Source: Oribacterium sinus
GTDB lineage: Bacteria > Bacillota > Clostridia > Lachnospirales > Lachnospiraceae
Assembly: GCF_014202695.1 (NCBI RefSeq)
Contig: NZ_JACHHH010000011.1
Coordinates: 1 to 64,000 of the forward strand
Length of the DNA stretch: 64,000 bases
Direction: 5' to 3'
The notes below the pieces were generated by a model, which did not search any database, had not been told where the DNA came from, and saw nothing but the letters and a program-made list of their open reading frames with translations. The translations under genes were made by a program, and so were the position numbers. This document shows, in pieces, positions 1-64,000 of the stretch (position 1 is the stretch's first letter; each line of letters opens with the position of its first letter).

Positions 1-66
1 CATTATCTTAAAAGACGTTGATCTATAACCTTCTTTCCGGCATTTAATCAATGCGCACTTTCCTAG

Positions 67-95
67 CTGATAAAAATGTTAATTCGTGCTATAAT
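67..95 (+). promoter_or_regulatory. Extended -10 promoter for the CheB-like gene
   Basis: TATAAT at 90-95 is preceded by TGC at 87-89, an extended -10. CTGATA at 67-72 matches TTGACA in 4 of 6 positions with a 17-bp spacer. It lies about 30 bp before the start codon. Confidence 0.6.
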
Positions 96-127
96 ATCCG
101 CAGAATATTTATTTTGTGGGGAAGAAA

Positions 128-724
128 ATGGAGTATCAGGATCAGAAACAGCATATTGAATTAATTGCTATGGGCGCTTCCACAGGAGGAACCGAGGCGC
201 TGCTTGCCGTATTAAAGGAATTGCCGGGAAATCTGCCGCCTATCGTCATCACCCAGCATATGCCTCCTGTTTTTACGGAAATGTATGCAGAGCGTTTGAA
301 TCGTCTTTGTTCCATGGAGGTGCGGGAAGCAAAGGATGGCGACGAGCTCTATTCGGGACTTTGTCTTATTGCTCCCGGAGGGTTGCAAATGCGAGTTCAC
401 AAGGATGTTTTAGGAGCCAGAGTTTCCTGCACCGAGGAAGAGAAGGTTTCAGGGCATTGTCCTTCCGTAGATGTACTCTTCCACTCCGTTGCTGAGCAAT
501 ATGAGGCTTCCGCCATCGGCATTTTATTGACAGGCATGGGAAAGGATGGTGCAAAAGGGCTTTTGGCTATGCACGAGCAAGGTGCTTATACCCTGGGACA
601 GGATGAAAAAAGCTCTGTGGTCTATGGAATGCCCATGGAAGCCTACAAGTTGGGGGCTGTAAGCCAGCAGGGAAATCTGGAACAGATTCCTCAATATCTA
701 CTCCAAAGGCTACGGTTCAGCTAA
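128..724 (+). CDS. CheB-type protein-glutamate methylesterase domain, stand-alone
   Basis: This 198-residue protein is the CheB catalytic domain, which removes methyl groups from (and can deamidate) chemoreceptor glutamates. The expected triad is visible: Ser18 in GASTGG, His44 in TQHMP and Asp140 in TGMGKDG. There is no N-terminal response-regulator receiver domain, so control by CheA phosphorylation through a linked receiver is not possible. An upstream GTG at 116 is also open, but GGGGA at 118-122 is a ribosome binding site positioned for ATG 128. No other che gene is adjacent; the nearest chemotaxis gene is the MCP at 8169-8825. The gene has its own promoter, and a strong terminator lies at 887-926. 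The family assignment is firm; the physiological substrate is inferred. Confidence 0.88.
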   Translation: MEYQDQKQHIELIAMGASTGGTEALLAVLKELPGNLPPIVITQHMPPVFTEMYAERLNRLCSMEVREAKDGDELYSGLCLIAPGGLQMRVHKDVLGARVSCTEEEKVSGHCPSVDVLFHSVAEQYEASAIGILLTGMGKDGAKGLLAMHEQGAYTLGQDEKSSVVYGMPMEAYKLGAVSQQGNLEQIPQYLLQRLRFS

Positions 725-814
725 TACCGATTAGTAGGCGTTTAAAAAGAGTTTTAGCAATAGCGTTACAAGATGGTTCTATTATCAGCCTTACAGAATT
801 TCACGGTGAAATTT

Positions 815-834
815 CTCTGTAGCATTCTACAGAG
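815..834 (+). other. Short perfect hairpin in the 3' region of the CheB-like gene
   Basis: CTCTGTAG and CTACAGAG form a perfect 8-bp stem around a 4-nt loop. No U-run follows, so it is not a classic terminator; a transcript-processing or stability role is possible. Confidence 0.35.
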
Positions 835-886
835 GCATCAACACACAATCTCCCTATTTGTTTGTTAAATATTAATATTTACAATC

Positions 887-926
887 AAAAAGAACAGGCT
901 TTCTCTTTATAGCCTGTTCTTTTTTT
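887..926 (+). terminator. Rho-independent terminator
   Basis: AAAGAACAGGCT and AGCCTGTTCTTT pair around a 10-nt loop and are followed by a run of T. It ends the CheB-like transcript. Its 3' arm overlaps a candidate sigma-28-like promoter for the next gene. Confidence 0.9.
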
Positions 927-934
927 GCCGATAC
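908..934 (+). promoter_or_regulatory. Candidate sigma-28 (SigD/FliA)-like promoter
   Basis: TATA at 908-911, a 15-nt spacer, then GCCGATAC at 927-934 resembles the TAAA-N15-GCCGATAT consensus. It lies about 90 bp upstream of the peptidase start and overlaps the preceding terminator, which lowers confidence. Confidence 0.35.
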
Positions 935-1021
935 ATAAGTATAGGATGTTCCTCCTGAACCGGGAGGCCATGATTTTTTTGGAAATTTTTAGGATGATTT
1001 GTATATATTTAGGGAGATAAC

Positions 1022-2311
1022 ATGGGGTTCATCGGAACAGGATTAAGTAAATTAGGGGCAGCCAGTGCCCAGCAGCTTGGAATCGCAGCGGCCGCATCTC
1101 TTTCCGTGATGGCAGTCAGCTTTTCCGCCATTGCCTACCAGGGGTATGTAACGGAAAAAAAGCAGGAGCAAGCACATAAGAAAAGCACTCTCACCGCTGA
1201 AAGTCGTTTTCAGGAGGTTTTTTATAACGGAAATTATGAGCAGGCGCCTGCCGTATTAGGGGAAAATGAAATTGCCGGCGCAGTAAGTGACGGAGACGAT
1301 AGCGGAGACAGAGCCGTACCTGCTGAGGGAAGTGCCGACAATAATAACACCGGTGGCGGTCAGGGAGGTTCCGACTCCACTGCATTTTCCGCTAATACAG
1401 ACGAAAGCAGTCCTGCAGAAGCAACTACAGCAAATGCAGAAAGCACAGGTGCTACAGAAGCTGAATCTACAACAGAAGAAAGTACGGAAACGATTACGGA
1501 AATTGTAGACGGACAGAACAAAAAAACGGTAAAAAATAACATTCAGGAAAGTATTGCCCCTGCCCAGGAAGCAAGCTCTGAAAATGTAGAAAATACTGCT
1601 GCGGCGGCAAATGCCGCAAAGCCTGTGGCAGATTTAAACACCCCGGAAACAGTGGAGGAATCTGCAGCGGACGTCAGCAATGTTGGCGGTCTTCCCGTAA
1701 AGTCCGATTCTTTTTCCCAGTTTTACGGAAGTTCTACCTTTAATGATTACAATGTTTTCTTAGATACTGCTATGGGACCAATGAGCTACTATAACCAGCA
1801 TGATAGTCATTGGGCAAAATATCTTTATGGCGGACAGGACTCTATCAGTAAATATGGCTGCGGACCAACTACCGTGGCAATGATTGTGTCTTCCTTCGGA
1901 AATGTAAATGGAAGCATTACCCCGAAAGAAATGGCGGAATGGTCTTCTCATTATAAGTTCTATGCTCCTCAAAGTGGTTCTTATCATGACTATATCCCCT
2001 CTGCCCTCTCCGCCTTTGATTTAATGGTGGATTCGGTACAGGAAAGAACCCCGGCAAAGATTGCTGAGCTTTTAAACAGCGGACATATTCTGGTAGCATT
2101 GATGGGTAAGGGTGCATTAACCAATGGCGGACATTTCGTAATTATTACTAAGCAAAATCCAAACGGTACCGTATCTATCGCAGATCCCAACAGCTATAAG
2201 AAAACCCAGCAGGAATGGGATCCGGCACAGATAATGCGAGAATTAAAGAAGAACTACGACGGTGGCGGACCACTTTGGGCCGTAAGCAGTCCGAGAAATT
2301 ACGGAAGATAA
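1022..2311 (+). CDS. Secreted or membrane-anchored C39-like (papain-fold) peptidase
   Basis: A 429-residue protein with three parts. The N-terminal hydrophobic segment (about 15-40) could be a signal anchor. A long low-complexity Ser/Thr/Glu/Ala linker (about 85-235) looks wall-spanning. The C-terminal Peptidase_C39_2-type domain is at about 250-429. Catalytic candidates are Cys280 in KYGCGPTTVAM, His371 in GGHFVII and Asp388 in ADPNS. Related domains occur in bacteriocin-transporter leader peptidases and in free-standing surface hydrolases. No ABC transporter or bacteriocin gene is adjacent, so a stand-alone extracytoplasmic cysteine protease or cell-wall enzyme is more likely. AGGGAG at 1011-1016 fixes the start. 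It is monocistronic, ending at the hairpin 2315-2366. The substrate is unknown. Confidence 0.75.
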   Translation: MGFIGTGLSKLGAASAQQLGIAAAASLSVMAVSFSAIAYQGYVTEKKQEQAHKKSTLTAESRFQEVFYNGNYEQAPAVLGENEIAGAVSDGDDSGDRAVPAEGSADNNNTGGGQGGSDSTAFSANTDESSPAEATTANAESTGATEAESTTEESTETITEIVDGQNKKTVKNNIQESIAPAQEASSENVENTAAAANAAKPVADLNTPETVEESAADVSNVGGLPVKSDSFSQFYGSSTFNDYNVFLDTAMGPMSYYNQHDSHWAKYLYGGQDSISKYGCGPTTVAMIVSSFGNVNGSITPKEMAEWSSHYKFYAPQSGSYHDYIPSALSAFDLMVDSVQERTPAKIAELLNSGHILVALMGKGALTNGGHFVIITKQNPNGTVSIADPNSYKKTQQEWDPAQIMRELKKNYDGGGPLWAVSSPRNYGR

Positions 2312-2314
2312 TAC

Positions 2315-2366
2315 AATAGGTCTGAAATCGGGACACACGCGGATGATCCCTGATTTCAGACCTATT
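2315..2366. terminator. Terminator-like hairpin between converging genes
   Basis: AATAGGTCTGAAATC and GATTTCAGACCTATT form a long stem extended by GGGA/TCCC, with one extra base in the 3' arm. It lies between the converging peptidase and permease genes. U-tracts are weak on both sides. Confidence 0.6.
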
Positions 2367-2427
2367 TCTTTGAAAAAATAATTATCTCAGCTTATACCGC
2401 TTTATATCACTTTATCTCGCTTTATCT

Positions 2428-3993
2428 TTAAACATATTCAAAATCTTCCACTGCCTTAAACCAGCTCGTTCTTCCTGCATGGAAGATAAAGGCTAAAATG
2501 GCAATAACAAGATAGCCTATTGCATATTGCGTAGTGGGATAGAACCCAAGAGACGCCCTATGGATAAAGCCGAAGCAGGAAAGCACAAATCCAACGAGAG
2601 CTGTTATGCCCACCTTATCCAGTCTCTTGTCGATAACAAAGGTAACCATGGTTCCCAAGAGAATTCCGATAATGATGGCTCCTGACTTGCTTGCCGGAAC
2701 GCCGTTCCACATCACACCGGCATCTTTAATCATTTGTGTAATCTCCGCATCATACTCGTTAAAGCCGGAGGCTTGAATCGCAGTTTGCAGCTTGGCAAGG
2801 CTTAGTGCTCCTGTAATCTGGCTATACATATAGTCGGCAACGGGAGGAACCATTGCCACTGCTATTGCTGCATAATGCTTTTTATCATTGTCCTTAAAGG
2901 CCTGAGCCACCATAACCACTGCACACCAAAGGAAGGTGATGGCACAAACTGCCGGGGGCACCACACTGTTTAAGAAAGTAAAGAGTCCAAAGACTCCTGC
3001 TGCCCCTAGAATCGCTCCGGAAATTACAGAATAACCTATGCCTGCCTCAGACTTCTTAAGTCCTGCATGTCCCAGCCAAACCGTATTGGGAATCACGCCT
3101 CCACAAAGGGCGGAAAGCATGGTGCAAATTCCGTCTGCAAACTGAGCTTCTCGAACATTGTAATTGTCTCCTGCCGCATTGGAAGCCTCCACATTATCCA
3201 GGGTCTCAATAAAGTTATAAATCTCCACCGGAATAATAATCGTTAAATAAGGCGCCACAATGGCAAATCCGTTAATCAGATGCTCAATACTGTTGATTGG
3301 ATTGGGAATATAGAAGCCTATCCCGCTAAAATCCGGTTGAATTCTGCCAAGACAAAGGGCATAGATGATTCCTCCCACAATCGCTATTACAAGAGGCGGA
3401 ATCTGCTTCGGGAACATATAGCCACCAAACAAGCCCAGTGCCGCCACAAAAAGTACCGGAAGGCCGATTAGGGGATCTCCCAGAATATCAAAAACGCCTT
3501 GGGTGGCCATCCAGATAAATCCGATGCCGGCAACTGTACCGAGAAGAGCCGCTCTTGGAATTCTCTTCTTTAACCAGGGACCGATAATGCCGCCACAAAA
3601 TTCCACAAATCCGCCGATAAAACAAGCCGCCACTCCCGCAGACCAGGCCATCTCCGGATCTCCCAAAGCGTAGTGCAAAGGCATAATTACCCCATAGAGA
3701 AAAACAAACATAGCCGGAGTGGAAACTCCTGAGGGAAGGGCAGTCACATCCGCTCTCCCCTCCTTTTGAGATAATCTTCTTGCCATAAAGGCATAATAAA
3801 AGCATCCCAGCATAAGACCTATAGACATTCCCGGAATAACTGCACCGAAAACGATTTTATCCGGCCATTTCAACACGCCTGACAGTGTTGCAATAACAAT
3901 AAGATAATTCACAATGTTGTTAGTGACAAGGTAAGTAATTCCGCCAATATCCCCTCTTCTAAACCATGGTACCAAAGCCTGATTTTTGTCCAT
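2428..3993 (-). CDS. NCS2/AzgA-like purine permease
   Basis: A 521-residue polytopic membrane protein with about a dozen hydrophobic segments. Regions such as NNIVNYLIVIATLSG, ALPSGVSTPAMFVFLYGV and a central EIYNFIETLDNVEASNAAG resemble the nucleobase-cation symporter-2 superfamily. Two adenine deaminase-family genes lie directly upstream on the same strand, so adenine or hypoxanthine is the best-supported substrate; xanthine or uracil cannot be excluded from sequence. GGGAGAAAG precedes the ATG. A 211-bp AT-rich spacer separates it from the deaminase gene, with no purine riboswitch or terminator that I can see, so co-transcription is likely. Short T-rich quasi-repeats follow its stop codon (2385-2427). 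Confidence 0.8.
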   Translation of the reverse strand: MDKNQALVPWFRRGDIGGITYLVTNNIVNYLIVIATLSGVLKWPDKIVFGAVIPGMSIGLMLGCFYYAFMARRLSQKEGRADVTALPSGVSTPAMFVFLYGVIMPLHYALGDPEMAWSAGVAACFIGGFVEFCGGIIGPWLKKRIPRAALLGTVAGIGFIWMATQGVFDILGDPLIGLPVLFVAALGLFGGYMFPKQIPPLVIAIVGGIIYALCLGRIQPDFSGIGFYIPNPINSIEHLINGFAIVAPYLTIIIPVEIYNFIETLDNVEASNAAGDNYNVREAQFADGICTMLSALCGGVIPNTVWLGHAGLKKSEAGIGYSVISGAILGAAGVFGLFTFLNSVVPPAVCAITFLWCAVVMVAQAFKDNDKKHYAAIAVAMVPPVADYMYSQITGALSLAKLQTAIQASGFNEYDAEITQMIKDAGVMWNGVPASKSGAIIIGILLGTMVTFVIDKRLDKVGITALVGFVLSCFGFIHRASLGFYPTTQYAIGYLVIAILAFIFHAGRTSWFKAVEDFEYV

Positions 3994-4204
3994 TTCTTTC
4001 TCCCATTATCTAAGTTCATTCAGTTCCACAAGACAGATTCATTACAACAAAACATCATCTAATTCCACAAGCATCTATTCTATATTCAATTTTTATTTTC
4101 AATTTCTATATTCTATCTTTACATTAAATTTCATTGTTCCATTTTTCGGATTCCAATATTCTTGCCTATATTCTCTTAACATATACCGCTACACGGATAG
4201 GTAT

Positions 4205-5938
4205 CTATTCTGCCTCAAGGGGAATAAAGGAAAATGTAGTAACATCAAAAAGTCCCATATCCGTAAGCTTAATCTCCGGAATTACTGCAAGAGACATAAA
4301 GGTCAAGGTCATCACCGGCTCCACCGTGTCATTCACCCCAAGCTCCTCATGGGCAAGCTTATGAATTGCTGAGAGCTTTTCGTCTACCCACTCTCCACTT
4401 TGGTCGCTCATCAGACCGGCAATAGGCATAGACATTCTTTCAATGACCTGACCGTCCTTGACAAGAATAATGCCGCCCTCCTGTTCCTCCAGAGCTTTGA
4501 TGGCAAATGCCATATCTTCATCATTTGCTCCTACGGCAATGATATTGTGAGAGTCATGGGCAATACTTACGGCAATAGCCCCCTGTTTAATGCCATATCC
4601 GGCAAGAAGCCCGTTGGCAACATTTCCCAGGGCATGATGCCGTTCCGCAACACTTACCTTTACAATATCCACTTCCGGGTTTCTTACAAAGTTTCCGGCA
4701 GAATCAAGGTCTACAGTGGCTGTTGCCTTCTTCGTAACCACGCCACCGGGAAGAACCTGAATAAGGTTTACCTTATTGCTCTTCAGTTTCAACTTCAGCT
4801 TCTCCTTGGAGAAGTCGGCAATGTGCACACTACCTTTTACAGTATCTATAGAATGCTTCTTCAGTTCCGGCAGGTACTTACCATGCTCCGCGCAAAGCTC
4901 ACCATTAATCCAAACCTTTTGCACACGGAAATCCTTAAGATTATCAAAAAGTACAATATCCGCCCTATAACCGGGAGCAATGGCTCCTCTATCTTTGATT
5001 CCGAAGCATTCACAGGCATTGATGGTGGCCATCCGGATGGCTTCCACAGCATCAATCCCGGCTTCCACGCACATCCGAAGGTGATTGTCCAGATGTCCCT
5101 CATGTAAAATCGTCTTAGGCTGTCTATCATCGGAACAGAGAATACAACGTCTCGCATTCTGTGCCGTAACACCTTTTACCAGCCTTTCCAAGTCCTTGCA
5201 GGCAGAACCGTCCCGCAGCATCACATACATACCGCAGGCAATCTTATTCTGCATATCCTCTACGGAAGCACATTCATGGTCAGCCACAATTCGCGTTGCT
5301 GCATAAGCATTCAGAGCCTTTCCCGAAACGCCGGGGGCATGACCATCCACAGGCTTCCCCCTTTCCTTGGAGAGCATCAGCTTATCCAAGTCTCCATCCG
5401 CAGCCGCTATCACGCCCGGAAAATCCATAAATTCTCCGATACCCAGAATGTCCTCGGAGTCAATGAATTCCCGCATTTTCTCCGCATCAATCACTGCACC
5501 GGAATGTTCAAACACCGTAGCCGGAACACAGGAAGGAAGCATATACCGGATATCCAGCTTTGTATTCTTGGCTGCATCAATCATGTATTGAAGACCGATG
5601 AGGCCGCATACATTCACAATCTCATGGGGATCTGCGATAATGGTGGTTCCCCCATGAGGAACCAGCAATCTTCCCAGCTCTTCCGGGGAAAGGTAGGAAG
5701 ACTCTACATGGATATGGCTGTCGATAAAGCCAGGCGCAGCGTAGGCTCCTGCCCCATCCACCACTTCCTTAGCCTCATAGTCCCCTACTCCTGCAATCAT
5801 GCCCTCCGTAATCGCTATGTTTCCTTCCGTGATTTCTCCGGAAAAAACATTGATAATTTTACAGTTTTTAATCAAAAGATCCGCCGGGATTCTTCCGGCA
5901 GCAACATCAATCAAGTTCTTTAAGCACTGTTTTGTCAT
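4205..5938 (-). CDS. ade: Adenine deaminase
   Basis: Converts adenine to hypoxanthine and ammonia in purine salvage (577 residues, normal family length). The amidohydrolase metal-binding landmarks are all present in order: GFIDSHIHVESS, DPHEIVNVCG, GIGEFMDFPGV, DGHAPGVSG, DHECAS and CSDDRQP. They are followed by the adenine deaminase C-terminal domain (about 400-577; for example AVSIAHDSHNIIAVG). A longer open frame starts at 5959, but GGAAAGG at 5947-5953 sits correctly for ATG 5938, which I chose. It is downstream of a second deaminase-like gene (61 bp gap) and upstream of a purine permease, forming an uptake and deamination unit. Confidence 0.93.
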   Translation of the reverse strand: MTKQCLKNLIDVAAGRIPADLLIKNCKIINVFSGEITEGNIAITEGMIAGVGDYEAKEVVDGAGAYAAPGFIDSHIHVESSYLSPEELGRLLVPHGGTTIIADPHEIVNVCGLIGLQYMIDAAKNTKLDIRYMLPSCVPATVFEHSGAVIDAEKMREFIDSEDILGIGEFMDFPGVIAAADGDLDKLMLSKERGKPVDGHAPGVSGKALNAYAATRIVADHECASVEDMQNKIACGMYVMLRDGSACKDLERLVKGVTAQNARRCILCSDDRQPKTILHEGHLDNHLRMCVEAGIDAVEAIRMATINACECFGIKDRGAIAPGYRADIVLFDNLKDFRVQKVWINGELCAEHGKYLPELKKHSIDTVKGSVHIADFSKEKLKLKLKSNKVNLIQVLPGGVVTKKATATVDLDSAGNFVRNPEVDIVKVSVAERHHALGNVANGLLAGYGIKQGAIAVSIAHDSHNIIAVGANDEDMAFAIKALEEQEGGIILVKDGQVIERMSMPIAGLMSDQSGEWVDEKLSAIHKLAHEELGVNDTVEPVMTLTFMSLAVIPEIKLTDMGLFDVTTFSFIPLEAE

Positions 5939-6000
5939 ACTTCCAACCTTTCCAAGCATATCTATCCGGCAATTACGCCCATTCCGGTGTCTCTATCTGA

Positions 6001-7779
6001 CTATTTCAGCACCTCCAAAATAGGATCAAAGCATCTTAGGTTGACATAATCCACAGGTCCCGCATCCGTTATGGCATAATCAGGAATTGCCGTAATGGGT
6101 AGGAAGAACATATACATCATAGGATCCGGCAAGTCTGAGCCTAAGTCTCTTGCCGCTTGATCGATGCGCTTTTCACGAGCTGCCACTTCCTCCGGTTCAA
6201 GATCCGTCACAATTCCCCCTACAGGGAGAGGAAGAAATTCCTTGATTTCTCCATCACAAACCACCACCTGTCCGCCGCCCTGCTCAATTAAGTAGTTTGC
6301 CGCGATAGACATATCCTCGGCATTTGCCCCCATAACCACCAGATTATTGTCATCGGGAGCCGCAGAGGACGCCATAGCACCTTTCTTTAGCTTCCAGCCT
6401 GAAGCAAAGGCAAGGGCTTTGTTGCCATTTTTCCCAAAACGTTCCAGAACCGATACCATAAGCACATCCTGTACCGTATCCGGCTGAACGATGCCTTCCT
6501 TAACCTCCAGTACCACATCTCTTCTCTTTCGAACAAAGGGGCCCTTCACATCCATGGACAGAACCTTTACTTTGCCGGACTCTACCGGTGCCTTATATTC
6601 AAAGTCTTCTTTCCCGGTCAGCTTACACTTTAATTTACCCTTCAAAATCGGGCTTCTCTCCGGAGCCTTCAGCTCATAGATTAACTTATGGTTCTTTGCC
6701 ACCATTTTTCCATTTGTCATGACTTCCTCGATATTAAAGTTCTCCAAGGAATCCACAAAAAGAATATCCGCAATTCTTCCCGGGCAAATGGAGCCTACCA
6801 GATGGTCGATTCGATAAGCCTCCGCACTATTGATGGTAGCCATCTGAATGGCTGTCATGGCATCCACCCCGGCCTTCATAGCCAGTCTTACCACATTGTC
6901 CAAATGCCCTTTACTTAAGATATCCGTAGCCGTTACATCATCCGTACAGAAGCTGACTCTTCTGGCAAAATAGGGATTTACCTCTGTAACCGCCTTGATA
7001 TTTTCCGCAAGGAAATGGGTTACGGAGGATTCACGAATCAGCATATGCATGCCCTTACGCATCTTTTCCACCACTTCCTCATGGTCATAGCTTTCGTGGT
7101 CAAGCCGGACTCCTCCACAGAGATAGCCGTTTAAATCATTTCCTCGAGCCATAGGGGCACAACCAAAAACAGGAAGACGGTTGTTGTAGGCTGTTGCGAT
7201 GGCGCCTAAGGTATCCTCATCCTCTTCCTGCACAAACTCACGAACGGTTTCCCACACCCCGTAACACTCATCCCACTTCTGTACTTCCTTATGGGTATCC
7301 TTTGTAAAATTATAAGTCACCGTAGATTCCGGAATGGTGTAAGGAGTCTTAAAGGGAGCTCCCCAGAAAACCTTAAGAGGGCTCTTCTTCATTTCCTCCA
7401 GCACTTCCCGCAGACCCTCCAAACCGGAAACCGAAATATACTCATCCAGACCGGAAACCATGCTGGTGGTTCCCCTTGGTACAACAGCCTTGGCATAGCT
7501 GGTAATGCTTAACTTACTGCACTCGCTATGGATATGACCGTCAATCATGCCGGGAACAAGAAAGCGTCCCTTAGCATCAATGATTTCCGTGTCCTTTCCA
7601 ATGTAGGCACTCACATCACCCACCGCCGCAATCATCTCGTTATAGATGGCAATATCCGCCGGATAAATTTCCGCGGACATTACATTAACCAATTGGCCTC
7701 CCTTGATTACCTTATGGGCAGGCACCAGGCCTCTACCGGCTTTTACTCTTTCCTTTAATCGTTCCACTGTCATTTCCAT
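6001..7779 (-). CDS. Divergent adenine deaminase paralogue
   Basis: A 592-residue member of the adenine deaminase family in tandem with the canonical copy. The first metal motif (GMIDGHIHSECS), RLDHESYDHEE, CTDDVTATD and the C-terminal domain (SSAAPDDNNLVVMGANAED) are kept. The DPHE motif of the neighbour is replaced by SGLDEY, and DGHAPG by FGCAPM, so signature histidines are missing. The enzyme may therefore have an altered metal centre, another aminopurine or pterin substrate, or a regulatory role. The open frame extends to a TTG at 7827, but AGGAAGG precedes ATG 7779 and the promoter -10 at 7837-7842 leaves no room for the upstream start. It is the first gene of the purine unit. Confidence 0.8.
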   Translation of the reverse strand: MEMTVERLKERVKAGRGLVPAHKVIKGGQLVNVMSAEIYPADIAIYNEMIAAVGDVSAYIGKDTEIIDAKGRFLVPGMIDGHIHSECSKLSITSYAKAVVPRGTTSMVSGLDEYISVSGLEGLREVLEEMKKSPLKVFWGAPFKTPYTIPESTVTYNFTKDTHKEVQKWDECYGVWETVREFVQEEDEDTLGAIATAYNNRLPVFGCAPMARGNDLNGYLCGGVRLDHESYDHEEVVEKMRKGMHMLIRESSVTHFLAENIKAVTEVNPYFARRVSFCTDDVTATDILSKGHLDNVVRLAMKAGVDAMTAIQMATINSAEAYRIDHLVGSICPGRIADILFVDSLENFNIEEVMTNGKMVAKNHKLIYELKAPERSPILKGKLKCKLTGKEDFEYKAPVESGKVKVLSMDVKGPFVRKRRDVVLEVKEGIVQPDTVQDVLMVSVLERFGKNGNKALAFASGWKLKKGAMASSAAPDDNNLVVMGANAEDMSIAANYLIEQGGGQVVVCDGEIKEFLPLPVGGIVTDLEPEEVAAREKRIDQAARDLGSDLPDPMMYMFFLPITAIPDYAITDAGPVDYVNLRCFDPILEVLK

Positions 7780-7836
7780 GCTGAACCTTCCTTTCGTCCC
7801 TTCCAATGGCTGATATTTTATTTTCAATAATTGGCG

Positions 7837-7845
7837 ATTATAGCA
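7837..7845 (-). promoter_or_regulatory. Extended -10 promoter of the deaminase/permease operon
   Basis: Minus strand TGC-TATAAT. The -35 region is weak (TTTTTA at 17 bp). The context GTGCTATAAT is identical to the -10 of the CheB-like gene at 86-95. The interval 7846-8044 is AT-rich and shows no riboswitch that I recognise. Confidence 0.5.
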
Positions 7846-8044
7846 CTATTGTACAAATATAAAAAGCAGAAAGTTTTTTATTCTATGCCATATAACCAGA
7901 ATTATTTTTAGCTTGTATACAAATACTAAAGGATAAAGCTTTAGATATTCAAGGAATGCACAAAGCTATAATTTGTTACTACTGCATAAAAATTTCTCCT
8001 GTTTTTGCACAGAAAAATACAGAAAAATACTGAAAAACGACACT

Positions 8045-8078
8045 AAAAAAGAAGCGAAGTTTCCCCCGCTTCTTTTTT
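8045..8078 (-). terminator. Rho-independent terminator of the MCP gene
   Basis: AAAAAAGAAGCG and CGCTTCTTTTTT form a 12-bp stem around a 10-nt loop. It lies 90 bp past the MCP stop codon and separates it from the deaminase promoter. Confidence 0.88.
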
Positions 8079-8168
8079 ACATTTTGTTTTGTAAGCTATT
8101 CTTTCTTCCCTATCCTTCGAAGAAAGAACGCTTCACTATTCATTTTTTGATGGTATTTCCCTTAGGCC

Positions 8169-8825
8169 TTACGCCTGCTCTTCTAATTCTTCTCCGCTTA
8201 AGCTGCTGACAACTTCAGCAATTCTCTTAACTACAGAAGAAATCTTCTCATTTACTGCGGAGCTGGAGTCGGAAAGTCTTCCAACCTCATCTGCTACCAC
8301 ACCGAAGCCCTTGCCGTGTTCTCCGGCTCTTGCCGCCTCGATATTTGCATTTAAAGCAAGAATCTTCTGTCTGCTCTGAATGCTCTTTAAGTCGTTGGTG
8401 CTCTTTCTGATTTCCTTTACCAAACTCTGGGTTTCGGTAATTCCTGCAGAAAGACGGTTTGCAAATTCCTCAAAACGTCCAACGCTGCTTTCTGCCTTTA
8501 CGAACTCTTCGAGAGTGAGGCAAAGAAGCTTTAATGCAGCCTCCTGTCTATCTCTGTCTCCGTCCTTATCCTCTTTCAGATAAAGGCTTGCCACTTTTTC
8601 TCCATCATACTGGAGTTCACACTGAATAGAAGAAGAGCCGAATTCTTGGGATCTGCGATCTAAAGCGTCTGCCTTCCCTGGCTCTCTCTCCTCACCGTCA
8701 GCATAGTATACGGTTTTTCCGTCTACTGACTGTACCATTGCTTCCAATCCTGTTCCTTTAGCCCAATTGCATAAAATGGATTGAAATTGCTCTTTTCCTG
8801 CAAAATCTTGAATATGAATTGCCAT
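8169..8825 (-). CDS. Short soluble methyl-accepting chemotaxis-type protein with PocR-like sensor
   Basis: A 218-residue cytoplasmic chemoreceptor with no membrane segment. Residues about 5-100 (including [19 protein letters not shown]) resemble the PocR ligand-binding domain found in Firmicute regulators and receptors. Residues about 110-205 carry the receptor signalling hairpin with the hallmark tip [22 protein letters not shown]. The signalling domain is much shorter than in membrane receptors, and the protein ends soon after the tip. AGGAAGG precedes the ATG. A sigma-28-like promoter (8880-8906) suggests expression with flagellar/chemotaxis genes. The ligand is unknown. The PocR assignment is tentative; the MCP signalling tip is clear. 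Confidence 0.82.
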
Positions 8826-8879
8826 TTTTTTCCTTCCTCTTCTATTTGTAGATAGGTAAAATAACCATCGCTAGATTAT

Positions 8880-8906
8880 TTATCGGCGAAGCCGGAAATT
8901 TATATA
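8880..8906 (-). promoter_or_regulatory. Sigma-28 (SigD/FliA)-like promoter of the MCP gene
   Basis: Minus strand TATA (8906-8903), 15-nt spacer, GCCGATAA (8887-8880), close to the TAAA-N15-GCCGATAT consensus. It sits about 55 bp upstream of a chemoreceptor gene, the expected regulon. Confidence 0.6.
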
Positions 8907-9190
8907 ATGAATTTCTTTCGAATTTCCGCCCTCCTTTTCAAAAAAATTCAGCAAGTCCCGGAATACTTTCCGACTCTCCAAAAAGTCATTTCTTATCTCT
9001 TTCATCTCCATAGAAACTAATCAGCATTCGCTATTATTAAGTCCGTTTTATCACCCTATTGAAATGTCATAATACATCCATACAAACAAGATGTCTAAAG
9101 CATTCCGAGAACATCTTTTAAAGAAAAAAGAAACTCCCTTCGAAGTTTCCTCTTTCTTTACCCCTTCATTCCTTTTTCATTCATAATATC
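8907..9190. other. Non-coding interval, one imperfect hairpin
   Basis: I see no gene here. An imperfect hairpin (GAAACT 9130-9135 with AGTTTC 9144-9149, flanked by purine- and pyrimidine-rich arms) lies 42 bp before the ribosome binding site of the small gene at 9203. It could be a terminator or a leader structure. TTGAAA at 9059-9064 is a weak -35 candidate. Confidence 0.35.
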
Positions 9191-9202
9191 AGGAGGTTCC
9201 TT

Positions 9203-9307
9203 ATGTATTACGAAAATTATAGCTATGTTGCAAAGGTCGGTACACAAATCATGCGTTTCGCCACCGAGGAAGAATATTTAGAATATATTGCCGAAGAACA
9301 GGACTAA
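9203..9307 (+). CDS. Predicted 34-residue small protein
   Basis: The open frame begins with ATG 9203, preceded at 6 nt by a perfect AGGAGG (9191-9196), and ends with TAA at 9305-9307. The product starts MYYENYSYVAKVG and is tyrosine-rich (six Tyr) with an acidic C-terminal half (FATEEEYLEYIAEEQD). There is no signal peptide or membrane segment. It is transcribed towards the RclA-like gene and away from the MCP gene, so it would be monocistronic. I do not recognise a family. The ideal start context and biased composition argue for a real gene; conservation in relatives is the test. Confidence 0.55.
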   Translation: MYYENYSYVAKVGTQIMRFATEEEYLEYIAEEQD

Positions 9308-9372
9308 AGCAACGAAGCCGCCGCAAAAGTCAATAAGTTGTAGCGCATCTTTATAATGAATACAGCAATCAC

Positions 9373-10749
9373 TTACCCCAAAAGATCGTTAAAAGCTTCC
9401 GTCATTGTAGGATGTGTATAAATCTGAGACGCCAGCACATTTGCCGGAATCTTCTGATCCATGGCCAGCTTAATCAGATTAATCATTTCATAGCTTTCCG
9501 GACAATAAAGATGAGCACCTAAGATAAGATTGCTTCCTTCTTCAATAATCACCTTCAGAAGGCCTGCGGTCTGACGCAAAACCTGAGCCTTGGGAATAGC
9601 CGCTACCGGAAGCTTTGCTACTCGATACTGCTTTCCCTGTGCCTTTGCTTCTTCCTCCGTAATTCCCACTCTGGAAAATGCCGGCGTCAGGAATACGGAA
9701 TAGGGGATAGCCCCTCTGTTTTCCGTGCTGCGAAGAGCAGTTCCCTCTCCCTTAGCTTCCTGCTCTAAAGCTGCCTTTACAATACGGAAGTCGTCTAAAG
9801 AAATATAAGTAAACTGCATTCCTCCGGTAACATCTCCCATGGCAAAGATATGAGGCACCTTGGTTCTTAAAGAAGAATCCACAGGGATGGCTCCTCTTTC
9901 TGTCAGGGAAAGACCTGCCTTTTCCAACGCCAGGTTCTCTACGTTTGGCTTTCTTCCTGTTGCCACAAGGATGGCATCTGCGGTAATAGTCTTCCCCTCT
10001 CCGCCCTGCTGGAAGAGAATCAGACTTTCCTCTTCCTTATCCTGAATTTCCTGCACACTTACGCCCTTACACAGGGTAATCCCCAGCTTCTCCATGTTCT
10101 CTTCAATAGCCTTAGCCATTTCCCGATCTTCTCTTGGGATAAAGTCCATAGTATCCTGAAGGATGGTCACAGTAGAACCGAAGTTTTGATAGTAGGAGGC
10201 AAACTCCAAACCGATATAGCCCCCGCCGATAATCACAAGGTTTTTAGGCAGAGTATCCAACTCCATCATGCTTTCACTGGTATATACTCTCTTAGAGCTT
10301 TCAACTCCGGCAATCTTTGGGATAATGGTCTTAGCTCCGGTGTTAACAAAGATACGCTCTCCCCGGATTTCCTCATCTCCTTTAGCACTTTCCACCAGAA
10401 TACGGTGTTCATCCAGGAAAGAGGCTCTGCCGTCAATGACCTCCACACCGGCCCCCTGTACCTTTTCCAGATTCTTTCCTCTCAGGAAATGGGTCAGTCT
10501 TCTCTTCTCCTCAATAGCCTTCTGATAACGCTCCGCCTTCTCGGAGAATTCTCCCCCCAGTGCAGCAGACTCTCTGGCGCTATTCTCTAAAGACTTTGAA
10601 GGAATACAAGCCACGTTAATGCAGGTACCTCCATAACGAAGGGGATTTTCCTCGATTAAAACCGTCTTCTCCCCCTTTTTAGCCAGATAGCCTGCCAATG
10701 TTTTTCCGGCCTTACCAAATCCAATAATAATGTTTTGTACTTCCCTCAT
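9373..10749 (-). CDS. RclA/Har-like pyridine nucleotide-disulfide oxidoreductase
   Basis: A 458-residue flavoprotein of the glutathione reductase/mercuric reductase superfamily. The FAD motif GFGKAG is at 10-15. The redox pair Cys43-Cys48 sits in GGTCINVACIPSK. The NAD(P)H motif GGGYIGLEFA is near 170, followed by ATGRKPN, FAMGDV and the C-terminal THPTMTEAFNDLL. This C-terminus, ending in ND-L, matches the RclA and hypothiocyanous-acid reductase (Har) group rather than lipoamide dehydrogenase. Such enzymes detoxify HOSCN made by host peroxidases or handle reactive chlorine and copper stress. ATG 10749 has AAGG at 6 nt; the upstream ATG at 10782 has no usable site. No MerR or RclR regulator is adjacent. 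The substrate is inferred from family resemblance. Confidence 0.8.
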   Translation of the reverse strand: MREVQNIIIGFGKAGKTLAGYLAKKGEKTVLIEENPLRYGGTCINVACIPSKSLENSARESAALGGEFSEKAERYQKAIEEKRRLTHFLRGKNLEKVQGAGVEVIDGRASFLDEHRILVESAKGDEEIRGERIFVNTGAKTIIPKIAGVESSKRVYTSESMMELDTLPKNLVIIGGGYIGLEFASYYQNFGSTVTILQDTMDFIPREDREMAKAIEENMEKLGITLCKGVSVQEIQDKEEESLILFQQGGEGKTITADAILVATGRKPNVENLALEKAGLSLTERGAIPVDSSLRTKVPHIFAMGDVTGGMQFTYISLDDFRIVKAALEQEAKGEGTALRSTENRGAIPYSVFLTPAFSRVGITEEEAKAQGKQYRVAKLPVAAIPKAQVLRQTAGLLKVIIEEGSNLILGAHLYCPESYEMINLIKLAMDQKIPANVLASQIYTHPTMTEAFNDLLG

Positions 10750-11035
10750 GTTTATCCTTTTCCTTTCTTTTCTCGTATCCATCCTTGATTTTCAGTTTAA
10801 ATCATCAGACTTAAGCAATGCTAAAACTATAGCACAAAAACCAGGCTTTGTTTTTCAATTCTTTAGAAAAAAATTCTAAAAGGAATGTAAAAATCTAAAG
10901 GAAAAAAGAAATGTCTTGTCTTTTTAGTGCAGAAATCTAAAATTAGGGTATAATACAAAAGACACTTAGTTGTAACAAACTATTTTTATAGTATAGAGTC
11001 CATAGAATCAGCAATGAAAAGGAGAAAAAATTTCC

Positions 11036-11488
11036 ATGTTTTACCAGTTAGTCCATGAAAATGATGCTTCCTTCCGAATTCGTTTAGGAGTAAGCCGGAT
11101 TACTTCTCAGGAGGAAGAAATCTTAAGTCAAATATTAGCCAGTCACCCCCAGATTTGCGGAATTCAGATTTATCCTGCAACATCAGGCATTCGAATTTTT
11201 TTTAAAGGCTCTAAACAGGCAATTTTAGAAAGCCTTCGTAAGATTCCCTATAGCAATGTCCGTTTTCTGGCAGAACAGCTTCCCAAGCAGGATAGTATCT
11301 ATGTTCATCTTCTCCCTTCCAGTCAGGAAATTGTTCAGGAATTTCGCGGGAATAAGAAGATGAATCCGAAGTTAAAGCAGAAGCTTGGCACTGAAGTCAT
11401 TATTGAAGCTTTGGTGGATAAATTTCTGCCTGAACCGCTGAATCTGGCGTATCACGCCTTCCAGCTTATTCTTCTTTCCAAGGCTTAA
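11036..11488 (+). CDS. HMA_2-like domain protein; N-terminal stub of a metal P-type ATPase
   Basis: A 150-residue protein. Residues 1-80 (FRIRLGVSRI, IQIYPATSGIRIFFKGS) resemble the HMA_2-type ferredoxin fold at the N-terminus of many clostridial P1B metal ATPases. The region 125-148 (VDKFLPEPLNLAYHAFQLIL) resembles the segment that leads into the first membrane helices of those ATPases. No transporter core follows; the frame stops at 11488 and the next gene is convergent. It is either a decayed ATPase remnant or a stand-alone metal or heme-binding accessory. It has no CxxC metal pair. GGAG at 11021-11024 is a modest ribosome binding site, and TATAAT at 10949-10954 is a possible -10. Confidence 0.55.
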   Translation: MFYQLVHENDASFRIRLGVSRITSQEEEILSQILASHPQICGIQIYPATSGIRIFFKGSKQAILESLRKIPYSNVRFLAEQLPKQDSIYVHLLPSSQEIVQEFRGNKKMNPKLKQKLGTEVIIEALVDKFLPEPLNLAYHAFQLILLSKA

Positions 11489-11566
11489 ACAGCTTACACT
11501 TTAGCTCATAGCTTAAAGCTTGCATTCACAATATCTTGTCTTTCATCAACAGTCGTGGTTAAAAAT

Positions 11567-11642
11567 AAAAAATCCCCTCTTCCTATCCTAAGCGCCCGGC
11601 CCTAAAGGCTACAGGGAAGCTAAGGCTCCGGAAAGGGGATTT
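11567..11642 (-). terminator. Terminator of the UvrD-like gene
   Basis: On the minus strand AATCCCCTTTCC pairs with GGAAGAGGGGATT (one bulge), followed by TTTTTATTTTT. The 5' arm begins inside the last codons of the helicase gene. The strong outer stem would also act on the converging HMA_2 transcript. Confidence 0.75.
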
Positions 11643-12951
11643 CTTTTAGCTCTTTCATATTGTAAAGACTATCGCAAAACCACTGCTCCTCTCCTTTTCC
11701 TTCCAGAAAAATGAGGGCATGCTTTGCTCTTGTTACTGCCACATATTCCAAACTGGTATACTTGGATCTGGCTTCCGCACAGCTGTTTCCGCCGGTTTCC
11801 ATCAAAATCACAATATTCGAATTTAAGCCCTTGGAAGCATGGGCATCCAAAACCATATGATCCAAGGAAGCTTCCGAAAAGCCAAAGGGTTTCAAGGCTT
11901 CTTTGTAATCTGCTTCTTTCTCCTTGTCATTGGATAAAATCAGAAAATCTCTGTCTCGTAAATCCGGATAAGACTTTAACAGTTTCTCCATCAAATCCTG
12001 TAGAGCTCTTAGACTATCCTTTTCCGAAGGATAGTGGAAAACACCGTGGAGAGGAGAATTTTGCAAAAACTCGGGCCTTTGGCAAGCCTTCATATCATTA
12101 TAGGCGGGCATTCTCTTCCGAAAATGTCGATTAATCCATTCCACCAACTCCGCATTGGAACGATAATTCTCATTGAGGTAGAGGACCTTCACATTCCGCT
12201 TTTTCTCCATGCGCCGCTTCATTTGGAAGAAAACCTGTCGTTCCGCTTCCTCCTCCTGATAGATGGTTTGTCTGGGATCTCCCACCATAAAAAGGCAATT
12301 ATGCCGCATTTTCCCCTTCTTATCCGTGGACAGAAGGAGAAGAATGTCCAGCTGAGTCTGGTTCAAATCCTGTAATTCATCCGCGTAAATCTTGGTAAAA
12401 TCCCGTCGTAAAATCTGCAGAAGCTTGGGATTCTCTTTCAATATTCTATAGCATTGTTCCTCCAAAGGCATAAAAGAATATTCTGATTCCGTAGACTTAA
12501 GTTCCGTAGATTTTTGCACTGCTTTCCTGATTTCCTGTAGGCAGGCATTTTTTTCCACCTCTCCGATGTACTGTTCCCTCTTCCAAGCTTTCTGAAAATG
12601 CTCCTTTACATGAATAACATAGAGGCAAAAGTCTCGGAAAGTGGTGATATGCATACTGTCAATGCCATATACCTTTCGCTTTAAACGATGACTCATTTCT
12701 TTGTTAATCGCAATTTCCCGATACAAATGCTTTTTTATCTTTTGTTTAAATTCCGCTACCGCTTCATCCGTAAAGGCCAGCAAAAGAAAATGGGAAAGCC
12801 TTTCACCGCCCATAATCTGATTTAATATTCTTTTTGAAAGAAGGGTGGTCTTCCCTGTCCCCGGGCCCGCCACAATGAAAAGGTTATCCTCAGCCTCCCG
12901 GATGTATTCCCTCTTCCTTTGCTCAGTCCAAAATTGCTTTCTTCTTTCCAT
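11620..12951 (-). CDS. Short UvrD/Rep-family superfamily I helicase-like protein
   Basis: A 443-residue ATPase with superfamily 1A motifs: AGPGTGKTTLL (28-38, motif I), AFTDEAVAEF (Ia), YADELQDLNQTQ (about 190, II), MVGDPRQTIYQ (about 222, III), LNENYRSNAEL (about 257, IV), and YVAVTRAKHAL near 400 (VI). The UvrD-type 2B insertion and C-terminal region are greatly reduced compared with the roughly 700 residues of UvrD/PcrA. It is probably an accessory DNA repair or defence helicase rather than PcrA itself. No nuclease domain is visible. It sits alone between convergent HMA_2 and rpoA-like genes. Confidence 0.8.
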   Translation of the reverse strand: MERRKQFWTEQRKREYIREAEDNLFIVAGPGTGKTTLLSKRILNQIMGGERLSHFLLLAFTDEAVAEFKQKIKKHLYREIAINKEMSHRLKRKVYGIDSMHITTFRDFCLYVIHVKEHFQKAWKREQYIGEVEKNACLQEIRKAVQKSTELKSTESEYSFMPLEEQCYRILKENPKLLQILRRDFTKIYADELQDLNQTQLDILLLLSTDKKGKMRHNCLFMVGDPRQTIYQEEEAERQVFFQMKRRMEKKRNVKVLYLNENYRSNAELVEWINRHFRKRMPAYNDMKACQRPEFLQNSPLHGVFHYPSEKDSLRALQDLMEKLLKSYPDLRDRDFLILSNDKEKEADYKEALKPFGFSEASLDHMVLDAHASKGLNSNIVILMETGGNSCAEARSKYTSLEYVAVTRAKHALIFLEGKGEEQWFCDSLYNMKELKEIPFPEP

Positions 12952-13021
12952 CCATTTTCTTCTCCAAGAATCTTGGCCTTAAATTTTCCTCGCTATCATA
13001 CCATAGAATTTTAAAAAAAGC

Positions 13022-13052
13022 TAAAAAAATAGGGCATCGTAAAGCGATGCCC
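13022..13052 (-). terminator. Terminator of the rpoA paralogue
   Basis: GGGCATCG/CGATGCCC stem, followed on the minus strand by TATTTTTTTA. Confidence 0.9.
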
Positions 13053-13058
13053 ATATTA

Positions 13059-13997
13059 TTAATCCGCCTTGGAAGACAGGAACAATCCCATACTTTCCAA
13101 CTTATTTAAAATCTCATCCAAAGACTTTCTTCCCATGTTTCTCACCTTCATCAGGTCATCCATAGTCTTGGCACAAAGGTCTTCCACTGTATTGATTCCC
13201 GCTCTCTTTAAGCAGTTGTAGGAACGAACACTGAGCTCCAGCTCATCAATGCTCTTATTCAACTCGTCCCTTCCTGCCTCCTGACTGGAAACAGCAGCAC
13301 CCTGCTCCTTTGCAGAGGTATCCATGTGCATAAAGAGCTGCAAATGGGTCTGTAGGATACGAGCTGCCAAAGATACGGCCTCCTCCGGCATCATGGTCCG
13401 GTCGGTAGTCACATCCAGAATCAAACGCTCTGTATTCCCCTTCTCTTCCACGAAGACATTCACCTTCTTTACAGGAGAATAAATTGCATCTACCGCAATC
13501 ACGCCGATAGCAAGATCGCTGTGATCTCTGGTGTTGGCTCCATCATAGCCCTTTCCCTTGCTGACCTTCATTTCCATATAAATCTTGGCATCCTTACCGG
13601 ATAAATGTGCTAAGACAAGGTCGGGATTCATGATTTCCACTTCGGAACTCACCTTAATATCGGAAGCTTTGACTACGCCCTCTCCCATGTAATCCACATA
13701 GGCCATCACAGGCTCCTCTCCGCTACCGGTATAACGAAGTGCCAGATTCTTCAAATTCATAATGATTTCGGATACGTCTTCCTTTACCCCGGGAATAGAA
13801 GAAAATTCATGATAGACACTATCCAGCTTTACTTCACTGACAGCAGATCCGGGCATAGAAGAAAGCAGAATTCTTCTTAAGGAATTCCCGAGAACCGTAG
13901 CCTCTCCCTTTGCTAAAGAATCACAAACGAAACGAGCATATCCCTGCTCCTCTACAAACTCTTTCACTTCCAAGACTGGTTTCATTATGTTTTCCAT
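13059..13997 (-). CDS. RNA polymerase alpha subunit, probable second copy
   Basis: A complete 312-residue alpha subunit. The N-terminal assembly domain (about 8-225) has GNSLRRILLSSMPGSAV, SIPGVKEDVSEI and AIGVIAVDAIYSPV. The C-terminal domain (about 248-312) has ELSVRSYNCLKRAGINTVED and VRNMGRKSLDEI. The normal rpoA neighbours rpsM, rpsK, rpsD and rplQ are absent; it is flanked by an XRE regulator and a helicase and has its own -10 (14037-14042) and terminator. The conserved GQ-TDYDKL stretch that usually follows VNY-VE is shortened to about GNTERL, and the domain linker is unusual (SAKEQGAAVSSQEAGRDE). I read it as a divergent paralogue beside a canonical rpoA elsewhere, possibly altering promoter or activator choice. 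If the genome has only this copy, it would be a displaced housekeeping gene. Confidence 0.85.
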   Translation of the reverse strand: MENIMKPVLEVKEFVEEQGYARFVCDSLAKGEATVLGNSLRRILLSSMPGSAVSEVKLDSVYHEFSSIPGVKEDVSEIIMNLKNLALRYTGSGEEPVMAYVDYMGEGVVKASDIKVSSEVEIMNPDLVLAHLSGKDAKIYMEMKVSKGKGYDGANTRDHSDLAIGVIAVDAIYSPVKKVNVFVEEKGNTERLILDVTTDRTMMPEEAVSLAARILQTHLQLFMHMDTSAKEQGAAVSSQEAGRDELNKSIDELELSVRSYNCLKRAGINTVEDLCAKTMDDLMKVRNMGRKSLDEILNKLESMGLFLSSKAD

Positions 13998-14036
13998 TCC
14001 ACACTCCTACTAATCGCTTCTTTACTGAACCTATCT

Positions 14037-14042
14037 ATTATA
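14037..14042 (-). promoter_or_regulatory. -10 box for the rpoA paralogue
   Basis: TATAAT on the minus strand, 40 bp before the start codon in the spacer after the XRE gene. The -35 region (TCGAAA) is weak. It shows the alpha gene can be transcribed alone. Confidence 0.5.
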
Positions 14043-14094
14043 CCTATTTTTCTCAAAATTTCGAGTAGTTTTCTGTAATTCCTTAAAATAAATT

Positions 14095-14376
14095 TTATGC
14101 CGCCAGGTGTTTGTCCTTTTCCAGGCTGTCTCCGGACTTCCTCACCAAAATCTCCTCCATGGGCACTTCCAGGAGCACACTCAATGCAAACATATTGTCT
14201 AAGCTGGGCAAAGCCTTCCCCTGCTGCCACTTATACACGGCCTGTGGCTCTAAGAAGCCCATAAACAGGGCAACATCTTTTACCTTCAAGCCCTTTTCCT
14301 TCCGTAATCGCTCAATGTTTTTCCCGGTGGCAAAAACGTCTATTACGGGATATTCCACGTTAATCTTTGCTTCCAT
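14095..14376 (-). CDS. XRE-family helix-turn-helix regulator
   Basis: A 93-residue DNA-binding protein. After a short N-terminal segment (VEYPVIDVFATGKNIERLR) comes a five-helix XRE domain at about 20-75, with the recognition region FLEPQAVYKWQQGKALPSLDN typical of a family widespread in Clostridia. AGGAGGGAG lies 6 nt before ATG 14376. A longer open frame to 14514 runs through the tRNA gene and is not real. It sits downstream of the tRNA-Thr terminator and 97 bp upstream of the alpha-subunit gene on the same strand, so it may regulate itself or its neighbour; the target is unknown. Confidence 0.82.
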   Translation of the reverse strand: MEAKINVEYPVIDVFATGKNIERLRKEKGLKVKDVALFMGFLEPQAVYKWQQGKALPSLDNMFALSVLLEVPMEEILVRKSGDSLEKDKHLAA

Positions 14377-14413
14377 AACGAACTCCCTCCTGTAAAAATG
14401 AGAAAAACCCTGA

Positions 14414-14451
14414 TAAAAAATCAGCGGAAGCTGAACAAGCCAGTCTTCCGC
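14414..14451 (-). terminator. Terminator after tRNA-Thr
   Basis: GCGGAAG/CTTCCGC stem on the minus strand followed by TGATTTTTTATC. It lies between the tRNA and the XRE gene, so read-through or an internal promoter would be needed to express the latter. Confidence 0.7.
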
Positions 14452-14462
14452 AGTTAAGAAAA

Positions 14463-14535
14463 AGCTGATGACGGGAATCGGACCCGTGACCTCCGCACTA
14501 CCAATGCGACGCACTACCGACTGTGCTACATCAGC
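14463..14535 (-). tRNA. tRNA-Thr (anticodon GGU)
   Basis: Cloverleaf on the minus strand. Acceptor stem GCTGATG/CATCAGC, D-arm GCAC/GTGC, anticodon stem TCGCA/TGCGG with loop TTGGTAG (anticodon GGT, reads ACC/ACU), T-stem ACGGG/CCCGT, discriminator T at 14463. The 3' CCA is not encoded. The T-loop reads TCCGATT, so the nearly universal U55 (pseudouridine site) is C. This could be a functional variant or a decaying copy. Confidence 0.85.
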
Positions 14536-14588
14536 GCATCCTGAATAAATTCAGAACATTGCTAAAATACCATAAAGCAGTAGAACTG

Positions 14589-14918
14589 TCAATCAGTTTT
14601 TATATTTTTCTTCTCCTGTACTTTCAACTTTGCAAGATCCTTGTTGGGAACAAAGTCAATAATCAGATGAGAATCCATCGCCTCTGCAATGCGATTCAGC
14701 AAGGCCATACTTGGATTCTTATTTCCATTTTCCAACCTACTGATGTCTGCCTGGCTTATACCACTTTTCTTAGATAACTCTGCCTGAGTCAGCCCTGCCT
14801 CTTGTCTGGCCCTAATCAACGACATCGTTAAATCACGTTCAGGCTGTAAGGCTTCAAATTCTTTTTTAAACTCTTTATCTTTTAACAACTCCTTTGTTAA
14901 ATTTTTTAATTCACTCAT
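14589..14918 (-). CDS. HigA-like XRE antitoxin, orphaned
   Basis: A 109-residue protein with an XRE helix-turn-helix at about 40-95 (ARQEAGLTQAELSKKSGISQ, ISRLENGNKNPSM) and an N-terminal helical part (LKDKEFKKEFEAL) of the kind seen in antitoxins encoded downstream of HigB/Gp49-like toxins. Its ATG overlaps the stop codon of the truncated toxin frame (ATGA), a typical translational coupling. Because the toxin appears incomplete, this antitoxin may survive as an autoregulator or as an anti-addiction factor against related modules. A palindromic operator candidate is at 15113-15130. Confidence 0.8.
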   Translation of the reverse strand: MSELKNLTKELLKDKEFKKEFEALQPERDLTMSLIRARQEAGLTQAELSKKSGISQADISRLENGNKNPSMALLNRIAEAMDSHLIIDFVPNKDLAKLKVQEKKNIKTD

Positions 14919-15100
14919 CCTCTTCCTCTTTTCTCAAAATATTTTTCTCTTCTTAATGGATACCTTGCCTCAAAACCAAGCATCTCCAATCGGTGTAAAT
15001 CAGAGACTACTTTAGCTTTCATCTTTGGAGCCAAAGCGGAAATAAATTCAGCTACAGGCTTATTCCCATTGTCCTCAGAGAAAAAATTTACGCTAAACAC
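14915..15100 (-). pseudogene. Truncated HigB/Gp49-like (RelE/ParE superfamily) toxin
   Basis: A 61-codon frame from GTG 15100, with AGGAGG at 5 nt. It encodes the N-terminal half of a HigB-type toxin (FFSEDNGNKPVAEFISAL, KAKVVSDLHRLEMLG), then LRREKYFEKRGRG and stop. Full-length relatives run about 100-120 residues and continue with the beta-sheet core holding the catalytic RNase residues; that part is missing and the antitoxin follows at once. The simplest reading is an internal deletion that inactivated the toxin but kept the operon start signals. A functional mini-toxin is unlikely. Confidence 0.65.
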
Positions 15101-15112
15101 ATGAGCCTCCTA

Positions 15113-15130
15113 TATGTTGTATATAACATA
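15113..15130. promoter_or_regulatory. Palindromic operator candidate for the toxin-antitoxin operon
   Basis: TATGTT-N6-AACATA lies 13 bp upstream of the toxin start, where HigA-type antitoxins usually bind their own promoter. Confidence 0.45.
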
Positions 15131-15397
15131 ATTCTTTAGTATGCTACTGTCCATCTATTATTTTTATAAATCAAAATAGTGATTAGAAAAAAAGCAAAAG
15201 AATCTAACATTGCTCAAACTAATTAAGCTTTTGATTTATACTTTATTTTAAAAAGAAAGTAAGTGGAGTGTAAATAAAAAAGAAGAAAAAAGACTAAGCA
15301 AAAAATGTATTGCTCTGCTTTAGATATAGAACATACTTTATAGCTGTCATAATCATCCGGTTGCAATTTTTATTATTTTACACTATGCCAAAACGCT
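15131..15397. other. AT-rich non-coding interval
   Basis: I see no gene, RNA or clear promoter here. It is a low-complexity A/T-rich spacer upstream of the decayed toxin-antitoxin operon. Confidence 0.5.
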
Positions 15398-15472
15398 GAA
15401 ATCCATTTCACCGAAATCTATTTCACCGAAATCTATTTCACCGAAATCCATTTCACCGAAATCCATTTCACT
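15398..15472. repeat. Five tandem 15-bp repeats with internal palindrome
   Basis: Unit GAAATCCATTTCACC (C/T at the sixth or seventh base) repeated five times without gaps; each unit holds the dyad GAAAT-N2-ATTTC. It lies just beyond the trpB terminator. It could be an array of protein-binding sites or a simple expansion. Confidence 0.9.
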
Positions 15473-15485
15473 AAAATATTTTGAA

Positions 15486-15530
15486 TTATAAAAGCGCATT
15501 CACCGTATTTCCATTAATGAATGCGCTTTT
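15486..15530 (-). terminator. trpB terminator
   Basis: AAAAGCGCATTCA (15490-15502) and TGAATGCGCTTTT (15518-15530) form a 13-bp stem right after the trpB stop, followed on the minus strand by TTTTATAATT. Confidence 0.85.
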
Positions 15531-15532
15531 CT

Positions 15533-16753
15533 TTATCGGATTCCGTACCTCTCCAGGATATAATCCATATCCTTATCTCCTCTTCCGGAAAGGTTGATGA
15601 GGATAGAGCCCTTATTCATCTGCTTTGCCAGCTTCATACCGTAGGCCACCGCGTGGGAGCTTTCAATGGCAGGGATGATTCCCTCCATTCTGGAAAGGGT
15701 GAAGAAGGCATCAATGGTTTCGTCGTCATTGACCACATCGTACTTCACTCTGCCAAGGTCATGTAAGAAGGCATGCTCAGGGCCGGAAGAGGGGTAGTCC
15801 AAACCGCTGGCAACAGAATATACCGGTGCAGGTTCACCCTTTTCGTCCTTTAACATAATACTGTTAAAGCCGTGCATAACACCTTCTTCTCCATAGGTAA
15901 GGCTGGCTGCATGGTCCCCAAGAGCTGTTCCTCTGCCCAAAGGCTCCACACCGTAGATGGTCACAGGATCATTTAAGAAGCCGGAGAAAAGTCCCATAGC
16001 ATTGGAACCGCCGCCCACGCAGGCTACGATGGCATCCGGCAGTTCTCCCGTCATTTCCAGGAACTGCTCTCTGGCTTCGATGCCCACAATACTCTGAAAA
16101 TCTCTTACCATCATGGGGAAAGGGTGGGGGCCAACCACGGAGCCGATGCAGTAGATGGCATCCTTATACTCCTTCATATACGCGGCAAATGCAGCATCCA
16201 CCGCCTCTTTCAGAGTCGCCAAGCCTTCCTTAACCTCCACCACTCTTGCTCCCAGAATCTTCATTCTGGCTACATTAGGTGCCTGCTTCTTGATGTCCAC
16301 AGCCCCCATGTAAATGTCACATTCCATACCGAAGTAGGCTGCTGCGGTAGCTAAAGCTACACCGTGCTGTCCTGCACCGGTCTCCGCAATCACCTTTGTC
16401 TTCCCCATGTACTTCGCCAAAAGCACCTCGCCCATGCAGTGATTTAACTTATGGGCACCGGTATGATTTAAATCCTCACGCTTTACATAAAGCTGTACCC
16501 CGGTGTTAATCTTCTCGGAGAGTCTTTCCAAATGAGAAATGGGTGTAGGTCTACCCTGAAATTCCTTACGGATTCTTCTTAGCTCCGCAATAAACTTTCT
16601 GGACTTGGAAATGGTTTCATAGGCATGGTTAATTTCCTCCATAGCCTTCTTTAATTCCTCGGGGATATAGGCTCCACCATACTTTCCGAAATAGCCATTG
16701 GCATCCGGGTAGTTCTTAAAGTAAGTTTCAAAATCCACATTGTTCAGCTGCAT
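15533..16753 (-). CDS. trpB: Tryptophan synthase beta chain
   Basis: Joins indole and serine to give tryptophan with pyridoxal phosphate (406 residues, normal length). Visible landmarks are [18 protein letters not shown] near 90-107, with the Schiff-base lysine in GAHKLNH, the phosphate-binding [12 protein letters not shown], and the C-terminal [12 protein letters not shown]. The gene stands alone: trpA and the rest of the trp operon are not adjacent, so it may use external or TrpA-derived indole. AGGAGG lies 8 nt before the ATG. A Trp-specific T-box (16965-17265) precedes it, with an unusual structured insert in between, so expression should rise when charged tRNA-Trp is scarce. Confidence 0.97.
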
Positions 16754-16828
16754 CGTTCTTTCCTCCTCTTTCTTTCCTGCCTTTTAGCAGGGTGGTGAAT
16801 GGTGAATTTCTTAGCCAAAGAGCTGATA

Positions 16829-16964
16829 GTATTTACGGAATCGTCGCACTCCCAAGCCGATACTCGGCTTTACGTGCTCATGTCAGGGGCGATTCATAAA
16901 AGTCTGCGATGTTCATGCAAGCAAGCTTGCAGAGCATCTTAGACTTTTCTGTCTCGGTAAATAC
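16829..16964. repeat. Branched palindromic element between T-box and trpB
   Basis: Outer arms GTATTTAC (16829-16836) and GTAAATAC (16957-16964) enclose two hairpins. The first has GAATCG/CGATTC (16838-16843, 16890-16895), GCAC/GTGC and a perfect AAGCCGA-TAC-TCGGCTT tip (16854-16870). The second has AAAAGTCT/AGACTTTT (16898-16905, 16941-16948) with an inner GATG/CATC. The whole forms a three-way junction. It looks like a self-contained repeat inserted in the leader. Confidence 0.7.
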
Positions 16965-17265
16965 AAAAAGTCCCCGGCAAAGAAAATAGTCTTTGCCAAG
17001 GACGAATAAGATTTAATTTATCCGCGGTGCCACCTTGTTTCACAGCTTCCGCTGTGCCGCTTAGCAGGATACAAACATATCCCCGGGAACTCACGCATCC
17101 CCACGCGTTGCAGAATACTCCGGAATATCCGTTTCCCTGCACCCTCAGTGGTCCATTTGACAAGTTGTTTCTTACCCGATTCTCAGCATCGCGGGTTCTC
17201 TGTAAAGGCATCATTGCCGTTATCTCCACCTCAACGGTTTTCGATATTTAGTTATGCAGAAAATT
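16965..17265 (-). promoter_or_regulatory. T-box leader, tryptophan specific
   Basis: The minus strand carries the T-box consensus AAGGTGGCACCGCGG (around 17022-17036), which pairs with the uncharged tRNA acceptor end. Stem I upstream has its specifier codon TGG at 17155-17153 (context AAATGGACCACTGAG), matching tRNA-Trp and the trpB target. The terminator is GTCC..GGCAAAG/CTTTGCC..GGAC followed by TTTTT (16965-17003). Established mechanism: uncharged tRNA stabilises the antiterminator. Confidence 0.93.
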
Positions 17266-17387
17266 TACATGGAAAAGGACTGTATGTCAAGTTAGATATT
17301 ATTACAAAATTTTTACTAATTATCGTGTGGGCCTATTGGAACATTTAATCCAATGCAGCTAAATCTTACCCCCTGTTGATATCTCGT

Positions 17388-18722
17388 TTACAGTTCTTCC
17401 AGAATAAACGGTAGCATATAAATGGGATAAAGCTTTAGCATCTCCTCATTCCCGAGATCCTTTTGAGACAAGAGGATTTCCTTCGAAATATATTTAGAAT
17501 ACTTTTTTTGAAACTCTATAATCGATTTATGACTGCCTAAACCGGAGGATTTTACCTCTATGGGAATGAGTTTCGTTTTTGTGCTAAGCAAAAAATCAAT
17601 CTCATAATAAGAAGTCTTGTCTTTTTTCCAAGTATGATAATAAAGACCTTGGTCGGAAGCCGTAATCATCTGCGCTACAGCATTTTCATATAAATATCCT
17701 AAATCCGCAGGAAGAGAATCACTCAATAGCTTGTTATAAATATTCTCATCCGTTTCCCCGGAAGAATTGAAAATCATGGTAGTAAATAAGCCTGTATCTG
17801 CTAAATACAGCTTAAAGGTATCATTGTCTCTGGTTTGGGGTAATGCAATACTTGGATTAAGGACATTGTAGGAAGCCACTACAGTCTTTGAATCCAATAA
17901 ATCATACAAGCGCTCTAAATCTTTATTTATCTTCTTTTTCCCGGTAGCCGCAGAGATAACATAGCTTCTTTTGCCTGTAGCCAACTGAGTAGGAACCGAA
18001 TCATACATTCTTCCAATCAGTCCTGTGCCATCAATTTTGAAAAAATCATCTTTATACAGATTAATGATTTCTCGCTTTACTTCATCAATTTCCTGAAAAT
18101 TCTTTCCCTCCACATAAGCTTCCACCGCCTGTGGCATTCCTCCCACAGCCATGTAAATCCGAAAATCCCGCATCAGCTTTCTGTTTAAGGAATTCCCCAC
18201 CGCCTTACCACGCTGATATAATTCCCGCAAAACAGAATAAGTATCATTTCCGATTGCCCACATAAATTCTTCATAATCCATCGGATAAATGGGTATCTTC
18301 ATTTCCTCGGAGGGAAGTACGATATCTTTGACATTTTTCTTGATGCTGATTAAGGATCCGGTCTCTATATAATCGTATCTTCCATCTGCAACAAGATATT
18401 TTATACCTTGGCGAACCTTAGGCATAAGCTGAATCTCATCAAAGATAATGACAGATTCTCTTTTATACAAAGTTACGCCGGTTGCAGTCTGTAATCGGAG
18501 GAAAAAGATATCCGGATCTGCTATGTCTTCAAACACCTCCAAAACCTCTTTCCTGACATTGGCAAAATCCACTTTAATGTAAGATTTGTATTCCTGTTTT
18601 GCAAATCCCTCGGCAATCGTTGACTTTCCAACTCGTCTTGCTCCTTCTAAAAGGACAGAGTACTTCGGTGCCTTTTTTTCTTTCCAATATTTTAGTTTGT
18701 CAAATGCTTTTCTTTTAAACAT
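17388..18722 (-). CDS. AAA_14/DUF4143 ATP-binding protein
   Basis: A 444-residue protein of the AAA_14 plus DUF4143 family, common in multiple copies in anaerobes; function not established. Walker A is EGARRVGKST (about 26-35). Walker B is SVIIFDEIQLMP near 92. ETGSLISIKKN is a sensor-like segment. A C-terminal PD-(D/E)XK-like stretch has YYEIDFLLSTKT and IPIEVKSS (about 375-395). GGAG lies 7 nt before the ATG. Four direct repeats (18776-18877) sit just upstream and may be its operator. Some relatives have been linked to DNA maintenance or defence; I cannot tell here. Confidence 0.8.
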   Translation of the reverse strand: MFKRKAFDKLKYWKEKKAPKYSVLLEGARRVGKSTIAEGFAKQEYKSYIKVDFANVRKEVLEVFEDIADPDIFFLRLQTATGVTLYKRESVIIFDEIQLMPKVRQGIKYLVADGRYDYIETGSLISIKKNVKDIVLPSEEMKIPIYPMDYEEFMWAIGNDTYSVLRELYQRGKAVGNSLNRKLMRDFRIYMAVGGMPQAVEAYVEGKNFQEIDEVKREIINLYKDDFFKIDGTGLIGRMYDSVPTQLATGKRSYVISAATGKKKINKDLERLYDLLDSKTVVASYNVLNPSIALPQTRDNDTFKLYLADTGLFTTMIFNSSGETDENIYNKLLSDSLPADLGYLYENAVAQMITASDQGLYYHTWKKDKTSYYEIDFLLSTKTKLIPIEVKSSGLGSHKSIIEFQKKYSKYISKEILLSQKDLGNEEMLKLYPIYMLPFILEEL

Positions 18723-18775
18723 AGCTTATCTCCGCAAATCACGTTTTTTCTTATCTTTAATGGTTAAAACATAGT

Positions 18776-18877
18776 ATACTACCGTTTTAAGAAGATTTAA
18801 AGCGCTAAAAACTACCGATTTATGAAGATTAAAAAACCAATAAACTACCGTTTTATCAACATTAAAACTACTGTTTA
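18776..18877 (-). repeat. Direct repeats with 33-bp period upstream of the DUF4143 gene
   Basis: Motif ACTACCGTTTTA (plus-strand view) starts at 18778, 18811 and 18844, with a degenerate copy at 18867; each is followed by an AA(G/C)ATTAAA-like block. The array overlaps the stop codon of the upstream gene and ends about 55 bp before the DUF4143 start, suggesting iterated operator sites. Confidence 0.7.
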
Positions 18878-19903
18878 GGATTTCAAGTGAAAGACCTTCT
18901 TCTCTCCTCTTCCTTCTATCACAATCAAACCTTCCTCCTGCATCTCTCGACTTAATAAGTAGGCTCTTGTCTTTCGAATCTGCAGGAGTTCCTGTAGCTC
19001 CTTCTCACTCATGCTCTTATGTTCTTCAAGATACGAGAGCACGGTTTTTTTCTGTAAAGAGAGTGCTTTATAGCTGCTTTGCTGCTCCATAAGAAGGCCG
19101 GGGTTCATTTCCCTAGGAAATGGAAGATAGGAAATAGAATTCTTTGTTTTCTTATCCTTCTTGCTCTCTTTCGACTCACTATTTCTATTGGGTAAGATCA
19201 CTTTAAAAGTGTTAGGAGTAATGATAAACTCCGGCTTCTGATTGCAGTCTGTATATGCTCGATAAATTTTTCCAATTCCCGTACCATAGGACTCTATCAA
19301 CTTTAAACGAAGGCAGAGCTCTGCAAGCTTTTTATTTCTGGGTAGAGAAATTCCATTGCAAATATCTTCTTTACTCAGACCTGCCAGTAAGCCCCCAAGA
19401 GAAATGAATTCCATACAGGCATCATTTGCATTGATTATAATGCTTCCGCTAAAGCTATAATCTCTATGAATCACGGCATTTAACAAAGCTTCTCGCAAAG
19501 CTTCCTCCGGATAGTCTGTTAAGTCAATCCTTTCTAAGCCTGAAAATCTCCCCGCAGTTCGATTCACCAGCTGTAGATAGGTATAACCCTCCTCTAATTG
19601 CCGGAAAATAGATCCTGAAAATTCCTTTCTATCCTTGAATATACTTTTGTCCTCTCCGTCAAATACGGCAATCTTCAGGGTATGTTGGCATTGATCTGAA
19701 AGAAGCCATGCCAGATTGGTAAATTGCTTGTCCTCAGGATTCCTTAATCCAAGAGAAGTGAAATTTTCTTCTGAAAAAGGAATATTTCGCTTCTGAAAGC
19801 TTTCCTCCATTGCCGAAAAAGTCAAATTCTGGTTCATGGCTCGAAGTTCTTCAAAGTCATCTGCATCTTTAAAAATCAATCTATTTTCACTTTCATATTC
19901 CAC
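18875..19903 (-). CDS. AlbA_2/HATPase_c_4-type regulator lacking its N-terminal DNA-binding domain
   Basis: A 342-residue protein matching the central and C-terminal parts of the Schlafen AlbA_2-HATPase_c_4 family: RAMNQNLTF, LAWLLSDQCQHTLKIAVFDG, DYPEEALREALLNAVIHRDY, SYGTGIGKIY, and a C-terminal winged helix (about 285-335, LSYLEEHKSMSEKELQELL). Family members normally carry a further AlbA_2 domain of roughly 100-150 residues at the N-terminus; it is absent. The truncation looks settled. GTG 19903 has a near-ideal AAAGGAGGTGA ribosome site, and a TTGAAT-N17-TATAAT promoter lies at 19926-19954, making the open ATG at 19954 an unlikely start. The C-terminal winged helix may still bind DNA. 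Target unknown. Confidence 0.78.
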   Translation of the reverse strand: MEYESENRLIFKDADDFEELRAMNQNLTFSAMEESFQKRNIPFSEENFTSLGLRNPEDKQFTNLAWLLSDQCQHTLKIAVFDGEDKSIFKDRKEFSGSIFRQLEEGYTYLQLVNRTAGRFSGLERIDLTDYPEEALREALLNAVIHRDYSFSGSIIINANDACMEFISLGGLLAGLSKEDICNGISLPRNKKLAELCLRLKLIESYGTGIGKIYRAYTDCNQKPEFIITPNTFKVILPNRNSESKESKKDKKTKNSISYLPFPREMNPGLLMEQQSSYKALSLQKKTVLSYLEEHKSMSEKELQELLQIRKTRAYLLSREMQEEGLIVIEGRGEKKVFHLKS

Positions 19904-19925
19904 GGAATCACCTCCTTTGCTCCCT

Positions 19926-19954
19926 ATTATAATTGCTTTTTCACTATTATTCAA
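19926..19954 (-). promoter_or_regulatory. Vegetative promoter of the truncated AlbA/HATPase gene
   Basis: Minus strand TTGAAT (19954-19949), 17-bp spacer, TATAAT (19931-19926), 22 bp before the GTG start. Confidence 0.65.
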
Positions 19955-19997
19955 TCACAAAAATGAATATTCATATTTATGATTTTAAAAAAGTGAA

Positions 19998-20033
19998 AAC
20001 GAGATATCACACACTACGCGTGCGATATTCGTT
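19998..20033 (+). repeat. 36-bp palindromic dispersed repeat, copy 1
   Basis: AACGAGATATCACAC, loop, GTGCGATATTCGTT. One of three copies (also 41290-41325 and 46692-46727), always intergenic and in the same orientation relative to the plus strand. Confidence 0.85.
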
Positions 20034-20040
20034 AAGAATT

Positions 20041-20094
20041 AAAAAAATCCCCGGACAATACTCTTTCACAGAGTATCTGTCCGAGGACTTTTTA
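20041..20094. terminator. Strong bidirectional terminator
   Basis: TCCCCGGACA-ATACTCT pairs with AGAGTAT-CTGTCCGAGGA, flanked by A7 on the left and T5 on the right. It ends the surface-protein transcript on the minus strand. Confidence 0.92.
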
Positions 20095-20129
20095 TACTAC
20101 TTATTATTACTTACAGAGCCTATGTTTCT

Positions 20130-23100
20130 TTAGGCCTCTTCTTTCTTCTTCATGCCGAAAGCAATAGCACCGGAGAAGAGGATAAATGCTGTGAAAACCA
20201 TAGCAAGTGGTCTTGCTTCTTCCACAACTCCTGTTGGAGAAATGGGGTCTTTCACATTTCTAAACTGAAGAACTTGCTTTGAACCATCCGCATTTCTGCC
20301 CAATAGTTTTTTCTTGGTGAAGCGGAAGCCCTGGGCATCGGTTGCTTGTTCTAAAACATAACCGGTACTTACGGAAGGTAGATATCCTGAAGGATTCTCA
20401 CCTGCCATATAGTAATAAGTCTTTGGCAATAAGAATTCTATAGCCTGATTATGCTTCAAGTTAAAACTGATTGTTGCAGTTCCAGGATCAAAGCTGATAG
20501 CACTCTTTGTTGCCGCAGGGAAATCTGCTTTAATGGAATCGAAATCACTTTGTGTAATAGGCTGATTCTCTGCCTTAAAAAGCTTTAATCGGAAGGGGAA
20601 AACTTGATTTTTATCTGCCATTTCTCCACTTACCTGCTTTTCAATTCGAAGAACCTGTCTATCCTCCCGTTCATAGGTATTCTGCACGTTGATTTGTTTT
20701 GTTTCATTCTTACCCATGCTCACGGTAGCAATTTCATAGTTTCCGGAAGTGACTTTGCTAACGTCTCCAGCAGTAATTGCCATTTTCTTAAAATGAAGCT
20801 GTGATCCCCCAATAACAGGATTCTGTCCGGAAGCACTAATTAATTCTTCCACCTGATACTTTCTGCCGGGAATGAGACCATTAATGCTTAAGACATACTG
20901 TTTCTTTCCACCCTGCATTGTTGCTTGTAAATTTCCTGCACCTGTAGGATTTTCCGGTGTTAAATTTTTACCGGTTCCGGACAATTTAGTTCCATTTAAC
21001 TCTTCTGAAACAAGATATCCCAAAGCAGTACTGGTAGCGGACTTTGTCATCGAAAAGCGCTTTACTTCTCGATAATTGGTACTTCCGGGAATCTGCTCCT
21101 TCAAGATGAAAGAAGTATTCTTTAAAAGCTCCAACTCTTCGGAAGAACTGTTCGTTCCCACGAAGGACTTTACAATTCTAAGAGTGGCCGGTTCAATCTG
21201 AATAACAGGTTTTTGATATTTATTCTTGGGTGTATCGTTATTATCTTTTCCCTTAAATCTACGATATAGGAGATACGCACCTTCGTTGGAATAAAAACCG
21301 TCTTTTTGGGAAGATGTATGGAAAGTTTCCTCCGGTGTCATTTGATAAAGATACCACTGGTCTGTTCTTAGGTCTCCCAGCTTTACAGTTGAAGTACTAT
21401 CCGGAGTCCTTGTACCGGAAATATTCGAACCATTGACATTATCCAGGTAACCAATATCATTTGTTCCGGCTTTAATCTGCCTTTCCGTCTCCTTGTCAAA
21501 GTAGTCCATAAAGTTCTTCTGGTACTTCTCATAGGCCTTAACAGTAGGCTTAACATTAACCGTTAATCGGATTTCATAGCCTGCCGGGAAACTAAAGTTC
21601 TCTGTACCAATCTTTAAGCTGAGTGTCTGATTTCCCGCATCATAAACCGGTCCTACTTCCAAAAAGTTATTATTATGCCAGTATCCAAAGCCCAAAAATC
21701 CCGAGAATCCTTTTTCACTTTTCGGATTTTCCACTTTTGAAATAGGCTTTCCTTGTGCATCTACTTTCCAAACCTCAGCGCGAAGTTTTTGATTCTTATC
21801 CGCCTGATTACTTGGATCAAAATTCACCTCCACATTCTCACTAAGCTGATCCCAGATATTCATTTCCGTAATTCGAATTGGAGCCACAAATCCGCGAATC
21901 CTATCCTTTTCTTTATTTACAGCCGATTCTATTCCGGAGTTAGCTGTACCTGCTGCTACCGCTATGGAAAAATTCTCCTGTTCAATATCGTCTGCAAGAG
22001 GTTTTTCTAAAGGGTGCCCCGAAATCATCCACCGTGCACTCTTTCCGGTCAAATCGTTTAAATGGCTGTAATTTATCTTCGGTCCAAAACCAAGTGTATA
22101 AAAAGCATCAACATTGTTTAGATTCGTAAGTTCTGCTCTGGCCTGGGTTAAGGCCGCTTCTTCATAGCCACGACCACTACCATAGGAATATCCCGCTTGA
22201 TAATCTGCTGTAAACTCATAAATACCTTCCGGGAGAGCAGAAGTACCTCCTCCAATGTTGGCCTTGTCCACAACCTTTCCGGGAACATTTCCATAACCGA
22301 TTAAGTGTCCGGCTGCATTATACTTCTCTGCCTTTTGTAAGAAATAAAATGGATGATTTCCATCTGCATTGTATTTCGGAAAATAAGAGAAGTTTGGATC
22401 ATAGGCTGTTATGAAAATGACCACCCGTCTGGCATCTTGTCGAATGCTCTGGGTATGAGCTCCTGCCGTTGCTCCATTTTGGAAATTCACAGCCTCCTTA
22501 ATTCCTGCTGCATAGTTTAGCCCATTACCGGTTTCACCTTCCAGAGTAATTCCATTTACTGTTTGCTGGAATAAAGATACATCCTTTGTAAATCCAAGTA
22601 CTTTTTCTGCATCATTATAGGGAGTATCGGATAAAGATTTAACTCCTTTAAACTGTCCTCCAGGTACATTATAACTTATATCTCTGGTTCCTCCCATGGT
22701 AACCAGTGCAAATTGAGCATCATAGGCAGGGCTTTTAGATAAGTCCTCTACCAAATCATTGACAAATTTTTTACCATAATAGTGCCTTGTACCAACTTTA
22801 CCAGTCGAATCAATTTTATCATACGCCGGTCTTGTCTTATCTTTCTTTACCTCTTCATTGTAAGGGAATCCCATATACATGGACTTATCATAAACAAAGA
22901 TAAGATCCAGCTTATTCTTCTGCCCTCCTTCCACAACCGGTCTGGCCGTTAAGGTGAGGTCATAGGAGCCGTCCGCCTTTTTGGTAATATACTTCTCCTG
23001 TTGCATCTCAAGATTATGCTTAGGATAGGTATGGGTATAGGTTTTGGTATCCAGCTTATAGAAGAAATAGTAATAAGGATAACAAACCTTTCGATCCGGA

Positions 23101-25490
23101 TAATTAGGAAGGCTCTGGCCGCTATCCCAGGTGGTCATATTCCAGTAATCATCCCAAGATCTACCTTCCGTTGCATTTCGATAAACATAATCGTCATACA
23201 CAAACTTGGAAACCATGTGCTTGGTGGACATATAATACACTTCATCTCCCCAAGCCATAAGGTTATTTCTATTATAGTCTCGATTCGTGTTTGCATTCAT
23301 CCAAGTAATATCATAATAGCCCGGATAAACCCGATCATGTCTGGTATAGCCCGGAAGATCCTGATATACGTAGCTTGTCTCTACTCCATATTGATTATAA
23401 GGATATCTGATACTTTGGTATAAAGGCTGTTCATGGGTAAACTGGGACATATCCACACTGATGCTTGGTCCAACTTGACGAAAATCCCCATCAACATAAT
23501 AGAACTTCGCCGTAGTATTTCTCGCAGCATTTGGGCCTTGAGACCAGGTCAATGTATAGATAGAGAAGCTTTTTACATTGAACTCTCGCACAATATAAGC
23601 ACTCTTATCTGTAATACTGTTCTTATCCTCTTCCTTAACCCCTTCTGTTCCTTGCTGATTATTCTCTTCTGTTTTTCCTCCTAAGCCTTCATTTTTTGCC
23701 AATTCTTCCACTTCCTTGGCATTTTCCTCTACTAAATTCTTTTTCTTCTTTTCCGTATCGGAAACGGTTTCTACATAGGCAATCTTATCGTTGCCTTCAG
23801 ATTCTACCAAGTGATGAATAGCAATATTTTCCGGCTTAGCTTCTTCCGGTAAAATATCTTTGGAAATACTTAAGCGTACCGCTACCGGAAGAGAAGGTTC
23901 TACTTCTTCGCCCTCTGCATTCACAAAATGAATATCAATGGAACGAGAATCTTCATATAAACCTCTTGCCTTTAATGCATCTACCTGTGCTGCACTTAGC
24001 TCTTCCTCGCCCCCTTGCGCCTCTTCCGGTTTTACTCTCTTACTTACCTGAAGAGTTACGGCTTCATGAAAAGCTTCCTTATCGTAAAACACCTCTACAA
24101 CACCAAAATCATCAAGTTCTTTATGTTGGCTCTTTCGTCCTAACTCATTCAAGCTATAGATTTGGTATTTTGCGGTATATAGTTCGGAAAGGAATGGAGT
24201 AATATCTGCCTTCATTTCCTGATAAAGGGCAAGAACGGGATCTTCTTGACTGTTTATTGCCTTTTCCTTCTTATTCTCCCCTTCTGCTTTCACCTCTGTA
24301 ATTACCACAGTGCTTTGCTCTTGGCTCTCTTCGACTGAAGCAGAAGTCTCGGTACTTTGACTTTCTTCTGTTGCAGTGCTTGTCTCTGAACTTTGTCCCG
24401 CTTCAGAAGCAGTTGTAAGTTCGCTAGATTGACTTTCTTCAGAAGATGCCAGACTTTCATTACTTTGCGCTGTAGATGGAAGAGCTTCCGTATTCTGCTT
24501 TACTTCTTGTTCTTCTCCTTCTTTTTTCGCATTACTCTTTTTGATTTTATCCTCTAAGTTTTTTAAATCTTCCAGAATAGATTTTGCAAGCTTTGTTTTA
24601 CTCTGAACCTTCACACTGGGATAGCTGTTACTATCTACAAAAAGCTGAAAACGTAAATCCTGCTCTCCATGATTTTCATAGAGGAAATGAATCAGCTCAG
24701 TTCCCTGTACCTTGTATTCCTTATTACTTGAATCAGAGTTGATAAAGTCCGGTTTGGCAGCTGCATTCTTCTCTTCCTCAGTCATTTCCTGACCGGTGGA
24801 TTCAGAACTTGCTTCTTGTACAGCTTCAGTACTCTCCTTCGCGGGTTCAGCATTTTCCACTTGAGACTGAGCAGCCTTCTCCTCTTTCGCCTTGTCTGCT
24901 TCGCTCTTCTCCAAAGCAAGTCTTTCTTTCTCTCTCTCCGGAGCCAATGCTTCCTCATACCAATCGGGATTTCCCTGCTCCATTAATTTGCCAAAAGAGG
25001 AATCCTTAGCGAAAAATCCCAAGGCATCTTTTCCTTGCTTTTCGATTTCTCCGGTACGCTCGGTAGGATCAATTTCCACAATAGCTCTTACCTTAGCCCC
25101 GGTTTCCTGATAAACCGCCTCTGTTCCATTTACAAAATTATCCAGAGAGATTTCGTAAAGTTCCTTTCCTTCTGCAAGGCTATCTCTGTAAAGCTGCAAA
25201 AGCTCAGGGTCTTTACTATAGCTTAAGCTTTCTGTGATGGAAAATTTGACACCTTCATAAATAGCCGCTTCCGCAGCCTGGCGCAAATCCTCCCCTTTAA
25301 AATGGAGCTTAACATTGTCTCCTCTACTTTCAATTCTGTTTGGAGAACCTCCCTGTTCTTCCTGTGCATCTGCCGATAGCACGAGTCCATGAGAACCTGT
25401 TAAAACAAGGCAAAGTACCATAAGCATGGAAAGCTTGGCTTTCCAATTCTTTAGGCCCTTATTCCTTTCTTTTTTGCGAAGTACTCTCAT
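20130..25490 (-). CDS. Large cell-wall-anchored surface protein with vWA and pilin-like domains
   Basis: A 1786-residue secreted protein. Signal peptide about 15-44 (LSMLMVLCLVLTG, then ADAQEEQGG). A Ser/Thr/Glu-rich region lies at about 335-395 with ESQSSE/ESQSTE repeats. A Tyr/Trp-rich segment lies at about 690-830. A von Willebrand A-like domain runs from about 855, with LDLIFVYDKSMYMG (degenerate MIDAS, DxSxY not DxSxS). Spy0128/FctA-like pilin modules lie near 1440-1745. The C-terminus reads SPTG, then a hydrophobic stretch and GMKKKEEA, a variant sortase signal. Such architecture fits tip adhesins of sortase-assembled pili. No sortase or backbone pilin gene is adjacent. GAGGGA precedes the ATG; a GCCGATAT box (25618-25625) hints at sigma-28-type control. 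Confidence 0.8.
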   Translation of the reverse strand: MRVLRKKERNKGLKNWKAKLSMLMVLCLVLTGSHGLVLSADAQEEQGGSPNRIESRGDNVKLHFKGEDLRQAAEAAIYEGVKFSITESLSYSKDPELLQLYRDSLAEGKELYEISLDNFVNGTEAVYQETGAKVRAIVEIDPTERTGEIEKQGKDALGFFAKDSSFGKLMEQGNPDWYEEALAPEREKERLALEKSEADKAKEEKAAQSQVENAEPAKESTEAVQEASSESTGQEMTEEEKNAAAKPDFINSDSSNKEYKVQGTELIHFLYENHGEQDLRFQLFVDSNSYPSVKVQSKTKLAKSILEDLKNLEDKIKKSNAKKEGEEQEVKQNTEALPSTAQSNESLASSEESQSSELTTASEAGQSSETSTATEESQSTETSASVEESQEQSTVVITEVKAEGENKKEKAINSQEDPVLALYQEMKADITPFLSELYTAKYQIYSLNELGRKSQHKELDDFGVVEVFYDKEAFHEAVTLQVSKRVKPEEAQGGEEELSAAQVDALKARGLYEDSRSIDIHFVNAEGEEVEPSLPVAVRLSISKDILPEEAKPENIAIHHLVESEGNDKIAYVETVSDTEKKKKNLVEENAKEVEELAKNEGLGGKTEENNQQGTEGVKEEDKNSITDKSAYIVREFNVKSFSIYTLTWSQGPNAARNTTAKFYYVDGDFRQVGPSISVDMSQFTHEQPLYQSIRYPYNQYGVETSYVYQDLPGYTRHDRVYPGYYDITWMNANTNRDYNRNNLMAWGDEVYYMSTKHMVSKFVYDDYVYRNATEGRSWDDYWNMTTWDSGQSLPNYPDRKVCYPYYYFFYKLDTKTYTHTYPKHNLEMQQEKYITKKADGSYDLTLTARPVVEGGQKNKLDLIFVYDKSMYMGFPYNEEVKKDKTRPAYDKIDSTGKVGTRHYYGKKFVNDLVEDLSKSPAYDAQFALVTMGGTRDISYNVPGGQFKGVKSLSDTPYNDAEKVLGFTKDVSLFQQTVNGITLEGETGNGLNYAAGIKEAVNFQNGATAGAHTQSIRQDARRVVIFITAYDPNFSYFPKYNADGNHPFYFLQKAEKYNAAGHLIGYGNVPGKVVDKANIGGGTSALPEGIYEFTADYQAGYSYGSGRGYEEAALTQARAELTNLNNVDAFYTLGFGPKINYSHLNDLTGKSARWMISGHPLEKPLADDIEQENFSIAVAAGTANSGIESAVNKEKDRIRGFVAPIRITEMNIWDQLSENVEVNFDPSNQADKNQKLRAEVWKVDAQGKPISKVENPKSEKGFSGFLGFGYWHNNNFLEVGPVYDAGNQTLSLKIGTENFSFPAGYEIRLTVNVKPTVKAYEKYQKNFMDYFDKETERQIKAGTNDIGYLDNVNGSNISGTRTPDSTSTVKLGDLRTDQWYLYQMTPEETFHTSSQKDGFYSNEGAYLLYRRFKGKDNNDTPKNKYQKPVIQIEPATLRIVKSFVGTNSSSEELELLKNTSFILKEQIPGSTNYREVKRFSMTKSATSTALGYLVSEELNGTKLSGTGKNLTPENPTGAGNLQATMQGGKKQYVLSINGLIPGRKYQVEELISASGQNPVIGGSQLHFKKMAITAGDVSKVTSGNYEIATVSMGKNETKQINVQNTYEREDRQVLRIEKQVSGEMADKNQVFPFRLKLFKAENQPITQSDFDSIKADFPAATKSAISFDPGTATISFNLKHNQAIEFLLPKTYYYMAGENPSGYLPSVSTGYVLEQATDAQGFRFTKKKLLGRNADGSKQVLQFRNVKDPISPTGVVEEARPLAMVFTAFILFSGAIAFGMKKKEEA

Positions 25491-25791
25491 TGTTATCCCT
25501 CTTTTTTCTCTATTCTCTCCGGCTTCACGGGATTTTCCGGAATTTCTTCCAAAAAAATGGGCCGTATTGCCGTCTGAGAAAGTACTAAATAAATACCCTT
25601 TTCTTTCTCACACTACAATATCGGCCTTTTTAGAAAAATTATAATAGAAAGTTTTTTCGCAAAATGCATTTTTATTTTAATTTTTTATTTTTGGAAAAGC
25701 ATGTAAAGGAATCCTTTCTTTTCGATTAGTCATTCCTCCACAGTGCCCTATTCTTATTAAGTAGAAATTTTTTCAACGGAAGTATTTCGAC
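25491..25791. other. Leader region of the surface-protein gene
   Basis: No gene seen. It contains a GCCGATAT box (25618-25625) and an AT-rich stretch with TATAAT on the minus strand (25639-25644). No riboswitch or long hairpin was recognised. Confidence 0.5.
25618..25643 (-). promoter_or_regulatory. Possible sigma-28-like promoter of the surface-protein gene
   Basis: Minus strand TATA (25643-25640), 14-nt spacer, GCCGATAT (25625-25618), a perfect -10 of that class. A TATAAT overlapping the same region could instead serve the vegetative sigma factor. Confidence 0.35.
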
Positions 25792-25834
25792 AAAAAAGAG
25801 GGGATATATTAATTTTTAATATACCCCCCTCTTA
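25792..25834 (-). terminator. Terminator of the antitoxin-like gene
   Basis: AAGAGGGG-ATATATTAA pairs with TTAATATA-CCCCCCTCTT; TTTTTT follows on the minus strand. Confidence 0.85.
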
Positions 25835-25872
25835 TAGACATTGCACATTGTTTATCTATAAAAGCAAGCAAC

Positions 25873-26124
25873 TTACAAGCCATATTTTTCTCTTAGCTCT
25901 TTTAGTGCTTCGTTTCCGGATATAGTCCTTCCAGCAGCAATATCTTCTTCAGAACGTTCTAATTCCTCATAAATATCTTCATCTTCTATATCTTTTAGTA
26001 ATTCAGCAAATGAGGAATAGCTTTTTTTATTTGGTGTATTCTTTAGCTGCTCTACCTCACGCAAAGCATCTATAGTAATCTCCAAGTTAGTTTTCTTCTT
26101 AAGGGAAGCTTCTTCCTTCGTCAT
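25873..26124 (-). CDS. Antitoxin-like small protein, no toxin partner
   Basis: An 83-residue charged, probably helical protein ending EEDIAAGRTISGNEALKELREKYGL. This tail is typical of type II antitoxins of the Phd/YefM or RelB-like kind that partner RelE/ParE toxins. ATG 26124 has AGGAG at 7 nt; an open TTG at 26142 lies inside the ribosome site and is rejected. No toxin reading frame is adjacent: the gene is followed by a terminator and preceded by an Rpn-type gene 172 bp away. It may be an orphan antitoxin or a solitary regulator. Confidence 0.6.
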   Translation of the reverse strand: MTKEEASLKKKTNLEITIDALREVEQLKNTPNKKSYSSFAELLKDIEDEDIYEELERSEEDIAAGRTISGNEALKELREKYGL

Positions 26125-26296
26125 CTCTCTACTCCTTTTCAAAGAATAAGACGGATACTCTTAAGTCCTATATTGAGTATTATTGTACAAAAAGGCTTTT
26201 ATATTCATCACTATAGCTTCTATTTGCTTCTTTGCCAGTTTCTTTCTATGTCCAAGAGGCAAAATCTTGCTTCTTCTCCATTATTGTAGGTCTTAT

Positions 26297-27160
26297 TTAT
26301 AAACCAAACTCCAAGAGCAAAGCTTGTAGATAGTCCTGATCTATAGAAGATTTCTTAATATCATCAATTCTTCCATGTTCTGCTAACAATCCCATTAATT
26401 GTATTACCTTTTGTTTAGCTATAATTTCTTCTTCTCTACCTTTTTCTATTCCTTTTTCTATTCCTTTTTCTATTCCTTCTTTAAGGGCTTTTTTTCTATA
26501 ATTCTCTAATAAAACATTCATTTCTTTGCCTCCTTTCTCATTTGGCTTTGCATTTTTTAGTAGTGCAACTCTCTTTGATAATATATCTGAATTCATTTGC
26601 TCAGTTTCTTTTGCATGAAAATCTTCTGCTAATTTCCCCAAGGGACTATTATCTACATAGGATGTATTAAAATAAATAATATGAGACTCATCCCAAAACG
26701 GCTTTCCGGATTCTTGTATTGTTCTTTCTATATGATAAATCTGAAGTTGCCCATGAAGCACATCATTTGCTGTAATAAATATAACATAGGATTTGGGTAA
26801 TTGCGAAAAATGATTTCCTTTTTTTAGATAGTGCATATCCATTAAACCGGCATGATAACGCGCTCGTTTAGGCTCTGCTCCGGAAATGTTATTTTGAATT
26901 TCAATATTGTAAATATTATTATCCCTATCTTCGCAGAGGCAGTCTAAAACCAAAGAATGTCCATGAAGATTCGATAAATTCTTTTGAAGGCTTTGTCTTT
27001 TCAGCTTTAATGTAGAATCGTCCATAATAGTTTGCAGAATATATTCTGTACATTCCTTATCTTGCAAAACCACTTTCATAAATAAATCATCCATGAGCGT
27101 AAGAGAAGAAATGATTTTTTGCTTTTCCACAATATCATTTTCAACTTTAGATTTAGGCAT
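26297..27160 (-). CDS. Rpn-family recombination-promoting nuclease / PD-(D/E)XK transposase-like protein
   Basis: A 287-residue protein of the Rpn/putative transposase family. A nuclease core lies at about 20-190: LMDDLFMKVVLQDKE, then the metal-binding pattern LDCLCEDRDNNIYNIEIQNN, then RARYHAGLMD. A C-terminal charged stretch has the short tandem repeat EGIEKGIEKGIEKG (12-bp DNA repeats near 26448-26490). Rpn proteins are endonucleases that stimulate RecA-independent recombination and are often multicopy. No terminal inverted repeats or target duplications were seen, so this is not a visible insertion sequence. The repeat could vary in copy number. Confidence 0.82.
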   Translation of the reverse strand: MPKSKVENDIVEKQKIISSLTLMDDLFMKVVLQDKECTEYILQTIMDDSTLKLKRQSLQKNLSNLHGHSLVLDCLCEDRDNNIYNIEIQNNISGAEPKRARYHAGLMDMHYLKKGNHFSQLPKSYVIFITANDVLHGQLQIYHIERTIQESGKPFWDESHIIYFNTSYVDNSPLGKLAEDFHAKETEQMNSDILSKRVALLKNAKPNEKGGKEMNVLLENYRKKALKEGIEKGIEKGIEKGREEEIIAKQKVIQLMGLLAEHGRIDDIKKSSIDQDYLQALLLEFGL

Positions 27161-27259
27161 GAGTTCCCTCCTTGTAATGAAAAGAAATAATAGATTAAGA
27201 GAATACTAATGAATAGAAACATGAACTTTATCCTAGTATACGACCTTCATTCAAAATCA

Positions 27260-27306
27260 CCTATACTCCACATTCGGATAATATCCGTAAATGGAGTAGG
27301 TTTTTT
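27260..27306 (+). terminator. Hairpin with T6 on the plus strand
   Basis: ACTCCA/TGGAGT outer stem with inner CGGATA/TATCCG, followed by GGTTTTTTG. No plus-strand gene precedes it; it may stop antisense transcription or belong to a repeat. Confidence 0.45.
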
Positions 27307-27316
27307 GACATGGAAC

Positions 27317-27358
27317 AGAAGCCAATAAATGGCGTAGCTATACCATTTATTGGCTTCT
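27317..27358 (-). terminator. 16-bp perfect inverted repeat after the second DUF4143 gene
   Basis: AGAAGCCAATAAATGG and CCATTTATTGGCTTCT enclose 10 nt. It sits 50 bp past the stop codon. The U-tract is poor, so termination is plausible but not certain. Confidence 0.5.
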
Positions 27359-27408
27359 TACTCTTAATCTAATGTTATGAATGAAATTATAGAACAACAG
27401 AAAAAATC

Positions 27409-28698
27409 TTAAATCACCGCCTTATCCAAAAGGAAATCAATCAGATTGATATGTAAAACGCCATAGTCATCATACCAACGTTTTCCGATATCTCTTCGCA
27501 CCAAAACTTTAGGAAAAGAGTCACCGGTAAGCGAAAACGGTCTAAGCTCTATTTCTGTCTTTTCTTCTGTAGGCATAGCATAGGCGGATTGAATATATGT
27601 TCTCTTTCCTCCGGAATTTACCACAAAATCAATCTCTCGAGCCGTCCGAACGGAATTCCCCTTTTCGTTCTTTTCTCTGGCATATACTACCCCCACATCC
27701 ACGGAAAACTGCCTTACCATCAATTCGTTATAGAGAATGTTTTCCATGATATGGGTCATCTCTTGCTGCCGAAAACCGATTCTGGCATTTCGAAGCCCGA
27801 TGTCCTCACAGTAATATTTATTGGGGGAGTCAAAGTAGGCTTTTCCCTTCACATCATAGCGTTTACTTTCCGAGAAGAGAAAGGCATCCTCCAAGTGTCC
27901 GATATACGCTCGAATGGTGTTCGAGGAGACGGAAATGCCTTGCTTGGATTGCAAGGTATTGGCCAGCTTTGCCGGATTCGTAAGAGAACCGATGGAAGAA
28001 CAGAGCAAATCCAAAATCTGCTCCAGAATATCCTGTCTTTCGATTTTCTTTCGCTCCACGATATCCTTGATATACACCTCCGAAAAGAGGGATTTTAGGT
28101 AGTTCATCTTTGCAAGTTCATTTGGTCTGGATAAGATTAAGGGCATCCCTCCATAAAAGGCATAGTCGTCGAAAGCTTCATTTTTATCCCCTCCTACTGC
28201 GGAATAGTACTCCGAAAAGCTTAAGGGATGGACTCGGATTTCATCACTTCTCCCCCGAAACTCCGTAAGAATATCACTGGAAAGCATCTTGGAATTGCTT
28301 CCCGTCACATACACATCCAGATTCGGAATGGAGCGTAAATCATTCAAGGCATCATAGAAGCTAATCTTCTTCCCCTCCGGATTGTAGGGATTCGGTACTT
28401 CATCCGACATCTGGATTTCATCAATAAAAAGATAGTGTTCCTCTGTTGTTCCGGAAAGCTTCTCTCTAACAAAGGAACTTAAGCGAAGTGGATCTCTAAA
28501 TTGAATATCTTTTGCCAAGTCCAGCTCAATACTGATGATCTGCTCTTCCTTCACATGCTGATTAAGCAAATAGTCTTTATATAGCTTCTTCAACAAATAG
28601 GACTTTCCACAACGTCTAATTCCGGTAATCACTTTGACCAAACCGTCAAAGCGATAGGATATAAGCTGTTTTAAATAGCTATCTCTTTGGATTTCCAT
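27409..28698 (-). CDS. AAA_14/DUF4143 ATP-binding protein (second copy)
   Basis: A 429-residue relative of the protein at 17388-18722. Walker A is TGIRRCGKSYLL (25-36) and Walker B is HYLFIDEIQMSDE near 90. Then come YVTGSNSKMLSSD, FRGRSDEIRVHPLSFSEYY and YGGMPLIL. The C-terminal DUF4143 region has AREIDFVVNSGG followed by a PD-(D/E)XK-like site in which the usual lysine motif is altered (YIQSAY). The two copies are clearly divergent, so they are not a recent duplication. It neighbours the Rpn nuclease and orphan antitoxin, an accessory setting. Function is unknown for the family. Confidence 0.8.
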   Translation of the reverse strand: MEIQRDSYLKQLISYRFDGLVKVITGIRRCGKSYLLKKLYKDYLLNQHVKEEQIISIELDLAKDIQFRDPLRLSSFVREKLSGTTEEHYLFIDEIQMSDEVPNPYNPEGKKISFYDALNDLRSIPNLDVYVTGSNSKMLSSDILTEFRGRSDEIRVHPLSFSEYYSAVGGDKNEAFDDYAFYGGMPLILSRPNELAKMNYLKSLFSEVYIKDIVERKKIERQDILEQILDLLCSSIGSLTNPAKLANTLQSKQGISVSSNTIRAYIGHLEDAFLFSESKRYDVKGKAYFDSPNKYYCEDIGLRNARIGFRQQEMTHIMENILYNELMVRQFSVDVGVVYAREKNEKGNSVRTAREIDFVVNSGGKRTYIQSAYAMPTEEKTEIELRPFSLTGDSFPKVLVRRDIGKRWYDDYGVLHINLIDFLLDKAVI

Positions 28699-28965
28699 AA
28701 GCTCTCTCCTTAATTGAATTTTATTGCCTCAAAAGGCTTTTATATTCAATATAATAACTTCTATTCGACTCTTATACAAGATACTTTCTGCCAAGCTGCT
28801 AGGAATATTCTACCGACTTCTCCGGAACATATCTTGCTTTCCTCCCTGTATAGAACTTCTTACTTTTTCTTCCTGAAAGCCATTGCCCCGCCCTCTCTTC
28901 CGTGTTACACTTACACAGGCTTATGCGAGTTTTTACTTGCAAAAATTCAAGAGAAAGGAAGGAAA
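28699..28965. other. Upstream region of mgtE leader
   Basis: No convincing gene; a long open frame through here has no start signal. No M-box (ykoK) magnesium riboswitch core was recognised. Confidence 0.45.
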
Positions 28966-29067
28966 ATGCAAATGAAAAGCGGCGACGACACGGATCCTAG
29001 TACTTATGATATTTCCATGGGGCAGGGATTTGTGAATTTCTATCAATCCTTCCTTCTGATCGGATAA
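28966..29067 (+). CDS. Possible leader peptide upstream of mgtE
   Basis: A 33-codon frame (or 31 from the second ATG at 28972) behind AAGGAAGG at 28955-28962, ending 61 bp before mgtE. The early residues are SGDDTDPSTYD, an acidic stretch with proline, reminiscent of the Asp/Glu/Pro-rich leader segments that make ribosomes fall off at low magnesium in MgtL-type control. The codons just after this stretch (29002-29014) form the left arm of a 13-bp hairpin whose right arm is 29075-29087. Translation could thus change leader folding ahead of a magnesium transporter gene. Coding status is unproven. Confidence 0.4.
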   Translation: MQMKSGDDTDPSTYDISMGQGFVNFYQSFLLIG

Positions 29068-29087
29068 ATCGTGAAAATATCATAAGT
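29002..29087 (+). promoter_or_regulatory. Long-range hairpin in the mgtE leader
   Basis: ACTTATGATATTT (29002-29014) and AAATATCATAAGT (29075-29087) are perfectly complementary. The left arm is inside the leader peptide frame; TCTTTT follows the right arm. Candidate attenuator. Confidence 0.5.
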
Positions 29088-29128
29088 TCTTTTCCCTGTG
29101 TCCATAGTTTTTTTGGGAAGGAGCTTAC

Positions 29129-30529
29129 ATGAACGAAGAAGAGAGAGTTTTACAGGATTACCAGCAGGAAATTCTGGATATTTTGCGGGGGCCGGATGAT
29201 CCCGCGGTAAAGAAAGAGCGTTTGGAAGACTACCATGCCAATGATATGGCCTCCTGTCTTCCTGAGCTGACAAAAGAAGAACGGGAAGTTTTCTATTCCT
29301 TATTGGATATGGAAAGCCTTGCGGAAATGATGGAATATGCAGAGGATGCAGGGCAATATCTGGAGGAAATGGATGCGCAAAAGGCTGCTGACATTCTGGT
29401 AAAGATGGAGCCGGATGATGCGGTTGACCTTTTAAAGGAGACCGAGCCGGATATCAAGAAGGCTTGGATTTCTCGCATGCCTCTGGAGAATCGAAAAGAA
29501 TTGCAGTCCTTGGCATCCTATAGCGAGGACTTGATTGGTTCCCGTATGACCACTAATTTCGTTTCCCTGGAAAGCAATCTAAACATCCGGGAAGCTATGC
29601 GTTCCTTGATTGATCAGGCTGCAGAGCATGACAATATTTCCACTCTTTATGTGGTGGATGAAAATGAATCCTATTACGGTGCTGTGGATTTAAAGGATAT
29701 CATTATCGCCAGAAAGGATACCAAGCTTGAGGACATTACCGAAACCGCCTACCCCTTTGTCTATGCGGATGAACGGATTGAGGATTGCTTGGAAAATATC
29801 AAGGCTTACTCCGAAAACTCTATTCCGGTACTGGGAGAGGACAAGGAAATTCTCGGTGTTATCACTGCTCAGGATATCTTAGAGGTTTCCGATGACGAGA
29901 TGGCGGAAGACTACGCTAAGTTGGGAGGTCTTTCTGCAGAAGAGGATTTAAATGAGCCCATTCGAGATAGTGTAAAGAAACGTCTTCCCTGGCTGATTAT
30001 GCTTTTGTTCCTGGGACTTTTGGTTTCCACCGTAGTGGGACTTTTTGAAACCGTGGTGGCTCAGCTCACCATCGTTATGGCCTTCCAATCCCTGATTTTG
30101 GATATGGCGGGAAATGTAGGAACCCAGTCTCTTGCGGTAACCATCCGTGTCTTAATGGATGAGCAACTAAAGGCCGGCGACAAGCTGAAGCTGATTGTAA
30201 AGGAAATGAGTATCGGCGGCATTAATGGTTTGGTTCTGGGATTTTTCTCCTTGGTGGGAATCGGGGCTTATATCTACTTCTTTAAACACATGCCCCTCCA
30301 TGTCTCCATCGGAATTGCCTTCTGTATCGGCATTTCCCTATTACTGGCTATGGTCATCTCCTCCTTTGTGGGAACCATCGTCCCCATCTTCTTTAAGAAG
30401 ATCGGCGTAGACCCGGCAGCAGCCTCCGGTCCATTGATTACCACCATCAATGACCTGGTGGGAGTGGTAAGCTACTATGGACTGACATGGCTATTAATTT
30501 TAGAGATTATGCAGATTAAGGTTGCATAA
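29129..30529 (+). CDS. mgtE: Magnesium transporter MgtE
   Basis: A 466-residue Mg2+ channel. The N-terminal superhelical domain (about 20-130) is followed by paired CBS domains (about 135-260; GSRMTTNFVSLESN, YAYPFVYADERIEDCLENI-like second repeat) that sense intracellular Mg2+, a plug helix, and five membrane helices (about 285-466). Pore signatures are NVGTQSLAV and ASGPLITTINDLVG, keeping the pore aspartate. GGAAGGAG lies 6 nt before the ATG. Its leader has a possible regulatory peptide and hairpin, and its 3' region carries the first 103-bp-core element within a giant palindrome with a T-run, likely its terminator. Confidence 0.95.
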   Translation: MNEEERVLQDYQQEILDILRGPDDPAVKKERLEDYHANDMASCLPELTKEEREVFYSLLDMESLAEMMEYAEDAGQYLEEMDAQKAADILVKMEPDDAVDLLKETEPDIKKAWISRMPLENRKELQSLASYSEDLIGSRMTTNFVSLESNLNIREAMRSLIDQAAEHDNISTLYVVDENESYYGAVDLKDIIIARKDTKLEDITETAYPFVYADERIEDCLENIKAYSENSIPVLGEDKEILGVITAQDILEVSDDEMAEDYAKLGGLSAEEDLNEPIRDSVKKRLPWLIMLLFLGLLVSTVVGLFETVVAQLTIVMAFQSLILDMAGNVGTQSLAVTIRVLMDEQLKAGDKLKLIVKEMSIGGINGLVLGFFSLVGIGAYIYFFKHMPLHVSIGIAFCIGISLLLAMVISSFVGTIVPIFFKKIGVDPAAASGPLITTINDLVGVVSYYGLTWLLILEIMQIKVA

Positions 30530-30531
30530 TG

Positions 30532-30771
30532 AAAAATAAAAAGAAGAATAGAGATTAAAAGATATATATTCCTGCTTTTCCGCAGTATAGCTTTGTACAC
30601 GGGGCACGCTCCCGCTAACTTCGCCTTCGTAAGGGTACTAAGCTTCAAGCTTCGTTTCACTCGCTTTCAGCAAGTACCCACGGGCTCAGATTACCCCGTA
30701 TCACAAAGCTATACTGCGGAAAAGCTTATAAGAAAACTCTTCTTTAATCTCCATTCTTCTTTTTTATTTTT
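30532..30771 (+). repeat. Large palindromic element, copy 1 (103-bp core)
   Basis: Three nested layers. Outer purine/pyrimidine arms (30532-30562 with 30741-30771, nearly complementary). A perfect 23-bp stem (30574-30596 with 30703-30725). A 103-bp core at 30598-30700 that begins CACGGGG, ends CCCCGTA, and contains GGGTACT/AGTACCC. The core is identical to the reverse complement of 30963-31065. It starts just after the mgtE stop codon; T-rich sequence ends it, so it may also terminate transcription. Confidence 0.9.
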
Positions 30772-30899
30772 CCCCAAAACAGAAACAAGCAAGTCTTAAT
30801 AAGTAAGAAAAGGCGGCTTATAAGACAAAACATATCGATGAAAACAGCTCTATCCCCTTATAAATCAAGGGCATAGAGCGGTTTAATGTTTTTACAGAT

Positions 30900-31122
30900 G
30901 GAGACGGATAGAATGTAAAACAAAAAATAATCCGTGTGCGTATACGCAATATAGGTCTGTAATACGGGGTAATCTGAGCCCGTGGGTACTTGCTGAAAGC
31001 GAGTGAAACGAAGCTTGAAGCTTAGTACCCTTACGAAGGCGAAGTTAGCGGGAGCGTGCCCCGTGTTCAGACCTATACTGTGGATACGCAAAAAACTTTA
31101 TGTGTTATCTCTATCCTTCTCT
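30900..31122 (-). repeat. Large palindromic element, copy 2 (103-bp core, inverted)
   Basis: Core 30963-31065 is the exact reverse complement of 30598-30700. Flanking arms 30937-30959 and 31068-31090 differ from copy 1 but still pair with each other (TATAGGTCTG with CAGACCTATA), a compensatory pattern. The outer minus-strand segment GAAGGATAGAGATA overlaps the aroE stop codon and resembles GAAGAATAGAGATT of copy 1. Both copies lie in sense orientation 3' of a gene. Confidence 0.88.
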
Positions 31123-32037
31123 TTCTTTGACCTTTGATTCCAAAAGGGCATAGACCTCCCCTTCCGGAAAGTCTTTTCCTGTCCATAGCCGGAAGGACTC
31201 CGCCCCTTGATAAAAGAGCATGGGTAAGCCGTTCATATAAGATAATCCCTGTTCCTTTGCCTGCTGTAAAAGCTTCGTTTCCAAGGGATGGTAAATGCAG
31301 TCTGCTACAAATAGTCCCTTATGAAGCCAGCGACTTTCCTCTACCAGGGAACGGTTCTCTTTCATACCTACAGAGCTGGCATTCACCAGGATATCACTGT
31401 TCCCACAGGCTTCTTCCAAATCCCTTTCCAGACTTTTTAAGAAAATCCTTCTTCCGGACTCCTTTTCACAACGTTCTACAAAATCCTCATACTTTCCCTT
31501 GCTTTCTTCTCGCACCAGCACTTCTATTTCCGAAAGTTCCGTACCGATGCCATAGCTAAGGATGGCCTTTCCGGCACCGCCCAGCCCCAATAGGCTTAGC
31601 TTCTTTCCTTTTAAAGCAAGTCTCTTTGCTTCCAAGCCCCGAAAGAAGCCTTTACCATCAGTACTATGTCCCTCAATTTCTCCATTTTCCCGGAAAACCA
31701 AGGTATTTACCGAATGGGCAAGTCTTGCTTCCCTGGAAATGCTGTCACAAAGGGGAATCACCGCCTCCTTTAAGGGCATGGTGAGATTACAGCCCTGCAG
31801 CTTCATTTTCCGAAAAACGGGTAATGCGCCCGGTAAATCCTCCTTTTGTAAATCAAAGGCAAGATAGCGGGCATTGATTCCCAACAAGCGGAAGGCTTCG
31901 TTATGCATGGCAGGAGAAAGGCTATGCTCCACAGGACTGCCCAAAAGGCCGAAAAGTCCGGTTCTTCCGTCAATTTCCCAACATTTTTCTTCTCTACAAG
32001 CGCTCATTGGCCCTACTTTCTTTTCCTCCCTCTTCAT
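31111..32037 (-). CDS. aroE: Shikimate dehydrogenase
   Basis: Reduces 3-dehydroshikimate to shikimate with NADPH in aromatic amino acid synthesis (308 residues). Substrate-site motifs: GLLGSPVEHSLSPAMHN, NLTMPLKEAV with the catalytic lysine, HSVNTLVF and GHSTDGKGF. The Rossmann motif is LGLGGAGKAI. NASSVGM and the C-terminal MLFYQGAESFRLWTG follow. ATG 32037 lacks a strong ribosome site; ATG 32007 is an alternative. It is the last gene of a cysS-mrnC-rlmB-yoaK-aroE row, and its stop codon is embedded in repeat element copy 2. The 110-bp spacer before it consists of TTATCTTGC-like quasi-repeats. Confidence 0.93.
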   Translation of the reverse strand: MKREEKKVGPMSACREEKCWEIDGRTGLFGLLGSPVEHSLSPAMHNEAFRLLGINARYLAFDLQKEDLPGALPVFRKMKLQGCNLTMPLKEAVIPLCDSISREARLAHSVNTLVFRENGEIEGHSTDGKGFFRGLEAKRLALKGKKLSLLGLGGAGKAILSYGIGTELSEIEVLVREESKGKYEDFVERCEKESGRRIFLKSLERDLEEACGNSDILVNASSVGMKENRSLVEESRWLHKGLFVADCIYHPLETKLLQQAKEQGLSYMNGLPMLFYQGAESFRLWTGKDFPEGEVYALLESKVKEREG

Positions 32038-32147
32038 TCTATCTTTTTTGTACTTCCTTTATCTTCTATCTTCTTTTATCTCGTTTTATATCTTGCTTTA
32101 TCTTGCTTTATCTTCTTCGTTCGTCCTTTATCTTTTTAGCTCTTCTT

Positions 32148-32864
32148 TTATCTGCCTTGTTCTTCCTTTAGCTTTTTTGCTCTCTCTTCATAGCTTTTAT
32201 TGTCAAAATGCAGTTTGCCCCAGAGAAAGAGATGCAATATCGTCATTCCGAAAATGCAGTAAAGTCCGAAAACCTTTGACAAAAGCACCGCCGCCAAAAC
32301 ACCGGAAGCGAAGGCAAGAATCATCAGGCCGTGTCTCTTCGCAAGGCGTGCGGATTCTTCATTTTTGAAAAATAAGGCTTGGGTAAGATGACTTCCCATT
32401 TGTCGGATATGGTTGGTGCAGAAGGTGGTGGCCATGGGAATGCCCTCCGCTTTTCGGAAAATATTGAACTGCATGGCACAGATAAAGCTTAAGCTTAATT
32501 GACATAACTGATCCGGCCAACTCGCCGGCATCAGCCCCACAAGGAAGCAAACCAGCGACTCAAAAAGGAGAATTTTCTCTTCAAAATCTCTCTTCTTTAG
32601 ATTTTTATGGTTTTGCCCAATATACTCCGATAAAATCACACCTAGCATATAGGCGGTAAAGGGAGCCAAAGAATACAGGGCTCTCCCCCATTTTCCCTTT
32701 CCCAAAGACAACATCATGATGACAAGATTGGCTGTCTGGGCATTGGCAAATACCTGTCCTCGTAGGCTATAAGTATATCCACCATAAAAGCCCCCCGAAA
32801 ATATCAGGAGGGCAAAAAACCAAAGCTTTTCATGAATTTTCCAGGTTGCCTTAACTTTATCCAT
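32148..32864 (-). CDS. YoaK/DUF1275 family membrane protein
   Basis: A 238-residue membrane protein with six or so hydrophobic helices (about 14-34, 45-60, 65-85, 100-118, 180-200, 203-222). Features of the YoaK/DUF1275 family include GGFYGGYTY, NAQTANLVIMMLSLG and MQFNIFRKAEGIPMATTFCTNHIRQMG (split here only for reading). No function is established for the family; a small-molecule transport role is often supposed. It overlaps the 3' end of rlmB by 8 nt, indicating translational coupling. Confidence 0.82.
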   Translation of the reverse strand: MDKVKATWKIHEKLWFFALLIFSGGFYGGYTYSLRGQVFANAQTANLVIMMLSLGKGKWGRALYSLAPFTAYMLGVILSEYIGQNHKNLKKRDFEEKILLFESLVCFLVGLMPASWPDQLCQLSLSFICAMQFNIFRKAEGIPMATTFCTNHIRQMGSHLTQALFFKNEESARLAKRHGLMILAFASGVLAAVLLSKVFGLYCIFGMTILHLFLWGKLHFDNKSYEERAKKLKEEQGR

Positions 32865-33606
32865 TTTGCAACAGCCTCTGTCTTACAATTTCATAAGCCA
32901 AAACACCGCAGGCCACGGAAGCATTGAGGGAATCCAGCTCTCCCTTCATGGGAATGGAGGCCTGCATATCACAAGTTTCCTTTACCAGACGAGAAACCCC
33001 TTCCCCTTCATTTCCCAGTACCAATCCAATTGAACCGGTCAGGTTCAGCTTATACATGCTTTCCCCACGCATGTCTCCGCAAACAAACCACATGCCTTCC
33101 TTCTTCAGCTCTTCCATGGTCTGCACCAGATTGGTCACCTTACAAACCTTGGTATAATTCAGGGCTCCGGCGCTAGTTCTGGCTACAGTTGCGGTTAGGC
33201 CTACCGCTCTTCTTTTCGGAATAATCACCCCATGGGCTCCCGCAAGATTTGCGGTACGAATCATCGCCCCCAGATTATGGGGATCCTCGATTCCATCCAA
33301 CAGAAAGAAAAAAGGCGCTTCTCCCTTATCCTTCGCCACCTGTAATAAATCCTCCAAGGGCGCATATTCATAGGCGGAAAGATAAGCAATAACGCCCTGG
33401 TGCGTTTCTCCTGAGGACATCTCATCCAAACGGGATTTCTTCACAAAATCAATCACCAAATCCTGCTTCTTCGCCTCTCGAAGAATACTTAAAATAGGGC
33501 CGTCCTTTAAACCGTCCTGAATAAACAGGCGGTCAATGGTCTTTCCGGCACGAAAGGCCTCCAGCACCGGGTTTCTGCCGATTAGGGTACATCCCTCTTC
33601 TCTCAT
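32857..33606 (-). CDS. rlmB: 23S rRNA (guanosine-2'-O-)-methyltransferase, RlmB/TrmH family
   Basis: A 249-residue SpoU-family methyltransferase that methylates a guanosine ribose in 23S rRNA. The N-terminal substrate-binding domain (1-75) begins LIGRNPVLEAFRAGK. The SPOUT knot motifs are LLDGIEDPHNLGAMIRTA (motif 1), GLVLGNEGEGVSRLV (motif 2) and IPMKGELDSLNASVA (motif 3). The location immediately downstream of cysS and mrnC is the conserved Firmicute arrangement. A 182-bp spacer with a 12-bp tandem array separates it from mrnC. Confidence 0.92.
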   Translation of the reverse strand: MREEGCTLIGRNPVLEAFRAGKTIDRLFIQDGLKDGPILSILREAKKQDLVIDFVKKSRLDEMSSGETHQGVIAYLSAYEYAPLEDLLQVAKDKGEAPFFFLLDGIEDPHNLGAMIRTANLAGAHGVIIPKRRAVGLTATVARTSAGALNYTKVCKVTNLVQTMEELKKEGMWFVCGDMRGESMYKLNLTGSIGLVLGNEGEGVSRLVKETCDMQASIPMKGELDSLNASVACGVLAYEIVRQRLLQNG

Positions 33607-33663
33607 CCTCTTCCTCTTTCCTACTTCTTCCTATTTCTATGCTCTGACACTTTATAAGCGCTT

Positions 33664-33790
33664 TTCTATATAGCTTTTCTATATGGCTTTCTATATGGCT
33701 TTCTTTATAGCTTTCTCTATAGCTTTCTTTATAGCTTTACTTATAGCTTTCTTTATAGCTTTACTTATAGCTTTCTTTATAGCTTTACTT
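33664..33790. repeat. Tandem 12-bp repeats between mrnC and rlmB
   Basis: About ten imperfect copies of TATAGCTTTCTT (variants with TTTAC and ATATGG). The array runs right up to the mrnC stop codon (33789-33791). Confidence 0.88.
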
Positions 33791-34358
33791 ATTCCTTAGC
33801 TTCATTCTCTGCCAGTAAATGCTCCAAGCCCTTCTCCACCAGGCTAATCAGTCTGGAAATCTTTCCGGCATAATAAAGATAGCCCAAAAATGCCTCAAAT
33901 CCGGTGGCTCTCCGATAATCCATAATGCTGGAGTTTTTGGAGTGGCTTTGGGACTTATGGTTTCTGGCTCTTCGATAAACGGAAAGCTCCTCTTCCGTTA
34001 ATAGCTTTTCTTCTATTAAATATCCCATCAAATCCGACTGGGCCTTAGCACAAACCAGCTTGGTCTTTCTGCTGTTTACCCGATTCAGGTTTTCCTGATA
34101 TCTTCTGCAAAGGTAATCTCGCACCCGAAAATCATAGATAGAGTCCCCCACGTAGGCTAAAGCCAAAGGGGATAAGTTCGGAGCCTCATCGTTAATAACT
34201 TGTTGCTCGATGAATAATGTATTCTGCAAAAGTTCCGCTGTCATAGCACATTCGGTTTGTATCCCTGAAGAGCCTTGCTCCTTAACGCTTCGACTCTCCA
34301 TTTCGCTCTCCTGAAAGCTTAGATTCTCTAAACTTTCTGCCATTAAATCTTCTGCCAT
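33789..34358 (-). CDS. mrnC: Mini-ribonuclease 3
   Basis: A 189-residue RNase III-like enzyme without a double-stranded RNA-binding domain; it matures 23S rRNA ends in Firmicutes. The catalytic core (about 60-180) has LSPLALAYVGDSIYDFRVRDY, YRRARNHKSQSHSKN and RATGFEAFLGYLYY, with the acidic residues of the RNase III signature. An acidic N-terminal extension of about 50 residues is not typical and may reflect a later true start (for example the internal ATG in ECAMTAEL). It overlaps the cysS end by 16 nt. Confidence 0.92.
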   Translation of the reverse strand: MAEDLMAESLENLSFQESEMESRSVKEQGSSGIQTECAMTAELLQNTLFIEQQVINDEAPNLSPLALAYVGDSIYDFRVRDYLCRRYQENLNRVNSRKTKLVCAKAQSDLMGYLIEEKLLTEEELSVYRRARNHKSQSHSKNSSIMDYRRATGFEAFLGYLYYAGKISRLISLVEKGLEHLLAENEAKE

Positions 34359-35749
34359 TCCACACCGTTTCTTGTATCCTTCAACTGAATACCCATGGCC
34401 AAAAGCTCGTCACGAATCTGATCCGCTTTAGCAAAATCCTTGTTCTTTCTGGCATCCTGTCTTTGCTGAATCAAAGCTTCCACCTTGGCGCCAAGCTCCT
34501 CTTCTTTCTTCTCGGTACGAATACCAAGAACTCCCATCAAGGTTTCCAGCTTCTGTAGCAGAGCTTCGCCGTAGGCCTTGGAGGAATGTTCCTCCACAGT
34601 GGCATTGGCAAGACGTACCAGCTCAAAAATCTGGGTAATCGCATCCGCTGTATTTAAGTCGTCTTCCATCTTCTCGGAGAAAATTGCTTCATAGCTTTCG
34701 GCAGTTTTCACATTTTCCTCTTCTTCCTTGGAAAATGTCTTCTCCTCCAAACGGGGAATCAAATCCTGCAAACGCCAAATCGCCGTAAGAATTCTTCCCA
34801 AAGAAGTCTTAGCAGCTTCCATTAAGTCCTTTGAGAAATTCAGTGGACTACGATAATGGGCGGAAAGCATATAGAAACGAAGCACCATCGGATCAAACTG
34901 GGATGTAACATCTCTTACGGTAAAGAAATTTCCCAAGGACTTGGACATCTTCTTATTGTCAATGTTGATAAAAGCATTGTGCATCCAGTAGCGAGCAAAT
35001 TGCTCACCGTGAGCCGCCTCGTACTGGGCAATCTCATTTTCATGGTGGGGGAAGACAAGGTCCTCTCCGCCGGCATGAATATCCAAAGCACCCCCGCAAT
35101 ATTTTGGTGCCATAACACAGCACTCGGTATGCCAGCCCGGACGTCCCTCGCTCCATGGGGAATTCCAGTAAGGCTCTCCCATCTTCTTGGGCTTCCAAAG
35201 CACGAAGTCCGTGGGGCTTTTCTTCTCCTCTTCTCCGGAGACTTTCAGTTCGCGAAGACCGGAACGGAGATCTTCCATATTCTTATGAGACAACTTTCCA
35301 TAGGAAGGAAAGGCAGTGGTGTCATAGTACACCGTACCGTCCACCGGATAAGCAAAGCCCTTCTTTACCAGCACATCAATAAGATTCACCATTCCCTGAA
35401 TTTCTTCCGTGGCCTTGGGATGGGCGGTAGCCTCCATAATATTCAGATCCGACATGTCCTTTTCCACTTCGGAGATGTAGCGCTCGGTGATGGAAGAGCA
35501 ATCTGTGCCTTCGTCCATGGCAGTCTTAATAATCTTGTCGTCCACATCCGTATAGTTGGAGACATAGCAAACCTTATAGCCCTTATATTCCATAAAACGA
35601 CGGAAGGTGTCGAATACAATCATAGGACGGGCATTTCCGATATGAATTAAATTATAAACCGTGGGGCCGCAGACATACATCCGAATCTTCCCCTCTTCAA
35701 TGGGGACAAACTCTTCTTTTTGCTTCGACATGGTATTATAAATTTTCAT
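34343..35749 (-). CDS. cysS: Cysteinyl-tRNA synthetase
   Basis: Charges tRNA-Cys (468 residues). Class I signatures are present: HIGN (HIGH-type) in YNLIHIGNARPM, and KKMSKSLGN. The zinc-site residues are in YVCGPTVYN, GWHTECCVMA and HHENEIAQ. The C-terminal anticodon-binding domain includes KNKDFAKADQIRDELLAMGI. ATG 35749 has AAAGGAAG upstream; a frame open to 35797 lacks one. No T-box was recognised in its leader; instead a perfect 12-bp palindrome lies at 35960-35986. It heads the cysS-mrnC-rlmB row. Confidence 0.97.
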   Translation of the reverse strand: MKIYNTMSKQKEEFVPIEEGKIRMYVCGPTVYNLIHIGNARPMIVFDTFRRFMEYKGYKVCYVSNYTDVDDKIIKTAMDEGTDCSSITERYISEVEKDMSDLNIMEATAHPKATEEIQGMVNLIDVLVKKGFAYPVDGTVYYDTTAFPSYGKLSHKNMEDLRSGLRELKVSGEEEKKSPTDFVLWKPKKMGEPYWNSPWSEGRPGWHTECCVMAPKYCGGALDIHAGGEDLVFPHHENEIAQYEAAHGEQFARYWMHNAFINIDNKKMSKSLGNFFTVRDVTSQFDPMVLRFYMLSAHYRSPLNFSKDLMEAAKTSLGRILTAIWRLQDLIPRLEEKTFSKEEEENVKTAESYEAIFSEKMEDDLNTADAITQIFELVRLANATVEEHSSKAYGEALLQKLETLMGVLGIRTEKKEEELGAKVEALIQQRQDARKNKDFAKADQIRDELLAMGIQLKDTRNGVEWQKI

Positions 35750-35959
35750 TTTCTTGCTTCCTTTCTCCGAAGACAATCTTCTCATAAATGAGGACAAAAT
35801 ACGGTTTTAGTGTATAGTTTTTCCCACAGTTCGTCAAGAAATGCAGGGAAATAATTGACGTTTTAGTTCTCTTACAGACCATTCTCTGTTTCTTTCTCAT
35901 AAAAGCTACGCTTGTCATTATCTTCTATAGATAAAAGTTCTAAATAATGTGACCAAGTT

Positions 35960-35986
35960 AATTTTCCAGACAGCGTCTGGAAAATT
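35960..35986. promoter_or_regulatory. Perfect 12-bp palindrome upstream of cysS
   Basis: AATTTTCCAGAC-AGC-GTCTGGAAAATT. It has no T-run, so it is an operator or mRNA hairpin rather than a terminator. The rest of 35750-36001 shows no gene. Confidence 0.55.
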
Positions 35987-36001
35987 GGATATGCCAAAAG
36001 T

Positions 36002-36034
36002 AAAAAGAGATAGTCTTTTGAACCATCTCTTTTT
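36002..36034 (-). terminator. htrA terminator
   Basis: AAAAAGAGAT and ATCTCTTTTT pair around 13 nt, 24 bp after the htrA stop codon. Confidence 0.85.
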
Positions 36035-36057
36035 GAAGAAAACTTTATTTATCCCAA

Positions 36058-37557
36058 TTATCTCTTATACTCATTAAAGAAATCCTGGAACTGCTTATAA
36101 AAATCCTCTTCCTCCTTGGATCTTCTCTGCTTTCCCTTGGATTTTCCTTCTTGCTCCTTGGATGGTGCGGAGCTTTCCCCATTGTCCCCGGAATTTCCTT
36201 CCGGTGCATTTTCCTGAGGAGCCTCTCCTTGAGAATTACCGCCTTGCTGTTGCTCTCCGGAGGATGCTGAGCCGTTGGATGTTCCGTAATCTGTTGTATT
36301 GGCTTTTCCAAGGGTAACGTGTACCTGCACTTCATTGTACTTACCGCTGCCATCCTGACGCATTACGGTTAAAGTAACCTCTTCTCCGATACGATACTTG
36401 GAGAGAAGGGACTTCAAATCTGCGGTGGTGGCAATGCCCTGTCCGTCCAGCTTGGTAATAATATCTCTTTCCTGGAGCTCACTGTTCTGTGCCCCGGTAT
36501 CCTCTAAAATCTTAAAGATATATACACCCTTAGGCATTGCAAAGCTTTCTGCGGTCTGGGCATCAATATTCTTCACCTGTACGCCCAGCACACCCTGCTC
36601 TTCCTTGGGAACATCCTCTCTGGTGGCCAGAGTGGAAAGGGATTTCAAAATGCTTTCCGCCTTGGAGGACGGGATGGAATAGCCCATACCCTCTACATCC
36701 GTATCGGAGTACTTGGCCACATTGATACCGATTAATTCTCCCTGCATATTCAGAAGGGCTCCGCCGGAATTACCGGGGTTGATAGCCGCATCCGTCTGTA
36801 ATAATCCCTCTGCGGTTCCGTCTTCCGTCTCCACGTCTCTATCCTTTGCGGAAATGATTCCCTTGGTTACGGATTGACCATAGCCCAAAGCATTTCCGAT
36901 GGCTACTACCTGATCTCCCACCTCCATAGCATCGGAGGAACCGATTTCAATCACTTTAATCTTGTCTCTGGTTTCCTGAGATAAGTCTGAAAGCTTCACG
37001 GAAACAAGAGCTAAATCCACCGTGGCATCGGTACCCTTCACCTGAGCCTTGGCGGTACTGTCGTCAATGAAGCTTACGGTTAAGGAATTGGAGTCCTGAA
37101 TCACGTGATTATTGGTGGCAATCAAAAGTTCCGTTTCATTCTTTCCAACGATGACACCGGAACCGCTGGCAGGATACTCGGTTTCTCTCTGGATATCGCC
37201 GAAGATGGAAAAACCGTTTTCCTGATAACGCATCATATTGGTAATAGCTACAACGGAAGGCATAGCCTCCTTAGCCACCTGACTGACAGAGCCGGAATCC
37301 GCCTGCACCACCGTCTTTTCCTTCTCTACATCGGAAGCGCTGGTCTTTTTCTCCTGCTTTTCTTTCTGCTTTTCTTCCTTGGATTCCTGAGTACTGTCTT
37401 GATTCGAATTCGCCTCATTATCCTGAGAAAGCTCTCCTTCCGCCAGAATATGATAAATCCCATTGGATTGAGCAAGGTAATTGATGCCCACCATACAAGT
37501 TCCGGCAATCACTCCAAAAAGCAAAGCCGAAAAGATTATCCCAATAAAACGTTTCAT
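36058..37557 (-). CDS. HtrA/DegP-type membrane-anchored serine protease
   Basis: A 499-residue extracytoplasmic quality-control protease. One N-terminal membrane anchor (about 4-27) precedes an acidic linker. The trypsin-like domain has His in ATNNHVIQD (about 148), Asp in ATVDLALV (about 179) and Ser in NPGNSGGAL (about 262). One PDZ domain follows (about 320-415), then a Gly/Ser/Gln-rich tail ending DFFNEYKR. Firmicute HtrA proteins degrade misfolded secreted proteins and are usually induced by envelope stress. GGGGGAG precedes the ATG. It is transcribed alone between two terminators. Confidence 0.93.
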   Translation of the reverse strand: MKRFIGIIFSALLFGVIAGTCMVGINYLAQSNGIYHILAEGELSQDNEANSNQDSTQESKEEKQKEKQEKKTSASDVEKEKTVVQADSGSVSQVAKEAMPSVVAITNMMRYQENGFSIFGDIQRETEYPASGSGVIVGKNETELLIATNNHVIQDSNSLTVSFIDDSTAKAQVKGTDATVDLALVSVKLSDLSQETRDKIKVIEIGSSDAMEVGDQVVAIGNALGYGQSVTKGIISAKDRDVETEDGTAEGLLQTDAAINPGNSGGALLNMQGELIGINVAKYSDTDVEGMGYSIPSSKAESILKSLSTLATREDVPKEEQGVLGVQVKNIDAQTAESFAMPKGVYIFKILEDTGAQNSELQERDIITKLDGQGIATTADLKSLLSKYRIGEEVTLTVMRQDGSGKYNEVQVHVTLGKANTTDYGTSNGSASSGEQQQGGNSQGEAPQENAPEGNSGDNGESSAPSKEQEGKSKGKQRRSKEEEDFYKQFQDFFNEYKR

Positions 37558-37639
37558 CTCTTCTCCCCCTTAAAACATTTTCTCGTTAAAAATATTGCAG
37601 AAAAACACTGTCTCCCGCCTACTGAAGCATTATCTTATA

Positions 37640-37671
37640 TAAAAAATATCTCTTTATTCTAAAGAGATATT
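37640..37671 (-). terminator. ispF terminator
   Basis: AATATCTCTTT/AAAGAGATATT stem with TTTTTT following on the minus strand; it separates ispF from htrA. Confidence 0.85.
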
Positions 37672-37748
37672 GTGTTCAATTTGTGACAATGCATAAAACT
37701 TCCGAAGAACTTTCCTTTTCCGAGACTTCCCTTCATTTTACCATAGTG

Positions 37749-38222
37749 TTAACGGTTTTCCAAAAGGACAATGGCCTTCGCCGCAATCCCCTCGCCCCTT
37801 CCGGTAAAGCCCAAGCCTTCTTCCGTTGTGGCTTTCACGGAAATCTGTCCTCTTTCACAATGAAGCGCCCTGGCGATGCATTCTTCCATCTCCGGAATAT
37901 AATTCTTGATTTTCGGTCTTTCCAGTAGGATACAAATGTCTGCATTTCCCAGAGTATAGCCCTTCTCCTGTACCAAAGCATAGGCCTTTTCCAAAAGCAG
38001 GACAGAAGAAATCCCCTTATAGCGTTCCTCCGTATCCGGAAAATGTCTTCCGATATCTCCAAGAGCAGCTGCCCCCAGGATGGCATCGGTTAAAGCGTGC
38101 AGCACCACATCCGCGTCGGAATGTCCCAAAAGTCCCTTTTCATAAGGAATCTTTACCCCGGCAAGAATCAAGTCTCTTCCTTCCACCAGCCTGTGTACGT
38201 CATAGCCCAGCCCAACTCTCAT
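37749..38222 (-). CDS. ispF: 2-C-methyl-D-erythritol 2,4-cyclodiphosphate synthase
   Basis: Fifth enzyme of the non-mevalonate isoprenoid pathway (157 residues, normal length). Zinc ligands are in GYDVHRL and [14 protein letters not shown]; substrate motifs are [17 protein letters not shown] and [17 protein letters not shown]. The presence of this pathway fits Clostridia. It follows a lipid-kinase-like gene by 116 bp on the same strand; ispD is not adjacent. Confidence 0.96.
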
Positions 38223-38338
38223 TTTCCCTTTCCTTTCCCTAAGACCTTTTCATTTCTGCTAAAGCTTTTTATCTCTGCTAAACCCTTTCCAGAAACCTCA
38301 AGAAACAGTCTTTTATGTCTATCTTCTTCCCATCTGCT

Positions 38339-39373
38339 TTAAATTTGCAGCCGCAATCTTCCGGGCATACAGGAAATGGAGAGATCCTTTTGTTTTCCCA
38401 AGGATTCTCCATCCACATGGAAGGCCACCTCCTGCTCCAAATGAATCTCCATCTTCTTAAACCGGTAGCAATGCACCCCAGGAAGACTTTTATGCTTTCC
38501 GAAAAGTGCCGCAAACATAATGTAAAGCAATCGAAGCTTTTTCTTGGTGCTAACCAAACATAAATCCAGAACACCGTCTTCTCCGGAAGCTCCACATCCC
38601 AAGGCATAGCCGGATTCATAGGGATGATTATGAATGGACAAAAAGAGGATATGCTGGAATTCCATCCTTTCTTCTCCATCTAGGAGAATACTTCCTTTGA
38701 TTTTCTTTGCCCGTTTTAATTCTTTCACAAAAGCATAAAAATAAGAAAGGGCCTTGGAACGAATCCTCTGTTTTTCTTTGGGGCAAATGCTGCACCCCAT
38801 ACTGAGCAGCTCCTGCAGGACAGCTGCCTCAAAGCCCAGTCCCACACTGACCACAAAACGCCGATGTCCTCTTTCACCCTCTACAATGCCGTAATCTACC
38901 TTTCGCTCTTCCTTGGCAAAAAGGGAAGAAAGACTTTCCGGAATCTTATAGCCCTTTTGCAGGGCTCTGGCAAAATCGTTATCCCTATGCACCGGCAAAA
39001 AGGAAATCGGGAAAGAATTGTTGTCCAGCATAGCCCCGTCAATCACTTCATTTAAGGTACCGGTTCCGCCAATGACGCAAATCCTATCCTCTATAGAGAC
39101 AGCTTTTGCTTCTCTGTTCCTTTCTCCGGAATAATCTCTATGAATCTCTTGTTGGGTTTCTTTAGGATTTTCTCCGGTGATTTCTCTATGATTTTCTTTA
39201 TTGATCTCTCTGGTGATTTCTCTGGCAAAGAGTCTGGCATCTCCCTGTTTTTCCGTAAAGAAAACGGAAAAGCCTTCTTCTCCCAACAAAGACTTTCCCT
39301 CTTCCTTCATTTTCTCCCAAAGTCGTAACCCCATTCCCTGTCCCGCTCGGGGATTAACGATAAAAAATACCAT
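38339..39373 (-). CDS. Diacylglycerol/sphingoid kinase-family protein with altered nucleotide motifs
   Basis: A 344-residue DAGK-catalytic-family protein: FFIVNPRAGQG at the start, then an Arg/Glu-rich insertion (about 52-92; REITREINKENH-like repeats), then the kinase core. The family hallmark GGDGT reads GGTGT (about 101-105), and the later GTGNDFAR reads HRDNDFARAL, so the catalytic aspartate and the nucleotide-binding glycine pattern are changed. The C-terminal beta domain (DGVLDLCLVSTKKK, FHVDGES) is intact. It may be an inactive or reprogrammed lipid kinase. The ribosome site is weak (GTGAGG too close). It sits between the ctp protease gene and ispF. Confidence 0.75.
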   Translation of the reverse strand: MVFFIVNPRAGQGMGLRLWEKMKEEGKSLLGEEGFSVFFTEKQGDARLFAREITREINKENHREITGENPKETQQEIHRDYSGERNREAKAVSIEDRICVIGGTGTLNEVIDGAMLDNNSFPISFLPVHRDNDFARALQKGYKIPESLSSLFAKEERKVDYGIVEGERGHRRFVVSVGLGFEAAVLQELLSMGCSICPKEKQRIRSKALSYFYAFVKELKRAKKIKGSILLDGEERMEFQHILFLSIHNHPYESGYALGCGASGEDGVLDLCLVSTKKKLRLLYIMFAALFGKHKSLPGVHCYRFKKMEIHLEQEVAFHVDGESLGKQKDLSISCMPGRLRLQI

Positions 39374-39417
39374 GCCTCACCATCCATTACTGTTCATCTT
39401 CTGATGAACTGAGTATA

Positions 39418-41253
39418 TCATGGGCTGTTTTTATCGTGTATAAAATTAATATAAAGACTCTCTGCTGCTTTTCTTAATTGCAGGTCTTTTGTTCTGTCCC
39501 GAAGATAAGTGAATTGATCCGCCTCCGGCATTTCCACCGTAAGATCCGGTGTAATTCCCTTCTTGTGAATGTTTCGTCCGGCCGGCGTAAAGTAGTAATG
39601 GGTGGTAAACTCCACCGCAGATCCGTCCGGGAAGCTTCGTACCGTCTGCACAATACCCTTTCCGTAAGACTGGGTTCCGAAAACCCAGGCTCTGTCATAA
39701 TCCTGCATGGTTCCTGCAAAAAGCTCCGAAGCGGAGGCGGAGTTTTGATTCATTAAAATGATGATGGGCAGGTCAACTTCATGTCCGTCCTTGGCATACC
39801 AGTCCTTTCCCTTTCCCCACTTGTCCTCCGTATAAAGAAGAAGGGTCTTATCCTTTTCAAATTGACGATTGGGATTGGGCGTGACTTCCAAGACGGATGC
39901 GGAAGCTCTTTCTCCACCGTACTGTGTGTTACTCCCTTCTGTACCGGTAGCCTGCGCATTGCTTGTTTCAGGACTGTTCTCTTGCGTTTGTAAAGGCTGG
40001 CTATCCTTTCTCTTCGGCTTCTGCAAATGATCCGGCAGAAAGTAATCCAGCAGTTTGGTTGCCGCTTCCACGTCACCCCCCGGATTTCCTCGTAAATCGA
40101 TAATCAAAGCCTTCTTCTTTCCGTCAATATCGGATTCATACTGGGAAATGAAGGAATCCACCGCCTCCATATAGAATCCCCTTAAGGAAAGGTAACCGAT
40201 ATCTCCAGGCTTTAGCTTGGCTAAGACATCCCGATTTACATCAGGCTGCTGTTCTTCACTCTTCTGTGGGGCTGATTCATTTTGCTTTTCAGCTCCGCTC
40301 TGAAGCTTCAACATCTCTGCCACATCTCCAACTTCAGAGCCGGGAATGACCACCTCTCCTCTGGTAATCCGCAGAGTGACTTCCTCACCGTTTCGATTTA
40401 CCACCATTTCCAAAGAGCTTCCCGCCAAACCCTGAATCAGATTCTCCACAATATAGTTTAGGCTAAGGCTTTCCACGGAAATGCCGTCCACCTTCAGTAC
40501 AACATCTCCCGCCAAAAGACCTGCCTTTTCCGCAGGAGATCCGGGATAAACATACTCTACCAAGGGGCCGCCTTCCTTTTCGGATACCGCCGCACCGATT
40601 CCTTTGTATATTCCCTTTTGACGATTTCTGGTCTCCTCTATCTCTTCCTTTGTATAGTAAGCAGCATAGGGATCCTCTTGCAGAAGGCTTGTCAAAAAGC
40701 CCTTGTAAATCATCTCCTCCGCATCTTTTCCATTTTCCTGATAAAGGTAGCTGTCCGTCAGCAAATCCTGAATCTTCCTAAGCTTCTCCGTAACTCTTGG
40801 AAGGTTAATGGACTCCAAGTTCTCCAGATTGGAGTCGGAAAGGGTGGAAGAACTGGCCGCTCCATTATGAATGGCCTGATTTTCTTGTCTTTTTGGAAAT
40901 CCGAAGAAATAAAAATAGCACAAAAGCGCACCAAGAACAAAGGAAAGGGTAAAGCAAAGGAAGAAAAATACCACGCCCTTCCAAAGCCCTTTTTTATTCT
41001 GTTTTGGCCCAGCTTTCTGCGCTTCCTCCGTTTCCATCCCCGATGTCTCTATCCGTGCTTCCTCCGTCTCCAGCCTCGATGTCTCTGTCCGCACTTCTTC
41101 CGTCTCCGGCCCCGATGTCTCTGTCCGCACTTCTTCCGTCTCCGGCCCCGATGTCTCTATCCGCACTTCTTCCGGTCCCAACTCCAATGCTTCTTTCTCA
41201 GGTTCCTGCCTGGATTCCTCTTCCCTCAAATGCTTCTCCTCATTTGCGTCCAT
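39418..41253 (-). CDS. C-terminal processing protease, S41 family (CtpA/CtpB-like)
   Basis: A 611-residue membrane-bound serine protease. The cytosolic N-terminus has about four tandem 12-residue units (VRTETSGPETEE and variants, about 30-75). One membrane helix lies at about 92-113. Then come a Tail-specific protease N-terminal region, a PDZ domain (about 225-300; AGLLAGDVVLKVDG) and the S41 core: LIIDLRGNPGGDV, catalytic Ser in NSASASELFAG (about 506) and Lys in SYGKGIVQ (about 530). A Gln/Ser/Thr-rich insert (about 415-450) interrupts the core. These enzymes trim secreted or signalling proteins. The repeats make strand-specific composition bias visible at 41030-41180. Confidence 0.92.
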   Translation of the reverse strand: MDANEEKHLREEESRQEPEKEALELGPEEVRIETSGPETEEVRTETSGPETEEVRTETSRLETEEARIETSGMETEEAQKAGPKQNKKGLWKGVVFFFLCFTLSFVLGALLCYFYFFGFPKRQENQAIHNGAASSSTLSDSNLENLESINLPRVTEKLRKIQDLLTDSYLYQENGKDAEEMIYKGFLTSLLQEDPYAAYYTKEEIEETRNRQKGIYKGIGAAVSEKEGGPLVEYVYPGSPAEKAGLLAGDVVLKVDGISVESLSLNYIVENLIQGLAGSSLEMVVNRNGEEVTLRITRGEVVIPGSEVGDVAEMLKLQSGAEKQNESAPQKSEEQQPDVNRDVLAKLKPGDIGYLSLRGFYMEAVDSFISQYESDIDGKKKALIIDLRGNPGGDVEAATKLLDYFLPDHLQKPKRKDSQPLQTQENSPETSNAQATGTEGSNTQYGGERASASVLEVTPNPNRQFEKDKTLLLYTEDKWGKGKDWYAKDGHEVDLPIIILMNQNSASASELFAGTMQDYDRAWVFGTQSYGKGIVQTVRSFPDGSAVEFTTHYYFTPAGRNIHKKGITPDLTVEMPEADQFTYLRDRTKDLQLRKAAESLYINFIHDKNSP

Positions 41254-41289
41254 CTATTTCTCCTAACTGCCTTTTCACTCCATTTCAGA

Positions 41290-41325
41290 AACGAGATATC
41301 GCACACTACGCGTGCGATACTCGTT
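41290..41325 (+). repeat. 36-bp palindromic dispersed repeat, copy 2
   Basis: AACGAGATATCGCAC, loop, GTGCGATACTCGTT: near-perfect dyad between ctp and the PucR regulator. Confidence 0.85.
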
Positions 41326-41332
41326 AAGAATA

Positions 41333-41362
41333 AACGCCAAAAGCTATTCAGCTCTTGGCGTT
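41333..41362 (-). terminator. Terminator of the PucR-type regulator gene
   Basis: AACGCCAAAAGCT/AGCTCTTGGCGTT stem with TTTATTCTT following on the minus strand. Confidence 0.85.
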
Positions 41363-41378
41363 CTTGGGAAAATCTGCT

Positions 41379-42467
41379 TTAAAAATCAAGAGTTTCCATA
41401 TACTTCATATATTTTACAACCATGAGGGCAATCTTGAAGGTTATGGCGTCATCAAAGACTCTTAAATCCAGTCCTGTGGAACGATCCAGCTTATCCAACC
41501 GATACACTAAGGTATTTCTATGGATATACAACTGTCTGGAAGTCTCGGACACATTCAGATTGTTCTCAAAGAACTTGTTAATGGTGGACAGAGTTTCCTC
41601 ATCGAAATCATCCGGGGAAACGTCCGTAAAGATTTCCTTAATAAACATCTTACAAAGAGGAATCGGCAACTGATAAATCAAACGACCGATACCAAGGGCA
41701 TTGTAAGCAATAATCTCCTTGTCCACAAAGAAAATCTTTCCTACCTCCAGAGCCATCTTAGCTTCCTTATAGGAACGGGAAACTTCCTTAATCTCGTTCA
41801 CAATGGTACCGTAGGAAATCTTTGCTGAAAGCATAAGCTCGGAAGACAGCATATCCATCATGCTCTCCGCAACCTTCTGCACCTGCTTATAATCATCCTC
41901 CGGAGCAAGCTCCTTCACCACGATAATGTTCTTCTCATCTACCGCAGTCACAAAATCCTTGGGCTCGGAAGAGAAGAAGCTCTTTAAAGCCTCCTGTGCG
42001 GAACCGTCCAGGTTGTCCTTGGCCTCTACCATATACACTACACGACGAACGCCCACTTCGATATGAAGCTTCTTCGCCCGGTTATAAATATCTACCAGAA
42101 GCAAGTTGTCTAAAAGAAGGTTCTTAATAAAATTGTCCTTATCGAACTTCTCACGGTATGCCACTAAAAGAGTCTGAATCTGTAATACGGCAAGCTTTCC
42201 TACCATATATACATCATCCGTATCTCCATGGGCAATCAGAACATATTCCAGCTGGTGCTCATCGAAAATCTTAAAAAACTGGAAGCCTCCTGCTGCCTGA
42301 GAATCCGCCTGAGAGGCCGCAAAAGAGACGACCATCTCGGATACATCCCTATCCTCTTGGAAAGTTGTGGCTAATACTTTTCCGTCAATGTCTGCAATGG
42401 CAATATCCAGTCTGGCGATTCCCTTTAAGGAATCAATTGTACTTTGCAAAACCTGATTTGAAATCAT
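41379..42467 (-). CDS. PucR/CdaR-type transcriptional regulator
   Basis: A 362-residue regulator. An N-terminal sensory region (about 1-130; IAIADIDGKVLATTF) is followed by a divergent GGDEF-like middle (about 140-260) and a C-terminal PucR helix-turn-helix (about 300-355; NLNVSETSRQLYIHRNTLVY). Relatives control purine, sugar-acid or nitrogen genes. It is transcribed alone, downstream of the sugar-transport ATPase gene and bounded by terminators, so its target is not evident. GGAGTAGAG precedes the ATG. Confidence 0.83.
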   Translation of the reverse strand: MISNQVLQSTIDSLKGIARLDIAIADIDGKVLATTFQEDRDVSEMVVSFAASQADSQAAGGFQFFKIFDEHQLEYVLIAHGDTDDVYMVGKLAVLQIQTLLVAYREKFDKDNFIKNLLLDNLLLVDIYNRAKKLHIEVGVRRVVYMVEAKDNLDGSAQEALKSFFSSEPKDFVTAVDEKNIIVVKELAPEDDYKQVQKVAESMMDMLSSELMLSAKISYGTIVNEIKEVSRSYKEAKMALEVGKIFFVDKEIIAYNALGIGRLIYQLPIPLCKMFIKEIFTDVSPDDFDEETLSTINKFFENNLNVSETSRQLYIHRNTLVYRLDKLDRSTGLDLRVFDDAITFKIALMVVKYMKYMETLDF

Positions 42468-42606
42468 CTCTACTCCATTCTTTCATGAACTACACCGGGG
42501 GGAAGAATGCAGCCTTTCCAATCACGTCTCAACCTTATCTCTTCTCCCAACCTTATCGTTTTTCCCCATTACTATAATCAGTTTATTCCCAATTTTCAAG
42601 CATTTT

Positions 42607-42648
42607 AAAAAAAGACAGGGAAAGAAAAGTTCTTTTCCTGTCTTTTTT
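42607..42648 (-). terminator. Terminator of the MsmK/UgpC-like gene
   Basis: AAAAAGACAGG and CCTGTCTTTTT form a long stem, with extended A/T runs on both sides. Confidence 0.9.
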
Positions 42649-42697
42649 ACCAGTTTTTCAGAAAACTTTTATTGCTTTTCTACAAAGCCAAATTCTC

Positions 42698-43810
42698 TTA
42701 GTTGGTAATAGTCTGCTCTGTTTCCTTATCGAAAATATGAATCTTGTTCTCATCCAAAGCAAAGCGAACGGTATCTCCTGTTCTTGCCTTGGTCTTGGGA
42801 TTCACTCTTGCGGTCCAGGAAGCATCTCCGATATCGAAGTAGAGTAAGGTCTCCGCTCCGAGCATCTCGTATACACGAATTTCTGCGGAAATCACGGACT
42901 GTCCATGCTGAGAAAGATACTCTTCCTCATCATGTAAGTCTTCAGGACGAATTCCTAATGTGACAGTCTTTCCGATATAGCCCTTATCCTTTAAAGCAGC
43001 TGCTTTCTTTTCATTTAAGGTGATGGTGTTTCCTGCAAAGCTTAACTTTACAGCGCCGCCCTCTTCTGTGCACTCCGCATCAATCATATTCATCTGGGGA
43101 GATCCGATAAATCCTGCTACGAACTTGTTGCAGGGGGTATCGTAAAGGTTCTCCGGAGTATCTACCTGCTGAATATAACCGTCCTTCAAAACTACGATTC
43201 TGGTTCCCAGTGTCATAGCCTCGGTCTGGTCATGGGTTACATAGATGATGGTAGTCTCTAAGGACTTGTGGAGCTTTGCAATCTCTACACGCATCTGTGC
43301 CCTTAACTTTGCATCCAGGTTGGAAAGAGGTTCATCCATCAGGAATACCTTCGGACGACGAACGATGGCACGTCCCATAGCCACACGCTGTCTCTGTCCT
43401 CCGGAAAGAGCCTTAGGCTTTCTGTCCAGCAAGTGCTCAAGATCCAAAATTCTTGCAGCTTCATGCACCTTCTTATCGATTTCATCCTTTGGTACTTTTC
43501 TAAGCTTCAGTCCGAAGGCCATGTTATCGTATACAGTCATATGAGGATATAATGCATAGTTCTGGAAAACCATGGCAATGTCTCTATCCTTCGGTTCTAC
43601 ATCATTCATTCTCTTTCCGTCGATGAAAAGGTCTCCGGAGCTGATGTCTTCCAGTCCTGCCACCATACGAAGGGTAGTAGACTTACCGCATCCTGAAGGT
43701 CCTACGAAAATGATAAATTCCTTATCTTCAATCTCTAAATTAAAATCTTTTACTGCCACAAATCCGTTGGGGTATTTCTTTACCACATTTTTGAGCTGCA
43801 CACTTGCCAT
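42698..43810 (-). CDS. MsmK/UgpC/MalK-type sugar ABC transporter ATPase
   Basis: A 370-residue ATPase. Walker A is GPSGCGKST (about 37-45), signature LSGGQRQRVAMGRA, Walker B KVFLMDEPLSNLD, and H-loop YVTHDQTEAM. The C-terminal TOBE/regulatory domain (about 235-370) is characteristic of CUT1 carbohydrate importers. It is not next to any permease or binding protein, so it likely serves several transporters, as MsmK does in streptococci. The sialic-acid operon at 46855-55104 has a binding protein and two permeases but no ATPase and is a natural client. Strong AGAAGGAG before the ATG and own terminator. Confidence 0.93.
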   Translation of the reverse strand: MASVQLKNVVKKYPNGFVAVKDFNLEIEDKEFIIFVGPSGCGKSTTLRMVAGLEDISSGDLFIDGKRMNDVEPKDRDIAMVFQNYALYPHMTVYDNMAFGLKLRKVPKDEIDKKVHEAARILDLEHLLDRKPKALSGGQRQRVAMGRAIVRRPKVFLMDEPLSNLDAKLRAQMRVEIAKLHKSLETTIIYVTHDQTEAMTLGTRIVVLKDGYIQQVDTPENLYDTPCNKFVAGFIGSPQMNMIDAECTEEGGAVKLSFAGNTITLNEKKAAALKDKGYIGKTVTLGIRPEDLHDEEEYLSQHGQSVISAEIRVYEMLGAETLLYFDIGDASWTARVNPKTKARTGDTVRFALDENKIHIFDKETEQTITN

Positions 43811-44011
43811 GCTGTTTCTCCTTCTATAAATATGATTTATGCTTTCTTTTCAGCAGAAAACCGGTATATGAATTCCAGGATTTTCGCATACTTATGCTAA
43901 TAGTATTCTATCTACTTTCCCTCTTTCTGGCTATAGACTAAGTTTCCGAAAAAATGCTCCTAATTTTGTACAAGATAGAGTTCCTTTATTAAATAAATGT
44001 CAATCTGCCCA

Positions 44012-44048
44012 AAAAGAGAGGGGATTTTTAGCAGAATCCCCCCTCTTT
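44012..44048 (-). terminator. cvfB terminator
   Basis: AAAGAG-AGGGGATT pairs with AATCCCC-CCTCTTT around 9 nt; TTTTT follows on the minus strand. Confidence 0.88.
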
Positions 44049-44052
44049 GTTG

Positions 44053-44709
44053 CTAATCCTGATAAATTTTAAAAATTGCCGTTCTGGTGATTTTAATCTT
44101 TTTTTCCTTTAAAAGCTTGCCAATAGCCTTTTTAAAGGCGGCTTTTGACACGCCGAAGTCCTTTTTCACCTGCTCCGGATCCACGGTCTTATCCGTATAA
44201 GGGATATGTCCCTCAAATTTCTCCTCAATCAGCCGTTCAATCTGCTCTCCCAGCTTTTCATAACGGGAAGCATTTATTTCCTCTTGCGTCAAATGCTTGG
44301 CATCCTCTTTTTTCTTGGTATACATAGTACCTGCCAAACGCTCGGTCTTGTCCACATAAAGGTAAATCTCCACCTCCATATCCTTCTTTAAGGCATAACG
44401 CATCTCTCTGTGGGGCACCAAAATATCCTTCTCCAAGCCGATATCCACAAAGGCGCCGATGGTATTTACATCGCTGACCCGCAGTCTTCCGATTTCTCCT
44501 ACTTCAAGATAAGGTTTTTTGGTGGTGGCAATTAACCTGTCCTTGGAATCCTTATACAAAAATACGGAGACCTCATCCCCTATGGTCTTCCCTTTGGGAA
44601 CCTGGCGGATGGGAAGAAGCACGCTGTCTCCTCCTTCCTCTCCCACAAAAACACCAAAATCCTTTTCCCTAAGAATCTTAAGCGTCTGGATTTTTCCTAA
44701 TTTCAACAT
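44053..44709 (-). CDS. CvfB-like S1-domain RNA-binding protein
   Basis: A 218-residue protein of the CvfB/YitL family: tandem OB/S1-like folds (about 1-60 and 70-130; GRLRVSDVNTIGAFVDIGLEKDILVP) and a C-terminal winged-helix (about 150-218; DFGVSKAAFKKAIGKLL). CvfB affects virulence and RNA metabolism in staphylococci. It is shorter than the roughly 280-300 residues typical, consistent with one fewer S1 repeat. Its start lies inside the 3' end of the thioesterase gene (32-nt overlap) with AAGGAG 10 nt upstream, so the two are translationally linked. Confidence 0.85.
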   Translation of the reverse strand: MLKLGKIQTLKILREKDFGVFVGEEGGDSVLLPIRQVPKGKTIGDEVSVFLYKDSKDRLIATTKKPYLEVGEIGRLRVSDVNTIGAFVDIGLEKDILVPHREMRYALKKDMEVEIYLYVDKTERLAGTMYTKKKEDAKHLTQEEINASRYEKLGEQIERLIEEKFEGHIPYTDKTVDPEQVKKDFGVSKAAFKKAIGKLLKEKKIKITRTAIFKIYQD

Positions 44710-45451
44710 GGCAACATAACTCCTTATTCTGATTATAAAAGGCTACAACCGTTCTATCCTCTTCTATTGCTACCCTTGGGAAAATACTGTCTCCTAAAGT
44801 ATAGGCCTTCACATATTCCGCCCGAATGGAATAAAATTCTCTCTTAGAATCGGCTTTTTCTTCTCCTTCGGTGAAAAGAATTGCCGGCTTTCCTGTACAT
44901 TGGAAAATAACTTCCTCCGCCAAAGCAATGTACTTGGCGTTGTTCATGTGGTGGTTGGTATCCAGAAAATCCTGCACAACGGGAATGAGCTCTCCCTCCT
45001 GATAGCTTTCCGGAAAAGCAATTTTTCTTTGCAGGGGAGGCAAATGTAACACATCCTCCCGTTCCTTAAAGGGCGCAATCAATTCCTCCGTAATCTTTCC
45101 GGGACGTCCCTTCTCCAAATCAAAGCTGAACCACTCGCTGTCTGCTTTCACATAGAACTCTCTTGCTTCATTTTGAATCCAGAAATTCCTATAGGCGAAA
45201 ATCCCCCGGAAATTGTGGGGAGACGTTCCGATGGAAAGCTTCTCATAGAGCTTAGGCAGGGCATATAGCTCAATATTCCAAGCACTCAAGAGCCATGCTC
45301 TATGCTTTTTCTGTAAAACTTCAATGGACATTCCCACATCATGAGAATGAAAGGTGGAACAATCCTGCAAAAGATTCACCACGGAAAACAGGCTCATTTC
45401 TCCCTTCTCCGTTACCTCGGAATAACGAACTCTCTCTTGAATCTCATACAT
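44678..45451 (-). CDS. Acyl-ACP thioesterase
   Basis: A 257-residue double hot-dog thioesterase that releases fatty acids from acyl carrier protein. First hot-dog about 1-125 (YSEVTEKGEMSLFSVVNLLQD, WLLSAWNIELY); second about 145-257 with the plant-FatA-like active-site pattern LDTNHHMNNAKYI. Common in Clostridia, where free fatty acids or exogenous incorporation routes are used. It is first of a two-gene unit with cvfB. Confidence 0.9.
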   Translation of the reverse strand: MYEIQERVRYSEVTEKGEMSLFSVVNLLQDCSTFHSHDVGMSIEVLQKKHRAWLLSAWNIELYALPKLYEKLSIGTSPHNFRGIFAYRNFWIQNEAREFYVKADSEWFSFDLEKGRPGKITEELIAPFKEREDVLHLPPLQRKIAFPESYQEGELIPVVQDFLDTNHHMNNAKYIALAEEVIFQCTGKPAILFTEGEEKADSKREFYSIRAEYVKAYTLGDSIFPRVAIEEDRTVVAFYNQNKELCCHVEIRKNPDA

Positions 45452-45645
45452 CCTTTGCCACCCTTTCTTGATTTTCCCCTTAAAAGCTACTCTATCTCAT
45501 TGAATCCGGAATCCCGTTCCTCACTATTTTATTACACAGCTCCGAAAATACCTTTTCCTTCTGTTTTATAGCTCCCCTCCGGAATTCTTTCTGCTCTATT
45601 CTACTCTATTTTTTTTATTCTGCATACAGTTTCTATCTTTCCTAC

Positions 45646-45673
45646 AAAAAAAGAAGAGGTTCCCCTCTTCTTT
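45646..45673 (-). terminator. mscL terminator
   Basis: Perfect 10-bp stem AAAGAAGAGG/CCTCTTCTTT with a 4-nt loop, followed by TTTT on the minus strand. Confidence 0.9.
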
Positions 45674-45681
45674 CAGTATTC

Positions 45682-46137
45682 TTAAACGGACTCTGCGTAT
45701 CCTGCCAACTTGGATGTGCAATGAGGACAACGAGTTGCCGCAATAGGAATCATAGTCTTGCAGTACTCACACTCTTTCTCTGTAGGTGCTGCTTCCGGCT
45801 CAGCCTTCTTTAACTTGTTCATCTGCTTAACGAAGACAAATACCACAAAAGCCATAATCAGGAAATTGATTACCGCAGTGATGAAGGAACCGTATGCCAA
45901 TACCGCACCCTGCTCAACGGCCTCAGTGTAAACCTTGGTGGTCTGTCCTGCTAAAGGAATGAACATGTTTTCAAAGTCAATCTTTCCTGTAATCAAGGAA
46001 ATCAATGGCATAATCAGGTCAGATACCAGCTTGTTCACCAATGCGGTAAAAGCAGCACCGATAATCATACCGACTGCCAAATCAATCATGTTTCCCTTTA
46101 AAGCAAACTCTTTAAACTCTTTCAAAAAACCCTTCAT
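45682..46137 (-). CDS. mscL: Large-conductance mechanosensitive channel with zinc-ribbon tail
   Basis: A 151-residue MscL, opening under membrane tension to release solutes in osmotic downshock. The N-terminal helix and TM1 (about 14-42; [20 protein letters not shown]) and TM2 (about 75-97) are typical. Beyond the normal cytoplasmic helix there is a four-cysteine zinc-ribbon-like tail, [10 protein letters not shown]6-CPHC (about 123-141), not present in the E. coli protein but seen in some clostridial ones. It might sense redox or metal state or aid assembly. AAGGAGAG precedes the ATG. Confidence 0.95.
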
Positions 46138-46361
46138 TTGTCTCTCCTTAAAAATATAGAATCTCCTTTTTTAGAACTTTTCCTTTTTTGTCCTAAAATC
46201 CTTCGCTACTCTAGTATAGAAGAGAGCTTTTGGCAAGTTCTATTTTCCGAAAGTAACAATGTTTATTGTATTTTTATTTTTATTCACTTATTAAGTCATT
46301 GCTTTTTGCCGAGTCAATTTTCATTTTTCTTCTTTTTGAGAAGAACCACCGCCGATAGCTC

Positions 46362-46667
46362 CTAGCTTTGTTTCCTATTTAGTTCCAAAAAACACCAGGA
46401 CCAGGAGAGGAACTTTAATAAAAGATACAAAAAGAAAAGATTCAAAATCAGTCTCAACGGATTTAAAGCAGTAGAGAAAAAAGGAGAAAAATTCAAGCTT
46501 CCCTGTTTTTGTATATAAAGATAGGTATAAGGAAAACCAATCCCAATTTGATTCCCCTTATCAGAAAAAGGCATAAAATAAGAGAGCAAGATTTCCAAGA
46601 AAAAAGCCAGACTCAAAGTGCTCTTAACACTTCTGTACAGCCATGGCTTTTGATTTTCTGTATTCAT
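46362..46667 (-). CDS. Small hypothetical membrane protein
   Basis: A 101-residue protein with two predicted membrane helices (about 13-34 and 66-90) separated by an external-looking segment (SDKGNQIGIGFPYTYLY). GGAGGGGG lies just before ATG 46667; a longer frame to 46715 overlaps the palindromic repeat and is rejected. I recognise no family. The gene lies between mscL and a 36-bp dispersed repeat. Confidence 0.5.
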   Translation of the reverse strand: MNTENQKPWLYRSVKSTLSLAFFLEILLSYFMPFSDKGNQIGIGFPYTYLYIQKQGSLNFSPFFSTALNPLRLILNLFFLYLLLKFLSWSWCFLELNRKQS

Positions 46668-46691
46668 ATTTTCCCCCTCCCAAACCTCTAA

Positions 46692-46727
46692 AACGAGATA
46701 TCCCACGCTTTGCAAGGGATACTTGTT
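46692..46727 (+). repeat. 36-bp palindromic dispersed repeat, copy 3
   Basis: AACGAGATATCCC, loop, GGGATACTTGTT. Relative to copies 1 and 2 the stem bases change on both sides (TATCCC/GGGATA versus TATCGCAC/GTGCGATA), keeping the pairing. Confidence 0.8.
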
Positions 46728-46854
46728 ATGAATTATAAATAAGCTATTTTAACTATAGAATTGGAAGGAGATTTCGTCAAATGCTATTCCTCTTACATTT
46801 TTCTTTGCATTTTTAGTAATTTTATTCATTCCCAATCTTGCTGTTGTATAGGAT

Positions 46855-47997
46855 TTAAATAATCTTTTTTCCGGCCTGATAAACGGCCTTCTGTTTTAAG
46901 TCCTTATCCACAATCAGATAATCCGCCTGCTTTCCTACCGTAATGCTGCCGTAGTCCTTCTCAATGCCCAAGGATCGGGCAGGGTTTAGGCTGGCTGCTG
47001 TAATAGCCTTTCTAAGAGGAATCTTCATTTCCTTTACCGCAGTACAAAGGCAGTCATAAACATTGGACACGGAGCCTGCCAATGCTCCATTGGATGTCAG
47101 GGTACAGTGCTTTCCCTTCTTCTCCACTTCCTGCCCCCCAAGGTCATAAAGCCCGTCCGGCATTCCGGTGGAACGAAGGCTGTCACTGATAAGAATGACT
47201 CTATCCTCCCCCAAAGCCTCGAAGGCCAAACGCACCATGGCAGGATGCACATGAATGCCGTCCGTAATCAACTCGGCAAATACTTCCTTTTCCTCGATGG
47301 TAGCTCCCACAACTCCCGGATTTCTGTGATCCAGACCGGTCATGGCATTGAAAAGGTGTACCGCATGACTGGCTCCTGCCTGGTAGGCCTTCAAGGCCGT
47401 GGGGAAATCCGCATTGGTATGGGCAAGGGAAATCTTCACCTTCCCCCTCATTTTCGGAATAAAACGCTGGAAATCAGGATTCTCCTCCGGCGCCAAGCCC
47501 ATATACTTTACCAGTCCGCCGGAGCAATGTAAGAAGCGCTCCGCAAGCTTTTCATCCCACTTTAAAATGTAATTGGGATTCTGCGCCCCCTTCTTCACCG
47601 GGCTGATAAAGGGGCCTTCCATATTGATGCCCAGGAGTCTGGCCTCTCCGATTTTTAAGCCTTCCTCATGGTATTCCTTCGCTAAGGAAAGGACCTTTTC
47701 CAAATCTTCCACAGCCAATGTCAGGGTTGCCGGACAAATGACGGTAATGCCGTGCTCCGCCTCATACTTTGCCAAAGTCTGCAGGGCCTTTCTGGTACCG
47801 TCACAAAAATCCTCTCCCAAACAGCCATGAAAATGAATGTCAATCAGTCCCGGCAGGAGAAAGTCCTCCGGACAGGAAAATGCTTCCTCTTCGGAAAGCT
47901 CTTTTTCCTTGTGAATGGCGGAAAAGCACCCGTCCTTCACTTCTACGGAAGCTAAAGTAAATTTTTTTTCTTCTGTAAAGATACAATATTTTTCCAT
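46855..47997 (-). CDS. nagA: N-acetylglucosamine-6-phosphate deacetylase
   Basis: Converts GlcNAc-6-P to glucosamine-6-P and acetate (380 residues). Metal and substrate motifs: LPGLIDIHFHGCLGEDF, GINMEGPFISP, SLAHTNADFP, SHAVHLFNAMTGLDHR and VILISDSLRSTGMPDG. It is the terminal step of the sialic-acid pathway encoded upstream. A 236-bp spacer with a 16-bp tandem array separates it from the ROK kinase gene, so it may have its own expression signals. GAAGGA precedes the ATG. nagB is not in the window. Confidence 0.96.
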   Translation of the reverse strand: MEKYCIFTEEKKFTLASVEVKDGCFSAIHKEKELSEEEAFSCPEDFLLPGLIDIHFHGCLGEDFCDGTRKALQTLAKYEAEHGITVICPATLTLAVEDLEKVLSLAKEYHEEGLKIGEARLLGINMEGPFISPVKKGAQNPNYILKWDEKLAERFLHCSGGLVKYMGLAPEENPDFQRFIPKMRGKVKISLAHTNADFPTALKAYQAGASHAVHLFNAMTGLDHRNPGVVGATIEEKEVFAELITDGIHVHPAMVRLAFEALGEDRVILISDSLRSTGMPDGLYDLGGQEVEKKGKHCTLTSNGALAGSVSNVYDCLCTAVKEMKIPLRKAITAASLNPARSLGIEKDYGSITVGKQADYLIVDKDLKQKAVYQAGKKII

Positions 47998-48122
47998 ATT
48001 AAATCCTTCTCAAACAAGCACTATTTTTTCTAAAGTATGCGCTATTTTTTAAGAGTTTGATAGCTTTCCTATGGGAATAAACTTTAACTCTTTTAAGCTT
48101 TTGATGATTAAACTTATGATTT

Positions 48123-48240
48123 TTAGGCTTTGGGTTTTTAGACTTTGGGTTTTTTAGACTTTGGGTTTTTTAGACTTTGGGTTTTTTAGACTTTGGGTTT
48201 TTTAGACTTTGGGTTTTTTAGGCTTTGGGTTTTTTAGGCT
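48123..48240. repeat. Seven tandem 16-bp repeats after the ROK kinase gene
   Basis: Unit TTTGGGTTTTTTAGAC with period 16 (GGG at 48132, 48147, 48163, 48179, 48195, 48211, 48227; the first step is 15). The last copy runs into the stop codon (48234-48236) of the kinase gene. Confidence 0.92.
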
Positions 48241-49214
48241 TTACTCTTCTGCCTGTTATGAAAATGCACATAAGCCCCCAGCAGTCCTGCTCTGTTTCCA
48301 AGGCTGGCCGCCAGCAAGCGGGTGTTCTCCGCCACAATAGGCACCAAATGCTCCTGTAAGTGTCCCCAAATCTTAGGAAGCAGGATATCCTTCTGCTCCA
48401 TAATGCCTCCCCCAAGCACAATACATTCCGGGTTAAAAGCATAACACAGATTACTTAGCCCAATGGACAGAGCATCACAAAGCCTATCCAACTCTTCCAG
48501 ACAGATTTTATCTTCCTTTGCCACTTCTTCAAAAATCCGCTTTCCGTTCCAAAGCTCTTCCGGCTCTCCCTTTCTGCTGGCTACTCTCTTCACCAAGGCA
48601 GAGGTTGAGGCCATACGCTGGAACATTCCGCCGGGAATCTGCATATAGCCGATTTCCATGGCGGAATGGGAAGTGCCGTGATATACCTCTCCGTTTAAGA
48701 TAAAGCTACCGCCTATACCGGTACCTATGGTAAGACAAAGCATAGAACTTGTCCCTTTTCCGCTACCAAAGGAATATTCTCCAAGTCCTGCGCACTTTAC
48801 ATCATTTTCCACCTCGCAGGGAATGGAAAATCTACGTTCTATCTCTTCCTTCCACTTGCATCCCTTGTACTCCGGAATCTGGGGGCCTGCATGAATAATC
48901 TCTCCCTTTATCTCATCCACCATTCCTGCGGTGGAGATACAGATACCGGATAGAAGTGGCTCTGTTTTGGCTTCTGTTGTTCGCTCAGCTTTTGCATCTC
49001 CCTTTGTATCTGCTTGTGCCCCCTCCGGCGGATTTCCCTTTAATTCCGCTAATACTCTACGGATTTCTCCCTTAACATTTTCCAGAATAAAGGAACCGCC
49101 TCTTTGGGCCTCGGTGTCCTTTTCATAAGTAGAAAGGATTTCTCCCTTTTCTCCCAAAAGGGCATATTTTGTTTTGGTGCCTCCGATGTCCAGGGCAAAA
49201 TATCGCTTTTCCAT
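48234..49214 (-). CDS. ROK-family sugar kinase, probable N-acetylmannosamine kinase
   Basis: A 326-residue ROK kinase: ATP motif FALDIGGTKTKYALLG, catalytic Asp in VENDVKCAGLGE, and CLTIGTGIGGSFIL. The usual ROK zinc motif CxCGxxGC after the conserved His is missing (HSAMEIGYMQIPGG), as in some specialised members. Context between nanA and nagA indicates ManNAc phosphorylation (NanK); glucokinase activity is the alternative. ATG 49214 has AGGAAG upstream; the longer frame would overlap the esterase gene. A 35-residue-wide Lys/Glu/Ala insertion (about 70-90) is unusual. Confidence 0.85.
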   Translation of the reverse strand: MEKRYFALDIGGTKTKYALLGEKGEILSTYEKDTEAQRGGSFILENVKGEIRRVLAELKGNPPEGAQADTKGDAKAERTTEAKTEPLLSGICISTAGMVDEIKGEIIHAGPQIPEYKGCKWKEEIERRFSIPCEVENDVKCAGLGEYSFGSGKGTSSMLCLTIGTGIGGSFILNGEVYHGTSHSAMEIGYMQIPGGMFQRMASTSALVKRVASRKGEPEELWNGKRIFEEVAKEDKICLEELDRLCDALSIGLSNLCYAFNPECIVLGGGIMEQKDILLPKIWGHLQEHLVPIVAENTRLLAASLGNRAGLLGAYVHFHNRQKSKA

Positions 49215-49222
49215 ACCGCTTC

Positions 49223-49888
49223 CTACTTTCCTTCTTCTGAAAAATAATCGGGAATCCACTTAGCCAGATGCTCCGCCAAAGCCTTATGGGCTTCAGGGCT
49301 CAAATGCATATAGTCGTAGGGGTAATTTTCTACTCCCGGAATATCCTGTGCCGAAAGGTAGGCACAGCCGGTACGCTTTGCCACCGCCTCATACAGAGGA
49401 ACAATGGCCTTGGACTTTTCACAGCAGTCTTTTCCCATTTCATTCCCTACGATAGTATCCTTATATTCCGGATCAATGGGATAGGGAGCAATAATCAGAA
49501 TTTTCGGCTTTTCTTCTGTAAAGGCTTCCTGTACGGATTGGGCTTTTCGGATTAAACGTTCCAGCCCTCTGGAAATATTTTCCGCAGTAGCGGAAAAACG
49601 CTCCTTTACATCATTGGTTCCCAGCATAATAATCAAAAGGGAAACCGGCTCATGGGTAAGAAGGATGGGGCGGATCATACTCACGCCGGAAAGACCCTCG
49701 TACAAGGGATCTTCAAAAACAGTGGTACGGCCTGATAAGCCTTCTTCCCGTACCAGATACTCCTCCCCCAATAATTCCTGTAAAACCATGGGCCAACGCA
49801 CATGCTCGCTGAAACGCTTTCCGTTTTTGTTATTGTAACCATGGGTATTGGAATCTCCAAAACATACAATGGTCTTTGCCCCAGCCAT
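49223..49888 (-). CDS. SGNH/GDSL hydrolase, possible sialate O-acetylesterase
   Basis: A 221-residue SGNH hydrolase: block I CFGDSNTHGYN with nucleophile Ser, block II Gly in GLSGRTT, block III MLGTNDVKERF, block V DYMHLSPEAHKAL with Asp and His. No signal peptide, so it is cytoplasmic. Within a sialic-acid catabolic operon the likely job is removal of O-acetyl groups from imported sialic acids (NanS/EstA-like role) or from another sugar ester; specificity is inferred from context. It is followed 8 bp later by the ROK kinase start. Confidence 0.82.
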   Translation of the reverse strand: MAGAKTIVCFGDSNTHGYNNKNGKRFSEHVRWPMVLQELLGEEYLVREEGLSGRTTVFEDPLYEGLSGVSMIRPILLTHEPVSLLIIMLGTNDVKERFSATAENISRGLERLIRKAQSVQEAFTEEKPKILIIAPYPIDPEYKDTIVGNEMGKDCCEKSKAIVPLYEAVAKRTGCAYLSAQDIPGVENYPYDYMHLSPEAHKALAEHLAKWIPDYFSEEGK

Positions 49889-50017
49889 ATTTCCTCCTTT
49901 AATTGCTTTCCTTTCAAGCTGTTTATCTATAGCTGCTCCCGGGGGGAATGTCCCCTAAAAGCACTTTTAGCCTGCTCTGTAAAGTTTCCAAGAAACCCTA
50001 CAAAGCAGGCAAATCTT

Positions 50018-50935
50018 TTATACGAAGCGCGCTACTGTCTCATCGATGACCTTGGCAGTCTTCTTTGCAATCTCCAAATCCGCCTCTGTTAAAGGACTTA
50101 ACGGACTTCTTACAGAGCCCACATTTAAGCCCTTGCGAAGCTTCAGCACTTCCTTAATCATGGCATACATATTACCGTGACCACTACAAAGTAAAGTGAT
50201 AATTTCATTTACCGCAAACTGAATTTTTCTCGCTTCTTCCATACGGTTTTCCTTGAGAAGAGCATTCATCTTTAAGAAAAGCTCCGGCATGGTCCCATAG
50301 GTTCCGCCGATTCCGCCGCAGGCTCCCATAGTTCTTCCTCCGATAAACTGCTCATCCGGACCGTTGAAAACCACGAAATCCTCTCCACCCCAGGCCTTGT
50401 AATTCTGAATGTCCTGAACGGGCATGGAGGAGTTCTTTACTCCGATCACTCTGGGATTCTTCTTCATTTCCAGGAACAATTCCTTGGTAAGGCTTACGCC
50501 GGCAAGCTGGGGAATATTGTAAATGATGAAGTCAGTATTAGCTGCTGCTGCACTGATGGTATTCCAGTACTCAGCAATGCTGTAGCTTGGCAGACGAAAG
50601 TAAATGGGAGGAATTGCCGCAATGGCATCTACCCCTAAGCTTTCTGCATGCTTCGCCAGTTCCACAGAATCCTTGGTGTTGTTGCAAGCCACATGGGCAA
50701 TGATGCGAAGCTTTCCCTTGGCTTCCGCCATCACCGCTTCCAAAATCTGCTTTCTATCCTCTACGGAAAGGTAAATACACTCTCCGGAAGAGCCGTTGAC
50801 ATATAAGCCCTGCACACCGGCTTCAATAAAATAACGAACTAAGGCCTTGGTTCTTTCTACAGACACCTCTCCATTATCCTCATAGCAGGCATAAAAGGCC
50901 GGTAAAATTCCTTGAAATTTCTCTACATTCATCAT
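50018..50935 (-). CDS. nanA: N-acetylneuraminate lyase
   Basis: A 305-residue class I aldolase of the DHDPS/NAL family, splitting Neu5Ac into ManNAc and pyruvate. It has YVNGSSGECIYLS (carboxylate site, GSxGE), FIIYNIPQLAGVSL (catalytic Tyr) and VIGVKNSSMPV (Schiff-base Lys). YNIP.LAG and adjacent nanE favour the lyase over dihydrodipicolinate synthase. AGGAG lies 6 nt before ATG 50935; the frame open to 50956 is rejected. Part of the nan operon, 23 bp after the second permease gene. Confidence 0.92.
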   Translation of the reverse strand: MMNVEKFQGILPAFYACYEDNGEVSVERTKALVRYFIEAGVQGLYVNGSSGECIYLSVEDRKQILEAVMAEAKGKLRIIAHVACNNTKDSVELAKHAESLGVDAIAAIPPIYFRLPSYSIAEYWNTISAAAANTDFIIYNIPQLAGVSLTKELFLEMKKNPRVIGVKNSSMPVQDIQNYKAWGGEDFVVFNGPDEQFIGGRTMGACGGIGGTYGTMPELFLKMNALLKENRMEEARKIQFAVNEIITLLCSGHGNMYAMIKEVLKLRKGLNVGSVRSPLSPLTEADLEIAKKTAKVIDETVARFV

Positions 50936-50958
50936 TTTTTTCTCCTTTAAATACATTT

Positions 50959-51879
50959 TTATCCCTTAACGGCTCCCATGGCAATACCCTGGGTAAAATA
51001 TCTTTGGAACATTAAAAATACGATTAAAATCGGGATTGCCGCCACCGCAGCTCCTGCCATGATAATACCGAAGTCTGTGGCATTTTCCGCCTGCAACTTA
51101 GCAATTCCCAAAGAAATGGTTAGGTTCTCTGTACTACTTAACATAATCAACTGCATGAAATAGTCATTCCAGCTGTTGATAAAGGTAAAGATTGCCAAGG
51201 CACCGATACCCGGCTTAATCATGGGAAGTACAATCTGACTAAAGATTCTTGCTTCAGAGGCTCCGTCAATACGGGAGGCTTCCAACATTTCCCCGGGCAC
51301 GCCTTCAGAGAATTGTTTCATTAGGAACACGCCGAAGGGCCATCCCACGGTGGGGAAGATGACTGCCAAAAGGCTGTTGTAAAGCTTCAAAAAGGACATT
51401 TCCCGAATCAAAGGAATCAAAATAACTTGCTTGGGAAGAGCCATAGCACATACAATCAGGGTGAACAAAAGAGTTCTTCCTCTAAAACGCTTTTTCGCCA
51501 AGGCGTAGCCTGCCATGGAGGCGGTTACACAGGTTAAAATCATGGCGGATAAGGACATGAACACGGTGTTTAAAAGCCAACGTACCGCTCCCGGCACCTT
51601 CGGGCCTGTCATCAGCACAATATCCTTCCCTGTTCCGGAGAAGGCTCCGCTAAAGGGTATACTCAAGGTAAAGAGGGCGGTGGGCTGACGGGAAAAGAGC
51701 TTTTGGTAATTCAATAGTACCCACTCTTTTGGGAACCAGTCCGGGCTTGTGCCGTTGATGGACTGGGCGGTTTTAAAAGATCCTGTAATTATCCAGTATA
51801 AGGGAAAAAGAAAGAAAAAAGCCAGGAGAATTAGCAGGAACAGGCTAAGTAAGCTATAAAGATTTTTTGTCTTATGCAT
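50959..51879 (-). CDS. CUT1-family ABC permease (MalG-like), sialic-acid operon
   Basis: A 306-residue inner-membrane permease with six helices. The EAA loop contacting the ATPase is visible as EASRIDGASEARIFSQIVLPM (shortened here in meaning, about 205-225). It has an unusually long periplasmic loop after helix 1 (about 45-95; PTALFTLSIPFSGAFSG). Together with the next gene and the binding protein it forms an importer, probably for Neu5Ac. AGGAGG precedes the ATG; 9 bp from the upstream permease. Confidence 0.9.
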   Translation of the reverse strand: MHKTKNLYSLLSLFLLILLAFFFLFPLYWIITGSFKTAQSINGTSPDWFPKEWVLLNYQKLFSRQPTALFTLSIPFSGAFSGTGKDIVLMTGPKVPGAVRWLLNTVFMSLSAMILTCVTASMAGYALAKKRFRGRTLLFTLIVCAMALPKQVILIPLIREMSFLKLYNSLLAVIFPTVGWPFGVFLMKQFSEGVPGEMLEASRIDGASEARIFSQIVLPMIKPGIGALAIFTFINSWNDYFMQLIMLSSTENLTISLGIAKLQAENATDFGIIMAGAAVAAIPILIVFLMFQRYFTQGIAMGAVKG

Positions 51880-51888
51880 AAATTCCTC

Positions 51889-52794
51889 CTATTTTTCTTT
51901 TGCCAACTGGAACTGTAATGCAGAGAGTAAGGCAATGATAATCGCCAAAATCACACCCATAGCATTGCCGTAGCCGTAACGATAAAGCTTAAAGGCTGTG
52001 TAATAGATATAATACATTACCGTATCCGTACTGTGGTTCGGTCCACCGGAAGTCAAGAGCTGAATCAGGGCAAAGCACTGGAAGCTGTTGATGGTGGTAA
52101 TGACCAAAATGTAAAGGGTGGTAGGCATAATCTGCGGCCATTTAATCTTCCAGAAAAGCTGAAGATCGGTGGCACCGTCTACGGAAGCCGCCTCTACCAG
52201 GGAGTCATCCACATTTCCAAGGGCAGAAACATAGAGAACAATGGGCTGTCCCACGGAGGTGGTAAATAAAATCAGAATAATACAGGGTAGGGCAAAACGG
52301 GCATCTCCCAGCCAGTTGATATTCTTCTCCAACACGCCGGTATGAGTTCCCACATAGTTGAATAAACCATAGTAATTATGGAACATCCATTTCCATACCA
52401 CGGTAACTGCTACGGAGCCTGTTACTACAGGTAGATAGAAGATACAGCGGAAGGCGGAAAGTACCGGTCCCTTCATCTTATAAATGGCGGAAGCCACCCA
52501 TAAGGAAAAAATCGCTACCGTTGGAACAGATACCAAAACGATGATTAAGGTATTTTTCAGTGCTTTTTGGAAAATGCTGTCTCCGAAAAGCTCTGTATAG
52601 TTTTTTAAACCGATAAACTGGTCTGCCACATTTTTTCCCATGGTGGCATCAAAGAAACTGGTATAGACGCACAAAATCATGGGAAAAATCACGAAGCCTA
52701 GGAAGAACACAAGGCTTGGCAATAAAAACAAATAGGCAGAGCGAGTTTCTCTTTGGGCTAATATTTTGCTTCGATTGCTTTGTACGTAGTCCAT
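51889..52794 (-). CDS. CUT1-family ABC permease (MalF-like), sialic-acid operon
   Basis: A 301-residue permease with six helices: first at about 20-42 (YLFLLPSLVFFLGFVIFPM), EAA loop VEAASVDGATDLQLFWKI near 215-232. A frame open to 52941 lacks a ribosome site and overlaps the transcription terminator; AGGAGAG just before ATG 52794 defines the start. Between it and the binding-protein gene lies a strong hairpin terminator (52882-52928), so permease levels are probably set below those of the binding protein. Confidence 0.9.
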   Translation of the reverse strand: MDYVQSNRSKILAQRETRSAYLFLLPSLVFFLGFVIFPMILCVYTSFFDATMGKNVADQFIGLKNYTELFGDSIFQKALKNTLIIVLVSVPTVAIFSLWVASAIYKMKGPVLSAFRCIFYLPVVTGSVAVTVVWKWMFHNYYGLFNYVGTHTGVLEKNINWLGDARFALPCIILILFTTSVGQPIVLYVSALGNVDDSLVEAASVDGATDLQLFWKIKWPQIMPTTLYILVITTINSFQCFALIQLLTSGGPNHSTDTVMYYIYYTAFKLYRYGYGNAMGVILAIIIALLSALQFQLAKEK

Positions 52795-52881
52795 TTTCTC
52801 TCCTCTTCCTCTTGGATAGAATCCGTTAATCCTGTAATCCATTGCGAAAGGATTTTTTCTGCTTTCTCCAAGAGTTTCATT

Positions 52882-52928
52882 AAAAAAGCTCCGGAGGCTT
52901 CCCGTCAAAGGGTGAGCCTTCCGGAGCC
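52882..52928 (-). terminator. Attenuating terminator within the nan operon
   Basis: On the minus strand GGCTCCGGAAGGCT pairs with AAGCCTCCGGAGC, followed by TTTTTT. It lies between the binding-protein and permease genes and should lower downstream expression relative to the binding protein. Confidence 0.9.
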
Positions 52929-53023
52929 TATTCTTCTTCACAAATGTTTCGAATGATTCTCAAATATATTCTAAAACATTTTTATAAGCTTGCATGCTGG
53001 ATAGCGCTACAAATTTATGCCTT

Positions 53024-54403
53024 TTATGCCTTTGCCGCTGCGTTTGCATTGGTCTGGAAAGTAGTTAATTCTGTTTTAACGTCTCCTCCCTGACCGATTC
53101 TCTGAAGCATGTTCCACCACTCAGTTCTGGCAGTTGCCCAGCCCGGAGTTACCTGATAGTAGTCTCCGAAGGAAGGCATGAACTTCTCTGTGAAGAGCTT
53201 CATGGTCTCCGCATTCTCCGTTCCCTCATAAACGTCTGTTAAATCCTTGTGTACCGGGAAGAATCCTGTTGTCTGTACGGAAAGCTTAGCCTGCTCTGCA
53301 TCGTTCGCCATGAAACGGATAAATGCCTTTGCAGCCTTCACCTTGTTCTCATCGCCGTTATCGAAGATTCCGAAGCCCCAGATTCCTCCGCAAAGCTCTG
53401 CCTTTCCGTCCTTTGCAGGGAAAAGCATAGGAATAATTTCATCGCCGTTGTTGGTCTTGCCTGCTTCGCCGTTGTCCTTGTTGTTCTGCTGAGCAGAGTT
53501 CCAGCAAAGAGACATTGCCAAGGTTCCGTTTCTGAAAAGGGTAATCTCATCTCCTCCAACCAAAGCCGGATCAAAGTTGATTCCCTCTGCCTTCATAAGC
53601 TCCTCCAATGCCTGTGCGTTCTCGGAAGAATCTACAGCATACTCTGTATGCTCCTTGTTTGTAAACTTTCCGCCGTACAGGTTGTTTACCAAAGCTCTGG
53701 TTCCCTGGTCTCCCCCCTGGCCGCCACAGTAAACTGCTGCAACATTTTCCTGTCCCTTATCATGCAGAGCCTTCACAGCCTTGAAGAAATTCTCTGTAGT
53801 CCAGGTGTGGTTATCTAAGTCCAGATACTGTAATGCATCTGCATTCTCGAAAGCAGTCTTGTTGATAGCCATGCAGTGTGCAATCATAGCCAAGGGATAC
53901 TCATAATACTTTCCTTCGGAGGACTTACAAGCCTCCACTACGTTGGGATAGATATCCTTTGCCGCATCATCTTCAAAGAGATCCGCCAAATCTACCATCA
54001 AGCCCTTTGCACCCCAGTTTGCTACCAAACGCTCCGGTCCTTCCATAATCAGGTCCGGTGCCGCATTTCCTTCGATGGCGGTATTTACCTGGTCGTCACC
54101 GCTCTGGTAGTCCAAATACTCTACGGTAACATGGATATCCGGATACTTAGCGTTAAAATTCTGCAGTAAGCTGTCCACGGAAGCGCTGTCGCCCCATTTT
54201 CCGATAGGATAGGTGTAAAGCTTTAAATCAGCCTTTAACGCCTCATCCTCGGAAGCTCCCTCGACCTTCTCGGAAGCAGCCTCACTTGCCTTTCCGGATT
54301 CCGCCTTTTTCTCTGTCTCTGTCGTAGCCTTTGGTCCGCAAGCTGCCAAGCTACTTGCCAGAAGCAGCGACGCTGCTCCCCATGCTAAGATTCTTTTCTT
54401 CAT
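53024..54403 (-). CDS. Lipoprotein sugar-binding protein, sialic-acid operon
   Basis: A 459-residue extracellular solute-binding protein of the CUT1 type. Lipoprotein signal peptide 1-22 ends in the lipobox LLLASSLAAC. An acidic Ala/Ser/Glu linker precedes the two-lobed domain (DLKLYTYPIGKWGDS onwards). GGGAGGAG before ATG 54403 fixes the start, which overlaps the nanE stop codon (ATGA). Its place directly after nanE and before two permeases and nanA supports sialic acid, or a sialic acid derivative, as ligand. Confidence 0.9.
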   Translation of the reverse strand: MKKRILAWGAASLLLASSLAACGPKATTETEKKAESGKASEAASEKVEGASEDEALKADLKLYTYPIGKWGDSASVDSLLQNFNAKYPDIHVTVEYLDYQSGDDQVNTAIEGNAAPDLIMEGPERLVANWGAKGLMVDLADLFEDDAAKDIYPNVVEACKSSEGKYYEYPLAMIAHCMAINKTAFENADALQYLDLDNHTWTTENFFKAVKALHDKGQENVAAVYCGGQGGDQGTRALVNNLYGGKFTNKEHTEYAVDSSENAQALEELMKAEGINFDPALVGGDEITLFRNGTLAMSLCWNSAQQNNKDNGEAGKTNNGDEIIPMLFPAKDGKAELCGGIWGFGIFDNGDENKVKAAKAFIRFMANDAEQAKLSVQTTGFFPVHKDLTDVYEGTENAETMKLFTEKFMPSFGDYYQVTPGWATARTEWWNMLQRIGQGGDVKTELTTFQTNANAAAKA

Positions 54404-55104
54404 TGTTTCTCCTCCCATTCTTTGAGTGCCTCCACAAAGGGTACCGCAATCAGCTGCGGCCTTGTGATAATTGATCCAACAACCACCGCATAGGCTCCAA
54501 GCTCCATAACCCGCTTTGCCTTTGCCGGAGTGTTGATGTTGCCTTCAGCAATGACCGGATGCTTTACGCTCTCAATCATTTTCCGAAGAATCAGGAAATC
54601 GTCTGCCTCAATCCGATCTCCCTTAGACTGCTCTGTATACCCCACCATAGTGGAGCCAATAAAGTCAAATCCCAGGCGATCCGCTTCTATGGCTTCTTCC
54701 ACTGTGGAACAATCCGCCATAAATGCCTGATCCTTGTATTTGGCCTTTATTTCCCGGAAAAATTCTGCCAGACTCTTCCCGCCCGGCCTTTTAGAAATGG
54801 TGGCATCAATCGCAATAATATCCACCCCAACTTCCATAAGTTCATCCACCTCTTTCATGGTGGGAGTAATATATACCTTCGAATCCTCGTAATCTCTCTT
54901 GACGATACCGATAATGGGAAGCTCCACTTCCTTCTGAATCTCCGCAATGTCTTCTTTGGTGTTGGCCCGAATACCTCCTGCCCCTGCCATCTTTGCCGCT
55001 CTGGCCATTCTTCCCATGATGAAGGAGGAATGTAATGGCTCCTCCGGCAGTGCCTGACAAGATACAATGAGTTTACCCTTCAATCCCTTGATTCTCTCTG
55101 TCAT
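54400..55104 (-). CDS. nanE: N-acetylmannosamine-6-phosphate 2-epimerase
   Basis: Converts ManNAc-6-P to GlcNAc-6-P (234 residues). NanE TIM-barrel motifs: GIRANTKEDIAEIQ, IGIVKRDYEDSKVYITPT with the catalytic Lys, MADCSTVEEA, GTxM-like IGSTMVGYT and VIAEGNINTPAKAKRV. First gene of the nan operon; AAAAGGAG precedes the ATG and a promoter lies at 55180-55207. Confidence 0.95.
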   Translation of the reverse strand: MTERIKGLKGKLIVSCQALPEEPLHSSFIMGRMARAAKMAGAGGIRANTKEDIAEIQKEVELPIIGIVKRDYEDSKVYITPTMKEVDELMEVGVDIIAIDATISKRPGGKSLAEFFREIKAKYKDQAFMADCSTVEEAIEADRLGFDFIGSTMVGYTEQSKGDRIEADDFLILRKMIESVKHPVIAEGNINTPAKAKRVMELGAYAVVVGSIITRPQLIAVPFVEALKEWEEKQ

Positions 55105-55179
55105 GGAACACTCCTTTTTTCTGAAAAATTTTTTTATTCGTTCTTAAAGAAAAGTATTTTTCCTTCTTGTCCTTTCTTT

Positions 55180-55207
55180 AGTATAGTTTTAGATTTTTCA
55201 ATTTCAA
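55180..55207 (-). promoter_or_regulatory. Promoter of the nan operon
   Basis: Minus strand TTGAAA (55207-55202), 16-bp spacer, TATACT (55185-55180), about 75 bp before nanE. No CcpA-type cre site was recognised nearby. Confidence 0.6.
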
Positions 55208-55228
55208 CAAGAAAAAACTTGGCTTTCT

Positions 55229-56665
55229 CTATAAAATTCTTTCAATAAAGGCATTCATCTCTTCAAATCCTTTAACACTGCTTCCCTGAATCATCTCCTT
55301 CTGTCCTCCTCCCCGGAAGGACAATTTTTCTCCCATAAGCTTTCCAAAGGCTCTCATATCCTCTTCTCTGCTTCCTGCCACCACAGAAAAGCCTTCTTCC
55401 TTTTTCCCAAGGCAAATGAGGGAAAGGGGAAGAGAGCGTCGCAGCCTGTCACAGATTTTTTGCAGGTCCTTCACCCCAAGATCGGAAAGATAGAGGAAGA
55501 TGTATTGATTCTTTCCGTAGTAGGAAAAGCATCTATCCTTTAGAGGGCTTCCCAGAAATAACATTTTGGCCGGCCTTTCCGCCACTTCCCGGGCTACCTC
55601 AGTTCTTTCCGGCCTTTCCGCCACTTCCCGGGCTACCTCAGTTCTTTCCGGCCTTTCCGGCTTTTCTCCGTCCTCTATTCCTTTCCGTTTCTCTTCCAGC
55701 TCCTTCAAAATCTTCTCTTCCAAAAGGCTGATCCCCGCCTCTAAAATTCCTCTTTTTTCTTCTTCCTTGGCAAAGATTCTTTCCTGCAAGCTCTGAAAGG
55801 CTTCCGGAATCTCTGTCCATGGTCTGCTAAGGCTTTGGGCGAAGCCGGATAAGAACTTTAGCTTTTTTTCCAAAGCAAGAAAAGCCAGCTCTCCCGCCAG
55901 CATGGTCAAACGACAACCCTTTCTATGCTTTTCATAGGAAAGAATGGTAAATACCCCAATCTCCCCAGTAAAGCTAAGATGGGTTCCGCAACAGGCACAG
56001 GAATCCACCTCGGGAATTTCGATAATACGGATATCCCCCTCTAAAGCTTTCTTTTGTCGAAATGAAATATTCCCGTCTTTTCTTTCTGAACTCGTATTTT
56101 CTTCTTCCCCTTCCAGATAAATTTCTCTTATGGGAAGATTTTTTCGGATAACGGCATTCACCCCCTGCTCCAGCTCCTCCAGTTCCTTCTCGCTGAATTC
56201 TCCGTCAAAATCCACGGTCATGTGGGGATTTTCCCCGAAACATTCCATATGAAAACCGCTGTTTTTATAGGGAAAACGTCCGGTCACAAGACCTGAAAAA
56301 ATATGCTCTGCACTGTGGTTTTCCGACTGCCATCTTCGAAAATCCGCGTCAAACTTACAAAGGACTTTTTCTCCCTCAGGCAAATCCACTTCTAAATAAT
56401 GCCACAGCTCCCCTTCCTTTTCCTCCACAAAGAGAAGCTCTGCCCCGGCAATGCTTCCTCTGTCACAGGGCTGGCCGCCTCCCTCCGGATAGAAGAAGGG
56501 CTCCGAAAGTCTATAGCAAAAAAGGGAAGAATAGCTTCCTCCCCATTTTTTTATAAACTCTTCTTTTTCCTCTTTGGAAAGCTCCCGCTTTTCCAAAATA
56601 AGAAGCTCTTTTTCCGCCTCTTTTCCTCTGATTCCTCTTTGATAATATAAGGCTTCTTTAATCAT
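55229..56665 (-). CDS. AlaX-type alanyl-tRNA editing protein with C-terminal extension
   Basis: A 478-residue relative of the AlaRS editing and C-terminal domains. The editing domain (about 35-265) has the metal-binding NHSAEHIFSG (HxxxH) and CACCGTHLSFTG (CxxxH); it hydrolyses Ser- or Gly-tRNA-Ala. A coiled coil and DHHA1-like C-terminus (RGGGQKEMIQGS near 450) follow, as in AlaX-L. A 13-residue unit (RPERTEVAREVAE) is repeated twice near 345-370, encoded by a 39-bp direct repeat at 55572-55650. GAGG before ATG 56665 favours that start over 56683. Confidence 0.87.
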   Translation of the reverse strand: MIKEALYYQRGIRGKEAEKELLILEKRELSKEEKEEFIKKWGGSYSSLFCYRLSEPFFYPEGGGQPCDRGSIAGAELLFVEEKEGELWHYLEVDLPEGEKVLCKFDADFRRWQSENHSAEHIFSGLVTGRFPYKNSGFHMECFGENPHMTVDFDGEFSEKELEELEQGVNAVIRKNLPIREIYLEGEEENTSSERKDGNISFRQKKALEGDIRIIEIPEVDSCACCGTHLSFTGEIGVFTILSYEKHRKGCRLTMLAGELAFLALEKKLKFLSGFAQSLSRPWTEIPEAFQSLQERIFAKEEEKRGILEAGISLLEEKILKELEEKRKGIEDGEKPERPERTEVAREVAERPERTEVAREVAERPAKMLFLGSPLKDRCFSYYGKNQYIFLYLSDLGVKDLQKICDRLRRSLPLSLICLGKKEEGFSVVAGSREEDMRAFGKLMGEKLSFRGGGQKEMIQGSSVKGFEEMNAFIERIL

Positions 56666-56744
56666 TTTTTCCTCGTTACTCATTCTAAGAATAGCTATTT
56701 ATTCCTGCTGAAAGCAAAAAGTTTGATACTCTCCCTTTTGCTTC

Positions 56745-57578
56745 TTAAATCAACCCTAAATCCTTTAGCGTAAGATAGATACCGTCCTCCCAAATGGGCT
56801 TTGCCACAATATCCGCCTTTTCTTTGATATAAGGAATGGCGTTTCCTACAGCTACTCCAACATTTGCCCAAAGAAGCATTTCCTCATCATTAAAGCTGTC
56901 GCCGAAGGCAAGCGTCTTTTCTCTGGGTATCTTGTAAACCTCGGCGATTTTCTCTAAGCCCATAGCCTTGCTGTAGCCCTTTTCCAAAAGGTCGGCCCCG
57001 GTGTCTCTGCTAAAGGGAAAGACATTTAACTCCGGAAAATTCTTTCTAATAGCCTCTGCCCCCTCTACGCCACCGCAATAACAGAGAGCGGAAACCTCTT
57101 CTTGTAAAAGTTCCTCCACCGGAGCGAAATTCCTGTCGCTTTCCTGCACAAAATTCAGGTCGTACTGTACCACCTGTTCCTCTTCCGTGAAATAATCCCT
57201 ATCCTCTATGGCGGTTCCAAGAGCAATATGATGTTCCTTTCCAAAGCGAATCAATCGTTCCAGCAAATCCTTGGACATCACGCTATGCATCAAAACTTCC
57301 TGCTTCTCCAAGGGATCCAAAAGCACCTTGGTACCGTTCATCTGCACCAAAGCATGGGGAGCGATTTCTTTCAAATAGTCGTAAGAATAGCGGTCATACA
57401 TATTTCTGCCGGAAGCCAGCACCACAAGATAGCCATTTTCCTTTAGGCGTTCAATGGCTTCCAAGCTGGAGGGCGTGATAGCTCCCTTCTTATGGTCTAA
57501 GAGGGTATGGTCTAAGTCAAAGGCCACCATCCCCTTTTTCTTTTCTCTATTCTTCGGACAATTTACTTCTTCTCTCAT
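56745..57578 (-). CDS. Cof-type HAD-superfamily phosphatase
   Basis: A 277-residue HAD hydrolase of the Cof/YidA (IIB cap) group: motif I MVAFDLDHTLLDHK, motif II LVVLASGRN, a capping domain (about 95-195), motif III Lys region and motif IV LAFGDSFNDEEMLLW. Such enzymes dephosphorylate sugar phosphates, PLP or FMN; the substrate cannot be told. AGGG precedes the ATG. Upstream of it is malQ on the same strand. Confidence 0.9.
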   Translation of the reverse strand: MREEVNCPKNREKKKGMVAFDLDHTLLDHKKGAITPSSLEAIERLKENGYLVVLASGRNMYDRYSYDYLKEIAPHALVQMNGTKVLLDPLEKQEVLMHSVMSKDLLERLIRFGKEHHIALGTAIEDRDYFTEEEQVVQYDLNFVQESDRNFAPVEELLQEEVSALCYCGGVEGAEAIRKNFPELNVFPFSRDTGADLLEKGYSKAMGLEKIAEVYKIPREKTLAFGDSFNDEEMLLWANVGVAVGNAIPYIKEKADIVAKPIWEDGIYLTLKDLGLI

Positions 57579-57683
57579 CTTTCCCTATCTTCTCTATACT
57601 GTATTCCGAATGATATATGCTGCTTTATAACTTCTAACAAAAGCTGCCATAGCTTCAGCTATAGAAATAGCCAGAAAACCGCT

Positions 57684-59123
57684 TTAGATTCTCTTGCTTT
57701 CCTCGCAAAAGGCACGAATCTTCTCCGCCATTTCCTTGGTGAAATCTTCCTTTTGGAATCTATAGCTCCAGTTACAGCCTAGAACGGAGGGCTTATTCAC
57801 TCTGGCTTCCTTCCCCTTGTGACAATAATCCTGATAGGGGATAATCGCGGTATTGGACTTGGAATTTAAAGTCAGTTTAATGAAAAAGTCCACATAATCC
57901 ATAGCCAGGAGCTCTTCCACAGTTTTTCCCACATAGTCTGCCGCCATCTGTCGATCCGCATCTTCAATTTCCAAGAACCAGTCCTTTAAGACCTGATTAT
58001 CATGGGTTCCCGTATAGCAAACCGTATTTTCCGTCCAAGTATTGGGCCGATAATCTCCACTTTCTCTGGAGTCAAAGGCAAATTCCAGAAGCTTCATCCC
58101 GGGGAAACCGCTGTCTTCTACCAGTTTTTTTACAGACTCTGTGACATAGCCCAAGTCTTCCGCAATCACCGCCTGCTCTCCCAAAGCTTTCCTTAAGGCA
58201 TGGAACAGATCCATTCCCGGCCCCTTTTCCCAGTGGCCCCTTTTCGCATTTTCATCCCCGTAAGGAATAGAATAATACTCATCAAATCCCCGGAAATGGT
58301 CCACTCTTACCACATCATAAAGAGTAAAGCAGTGCTTCATTCTGGAAATCCACCAGGCATAGCCTGTTTCCTTATGCTTTTCCCAGTCATAGAGAGGATT
58401 TCCCCAAAGCTGTCCATTTTCCGCAAAGGCATCGGGAGGGCACCCTGCCACCGCCTTGGGTCTTCCCCCTTCCAGTTGGAACAGGGAGGGGTTGTCCAGC
58501 ACATCAGAGGAATCCAGAGAAACATAGATGGGAATATCTCCAATCAGCTGAATCCCAAGGCTATTCACATAGGCCTTTAAGCTAAGCCACTGCTTTTGGA
58601 AAAAGTACTGGCAGGCTTCGTGAAACTCCTTAGGATAGGGAAGCTTTCCTTCCATAAAACGGGCATAGGAAGAAAGCCAGAAGGAATTCTTCTCACAAAA
58701 GTCCTGAAATGCCTTCTTTTCTTCCTGTCCTGCCGGAGTATTCAGCTTTTCGAAAAAGCGGTCCATAGCTTTCTTCAGTACAGGATAACGCTTTTCGTAA
58801 AGCATACCGTAGTCAATTTGACTTTCGGATGCCTCCAAAAGCTCTGCACAATCCCCTTCTGAAAGATAGCCCTCCTCCTGTAACTGCTCCAAGTCAATAA
58901 AATAGGGGTTTCCGGCGAAGGTAGAGAAGCTTTGGTAGGGGGAATCTCCATAGCCCGTGGGGCCTAAGGGAAGAATCTGCCAATAGCTCTGCCCCGCCTC
59001 TTTTAAAAAGTCTGCAAAGGCTCTGGCCTCCTTGGAAAAAGAACCGATACCGTATTTTCCCGGCAAGGAAAATATAGGCATCAAAAGCCCCGCTCTTCTT
59101 CTGTCTAAAATTTTCTTCTCCAT
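57684..59123 (-). CDS. malQ: 4-alpha-glucanotransferase
   Basis: Family GH77 amylomaltase (479 residues) that disproportionates maltodextrins. Features: RRAGLLMPIFSLPGKYGIGSF at the N-terminus, nucleophile Asp in VVRVDHFRGF, acid/base Glu in VIAEDLGYVT, and YTGTHDNQVLKDW. Length and motif order are those of the plant/bacterial DPE1-like group. AGGAG lies 6 nt before the ATG. It is not within a malto-oligosaccharide operon here. Confidence 0.95.
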   Translation of the reverse strand: MEKKILDRRRAGLLMPIFSLPGKYGIGSFSKEARAFADFLKEAGQSYWQILPLGPTGYGDSPYQSFSTFAGNPYFIDLEQLQEEGYLSEGDCAELLEASESQIDYGMLYEKRYPVLKKAMDRFFEKLNTPAGQEEKKAFQDFCEKNSFWLSSYARFMEGKLPYPKEFHEACQYFFQKQWLSLKAYVNSLGIQLIGDIPIYVSLDSSDVLDNPSLFQLEGGRPKAVAGCPPDAFAENGQLWGNPLYDWEKHKETGYAWWISRMKHCFTLYDVVRVDHFRGFDEYYSIPYGDENAKRGHWEKGPGMDLFHALRKALGEQAVIAEDLGYVTESVKKLVEDSGFPGMKLLEFAFDSRESGDYRPNTWTENTVCYTGTHDNQVLKDWFLEIEDADRQMAADYVGKTVEELLAMDYVDFFIKLTLNSKSNTAIIPYQDYCHKGKEARVNKPSVLGCNWSYRFQKEDFTKEMAEKIRAFCEESKRI

Positions 59124-59226
59124 CCTACTCTCCTATTCTCATTGAATGAAATATCTCGCTTTCGGTTTTTTCTGCGATTTGAAATTTTTTTCTTCGCCCA
59201 AAAAAGCTTTACGCTATTATCATCTC

Positions 59227-59658
59227 TTATTCAAAATCGTCATTTTTCGCAATTGTATCACAGTAAATGCAACGATACTGTCTTTTTTGTCCCTGAATTC
59301 GCTTAAAGATGTGCGGCAATTCCTGCTCTGTAGAGGTAATGCAACGGGGATTCTTGCAATGCAAAACATTCTTTAAGGTGTCCGGTAAAGACAGAGTAGC
59401 CTTGTTCACCCGTTTTCCATCCTGGATATAGTTTACCGTAATGCCCGGTCCGATATAGCCTAAGACATTTAGATCCAAGTCAATGTTTTCCGCAATCTTT
59501 ACTATATCTTTCTGTCCCATCTTCTGAGAATGGCAGTTTTGAATCAAAGCCACCGGGCTCTTTACACTGTCCAGTCCCAGATATTTGTATACCAGCATAC
59601 TTTTTCCGGCCTTAATATGATCCAGTACAATTCCGTTTTCGATTCCGTCAATCTTCAT
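59227..59658 (-). CDS. pyrI: Aspartate carbamoyltransferase regulatory subunit
   Basis: A 143-residue PyrI. The allosteric nucleotide-binding domain (1-95; NGIVLDHIKAGKSM) is followed by a zinc domain with four cysteines in CKNPRC and CIYC that contacts PyrB. Its presence means ATCase is of the regulated class with nucleotide feedback. It lies last in the pyr row, 174 bp after pyrB. Confidence 0.95.
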   Translation of the reverse strand: MKIDGIENGIVLDHIKAGKSMLVYKYLGLDSVKSPVALIQNCHSQKMGQKDIVKIAENIDLDLNVLGYIGPGITVNYIQDGKRVNKATLSLPDTLKNVLHCKNPRCITSTEQELPHIFKRIQGQKRQYRCIYCDTIAKNDDFE

Positions 59659-59832
59659 CTTTTATCCTTTCTCTATGCTAAATTCTCTTTCCATACAAAA
59701 TGGCTTAATGATTTTCAATACCTTCTGATAAAACTCTTCGGCATGCTTTTCCAGAAACTTCTCACTTATAGTCTTGCTTCAAGTTATGCTTTAAGCTGTT
59801 GTTCAGGCTATCATTTTTGGATCCAAATTTTT

Positions 59833-60759
59833 TTACTGATCCAATCCTAATAGATACAGAATCAATGCCATACGCATCTGCTTTCCACAGAGAGTCTGGT
59901 AGAAATACTTGGCTCTTTCATCCTGATCAATCGCCACGGAAATCTCATTTACACGGGGAAGGGGGTGAAGAATCGCCATATCCTCCTTGGCATTTTCCAG
60001 CTTTTCCTTGGTCAGGATGTAAATGTCCTTCAAACGAAGATAATCTTCCTCGTTAAAGAAACGCTCCTTCTGCACTCTGGTCATGTAAAGAATATCCAGC
60101 TCAGGAATGGAGCCCTCTAAGTCAGTGGTTTGAATGAATTCCGCTCCTTCTTCCTTCAGCTTTTCAATTTCGTACTCCGGCAGCTGCAACTCCTCCGGAG
60201 AAATCAGAATATAGCGATTATTGGGGTAACGGAGCATGGCGTCAATCAGGGAATGTACGGTACGACCAAATTTCAAGTCTCCACAAAGACCGATGGTTAA
60301 ACCGGAAAGCTCTCCTTTACATCTTCGAATGGTTAAAAGGTCAGCCAAGGTCTGGGTGGGGTGAAAATGTCCGCCGTCTCCCGCATTGATAAAGGGTACG
60401 GAGGTATGATTAGCCGCCACCACCGGCGCTCCCTCCTTGGGATGCCGCATGGTAATAATGTCCGCATAGTTGGATACGGTCTCAATGGTATCCGCCACAC
60501 TTTCGCCTTTGGCTGCAGAGGAACTGCTGGCTCCGGCAAAGCCCAGAACGGATCCGCCTAATTCCAACATAGCCGCCTCAAAGGAAAGTCTGGTTCTTGT
60601 GGAAGGCTCGAAAAAGAGAGTCGCCAGCTTCTTATGCTTACATCTTTCCCAGTACTCTTCTTTGTTTTTCTCAATCTTATCCGCCAGATCCATCAAATGA
60701 TCCAGCTCTTCAATGCTCAAATCCAAGATGTTAATGATACTACGATTTTCCTTTGCCAT
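59833..60759 (-). CDS. pyrB: Aspartate carbamoyltransferase catalytic subunit
   Basis: First committed step of pyrimidine synthesis (308 residues). Carbamoyl phosphate site [15 protein letters not shown], mid-chain [23 protein letters not shown] and C-terminal [13 protein letters not shown] with the carbamoyl aspartate residues. AAAGG precedes the ATG. A 121-bp spacer follows pyrE. Confidence 0.97.
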
Positions 60760-60880
60760 TTTCTTTCCTTTCCTATTTTTGCCTACAAACCATTGCGAAA
60801 TCCACTTTTTCTATCTTCTCTGCCTCATCTTCTCTGCCTCATGTCTTCCTTGAGCCTAACTCCAACATCGAAGACTAGCT

Positions 60881-61519
60881 CTATGCCTGTCTCCAGGACT
60901 CATCGGAGGGGTTATCTCTGAAGCGAAGCAGCTTTTCCTGCTCTTCTTTCTCAATGTAGCCCTGCTCCACCGCCACAGGAAGAAGGGCGTCCAGGTCGCA
61001 AAGGGAGTGGTTTACTACCTTGGCTTCTGCCAGTCTGTCTTTTCCCTTCTGCATGCCATAGGTGAAAATGCTGACAATCCCCAGAACTTCCGCTCCATTT
61101 TCCTGTAAAACCTTTACGCAGTCCAGTACGGAGCCTCCGGTGGAAATCAAATCCTCTACCACCACAACCTTGTCTCCCTTACTAAGCTTTCCTTCCACCT
61201 GATTCTGTCTTCCGTGATCCTTTGCGGAGCCACGAACATAACCCATGGGAAGGCCAAGAATCTCTGCGGTAATAGCCGCATGGGCGATTCCTGCGGTAGA
61301 TGTTCCGAAAAGTGCCTCCGCCTGGGGAAACTCTTCCTTTACAAGCTCAGCCAAGCCCTCTTCAATCTGTCTTCTCACCTTAGGGAAAGACAGGGTCAGA
61401 CGATTGTCACAGTAAATCGGGGAATGAATCCCTGATGCCCAGGTAAAAGGATCCTTCGGCCGTAAAAATACCGCCTGAATGGATAAAAGTCCCTTTGCAA
61501 TCTCTTCTTTTCTTCCCAT
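60881..61519 (-). CDS. pyrE: Orotate phosphoribosyltransferase
   Basis: A 212-residue PRTase making OMP from orotate and PRPP. It has [41 protein letters not shown] (flexible loop) and the PRPP motif [23 protein letters not shown] precedes the ATG. It follows pyrF in the operon with a 110-bp spacer. Confidence 0.96.
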
Positions 61520-61629
61520 AATATCTCCTTTTCTATCTTATACGCTTTTCTATAATTTATTACGATGGTATCACTAAACCGTCGGACGTTTCTCGATTAG
61601 CTCTCACGAAGCTTTGCACATTCCGGTGC

Positions 61630-62334
61630 TTAGGCATCACAAAACTGACGTACTGCCTCCCGATAAGCTTCCACCGGATTCTCCGCCTTGGTAATGGGCC
61701 GTCCCATGACAATATAGTCGGAGCCAACCTTCTTGGCCTCCTCCGGTGTCATGACACGCTTTTGGTCTCCCACCTCTCCTCCGGCAAAACGCACTCCGGG
61801 GGTAACCGTTAAGAAGTCTGCACCGATTCTTTCATGGATTTCCTTGGCTTCATGGGGGGAGCAAACCACGCCGTGAAGCCCTGCTGCCTTGGCATTTTCC
61901 CCGTAATGAAGTACCACTTCCTTCACGGTTTTCGGAATCAAAAGTTCCTCCTCCATCATCCTCTGGTCGGTGGAGGTAAGCTGGGTTACGGCAATCAGGA
62001 TGGGTAAATGCTCTCCCCCGGAAAGCCCTTCCAATCCCGCCTTCATCATTTGGATGCCTCCGGAAGCATGCACGTTGGTCATATCCACGCCTAAAGCTTT
62101 CAGGGAAGCCATGCCTCCCTTTACAGTGTTGGGAATGTCATGAAGCTTTAAATCCAGGAAGATAGAATGTCCCCGCTTTTTTATCTGCCGCACAATCTCC
62201 GGTCCCTCGCTATAGAACAGTTCCATTCCTACCTTTACATAGGGCTTCCGCTCTTCCTCCTGAAAGAGGTCTAAAAAGTCCAGTGCCTCCTTTCCTGTCG
62301 GAAAGTCTAAAGCTACAATCACATCTTTTCCCAT
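61630..62334 (-). CDS. pyrF: Orotidine 5'-phosphate decarboxylase
   Basis: A 234-residue type 1 OMP decarboxylase with the catalytic stretch IFLDLKLHDIPNTVKG (Lys-Asp network), VTPGVRF and DYIVMGRPITKAENP. ATG 62334 has AAGGA upstream; the frame open to 62391 has no ribosome site. It makes UMP, the pathway product. Confidence 0.95.
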   Translation of the reverse strand: MGKDVIVALDFPTGKEALDFLDLFQEEERKPYVKVGMELFYSEGPEIVRQIKKRGHSIFLDLKLHDIPNTVKGGMASLKALGVDMTNVHASGGIQMMKAGLEGLSGGEHLPILIAVTQLTSTDQRMMEEELLIPKTVKEVVLHYGENAKAAGLHGVVCSPHEAKEIHERIGADFLTVTPGVRFAGGEVGDQKRVMTPEEAKKVGSDYIVMGRPITKAENPVEAYREAVRQFCDA

Positions 62335-62450
62335 GATATATCCTTTCTGCTGGCATGTGCAAATTCCACTATATGTCTTATTTCCTGTCAAAATCTCGAA
62401 TTCACCCTGACTGAGCGGGAATTCTATTCCAATTCCTTCTCTTTTCAGCC

Positions 62451-63362
62451 TTAATCAATAATCCCGATAATCTCCTGTAAAGAGGAAATCCCCAGTTCTT
62501 CGCAAAGAATGGGAAGATTCTCCAAAATATCCCGGCAAATGTAAGGGTGTACCAGATTCTCCGCCCCGATTTCCACCGCACTGGCTCCCGCCATCATCAT
62601 TTCTATTACATCCTCGGCAGAGGCGATGCCTCCCATTCCGATAATGGGAATCTGCACAGCCTTTCGTACCTGATACACCATTCTAAGGGCAATAGGAAAG
62701 ACCCCGGGGCCGGAGTAACCTCCCACCTTATTGGCTAAAACCGGTCTTCTTCTTTTTATATCAATCCGCATTCCCAAAAGAGTGTTGATTAGGGAAATGC
62801 CGTCGGCTCCTGCTGCTTCCGCCGCCTTTGCCATTTCCGTTATATCCGTTACATTGGGGCTTAGTTTCATATAGACAGGCTTCTTGGTTTTTTCCTTTAC
62901 CCGCTTACAAACCTCCGCCACATTTTTGGCATCGGTTCCAAATGCCATACCGCCGTTATGCACATTGGGACAGGAGATATTTACCTCTAAAAGCCCTACA
63001 TTTTCCACCTTGTCCATCTCCTCCGCAAGGATAGAAAACTCATCGAAGGAAAAGCCCGAAATGTTTGCTACCAAGGGCTTATGGAAAATCTTCTTTAAGG
63101 CAGGGAGTTCTTCTTCCACTACCACCTTGACCCCTGGATTTTGCAGGCCAACGGAGTTCAACATCCCCATGGGGCACTCTGCAATACGAGGCAGGGCATT
63201 TCCTTCTCTTGGCTCCACCGTAGTTCCCTTAAAGGAGATGGAGCCCAAAATATTTAAGTCATAGAGCGGCGCAAAGTCCTGTCCGAAGCCGTAACAGCCG
63301 GAGGCAGGAATCAAAGGGTTGTCCAAGTCCAATGAAGAGAGTTTTGTTCTTAAATCCACCAT
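62451..63362 (-). CDS. pyrD: Dihydroorotate dehydrogenase, catalytic subunit (class 1B)
   Basis: A 303-residue FMN enzyme with NPLIPASGCYGFG, NISCPNVHNGGMAFGTD (catalytic Cys in ISCPNV) and GMGGIASAEDVIEMMMAGASAVEIG. A catalytic cysteine together with the adjacent PyrK marks the NAD-linked class 1B heterotetramer. AAGGAG sits 8 nt before ATG 63362; the upstream GTG at 63371 is too close to it. Confidence 0.95.
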   Translation of the reverse strand: MVDLRTKLSSLDLDNPLIPASGCYGFGQDFAPLYDLNILGSISFKGTTVEPREGNALPRIAECPMGMLNSVGLQNPGVKVVVEEELPALKKIFHKPLVANISGFSFDEFSILAEEMDKVENVGLLEVNISCPNVHNGGMAFGTDAKNVAEVCKRVKEKTKKPVYMKLSPNVTDITEMAKAAEAAGADGISLINTLLGMRIDIKRRRPVLANKVGGYSGPGVFPIALRMVYQVRKAVQIPIIGMGGIASAEDVIEMMMAGASAVEIGAENLVHPYICRDILENLPILCEELGISSLQEIIGIID

Positions 63363-63374
63363 TTTTTCCACTCC

Positions 63375-64000
63375 TTACCATACAATCTCATCATAGGAAA
63401 ATACCGGTCCGTCCTTGCAAATCCGCTTCATGCCGGTCTTCATTTTCCTGCTGCAACCCATACAAGCGCCAAAACCGCAACCCATTCTTTCCTCAAAGCT
63501 GAACTGCCCGTCCTTTACCCCTTGGTACACAGCCTTTAACATAGGCTCAGGACCACAGCAAAGAGCATAGTCATGCTGCCCCAAAATGCTTGTTACAAAT
63601 CCCTTGGCACCGTAGGAGCCGTCTTCTGTGGTGATGTTAATAGGAACGGAAAGGGCACGAAACTCCTCCTCAAAAAAAACATCTTCCTTGGTTCTAAAGC
63701 CTAAAGCCACATAGGGATGCTTTTTCTCCTGCACCAGTTTTTTACAAAGATAGTAAAGGGGAGGCACGCCTACTCCGCCTCCGCAAAGCACCGGATGGTC
63801 CGGAACCTTGCGAAGATCATAGCCATTTCCTAAACCGGTTAGGAGGGAAAGATATTCCCCCTCTTCTTTATAAGAAAGAAGCTCTGTGCCCTGTCCCAGT
63901 ACCTTGTAAATCAAAGTAAGCTGATCTCCCTCCACATCACAAACCGAAATGGGGCGGCGAAGATATTTTCCCGGAATCTCCACTTCCACAAACTGCCCGG
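63375..64000 (-). CDS. pyrK: Dihydroorotate dehydrogenase electron transfer subunit (5' end outside window)
   Basis: At least 208 codons of PyrK, a ferredoxin-reductase-like FAD/2Fe-2S protein passing electrons from PyrD to NAD+. It has the FAD site YLRRPISVCDVEG, the nucleotide motif GGGVGVPPLYYL, CGPEPMLKAV, and the C-terminal cluster ligands GCGFGACMGCSRKM plus a later Cys. The frame stays open to the window edge (PGQFVEVEIPGK just before it), so the true start lies beyond 64000. It ends 12 bp before the pyrD start. Confidence 0.95.
   Translation of the reverse strand, partial: GQFVEVEIPGKYLRRPISVCDVEGDQLTLIYKVLGQGTELLSYKEEGEYLSLLTGLGNGYDLRKVPDHPVLCGGGVGVPPLYYLCKKLVQEKKHPYVALGFRTKEDVFFEEEFRALSVPINITTEDGSYGAKGFVTSILGQHDYALCCGPEPMLKAVYQGVKDGQFSFEERMGCGFGACMGCSRKMKTGMKRICKDGPVFSYDEIVW

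Follow-up and report, generated by a model that had tools for sequence, protein, structure and literature searches.

The REP sequences and REPINs, together with the RAYT (TnpA-REP) transposases, offer a ready parallel for the element described here. These are many-copy extragenic hairpins that lie at gene ends, form inverted doublets of a fixed polarity, and display strand-specific loop and mismatch features; REP hairpins also bear a tag of the GTAG/CGTC type at their foot. Our element is likewise multi-copy, extragenic, located near gene ends, and found in inverted doublets of one polarity. It differs, however, in that its core, about 95 nt long, contains a three-way junction, its long arms are free in sequence, most of its copies are single, and no RAYT tracks it. 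No constant GTAG/CGTC-type tag is seen by eye at the foot of its hairpin, and with neither the tag nor a tracking RAYT, it is not a REP by membership. The BOX elements of the pneumococcus, which are modular hairpin repeats with a variable number of inner units, provide another parallel; the present element is also a modular hairpin repeat, but its layers are concentric, one lying inside the tip of another. The nearest published kind that we found is that of the “mobile/repeat sequence candidates,” of which a survey of 50 genomes counts 250 (PMC11109978); in its main text, the authors leave open whether candidates such as MRSC-65-2 act as RNA or DNA. As described there, MRSC-65-2 shares with our element multiple copies, an orientation inconsistent with that of genes, and a covarying long stem; it is, however, a single stem with a UYCCGG repeat found in diverse phyla, whereas our element combines a three-way junction with a GNRA mini-hairpin and is restricted to one family. 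The element is set apart from the main-text descriptions of that survey but may be among the 250. A survey of candidate RNAs from the human microbiome (PMC8040213) classes 250 of 3161 as palindromic and draws a comparison of these with REPs and terminators; its main text contains neither “Lachnospir-” nor “Roseburia.” Our search of the literature recovered these two surveys as near in kind and no description of the family itself.

The window analyzed here is the whole stretch of 64,000 nt, in which mgtE (MgtE by Pfam; 29129..30529, plus strand) and aroE (shikimate dehydrogenase, AroE by Pfam; 31111..32037, minus strand) converge on a gap holding two large hairpins, whose identical 103-bp cores lie in opposite orientation. 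The first-pass annotation had described these cores as exact reverse complements, each set in its own paired arms, and both direct reading and a repeat search confirm this. The cores (30598..30700, plus strand, in copy 1 and 30963..31065, minus strand, in copy 2) show 100% identity across 103 bases on opposite strands in a DNA search of the genome, and they lie within an inverted pair of 170 nt (30556-30725 and 30938-31107) that is 88% complementary overall. As delimited by covariance models, copy 1 spans 30572..30726, with its forward core on the plus strand and its GNRA-bearing strand being the minus strand (132.9 bits and an E value of 7.6e-30 in the window with the broader model, R2; 161.1 bits with R1), and copy 2 spans 30937..31091, with its forward core on the minus strand (R2, 121.6 bits, E value of 4.3e-27). 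The inner arms, P1, recovered by the repeat search, were earlier given as perfect over 23 bp in copy 1, which is what we find (30574..30596 with 30703..30725, plus strand; 23 of 23 paired), and as pairing at about 19 of 23 positions in copy 2, for which we count 20 of 23, or 87% (30937..30959 with 31068..31090, minus strand). The repeat search and the fold also reveal an outer arm in copy 1 (plus strand), the 5' side of which (30532..30559) begins just past the mgtE stop, as the first-pass annotation had it, and pairs at 89% with a T-rich 3' side (30743..30770). Copy 2 had been said to overlap the aroE stop, but its model-defined end at 31091 falls about 20 nt short of that stop at 31111, which is reached only when the outer pairing is extended, as in the fold of 30900-31120. 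The mini-hairpin P2 lies at 30608..30615 in copy 1 and at 31048..31055 in copy 2, and reads GC-GGGA-GC, with a GNRA-type loop, on the minus strand in the former and on the plus strand in the latter. Both folds beat 200 of 200 shuffles (z of -12.1 for copy 1 and -8.1 for copy 2). A scan of 30450-31200 for intrinsic terminators with short loops (a GC-rich stem, a loop of 3 to 8 nt and a T run) returned none. After the window pair, the closest core match in the genome is 91% identical, and the members of other close pairs are no more alike than random copies, save for two same-strand pairs (L339 and L350); hence, the two cores of the window doublet have probably been homogenized locally.

The core is not found only at this locus as a recent inversion, which the first-pass annotation had named as an outcome that would speak against it, since covariance models recover copies throughout the genome and the family. 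The window's own genome (G000) contains at least 40 near-full-length DNA matches to the core (40 of 140 candidates scored), and R1, a covariance model built from 30 own-genome core matches, yields at least 136 matches there at an E value of ≤1 (150 of 987 candidates scored). At an E value of ≤0.01, R1 has matches in 5 of 17 genomes of the genus, namely, 131 in G000, 58 in G009, 6 in G007, and 4 each in G005 and G001; the other 12 have none at this threshold, and the few, divergent copies of G001, G005, and G007 might be relics. Across the family, where 8 candidates were scored per genome and many genomes reach 8, R1 is positive in 103 of 397 sampled genomes and R2 in 165 of 397, spread over 145 of 334 genera. 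In a sample of the class, R2 is positive in 11 of 391 genomes, and all 11 belong to the same family; thus, false matches to the model are few. Among named genomes, a pattern scan recovered at least 118 stretches, with titles that are nearly all Lachnospiraceae or less precisely labeled Clostridia; it is on these titles that the naming of the sampled family is based. The named hosts among the matches listed include Eisenbergiella tayi, Roseburia inulinivorans, Butyrivibrio, Mediterraneibacter, and Blautia, and the odd titles among the stretches listed include Mogibacterium and two labeled Muribaculaceae, which may be binning errors. No match was found in PLSDB plasmids by a DNA search with the G000 core. 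The remark in the first-pass annotation that it recognized no named class is borne out by Rfam, which has no match at the element in the window (gathering threshold), in 17 loci (E value of ≤1), or in 18 further loci (gathering threshold), the Rfam matches in those loci falling outside it. The element belongs to a large, apparently unnamed family of mobile repeats restricted essentially to Lachnospiraceae. Members of this bacterial family are prominent in the guts and rumens of mammals. The repeat, which is present in about two-fifths of the sampled genomes and reaches a count of 131, shapes the regions between their genes as well as the 3' ends. The sole Rfam match in the window at the gathering threshold is a tRNA gene at 14463-14535 on the minus strand. 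In 3 of the 35 loci, Rfam recognizes a TwoAYGGAY RNA (RF01731; L108 1812-1977, L083 1252-1413, and L190 2266-2431), which is near the element in two loci, within about 170 nt and on the forward-core strand, and about 2.6 kb off in the third; this proximity is probably due to chance.

An alignment of 93 matches (A3), inspected by eye, points to a common architecture in which the P1 arms lead to a three-way junction with the mini-hairpin P2, followed by P3, a small bulge, the conserved P4, and a variable tip, P5. Beyond P4, we see by eye a conserved A.A mismatch with three varying pairs and, in many copies, a 2x2 loop. The core alone measures about 95 nt and the unit about 140 to 240 nt. All 93 rows were used for covariation, and as the alignment was fitted to R1 and is biased towards that structure, its 95.2% of pair cells with standard pairs has to be read against the 61.2% obtained with shuffled partners. 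The covariation score is 0.772 versus 0.179 in shuffles, none of 500 of which scores as high, and it drops to 0.120 or less when the 3' partner is slid by 1 to 3 columns. Two-sided changes occupy 1400 cells versus 395 in shuffles and affect 44 of 45 pairs; further pair types show no excess in A3 (144 versus 140.4 shuffled). The first-pass annotation had proposed a conserved core and had held that a lack of covariation across homologues would tell against it; the covariation supports the proposal. The P1 arms have a sequence specific to each locus, and yet their median pairing over 191 sites is 29 nt, versus 1 nt for mismatched partners. The fold is thus under constraint while the long arms vary freely in sequence, and since evolution has kept the fold despite this freedom, something must recognize it. 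Covariation by itself, being a matter of paired changes, does not discriminate RNA from DNA. It does supply a ready search model for other groups, and the conserved core set against freely changing paired arms constitutes a natural experiment on what a hairpin-recognizing enzyme reads.

Evidence for movement comes from several sides. In the seven genomes of one genus (g66), there are three clean full/empty orthologous sites (G438 versus G396, G396 versus G438, and G439 versus G436), the direction of which is not polarized, such that the “empty” sites may instead have lost an unstable palindrome by deletion. G000 and G009 carry units of about 200 nt at many loci, with nearly identical core and arms, that run from AGGGGCTGTA to TACAGCCCC and share an inverted repeat of about 23 nt; the outer ends of many of them show a GC-rich stem followed by T. 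Further, copies are nested concentrically. A strict count of half-cores gives at least two layers at 12 of 85 G000 sites and at least three at four of them; a 671-nt array, when folded, forms one nested hairpin (z of -11.8 versus 20 shuffles). Taking together the dispersal, the full/empty sites, the transposon-type ends, the self-nesting, and the covarying fold, we propose that the window holds a doublet of a Lachnospiraceae-specific, REP/REPIN-like, nonautonomous mobile repeat whose working form is a folded single strand, a reading to which we give about an even chance. This upholds one half of the first-pass guess, that of a mobile palindromic (MITE/REPIN-like) element, for which dispersal, mobility, and inverted doublets all speak, the core-to-core doublets being reminiscent of REP hairpins joined into REPINs. 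An enzyme supplied in trans would recognize one folded strand, either RNA or single-stranded DNA, by its conserved junction and core; the arms would need only to pair, so as to present the core, and copies would be tolerated near the 3' ends of genes. A bolder version, which we consider unlikely as a whole, is that of a family-wide class of bacterial mobile elements spreading via a folded RNA, in SINE-like fashion, or a folded single DNA strand. Here, the GNRA-capped three-way-junction core would be recognized, the arms would be generated or rewritten at each locus and yet stay paired, copies would invade the tips of earlier ones to give concentric hairpins, and whole hairpins would be turned in place.

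What speaks against the mobile-repeat reading is that no partner gene was found in the loci or in the genus profiles; nor did a RAYT-type partner emerge, the first-pass annotation having suggested looking for an associated transposase or RAYT. The most widespread cluster among the 909 ORFs of 146 loci occurs at 11 loci and resembles an ABC transporter. Seventeen of 68 ORF clusters span at least three loci, and no transposase or reverse transcriptase was seen in the first residues of one member each from the 25 of the 68 clusters listed. In the genus, Y1_Tnp is present in 9 of 17 genomes and RVT_1 in 11 of 17, neither of which tracks the element: copies occur in G005 and G007 despite the lack of Y1_Tnp, and in G005 and G001 despite the lack of RVT_1. 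The two Y1_Tnp genes of G000 (G000:C7:131842-132198 at L109 and G000:C2:351208-351564 at L110) look like IS200/IS605-type transposases, with short hairpin ends of their own that by eye are unlike the element. A thin candidate for the partner is a short tyrosine recombinase (176 to 212 aa) at 3 of 146 loci from different genomes (L230 1439-2078, L250 1-531, and L258 149-746); the Phage_integrase domain (PF00589) is found in the two members scanned, and in L230, the gene lies about 280 nt from the element. Tyrosine recombinases are capable of acting on single strands in folded form and of inverting DNA. Because the element is restricted to one family, a search for a trans-acting partner by phylogenetic profiling is tractable.

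The main rival to this reading, which we take seriously though we doubt it, is that the element is a structured noncoding RNA used by the host and spread to many loci, such as an mRNA 3'-end stabilizer, an RNase III substrate, or a small RNA, with the GNRA strand as the RNA. On the strand that the first-pass annotation considered “sense,” the P2 loop reads TCTC, TCCC, TTTC, TTGC, or TCGC. On the opposite strand, an automatic parse finds GNRA in 86 of 91 rows (GAGA in 38, GGGA in 19, GAAA in 15, GCAA in 9, and GCGA in 5); three others are GATA, all from one genome (G079), and L085 and L103 are misparsed, being GCGA and GAGA by eye. The loop and helix-wobble counts use 91 of the 93 rows, an opposite-strand match in L003 and a second match in L350 having been dropped. 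The 91-row loop count excludes L171-L288, which were fetched with a loop-limiting pattern, and an earlier count of 146 of 150 GNRA loops has been set aside. By eye, the 30 training rows of R1 hold only forms giving GAGA or GGGA, and yet other GNRA loops were recovered. The closing pairs of P2 are GC/GC in 82 rows, GT/AC in 5, and AC/GT in 3, and the 2x2 loop, by eye, is GA/GA on the GNRA strand. As it is there that the P2 loops are GNRA and the 2x2 loop is GA/GA, the evidence points to the folded strand being the one opposite to the “sense” strand of the first-pass annotation. A loop limited to GNRA, purine at position 3 included, is more in keeping with RNA than with DNA, whose stable loops conform to the broader GNNA. 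The two-sided changes at all but one of the pairs likewise favor a host RNA, as does the lean of arm G-U pairs to the GNRA strand (138 versus 85, at sites with at least 18 paired arm positions), although the two less related sets, taken by themselves, show it weakly (75 versus 57). Helix columns 34-37 lean the opposite way (33 versus 6), perhaps from misalignment, and wobbles are scarce on either strand (13 of 907 cells in P4 and 0 of 182 in P2). Such scarcity is unusual for RNA, and the arm excess is weak support for the GNRA strand; with the wobbles weak, conflicting, and rare, we leave the folded strand as either RNA or single-stranded DNA.

Placement by the 3' ends of genes also accords with a host RNA. 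Of 180 sites lying more than 400 nt from a locus end, 163 are between called ORFs and 17 inside one. Among gene gaps of at least 60 nt in the longer stretches, where an element-bearing gap is longer by nature, convergent gaps are enriched (22 of 96 with the element versus 31 of 311 without it; P = 0.0017), and divergent gaps show a mild depletion (P = 0.09). These and the following P values are indicative, since related copies are not independent and genes were called simply as the longest ORFs. In convergent gaps, the forward core is in sense with the nearer gene more often than with the farther one (44 versus 18; P = 0.0013), and in tandem gaps, sense copies lie nearer the 3' end (median of 30 versus 69 nt; P = 0.007). 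Of the earlier claim that the core is in sense orientation to the upstream gene, it is the milder convergent tendency that survives, as the GNRA signature is on the opposite strand and tandem gaps are evenly divided (44 sense versus 44 antisense). Near 3' ends, host transcripts would carry the other strand more often, which is awkward for a host RNA on the GNRA strand. The even orientation in tandem gaps and the copies that are turned round between species, at five of eight sites, argue against a fixed-strand 3'-UTR RNA, and the structured 3'-UTR RNA of the first-pass annotation is not supported as stated.

A second alternative, which we consider quite unlikely, is that of a REP/BIME-like DNA site, i.e., a cruciform or protein-binding palindrome with an architectural role, involving gyrase or a nucleoid protein, in which both strands fold. 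Such a site would be at ease with near-pure Watson-Crick pairing, indifference to orientation in tandem contexts, enrichment in convergent gaps, doublets, and hairpins turned round between related species. With respect to the last of these, eight shared sites were compared in g66. Three keep both orientation and arms (L309/L317, L319/L322, and L311/L314), with a paired change from A-T to G-C near the core seen by eye in L319/L322. In the other five, the copy is turned round relative to its flanks: in G438 versus G396 at the L107 site and at L310/L315, where the outer arms are still alike; in G439 versus G436 at L324/L321, where the arms are partly alike; and in G081 versus G396 at L306/L323 and L308/L320, where no arm homology is visible. 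At the last two sites, the G081 copies match the core profile weakly and in part (E values of 0.012 and 0.002) but are plain by eye. Turned-round, unlike copies may reflect inversion followed by fast divergence or independent insertions in the same gap. The doublets themselves sit less well with a DNA site. Of 24 pairs within 800 nt, 20 are forward-then-reverse (+-, core-to-core), none is -+, and 4 are same-strand, and this polarity, which a symmetric cruciform does not need, spans convergent, tandem, and divergent gene contexts. G000 neighbors within 3 kb comprise 13 +-, 2 -+, and 6 same-strand pairs, with no +- excess past 3 kb; most of the 383 element matches are single. Against a DNA site also stand the GNRA loop, which is present on one strand only, and the strong restriction to one family, which would be odd for the binding sites of universal proteins. 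No lagging-strand bias was seen by eye among the G009 matches listed, for which no origin is mapped.

It is very unlikely, in our estimate, that the element is an ordinary MITE family, i.e., internally deleted insertion sequences with the palindromic middle as a passenger. Like MITEs, it is noncoding and dispersed and has inverted ends, and one genome, that of “Clostridia bacterium B91_16” (CAJTEN), shows target duplications as well as terminal repeats. An 18-bp terminal repeat surrounds the core in five copies there; as judged by eye, four of the five have flanking direct repeats of 9 to 10 bp, and the flanks of the fifth (L195) are inverted. Two of these four duplications share the same flank and are therefore not independent. 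The shared inverted repeat of the G000/G009 units also recalls a MITE, but no target duplication is evident by eye in 28 G000/G009 copies with recognizable ends, several of which are inner nested layers; hence, the mechanism there is not standard cut-and-paste. Further, the hairpin feet, compared by eye, are AGGGGCTGTA in G000/G009 and CAATGTCATT in CAJTEN, and the arms are unrelated elsewhere, such that terminal inverted repeats are present in these two sets but are not conserved across genera. In contrast, the folded interior is conserved, with covariation in the core helices. As the ends are exchangeable between genera and the core fold is kept, it is the core rather than the ends that is the conserved unit.

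Least probable of all is that intrastrand template switching, by which palindromes are known to be corrected, keeps the arms complementary in place of selection, leaving covariation as no proof of a function for the fold; arms that are nearly pure Watson-Crick, often unique, and fast changing would suit it, but it accounts neither for the covarying two-pair P2 stem with its GNRA-limited loop, nor for the conserved unpaired columns, nor for a core fold that recurs across 145 of the 334 genera sampled. Returning to the mobile repeat, a purely selfish form of that reading has no explanation for arms staying paired in orthologous copies. In G396, similar cores carry unrelated arms; one arm has no other occurrence in the whole genome beyond chance-size matches of 14 to 17 bases, and the same holds for six arms compared with 167 kb. 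Thus, the arms are not simply carried with the core in this genome. In G009, two copies (L033 and L034) have identical cores with different arms; most near-identical cores in G000/G009 carry similar arms.

Two ideas on how arms and elements arise were considered and set aside. That the arms are inverted duplications of the target was suggested by G436 versus G440 at L107; such duplications are absent in the three clean full/empty pairs, and a slippage deletion explains G440. Insertion into the loops of preexisting terminators was not supported, as the empty sites lack such a hairpin and the arms at one site differ by species; the G000 units are still compatible with it. Where relatives carry the element, G436 (L294) has a small, different hairpin, of which G440 (L293) retains the right arm only. 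At L012 (1420-1500), a 27-nt arm sequence has two direct copies upstream of the core and a third, altered and inverted, on the downstream side, a possible trace of arm origin. In four JAAVAC contigs (L254, L185, L220, and L244) and in L108 and L355, a conserved tail of about CTACTGTGTATCGAAAGGCC follows the right arm and is unmirrored on the left; in the L254 doublet, tails of the CTACTGTGTATCGAAAGGCC type face one another. In G081 (L320), two copies at 16031 and 16755 have the same core and arms and lie about 720 nt apart with a seeming short ORF between them, an arrangement that looks like a small composite duplication. Lastly, beside the window doublet, the region around and upstream of the aroE start (32013-32184) contains a degenerate tandem repeat rich in TTTATCTT, with a spacing of mostly 20 nt.
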